10,083 nucleotides of DNA from Nitrospirota bacterium (lineage in GTDB: Bacteria; Nitrospirota; UBA9217), in assembly GCA_021788515.1 (NCBI GenBank), contig JAJYKN010000012.1, forward strand, positions 1-10,083, read 5' to 3'. Under the pieces are notes generated by a model. It worked only from the letters and a program-made list of their open reading frames with translations, was not told the DNA's origin and ran no database searches. This document shows, one piece after another, positions 1 to 10,083 of this stretch (the stretch's first letter is position 1; each line of letters begins with the position of its first letter). The translations under genes and the position numbers were made by a program.

Positions 1-460
1 CACGCGAGGTAAGGTCCTGTGTGGCGCCGTGTGCCAATATCCCCGTTGCCGTGAACTGATGGGTCAATCCCGGCGTCATGCTCGGCAAGGCCGGCGTTAC
101 GGTAACGGATGAGAGCAGGTCAACGGTCAGCAGGGTGGTTCCGGTGAAATTCGAATAGGGGTCGCTGGCTGTAATAAGGGTGGTGCCGGTGGCGGCTGAC
201 AGGACAAATCCGGTTGTTGGCTCGATGGTAGCAACCGATGGAGTTGAGGAGCTCCAGATTGCCGTTGAGAGGAAATAGGTGGCGTTGTCGGATAGATGCC
301 CCTGGGCCTGATATTGCAGCGAGGTCCCGGGGATAACCGTGATATCTCCGGGAGTTATCGTAATCGACGTGAGCTTGCCGCCTTTCCCACAGCTTGAAAA
401 CCCAATTGCCGCACCGATGATCAGAACAACGACGAACAGAAAGGACTTCCACATCTTCAT
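1..460 (-). CDS. Lipoprotein with bacterial Ig-like (Big_2-type) domains, C-terminus cut by the window edge
   Basis: Reading starts at ATG 458-460, with AAGGAG about 10 bases upstream, and stays open to position 1, giving 153 visible residues. The N-terminus (MKMWKSFLFVVVLIIGAAIG) is a basic, hydrophobic signal peptide. It is followed by FSSC, so Cys24 is the likely lipidation site; Phe at -3 is not the usual Leu, which weakens the lipobox a little. Residues about 30-113 have the Big_2 pattern: an SITITP opening strand, a PGTSLQYQA strand, WSSSTPSVATI, then GTTLITA. A second copy starts at about 117 (SVTVTPALPSMTPG, HQFTATG) and is cut off. These domains are usually surface or periplasmic adhesion or structural modules, often in tandem, so the full protein may be long. 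No enzymatic motif is visible, and the specific role is unknown. It lies 141 bases downstream of the dehydrogenase gene on the same strand and probably has its own promoter. Confidence 0.85.
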   Translation of the reverse strand, partial: MKMWKSFLFVVVLIIGAAIGFSSCGKGGKLTSITITPGDITVIPGTSLQYQAQGHLSDNATYFLSTAIWSSSTPSVATIEPTTGFVLSAATGTTLITASDPYSNFTGTTLLTVDLLSSVTVTPALPSMTPGLTHQFTATGILAHGATQDLTSR

Positions 461-510
461 ACTGTTTTCTCTCCTTGGTCACCCGCCCTGTTTGAGCCTG
501 AGGCGGATCC

Positions 511-538
511 ATTGTAAAACATTTTCAACACGAAGCAA
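511..538 (-). promoter_or_regulatory. Candidate sigma70-type promoter for the Ig-like lipoprotein gene
   Basis: On the minus strand a TACAAT -10 (511-516) lies 16 bases downstream of a weak TTGCTT -35 (533-538). The predicted start, near 504, would give a leader of about 45 bases before ATG 460, with the AAGGAG ribosome site inside it. The -10 is good (5/6) but the -35 matches poorly. No convincing terminator was seen between the dehydrogenase stop (602) and this site, only A/T-rich runs at 552-594. Confidence 0.35.
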
Positions 539-601
539 AGGATTTAGTTTGCAAAAACGCAGAAAAACGTCCTTCGCTTTTTTTAATGCTCCACCCCAAG
601 C

Positions 602-1492
602 TTACTTCGGTGAAATAAAATTTCTTAAGCCGTCGCGAAACGGCACCGGCTCGATGCCGAAGGCATCGCGGATGTCGCCCATGCCGCAGACGTTGTCCTC
701 CTGGAGCATGATGAGCTGGTCCGTGGTCAAGGGCGGCCGGGGGAGAACGCTTTCGAGCATCCGCGCCGCGCTCTTCACAAGAAAAAGAGGCATGTGCACT
801 GCCGGCCGTTTCACGCCCATGGCCGCGGCGATCGCCACGGTCACCTCTTCAAAGGTCAATTGCTCCGGACCGCCGATTTCATACATCTCGTTGTAAAACG
901 AGTCGCTCGTCATTGCTTTCACGATGCAGGAGACCACGTCTTCGATATAGATGGGCTGGACCCTTGATTTCCCCGACCCGATGACCGGCAGGACCGGCGA
1001 GAGCCTGATCATCTCCTTGAGCCTGATCGTGAACTGGTCGCCGGGTCCGTAAATAAGAGACGGCCGGAGGATGGTATAGGGAATGCCGCTTGCGCGAACG
1101 AGCTCCTCGGCCTCCCATTTGGTCTTGTGATACTCGCTCTTTGCGCCGGGCCGCGTACCGAGCGCGCTTTGGTAAAAGAAATGGCGCGCCCCGGCCTTCC
1201 TGGCCGCTTCGAGCACGTTTCTCGTGCCTTCGACGTGCACGTTCCGGAAGTCGGCGCCCGGCGTTTCCTGGATAATGCCGACGAGATGCACGACGCGCTC
1301 GCAGCCTTCCGCTGCTTTTTCGAGCGAGGCTTTATCCGAAATGTCGCCTTCGGCGACATCGACACCGAGGCTTTTGAGCGGCTGCCCCTTTTCGGAGTTT
1401 CTCACGAGAGCGCGTACGGCAATATCATCTGCGCGCAAGCGCCGGATGAGATTGCTGCCGACAAATCCGGTGCTGCCGGTGACCAATATCAT
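602..1492 (-). CDS. NAD(P)-binding atypical short-chain dehydrogenase, NDUFA9-like epimerase family
   Basis: A 296-residue Rossmann-fold protein. The dinucleotide-binding loop GSTGFVG is at residues 6-12, directly after the first beta-strand (MILVT). The extended-SDR catalytic set is present: Ser109 (YQSALG), Tyr121 and Lys125 (YHKTK). LRPSLIYGPGD at 142-152 is typical of the NDUFA9-like/SDR_a5 group of atypical SDRs. These bind NAD(P)H, and several act in quinone/cofactor chemistry or as complex I assembly-type proteins, but the substrate cannot be read from sequence. The length is normal for the family. I prefer ATG 1490-1492 because AAAGGA sits six bases upstream; a TTG at 1507 would put this site inside the gene. 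No signal peptide, so probably cytoplasmic. It lies 177 bases after the beta-barrel gene with a good promoter between them, so it is probably its own unit. Stop is TAA 602-604. Confidence 0.9.
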   Translation of the reverse strand: MILVTGSTGFVGSNLIRRLRADDIAVRALVRNSEKGQPLKSLGVDVAEGDISDKASLEKAAEGCERVVHLVGIIQETPGADFRNVHVEGTRNVLEAARKAGARHFFYQSALGTRPGAKSEYHKTKWEAEELVRASGIPYTILRPSLIYGPGDQFTIRLKEMIRLSPVLPVIGSGKSRVQPIYIEDVVSCIVKAMTSDSFYNEMYEIGGPEQLTFEEVTVAIAAAMGVKRPAVHMPLFLVKSAARMLESVLPRPPLTTDQLIMLQEDNVCGMGDIRDAFGIEPVPFRDGLRNFISPK

Positions 1493-1593
1493 GGAGTGTC
1501 CTTTCAAACGAAAGTGAGTTCGGTTTTCCGCGGAGACAAGGAGAGCACGAAAGCCCGAACATATATGCCGCGCTGCATCCCATCGACAGGATG

Positions 1594-1622
1594 ATGATAC
1601 CGCGGGCAGCGCCCGAAGTCCA
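1594..1622 (-). promoter_or_regulatory. Candidate sigma70-type promoter with a palindrome in its spacer, upstream of the SDR gene
   Basis: On the minus strand TGGACT (1617-1622, 4/6 match to the -35) and TATCAT (1594-1599, 5/6 match to the -10) are separated by exactly 17 bases. The predicted start near 1587 gives a leader of about 95 bases. The spacer holds a 5-bp inverted repeat, CGGGC-AGC-GCCCG on the plus strand (1603-1615), which could be a short operator half-site pair or chance in GC-rich DNA. Confidence 0.5.
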
Positions 1623-1669
1623 GCCTGAAACGCTTTCTCCGGCCTTGCTCTTCTGCGTCTTTTGACCGG

Positions 1670-4552
1670 CTAGAACAACACCGGCATCCAGAGGGAGACG
1701 TAGACGAAGGTGTCGCGCTGGACGTCCAGACCTTTGGCAACGACGAGCCTGAACGTGATCGGCAGATAGTACGAGAAATACGTATCGAGCCTTGCCTCGG
1801 CGCCCACGCTGCGCTTGAAATCCGGAGCGTGGAACCCCTTGTCCCAGGCATTGCCTGCCTCGGCGAAGACCGCGCCGTGAAGCCGCCGGAAAAAGATCGG
1901 CGCGTTGCCCCACCCGTTCTCGATGTTCTCGATCGGGAAGCGGTACTCAAGGCTCGCGAGCGCCGCCTTCTGGCCCAGAAAGGCGTTGATGGGATAGCCG
2001 CGCAAAAAGATTGCCTGGCTGTCAACGGGGATGGTGCTGTCTCCGGGGTTGTCGCCGCCCAGTTGGAAGGCGCGCTGCGGGATGACGTCGCCCGAGGATG
2101 TTCCATAGAAGGCCCTGGCCAAGAGCACGTGGTGCTGCCAGGGAAAATCGATGTACTCGTGCCAGTCCGCGGTGTACTTGCTCACGTTGAAATCGCTTCC
2201 GAGCGCTCTGTCGAGCCGCTCGTAACCCAGTTCAATGGTCCGGCCGTTCTCGGGGCTGATGGACAAGCCGAACTGTTCGGCGTTATTGAACTTGTAACTG
2301 ACGCGCCCGGAAATGAGCTCGCCCTGGGCCGGACCGGGGCCCGGAGGGAGCTTCGTGAGCGCCGAAATCTCCTTCCGCCGGTATCCGATTGTCACTTCCT
2401 GCTGGCGCGGGATCGTAAGGAGCGGAAAGACCAGCGACGCATCGATCGTTTTCTCGCGCTGCACGTAGTCTCGTGGGCCCAAAAGTCCGCTGTAGGTGCC
2501 GTCAATGTCCGACGCGGAGAACAGCGCGGTCGGGTAGAGGCCGTCATAGGCATAATTGAAGGAATACCAGGTCCGATGCGTGGTCGGACTGTAGAGGCCG
2601 GTCAACAGATAGGAGTGGCGCTCCACCGCGTCCTGGTTAAAGGTCAGGAAACCCCAGAGGCTTCCGCTTTCCTCGCTCGCGCCGTACCAGGGAAGCCAGA
2701 AGCGCGGATAGAGCGTCGGCAGGGGATTGTAGGGCTTTGTTTTTGTTTCCACCTGCGGTTCGTTGTACGTCATGATTGGGTAGGGATCCTTGAAAGGCTC
2801 CGCCTGCTTCCAGGACGCGGAATCAACGGGCATCGTGTGAAGATCATATCCCTTCGCGCTGTAGGACGCGAACACGATCCTGCTGTTGTCCGGCGAGGGC
2901 GCAGGCGTGAACGCGCCGCCCAGCACGTTCGTTACCTGAAAAATCGTTTTCTTGTCCAGTTCGTAGGCGTAGAGGTTGAAGATGCCCGTGCGGTCCGAGG
3001 AAAAGTAGATGATCCTGTTGTCAGCGCTCCAGACCGCGTTTCCGTCAATGGCGCGGTCATGCATGAGCTCCCGGGTCTTGTTTCCCCTGCTGTCGAGGAC
3101 CCAGATGTCCTTGTACCCTCCGGGCTGCCACACGCCCACGACGATCGATGATCCGTCAGGGCTGTACCGCGGGGTCTCGTACTGGAACTCGCTGTCTCCC
3201 GTCAGATAGACAATGTCCTGTTCCCGCGCTTCCCTCCCCCTGATCGCCGCGAGATCCAGTACGGCGAGCCGGTTCTTGCCAAGTGCATTCGTTACGAACA
3301 AAAGCTTCTTCCCATCCGGCGACGGATAGGGATCCCGGGCGCGAAGACCCTTGGTGATGCGAATCTCCTGCTTCGATGTCAGGTCGTAATAGTAGATGTC
3401 GTTATAGACGTTCGTGTTTCTGACAATCTCGTCTTTCGTGTAGTAGATGCCGCCATTGTCCGGACTCCAGGCAATGCTCTGTCCCGACGAAGTCGTGGAC
3501 GTGGTGTTGTCAACAACCTTGCGGTCTCCGCTCCCGTCCGCGTTCATCATATAGATGCCAGGGAACTTGTCGGCGTTCTGGACCGTGTAGGCGATGCGCC
3601 TGTTGTCAGGAGAAAAAGCCGGCGAGACGTTGATGTAGCCCCGCGAGGTCAAGGCCGACGAGGCTGTCATACCGCGCATGCTCACGTCGTCGCGCACCAG
3701 TCCGTACCTGGTTTTAAGACTGCTCAGCCACTCATCCCATAAATCGGCATAATCCGCATGTAATACGCGCTCTCCGGTTGAATCCACGAGGAACGGCACG
3801 CCGCGACCGCTGTACGCGACGGAGACATCAGCCAGTTTTTCCCTGCCGTACTTCTCCGCGATATACTGCGTAAAGCCCTCGCCGAAGAGGTACGGCACCT
3901 GGCCCGCGGGCCAGGAATCGGGAAAGGACGTGGTCTGGCTCATGCGCGGGAAGCGGTTTTCGAGCACGGCCATGCGGAGGATCATTTCCGAACCAGGGGA
4001 ACGGCCGCGGCCGCCTGAGGTCTCTTCGGTTTCTTCGTAGACGGCAAGGCCCTCGATCATCCAGATGGGCTCGAACTGGTTTGGGAAATAGATCCTGCCG
4101 AAGATGTCCTGGATGATCGCGGGAATTCCCGTGACCATGTCGAGGTGCAGGATGTGGGTGTATTCGTGGGTGATAAGCGTCCGCATCCACTCGTCGTAGA
4201 CCGTCGTGCCGAAGCCGGGTTCGCCCAGGGGCTGCGTGATGAAAAGAACAATATGGTTGTAGGGCACCGGCGTGGTCAGGCCGTTCGTGTCGTCCATGGA
4301 GTCCACGAGAACAATGTCGGTCCTCCCCTTGGGGTCCCACTTGATGCGGGGCACGAGCCGGCTATGCACGTCCTCGGCGATCACCGCGGCCCGCTTTGCG
4401 ATTTCCTCTTCGCCCTGGTGATAATGGATGTCGAAGTGCGGCGTTTCGAGCGTGGTCCAGGTGAAGGAGGGGTCGAATTTGGCGGATGCCGCGGATGCGG
4501 CGAACAAAAGAATGGAGCAGAAGAAGAGGATCTTTTTCAAAACTTCCCCCAC
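1670..4552 (-). CDS. Secreted gluzincin-like domain + TolB-like beta-propeller + Omp85-like outer-membrane barrel
   Basis: A 960-residue envelope protein with three regions. Residues 1-24 are a signal peptide ending ASAASA. Residues about 30-290 look like a peptidase-MA/gluzincin domain: HEYTH at 129-133 supplies two zinc-binding histidines and a catalytic Glu130, and WMIEGLAVYEE at 164-174 supplies Glu167, the expected third ligand 34 residues later. Residues about 305-575 hold six PD40/WD40-like blades with the SPD[GN] signature (AFSPDNRRIA, AWSPDNGGIY, YPSPDGKKLL, RYSPDGSSIV, VWSADNRIIY, APSPDNSRIV), as in TolB. Residues about 610-960 are amphipathic strands resembling the surface-antigen/Omp85 barrel and end in Phe, the usual outer-membrane-protein C-terminus. 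The first start is GTG 4552, without a clear ribosome site. A TTG at 4540 gives a more natural signal peptide (MKKILFFCSILL) and has GGGGGAAG just upstream; the start is unresolved. The gene follows TerC by 53 bases with no terminator seen. Substrate unknown. Confidence 0.88.
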   Translation of the reverse strand: MGEVLKKILFFCSILLFAASAASAKFDPSFTWTTLETPHFDIHYHQGEEEIAKRAAVIAEDVHSRLVPRIKWDPKGRTDIVLVDSMDDTNGLTTPVPYNHIVLFITQPLGEPGFGTTVYDEWMRTLITHEYTHILHLDMVTGIPAIIQDIFGRIYFPNQFEPIWMIEGLAVYEETEETSGGRGRSPGSEMILRMAVLENRFPRMSQTTSFPDSWPAGQVPYLFGEGFTQYIAEKYGREKLADVSVAYSGRGVPFLVDSTGERVLHADYADLWDEWLSSLKTRYGLVRDDVSMRGMTASSALTSRGYINVSPAFSPDNRRIAYTVQNADKFPGIYMMNADGSGDRKVVDNTTSTTSSGQSIAWSPDNGGIYYTKDEIVRNTNVYNDIYYYDLTSKQEIRITKGLRARDPYPSPDGKKLLFVTNALGKNRLAVLDLAAIRGREAREQDIVYLTGDSEFQYETPRYSPDGSSIVVGVWQPGGYKDIWVLDSRGNKTRELMHDRAIDGNAVWSADNRIIYFSSDRTGIFNLYAYELDKKTIFQVTNVLGGAFTPAPSPDNSRIVFASYSAKGYDLHTMPVDSASWKQAEPFKDPYPIMTYNEPQVETKTKPYNPLPTLYPRFWLPWYGASEESGSLWGFLTFNQDAVERHSYLLTGLYSPTTHRTWYSFNYAYDGLYPTALFSASDIDGTYSGLLGPRDYVQREKTIDASLVFPLLTIPRQQEVTIGYRRKEISALTKLPPGPGPAQGELISGRVSYKFNNAEQFGLSISPENGRTIELGYERLDRALGSDFNVSKYTADWHEYIDFPWQHHVLLARAFYGTSSGDVIPQRAFQLGGDNPGDSTIPVDSQAIFLRGYPINAFLGQKAALASLEYRFPIENIENGWGNAPIFFRRLHGAVFAEAGNAWDKGFHAPDFKRSVGAEARLDTYFSYYLPITFRLVVAKGLDVQRDTFVYVSLWMPVLF

Positions 4553-4605
4553 AAGGAAAATAGTGCGACTGCGAATACTCCTATCAGCCCGGACGGACAG
4601 GCTGT

Positions 4606-5310
4606 TTACGCGCGTTCTCCGGAAAGGTCCTTCCTGACCCGGTATCTTCCGATGGCGATCACGGCAAGGGCAGCGACGATCTCAACCGCGTACATGACCG
4701 GCCTTGAAGGCGCGACGAACCTGACGGACACGGGATCGGTCAGGATCATCTCCGCGCCGATCTTGCCCAACAGCGCCGCGCCGATGTAGATGATGGCCGG
4801 GAACTTGTCCATGAGCATCGAGAGCAGGCTGCTCGTGAAGACGATAAAGGGGATGGAAAGCCCCAGGCCGAAGATCAGCAGGAAAAGGTTGCCGTGCGAA
4901 GCGGCGCCCACGGCAAGCATGTTGTCCAGGGCCATGGTGATGTCGGCGATGACGATGAGGCGGACCGCATGCCAGAGCGTTTCCGCCTCCCGGTGAGCTT
5001 CGACCGCTTCCTCGTCCTCGACAAAGAGCTTGACCGCGATCCAGAGGATGACGATGCCGCCCGCGAGCTTGACATAGTTCAGGGTGAGGATCTGCGCCAC
5101 GAAGAACGTGAGCACGACGCGGAGCAGGACGGCAGCGGCGGAGCCGTAGAGGATCCCCTTCCTCCGCTGCGCTTTCGGCAGGCCGCGCACGGCCATGGCA
5201 ATGACCACGGCATTGTCGCCTGCCAAGAGCAGATCGATGAGAACGATGCTGAACAGAGCGGAAAAGAAGGACACATCGAGATGCACGGTTCCGAGCGCAG
5301 ACAAATCCAT
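4606..5310 (-). CDS. TerC-family integral membrane protein (YjbE/YkoY type), putative metal exporter
   Basis: A 234-residue polytopic protein with about seven membrane segments and both TerC family signatures: LLAGDNAVVIAMA (residues 29-40) in the first helix and ITMALDNMLAVGAASHGN (124-141). The acidic and Asn residues in GDN and LDN are the intramembrane residues conserved in the family. A charged loop (VEDEEAVEAHREAE, 97-110) separates the two halves. TerC proteins are linked to tellurite resistance in name, but work on Bacillus homologues points to Mn2+ export and metal loading of secreted enzymes. ATG 5308-5310 is chosen because GAGAGG lies 8 bases upstream; a GTG at 5319 would collide with that site. 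The gene sits between a Ca-type P-type ATPase and an exported metallopeptidase-like protein on the same strand. A strong hairpin plus U7 lies just upstream of its ribosome site, which suggests termination or attenuation control. Confidence 0.93.
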   Translation of the reverse strand: MDLSALGTVHLDVSFFSALFSIVLIDLLLAGDNAVVIAMAVRGLPKAQRRKGILYGSAAAVLLRVVLTFFVAQILTLNYVKLAGGIVILWIAVKLFVEDEEAVEAHREAETLWHAVRLIVIADITMALDNMLAVGAASHGNLFLLIFGLGLSIPFIVFTSSLLSMLMDKFPAIIYIGAALLGKIGAEMILTDPVSVRFVAPSRPVMYAVEIVAALAVIAIGRYRVRKDLSGERA

Positions 5311-5326
5311 GAAAGACACCTCTCAT

Positions 5327-5359
5327 AAAAAAAGACGGCAGGAATACAACCCTGCCGTC
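5327..5359 (-). terminator. Intrinsic terminator or attenuator in the leader of the TerC gene
   Basis: On the minus strand GACGGCAGG (from 5359) and CCTGCCGTC form a perfect 9-bp GC-rich stem with an 8-base loop, followed at once by seven T residues (5333-5327). It is a textbook rho-independent terminator. It ends only 16 bases before ATG 5310, with the ribosome site directly after the U-run, so any transcript entering from upstream must read through it to express TerC. A weaker terminator-like hairpin already follows the ATPase about 180 bases upstream. I looked for the manganese-sensing yybP-ykoY aptamer that often precedes TerC genes and did not see its GGGGAGUAG core. Confidence 0.75.
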
Positions 5360-5362
5360 GCT

Positions 5363-5371
5363 ACCATACCA
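5363..5371 (-). promoter_or_regulatory. Candidate extended -10 element upstream of TerC
   Basis: On the minus strand TGG-TATGGT gives a TGn extended -10 motif, with no recognisable -35 at 16-18 bases. If used, transcription would start at or just inside the 5' arm of the hairpin at 5327-5359, making that hairpin the very 5' end of the TerC mRNA. The rest of 5372-5530 is A/T-rich and holds no further feature I can support. Confidence 0.25.
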
Positions 5372-5530
5372 CAAATCAATGCCCGGGTGCACGGAAAAAA
5401 ATCGAGCAGCTTTCTGAATAAAAAAATTTACATAAAGATGGGCATCGATCAGGGATATACGATGAAACTTACGGAAATTCCCGAAGCAATGAGAAACAGG
5501 CTATCGGAAGGAGTTTCGTGCTACGAAAAT

Positions 5531-5567
5531 AAAAAAAGGCGTGAGGGCAACAGCCCACCTACCTCGC
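5531..5567 (-). terminator. Probable terminator of the P-type ATPase gene
   Basis: Starting 9 bases after the ATPase TAA, the minus strand shows an interrupted hairpin. An inner GGGC-TGTT-GCCC stem (5556-5545) and an outer GCG/CGC pairing (5567-5565 with 5541-5539) are followed by GCC and seven T residues (5537-5531). The stem has bulges, so it is weaker than the hairpin before TerC, but its position and U-run fit termination of the ATPase transcript. Confidence 0.5.
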
Positions 5568-5576
5568 ATAACGATC

Positions 5577-8330
5577 TTATGCTTTTTGGCGGCGTTTCAT
5601 GAGCTTTTCGAGCTCTACGGCGAAGAACACAACGGACGAGAGGATGAGCACGATGATGAGCTCGTTCGCGGCAAGCGGCTGTGTCTTGAACACCGGGTTG
5701 AGCGCAGGGACGTAAACGGTCATCAGCTGAAGAACGATTGTGGCGACGACGGTCAAAAACAGCGCCTTGTTCGAAAGAACCCCCTGCTGAAACAGGGACT
5801 TTTTTTCGGAACGAATTGCCATCACATGGCCCAGCTGGAGAAGGCACAGGACCGTAAACACCATGGTCTGCCAATGTGCGTCACCGATGTGGATGGCCCA
5901 CGCCTGGAGCCCGAGGACCACGCCGCCCATGAGCAGACCCACCCAGACCGCATGGATGCCGAGGCCCTGCGCAAACAAACCCTCCTGGGGATGGCGCGGC
6001 GGGCGGCTCATCACGTCCTGTTCTGCCGGCTCCAGGGACAGCGCCAATGCCGGCAGGCCGTCGGTCACGAGGTTGATCCAGAGGATATGGATCGGCTGGA
6101 GCGGGATCGGCAGGCCCAGGAACGGCGCGAGAAAAAGGGTCCAGATCTCGCCGGAATTGGTGGTCAGCAAATACCGGATGAACTTGCGGACATTGTCGTA
6201 GATCTTGCGGCCTTCCTTCACCGCCTTCACGATCGTCGCGAAGTTGTCGTCGAGCAGGATCATGGATGACGCCTCTTTGGCAACGTCGGTTCCCGTTACA
6301 CCCATGGCAATGCCGATGTCCGCGCGCTTTAAGGCAGGCGCGTCGTTTACGCCGTCGCCGGTCATGGCCACGAAGTGCCCCCGGTCCTGGAGCGCCTGGA
6401 CGATCTTGAGTTTCTGCTCGGGTGCAACGCGCGCATAGACCCGGATGGATTCGACGCGCTTTTCGAACTCAGCGAGCGACAGGGCATCGAGCTCTGCGCC
6501 GGTGATGACGGCTTTCGGGTCGTCGGTCTCCAGAACGCCGACGCGCCGTGCGATCGTCCGGGCGGTCAGCGGATGATCGCCGGTGATCATCACCGGGGTG
6601 ATGCCGGCGCTCCTGCATTCCGCGACGGCCTGCTTCGCCTCCTCCCGCGGGGGGTCCATCATGCCCGTGAGGCCGAGCAGGATGAGCCCGGTCTCGACGT
6701 TCTCCGACGAGCGGTCAAGAGGGAGGGCGTCCCAGGTCCGCATAGCGATCGCCATGACCCGGAGCCCGTCAGCGGCGATGCGTTCGCTTTCTTTTGTTAC
6801 CTCGTCCCGGTCCAGGGGCTTGATGCCGTCTTTCGTCAGAACAGCAGTTGACCGCTCAAGCAGCACCTCGACGGCGCCCTTGGTGAAAGAAACGAATCGG
6901 GGACGGGCAGGGACGACGGGGAGACGCGGGGACGCGGGGACGGGGGGAGAAAGCGATACCAGGACATCGGTGGTAATTTCATGGAACGTCGTCATCAGCT
7001 TGCGGTCGGAGTCGAAGGGCAGCTCCGCCACGCGGGGATAGGCGGTTTCGAGAGTTCTTTTTTCGAAGCCGCTGTCCCGGGCGATCACCAGGAGCGCTGC
7101 TTCCGTCGGATCGCCGGTGACATTGCCCGATGCGTCAACGCGGGCGTCGTTGGACAGGGCGAGGGCGGTGAAGAAGAGCTGATGGGGAGACGGGTCCACA
7201 GGGAGACGCGGAGCACGAGCATCCTCAGCAAATGCGGCAGTTGTTTCGTCTTGTCCCCGCGTCCCCGCGTCCCCGCGTCGCTTCTCCGTCCGCCCGTCCA
7301 CCCACATTTCCTCCACCGTCATCTTGTTCAGCGTGAGGGTGCCGGTCTTGTCCGAGCAGATATAGGTGACGGAACCGAGGGTTTCGACTGCAGGCAGCTT
7401 TCGGACCAGGGCGTTTTGTTTCACCATCCTGCGCGCGCCCAGGGCGAGGGAGATGGTGACGACAGCGGGCAGGGCTTCGGGAATGGCGGCAACAGCGAGG
7501 CTTACGGCAACGAGGAAGATGTGCACCGCGGGCTCGCCGCGAAGCAGTCCGCCGGCAAACACGATGGCGCAGATGAAGAGGACGGCCAGGGAGATCCGTT
7601 TGCCGAAATGGGCGAGCCGCTTTTGCAGGGGCGTCTTTGCCTCGCCCTGTTCCTGGAGCAGGGACGCAATCCTGCCGAGCTCCGTGTCCATGCCCGTTGC
7701 CGTCACCACGCCCGTGCCGCGGCCGTAGGTGACGAAGGTCCCTTTGTAGAGCATGTTCTTCCGGTCGCCCAGGGGGAGCGATTCAACGGGCAAAGCGTTC
7801 GTGTGCTTCTCGATTGCGAGGGACTCGCCGGTAAGCGCGGCCTCTTCCGCTTTCAGGCGCGCGGCCTCGATGATGCGCAGGTCCGCGGGGACCATGTTGC
7901 CCGCCTCAAGCAGGACGATGTCCCCGGGCACGAGCTCCCCTGCGGGGATCGTGACGTGTTTCCCGTCACGGAGGACCAGCGCGCTCGCCGCGGCCATCTT
8001 CTTGAGCGCCGCCATGGCTTTCTCGGCCCGGTATTCCTGGATGAATCCGAGAACGGAGTTCAGGATGAGTATGACGATGATGGCGATGGTGTCGGAGGGT
8101 TCGCCGATAAAGCCGGAGACGATCGCCGCGGCGATCAGAACCAGGATCATGAAGTCGCTGAACTGGCCCAGGAACATCATGAGGGCTGTTTTACGGGCTT
8201 TCTCGACAAGCTCGTTCGGGCCGTACTGAGCGAGGCGTGATCGGGCTTCGGCAGCACTGAGGCCGGAGGCAGAGGACGCGAGAGCAGCGAAGATTTCTGC
8301 AACGTTTCGTTGATGGGCGAGAGCAGGCAT
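5577..8330 (-). CDS. Type II (SERCA/PacL-like) Ca2+-type P-type ATPase
   Basis: A 917-residue pump that uses ATP to export a divalent cation across the inner membrane. Landmarks in order: N-terminal cation-ATPase domain (about 1-45); M1-M2 (about 48-98); TGES actuator loop at 167-170; M4 with IPEALP at 283-288; CSDKTGTLT with phospho-Asp327; KGA at 484-486 in the nucleotide-binding domain; TGDGVNDAPALK at 657-668; then M5-M10 to the end. Residues matching the SERCA site II ligands are kept: Glu285 in M4, Asn725 and Glu728 in M5 (TTNSGE), and Asn753, Thr756 and Asp757 in M6 (NLVTDGLPA). This favours Ca2+, although some bacterial relatives move Mn2+. Start ATG 8330 has AAAGGA seven bases upstream. 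Two odd in-frame Pro/Arg-rich inserts (about residues 347-381 and 456-478), made of GC-rich repeats, lie in the nucleotide-binding domain. The gene is divergent from the CBM48/ECF genes. Confidence 0.95.
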   Translation of the reverse strand: MPALAHQRNVAEIFAALASSASGLSAAEARSRLAQYGPNELVEKARKTALMMFLGQFSDFMILVLIAAAIVSGFIGEPSDTIAIIVILILNSVLGFIQEYRAEKAMAALKKMAAASALVLRDGKHVTIPAGELVPGDIVLLEAGNMVPADLRIIEAARLKAEEAALTGESLAIEKHTNALPVESLPLGDRKNMLYKGTFVTYGRGTGVVTATGMDTELGRIASLLQEQGEAKTPLQKRLAHFGKRISLAVLFICAIVFAGGLLRGEPAVHIFLVAVSLAVAAIPEALPAVVTISLALGARRMVKQNALVRKLPAVETLGSVTYICSDKTGTLTLNKMTVEEMWVDGRTEKRRGDAGTRGQDETTAAFAEDARAPRLPVDPSPHQLFFTALALSNDARVDASGNVTGDPTEAALLVIARDSGFEKRTLETAYPRVAELPFDSDRKLMTTFHEITTDVLVSLSPPVPASPRLPVVPARPRFVSFTKGAVEVLLERSTAVLTKDGIKPLDRDEVTKESERIAADGLRVMAIAMRTWDALPLDRSSENVETGLILLGLTGMMDPPREEAKQAVAECRSAGITPVMITGDHPLTARTIARRVGVLETDDPKAVITGAELDALSLAEFEKRVESIRVYARVAPEQKLKIVQALQDRGHFVAMTGDGVNDAPALKRADIGIAMGVTGTDVAKEASSMILLDDNFATIVKAVKEGRKIYDNVRKFIRYLLTTNSGEIWTLFLAPFLGLPIPLQPIHILWINLVTDGLPALALSLEPAEQDVMSRPPRHPQEGLFAQGLGIHAVWVGLLMGGVVLGLQAWAIHIGDAHWQTMVFTVLCLLQLGHVMAIRSEKKSLFQQGVLSNKALFLTVVATIVLQLMTVYVPALNPVFKTQPLAANELIIVLILSSVVFFAVELEKLMKRRQKA
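6897..6965. repeat. GC-rich repeat block inside the ATPase gene (insert 2)
   Basis: The plus strand carries two tandem GCGGGGAC units (6926-6941) flanked by related GGGGAGAC and GGGACG variants. In the ATPase this encodes a Pro/Arg/Val-rich stretch (about residues 456-478: SLSPPVPASPRLP and following) that interrupts the conserved run between FHEITTD and VSFTKGA. It is the inverted counterpart of the three GTCCCCGC units at 7253-7276. The reading frame is kept. Confidence 0.7.
7184..7292. repeat. Imperfect palindromic GC-rich repeat inside the ATPase gene (insert 1)
   Basis: The right arm holds three perfect tandem GTCCCCGC units (7253-7276) followed by GTCGCTTCTCCGTCCGCCCGTCC. The left arm (7184-7215) reads as an approximate reverse complement (GGGAGACGGG then GGGAGACGCGGAG). 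About 35 bases between them could form a loop. It encodes about residues 347-381 of the ATPase, low-complexity Arg/Gly/Asp/Pro-rich sequence between the conserved MWVDG and HQLFF segments. In-frame insertion of a palindromic element resembles the behaviour of Rickettsia palindromic elements; no homology to them is claimed. Confidence 0.65.
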
Positions 8331-8383
8331 TCTTTTGTCCTTTACGCAAAGTCATGTTATCGTCATGCAACAGAAACGTCCTT

Positions 8384-8389
8384 ATTGTA
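8384..8389 (-). promoter_or_regulatory. Possible -10 element for the ATPase gene
   Basis: TACAAT on the minus strand, 54 bases before ATG 8330, would give a leader of about 46 bases. No acceptable -35 lies 16-18 bases upstream; the nearest TTTACA is 22 bases away. The divergent intergenic region 8331-8480 otherwise holds the ATPase ribosome site (TAAAGGA, 8338-8344) and the plus-strand promoter listed separately. Confidence 0.25.
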
Positions 8390-8444
8390 CGATAGCATCA
8401 AAAAAGGCTGTTGTAAAGATAAGGGAGCGCCCTGCTTTTCGGTC

Positions 8445-8474
8445 TTCCCAATCATGGATGGTTTGTACTATAAT
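8445..8474 (+). promoter_or_regulatory. Sigma70-type promoter immediately before the CBM48 lipoprotein gene
   Basis: A perfect TATAAT (8469-8474) with a partial -35, TTCCCA (8445-8450, 4/6), 18 bases upstream. The predicted start at about 8480-8482 coincides with ATG 8481, and no purine-rich ribosome site precedes that ATG. The mRNA would therefore be leaderless or nearly so. If the gene instead starts upstream, this TATAAT would fall inside coding sequence. Confidence 0.5.
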
Positions 8475-8480
8475 AATTGC

Positions 8481-8831
8481 ATGTCCTTCTCTAAATGCGC
8501 AACAGGGCTTTTCCTCGTGCTCATACTTGCCGCCTGCGCGCCGAAGTCGCTTGCGCCAGTGATGGTGCATGACGGCGTCCGCTTTTCCTATTCCGGGCCA
8601 AGGGCGACGAGTGTTTCGATCGTCGGGAGCTTCAACCATTGGGACCCGGATAAAGACCGGCTCACGGGACCGGATCGCAACGGCGTCTGGACCGTTGTCT
8701 TGCCGCTTCCTCCCGGGCATTACGAGTACCGTTTTGTCATTAACGGCAAGGAATGGGTCCTGGACCCGTCGGCCCCGTCCGTGGATGACGGGTTGGGGGG
8801 CTTCAATTCCCTGTTCGTCTATGAACCATAA
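8481..8831 (+). CDS. Small lipoprotein consisting of one CBM48 (AMPK-beta/glycogen-binding-like) domain
   Basis: A 116-residue protein: signal peptide MSFSKCATGLFLVLI, lipobox LAAC with Cys19 as the lipidation site, and Ala at +2, which favours outer-membrane sorting. Residues about 32-116 are a single CBM48/isoamylase-N early-set fold: SIVGSFNHWDPD (47-58), GVWTVVLPLPPGHYEYRFVINGKEWV split by the hinge at PPGHY (68-93), DPSAP (95-99), and a final GLGGFNS (104-110). Compared with the AMPK beta domain, the positions of the two sugar-stacking tryptophans (Trp54 in FNHW, Trp92 in GKEW) and the late Asn109 are kept; the glycogen-contacting Lys is Arg (YRF). There is no catalytic domain, so it is a binding or scaffold protein. 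I chose ATG 8481 because it gives the complete lipoprotein signal; reading frames from 8310 or 8454 add a non-signal extension. The ECF sigma gene follows after 53 bases. Confidence 0.88.
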   Translation: MSFSKCATGLFLVLILAACAPKSLAPVMVHDGVRFSYSGPRATSVSIVGSFNHWDPDKDRLTGPDRNGVWTVVLPLPPGHYEYRFVINGKEWVLDPSAPSVDDGLGGFNSLFVYEP

Positions 8832-8844
8832 ACTCAAAGTAACC

Positions 8845-8870
8845 TGTAACCTTTTTCCCGGCCATTCGTC
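8845..8870 (+). promoter_or_regulatory. Candidate ECF-type promoter upstream of the sigma factor gene
   Basis: TGTAAC (8845-8850), a 16-base spacer, then CGTC (8867-8870). This matches the general ECF layout of an AAC-containing -35 and a CGT-containing -10 (for example TGAAAC-N16-CGTA for Bacillus SigW), with one change in each half. The AACC of the -35 is part of a short direct repeat, GTAACC-T-GTAACC (8839-8851). It lies directly before the sigma gene, as expected for autoregulation, but the leader would be only about 8 bases. Confidence 0.4.
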
Positions 8871-8884
8871 TTATAGGTACAACA

Positions 8885-9451
8885 ATGAGAAACAATGAGC
8901 AGTCATCAGACGAAGAGGCCATTATCCGGAAATGCCTGGGCGGAGATGCGGATTCCTATGCCGTCCTCGTGGACCGGTATAAGACGATGATCTACAACGT
9001 GGCCTACCGGGTCGTGGGAGACGAAGAGACGGCAAAGGACCTTGCCCAGGACAGCTTTATTGCCGCCTACAACGGCCTCGGCCGGTTCCGGTTCGGATCG
9101 AAATTTTCGTCCTGGCTCTACAGCATCGTTCTGAACAAATGCCGGGACCATCTGCGGACGACGAAAGAAACGGTTTCGACCGACGAGATTGCGGACATCA
9201 GGCAGGACAGCGGCTTTTCCCCGGAACAGGCCGCATCAGCAGGCCAAAGCAGGGACTTCCTGCAGCAGGCATTGGGACAGCTCCCGGAGGAATACCGCGA
9301 GGTGCTTGTTCTGAAGCACATTGAGGAACTCGATTATCAGGAGATAGCAACGATCACCGGCGCGGGCATTTCGGCGCTCAAGGTCAGGGCGCACCGGGGA
9401 CGGGAGATGCTCAAAAGGATCCTCGAGGGATCAGGGGTGAACCATGGATAA
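8885..9451 (+). CDS. ECF (group 4) sigma-70 family RNA polymerase sigma factor
   Basis: A 188-residue cytoplasmic transcription factor with the two-domain ECF layout. Region 2 spans about 24-92: YAVLVDRYKTMIYNVAYRV, DEETAKDLAQDSFIAAY (the -10-binding/core-binding helices) and SSWLYSIVLNKCRDHLR. A 30-residue linker follows. Region 4 spans about 125-178: LGQLPEEYREVLVLKHIEELDYQEIA, then the helix-turn-helix and recognition helix GISALKVRAHRGREMLKR; this replaces the commoner S.GTVKSR with GISALKVR. There is no region 1 or 3 and no C-terminal extension. ATG 8885 has only a weak AGGT about 7 bases upstream. The next gene overlaps its stop (ATGGATAA, 9444-9451), so the two are almost certainly translationally coupled, which is the usual sigma/anti-sigma arrangement. 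Targets probably include its own operon. Confidence 0.96.
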   Translation: MRNNEQSSDEEAIIRKCLGGDADSYAVLVDRYKTMIYNVAYRVVGDEETAKDLAQDSFIAAYNGLGRFRFGSKFSSWLYSIVLNKCRDHLRTTKETVSTDEIADIRQDSGFSPEQAASAGQSRDFLQQALGQLPEEYREVLVLKHIEELDYQEIATITGAGISALKVRAHRGREMLKRILEGSGVNHG

Positions 9452-10083
9452 AGAACGGGAGATCATACACAAGATCCTCGACCAGGAGGCAGGCGAGGAC
9501 GAGAAGAAAAGCATTGTCCGGAGCATGGAAACAGACTCCGGGCTGAAGGCGGAGTTCGATGCTCTTACGAACACGGTCCGCCTGCTGAAGGAGGGCGAGC
9601 GTCGCGAGCCGCCGGCGTTCTTTACCGCCGAAGTGATGAGAAAACTGCCGAAGCAGGCGGCGTCCCGCTCAATGCTCGATCGGATCAGGGAATTTCTGTT
9701 CAACAGCCACGTACTCCGCTGGAACATGGCAACGGCGCTCGCTCTGGCCGTTATCGTGCTTGTGGCCCTCGTGACTGTCCCCCGCGTGCACCGCGAGCCC
9801 ATGATGAACGCGGCGGGACCGGCGGAGTCCGCTGCTACCGTGCGGCTCACCTTCTATTCGCCCCAGGCCCGCACGGTTTCGGTGGCCGGCGACTTCAACA
9901 AGTGGAAGGCCGACGCCGACGTGATGAAAGGGACCGACGGCATGTGGAGCATTAATCTCAAGCTCAAGCCCGGCGTCTATTCCTACAGCTTCGTGGTGGA
10001 CGGAAAGTCATGGGTTGCTGACCCGGGTGCGGAAACATATGAAGATGACGGATTCGGTTCACGGAACGCCGTGTTGAGGGTGA
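9444..10083 (+). CDS. Anti-sigma-like single-pass membrane protein with an extracytoplasmic CBM48 domain, open at the window edge
   Basis: ATG 9444 overlaps the sigma gene by 8 bases, and 213 codons are visible. Residues 1-90 are a charged, mostly helical cytoplasmic segment (MDKEREIIHKILDQEAGEDE, LKAEFDALTNTVRLLKEGE, FFTAEVMRKLP) shaped like an anti-sigma domain, but with no cysteine and no HxxxCxxC zinc motif. Residues 95-113 (MATALALAVIVLVALVTVP) form one membrane helix, giving an N-in/C-out topology. After a short Ala/Pro linker, residues 132-213 are a CBM48 fold: VSVAGDFNKWKAD (145-157), MWSINLKLKPGVYSYSFVVDGKSWV in two parts around PGVY (167-191), ADP (192-194) and GSRNAVLRV (205-213). 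Trp154, Trp190 and Asn208 match ligand-contact positions of AMPK beta. Position and topology suggest it holds the sigma factor inactive until an envelope signal reaches the CBM48. The frame is still open at 10083; the terminal tga is out of frame. The domain looks complete, so the stop is probably close. Confidence 0.85.
   Translation, partial: MDKEREIIHKILDQEAGEDEKKSIVRSMETDSGLKAEFDALTNTVRLLKEGERREPPAFFTAEVMRKLPKQAASRSMLDRIREFLFNSHVLRWNMATALALAVIVLVALVTVPRVHREPMMNAAGPAESAATVRLTFYSPQARTVSVAGDFNKWKADADVMKGTDGMWSINLKLKPGVYSYSFVVDGKSWVADPGAETYEDDGFGSRNAVLRV

Follow-up and report, generated by a model that had tools for sequence, protein, structure and literature searches.

Analysis of a contig from a Nitrospirota bacterium suggests that many members of this phylum may sense a glycan outside the membrane and respond by turning on certain secreted proteins. 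The window, meaning the whole stretch of DNA analyzed, is the entire contig C6 (10,083 bases) of a fragmented 2.15-Mb assembly (438 contigs, 74% complete). Open reading frame calls and profile matches confirmed the arrangement given by a first-pass annotation, namely three genes in a row on the + strand that encode a CBM48 lipoprotein, an ECF sigma factor, and a CBM48 membrane protein. As a whole, the best explanation is an autoregulated ECF pair of the SigW–RsiW type that is read out by glycan binding to an outer CBM48 domain, a reading toward which we lean slightly. Its architecture, homology, synteny, promoter element, and candidate regulon are supported by computation. The features are as follows.

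8481..8831, + strand: CBM48-only lipoprotein (the companion), with signal peptide, lipobox LAAC, and CBM48/AMPK1_CBM at residues ~31-112
8845..8874, + strand: putative autoregulatory ECF-type promoter, with -35 TGTAACC at 8845-8851, a spacer, and -10 CGTCTTAT at 8867-8874
8885..9451, + strand: ECF sigma factor of 188 aa, nearest among solved structures to B. subtilis SigW
9444..10083, + strand: anti-sigma factor with one TM segment and an outer CBM48 at its C-terminus, truncated by the contig end after 213 codons
9444..9668, + strand: class I anti-sigma domain, residues 1-75 (RsiW match, 5wuq/5wur; predicted helices)
9726..9782, + strand: transmembrane segment, residues 95-113 (hydropathy; model helix 95-111)
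9828..10082, + strand: CBM48 domain, residues 129-213 (profile match, predicted fold, contact residues)

The sigma/anti-sigma pair and its gene neighborhood

The sigma factor matched Sigma70_r2 (E 1.2e-18) and Sigma70_r4_2 (1e-14) in Pfam. Above the Pfam cut-offs, just Sigma70_r2 and region-4 models were retrieved, which is the ECF composition of sigma2 and sigma4 with no sigma3. TIGR02937 was matched at 105.6 bits (cut-off 42.9), and the best solved relative was B. subtilis SigW in 5wuq (E 1.1e-29). The last open reading frame begins at 9444, giving the 8-base overlap with the sigma gene (9444-9451) recorded in the first pass. Its end is missing because the contig stops at 10083; a 97% identical copy in a same-genus genome is two residues longer than the 213 codons seen here. 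Residues 6-73 of the encoded protein match RsiW, the partner of SigW within 5wuq, at E 0.0027 as a single sequence and at 5.9e-9 with a profile of 24 relatives. Among 51 profile matches, the sole other one covering the N-terminal part was a tropomyosin fusion (0.0056). A further match to NF052375, "anti-sigma factor", reached 9.9e-8, yet lay far under the cut-off of that model.

Class I anti-sigma domains are arranged as a three-helix bundle, a linker, and helix 4 (PMC7406223, in excerpt). The AlphaFold model of the window protein (48-row alignment, mean pLDDT 81.3) has helices at residues 2-12, 18-30, 32-50, and 58-67, a membrane helix at 95-111, and a β-sandwich at 131-212; owing to a pTM of 0.43, the relative placement of these domains is uninformative. 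Residues 95-113 form the single strong hydrophobic stretch (19 residues at hydropathy 2.56, against 0.54 for the runner-up). The RsiW profile match and the four predicted N-terminal helices thus correspond to the class I fold, and the gene adjoins an ECF gene in the window. That the last protein is an anti-sigma factor, as first proposed from the overlap, is supported by this predicted fold and by an RsiW-type domain drawn from the same co-crystal as the best match of the sigma factor. Because no Cys occurs in its 213 residues, the zinc motif of RsiW proper (Hx3Cx2C) is absent; approximately 44% of class I anti-sigma domains are without it (PMC7406223, in excerpt). By homology, the two proteins would bind each other; no clear covariation between them emerged from 73 pairs (Neff 38). 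PrsW, the site-1 protease of RsiW, was found in 0 of 14 genomes of the window's family, and we rejected PrsW-type release as the default.

Conservation was surveyed in two rounds. Among 148 genomes picked as relatives, 75 matched at E 0.001, many to CBM48 alone, and 27 had a match spanning both ends of the anti-sigma factor. The second scan took one genome per species and kept the best 80 of 437 relatives; since these loci were chosen by anti-sigma similarity (with profiles built from their relatives), counts over the 80 are best cases. Seventy are Nitrospirota by title, with N. moscoviensis and N. defluvii represented by complete chromosomes, and one titled Nitrosospira groups with Nitrospira in the tree. 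The other nine (two Rokubacteria, two Acidobacteria, four Gemmatimonadota, and one Syntrophobacteraceae) are metagenome bins, so their titles may be wrong. Across these best 80 of 437, a sigma gene lies directly upstream of the anti-sigma gene in 76 of 77 loci where the record leaves room, in two of the three where it does not, and in eight of the nine records outside Nitrospirota. In the same best 80, a companion CBM48 is present in 73 loci (lipoprotein-type in 70 of the 73, by a heuristic), a c2 gene follows downstream in 73/73 loci with room (profile E under 1e-6, within 3 kb), and a c3-type barrel gene precedes sigma in 44. Gene orders among the best 80 were sigma–anti-sigma–companion (50 loci), companion–sigma–anti-sigma (23), and no companion (7). 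Gene order is kept well beyond chance. Confinement of the pair to close relatives, which had been named at the outset as grounds for abandoning the idea, was not what the three-gene synteny search returned. The c2 family is common in the phylum, not universal: it was found in 51 of 295 genomes drawn from the phylum (12 in family f1, 32 in f9, and 7 in others), with the best 8 candidates per genome scored.

Elsewhere in the window, the - strand encodes a protein of 960 aa that combines TolB-like propeller repeats with a C-terminal barrel resembling Omp85 (1670-4552), a TerC-family membrane protein of the YjbE type (4606-5319; TIGR03717 above cut-off), and a Ca2+-type P-ATPase (5577-8330). The last is divergent from the lipoprotein gene and is the same neighbor at three other loci (L039, L045, and L061).

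Promoter, candidate regulon, and exported proteins

Just ahead of sigma in the window's family sits an ECF-type element, TGTAACC followed by CGTCTTAT. The -10 of the window ends 10 nt ahead of the sigma ATG (8867-8885), so the sigma mRNA may be nearly leaderless; for loci of the TTTAC type, the corresponding median after CGTC is 75 nt. A broader pattern (GTAAC, TTTAC, GGAAC, GCAAC, TGAAC, or GAAAC, then 15-17 bases and CGTC, within 250 nt of sigma), applied over loci L096-L175, precedes sigma in 62 of 76 loci versus 38 of 1416 background windows, the pattern having been defined once upstream regions had been inspected in a genome set that shares many members with this one. Where the companion comes first, an ECF-like element lies ahead of it in 1 of 22 loci, and the companion there is thus probably not a sigma target. 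The first-pass annotation had offered regulated output as one role for the lipoprotein; for companion-first loci such as the window this is unlikely, and we rejected it there. In the sigma-first loci (50/80; best 80 of 437), the companion is downstream of sigma and may be co-transcribed.

A scan of the 14 family genomes for GTAACCTTT-N12-CGTCTWAT, allowing up to one mismatch, gave 26 sites in 12 genomes; the reversed motif gave 0. By our own sorting, done partly by eye, 12 of the 26 lie at sigma operons in 11 genomes (one genome has the site on two contigs, probably a single site). Six precede small, charged, secreted proteins whose last residue is R or K, five of which have a Gly-rich tail, two precede DUF2202 proteins (Pfam match on one), and one precedes a DUF5666 lipoprotein. 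The other five include sites before a large lipoprotein rich in Gly and Met, a DUF3795 protein, and a secreted protein whose repeats look propeller-like by eye; at the remaining two sites, the gene is 430 nt away or the contig ends. The window's own genome has two exact sites, one in the window and one at C51:609-638 before a small secreted charged protein. Allowing up to 3 mismatches added no further sites there, and the reversed control gave 2. No glucan-metabolism gene or glycosidase was recognized among the promoter targets, some of which were judged by eye, and one weak, sub-threshold Glucodextran_B match was seen (E 0.02).

In relatives, the operon extends further downstream. At a same-genus locus (L035), the anti-sigma gene is followed by c2 (299 aa), a c5 protein, and a β-barrel (BBP2_2, E 2.1e-5, just above its cut-off). 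Contig C169 of the window's own genome, which opens partway through a c2 gene and then encodes a small charged protein, c5, and the barrel at 93-96% identity to L035, is probably the window's continuation. The c3-type barrel is Phenol_MetA_deg in L049. Pfam gave no match at E 0.001 for three c2 proteins, and the c2 model, confident over residues 31-250 (block means 91-98), consists of 12 helices in a row with a disordered tail and had no Foldseek match at E 0.001.

Several operon and distant-site products have low-complexity tails in common, Gly-rich, often Met-rich, and ending in Arg or Lys (e.g., L035 1258-2797, L070 761-1141, L084, and L093); small proteins of the L070 type carry DGTG repeats. 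A second sigma/CBM48 anti-sigma pair is present in the window's own genome on contig C174, its anti-sigma factor being 68% identical. At this locus (L036, 3095-4720), the genes after the pair encode a cytochrome-like protein (with CxxCH by eye), a protein rich in Met, and a further barrel of the Phenol_MetA_deg family, which might hint at metals.

The CBM48 domains and what they may sense

The CBM48 assignments rest on profile matches and, for the anti-sigma factor, on the predicted fold as well. The 116-aa lipoprotein (8481-8831; lipobox LAAC read by eye) matched AMPK1_CBM at E 8.7e-13 and CBM_48 at 4.5e-12, and the anti-sigma factor matched them at 2.2e-11 and 3.6e-10. Placement of CBM48 at the outer end of a one-helix membrane protein, an early proposal, held up against profile, the single hydrophobic stretch, and fold. 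Residues W154, W190, F204, and N208 of the anti-sigma factor correspond to AMPK β1 W100, W133, L146, and N150, and S182 stands at the K126 position. Hence, three of the four AMPK β contacts (W100, K126, W133, and N150) are kept and K126 is replaced, the position being Met, Ser, or Ala in 81/81 anti-sigma factors. At the carbohydrate face, W154, W190, and N208 are near-invariant in anti-sigma factors and companions alike, a conservation that appears greater than the fold by itself would require. In AMPK β1, glycogen binding was lost with K126Q (PMC6274970, in excerpt), and plant AKINβ2, which is without K126 and N150, still binds starch (PMC4032982, in excerpt). Replacement of K126 speaks against a plain glycogen sensor.

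A CBM48 tree of 64 rows and few columns (26 of 81 anti-sigma factors, 25 of 74 companions, 12 orphans, and AMPK β1) grouped the anti-sigma CBM48s together (95/87) and joined them with the companions (95/92); the companions as one group were weakly supported (54/54). On this tree, the two CBM48 kinds are ancient paralogues. Orphan CBM48 proteins, which have no signal peptide, fall apart from the joint group. Their K126 position is Lys in 12 and Arg in 2 of 14 (by eye), and glgC-like and treY-like genes adjoin them in five of nine loci compared, all Nitrospira-family (L183-L187); NCBIfam models bore out the glgC assignment in L183 and L187 and that of treY in L187. The other four loci have no such neighbors in common. 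A TetR-like gene also adjoins L183-L187 (by eye; no NCBIfam match). The orphans of these five loci are possible glycogen-associated proteins. Related domains thus occur with cytoplasmic glucan genes, and one contact residue has been replaced in the exported branch of pairs.

These data bear on the ligand. Given that CBM48 also occurs in a feruloyl esterase structure, the fold does not fix it, and the pair could read a non-alpha-glucan glycan, such as the cell's own capsule or matrix polysaccharide, thereby tracking build-up of the matrix or envelope instead of food or stored glucan. The altered K126 position on an otherwise kept platform fits this proposal, as do candidate targets comprising secreted charged or repeat proteins and operon β-barrels. 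Against it, the nearest sequences and folds (AMPK β, pullulanase 5ot1, and GlgB) are all tied to alpha-glucan, and orphans of the same phylum, though a separate group, adjoin glgC/treY; we regard it as rather unlikely.

A second alternative, which we consider improbable, treats the anti-sigma CBM48 as a protein–protein module capped by the companion or c2, whose mislocalization upon failed envelope assembly would free sigma. RseB acts on RseA in such a capping manner. Consistent with capping, the paralogues are kept together, the companion has no recognizable sigma promoter when first, and c2, as constant as sigma among the best 80 of 437, is a predicted helical repeat, a common binding scaffold. 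The near-invariant carbohydrate face of both CBM48 kinds argues otherwise, as does a decayed Nitrospira module (L068, 8911-10475) in which companion and c2 remain open and the anti-sigma factor is reduced to CBM48 pieces in two frames; neither sigma nor c3 was found in that genome.

Returning to the glycan-sensing explanation, the N-terminal helix bundle of the anti-sigma factor would keep sigma in the cytoplasm, a single span would cross the inner membrane, and CBM48 would lie outside. The companion lipoprotein, encoded upstream of the sigma promoter in the window's lineage, would share that outer compartment. Most likely, one or both CBM48 domains would bind a glycan with an alpha-glucan-like surface, whereupon regulated proteolysis or conformational change would inactivate the anti-sigma factor. 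Freed sigma would then transcribe its own operon from the 8845-8874 promoter and a few distant genes, leading to export of the helical-repeat c2, small charged proteins, and, in the window's family, a β-barrel protein. Here, we infer the ligand class, direction of signaling, proteolysis, and, by homology, the sigma–anti-sigma contact.

The companion may act by competing, delivering, or capping; a receptor role for it is favored because it lies outside the sigma promoter in the window's lineage and shares ancestry with the anti-sigma CBM48. More specifically, and tentatively, companion and anti-sigma ectodomain may form a paired receptor for the same extracytoplasmic alpha-glucan or glucan-like polymer, turning on the export of surface proteins with helical repeats or Gly tails. 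The polymer could come from the cell itself or its neighbors, in Nitrospirota that include cultured nitrite oxidizers. If true, environmentally central Nitrospira and relatives would have a testable envelope signaling pathway with a defined promoter and output, and a role would attach to the secreted c2 family. N. moscoviensis and N. defluvii are grown in culture, and since their complete chromosomes carry the module, the question can be put to cultured organisms.

Finally, CBM48 might merely anchor an ordinary envelope-stress switch to a polysaccharide layer and carry no signal, in keeping with the lack of PrsW in 14 of 14 family genomes and of known function for promoter targets. This is highly improbable: the general view is that domains attached to class I anti-sigma domains sense the stimulus (PMC7406223, in excerpt), RsgI outer domains bind polysaccharides (PMC4711584, in excerpt), and the platform residues are conserved across a phylum and beyond.

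Comparison with known systems

The closest parallel in design is SigI–RsgI1 to RsgI6 of C. thermocellum, which combine an autoregulated alternative sigma (sigI1 is transcribed by its own sigma), a mostly overlapping anti-sigma gene, and one membrane segment. RsgI1-6 join an N-terminal cytoplasmic anti-sigma part to a C-terminal surface carbohydrate-binding domain (CBM3, PA14, or GH10) for polysaccharide sensing, and RsgI6 signals through autocleavage, RseP, and ClpXP (PMC4711584 and PMC12203970, in excerpt). The initial statement that no characterized system has this design was therefore too strong. What stands is narrower: in open-license literature, we found no description of a glycan receptor of the ECF class that uses CBM48 in a Gram-negative cell, which is weak evidence. 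Among the papers listed, titles and abstract starts showed neither a CBM48 nor a Nitrospira anti-sigma factor of this kind, and papers containing both "CBM48" and "anti-sigma factor" bore titles on cellulosomes, enzymes, and metagenomes. Unlike the window's CBM48, RsgI proteins carry CBM3, PA14, GH10, or CBM42, in a Gram-positive host with an enzyme-rich regulon (same sources). No RsgI model was among the families listed for the anti-sigma factor at E 0.1, nor a SigI model among the sigma matches listed (25 of 104). To our knowledge, SigI is not an ECF factor, RsgI does not begin with a domain of the class I anti-sigma type, and SigI–RsgI systems have no paralogous CBM lipoprotein. The system would work like RsgI yet appears to be of a different lineage by sigma class, anti-sigma domain, and CBM.

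B. subtilis SigW–RsiW (5wuq and 5wur) provides the closest solved relatives found for sigma and the anti-sigma N-terminal domain; it differs in its zinc motif and use of PrsW, and we know of no CBM48 on RsiW. Unlike the glycogen-binding CBM48 of AMPK β (1z0m/1z0n and 4yee), the window's domains are extracytoplasmic, have K126 replaced, and sit on an anti-sigma factor or lipid anchor. Polysaccharide-utilization ECF systems of Bacteroidota are likewise Gram-negative, of the ECF class, and glycan-triggered, as proposed here; in those, a TonB-dependent outer-membrane receptor contacts a FecR-like anti-sigma factor to signal, with no CBM48 on the latter. E. coli RpoE–RseA–RseB similarly has a sigma, a one-TM anti-sigma factor, and a separate envelope regulator, although RseB, as far as we know, is neither paralogous to the RseA outer domain nor a glycan module. 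If our reading holds, carbohydrate-sensing anti-sigma factors extend from clostridial RsgI to an RsiW-type ECF pair.
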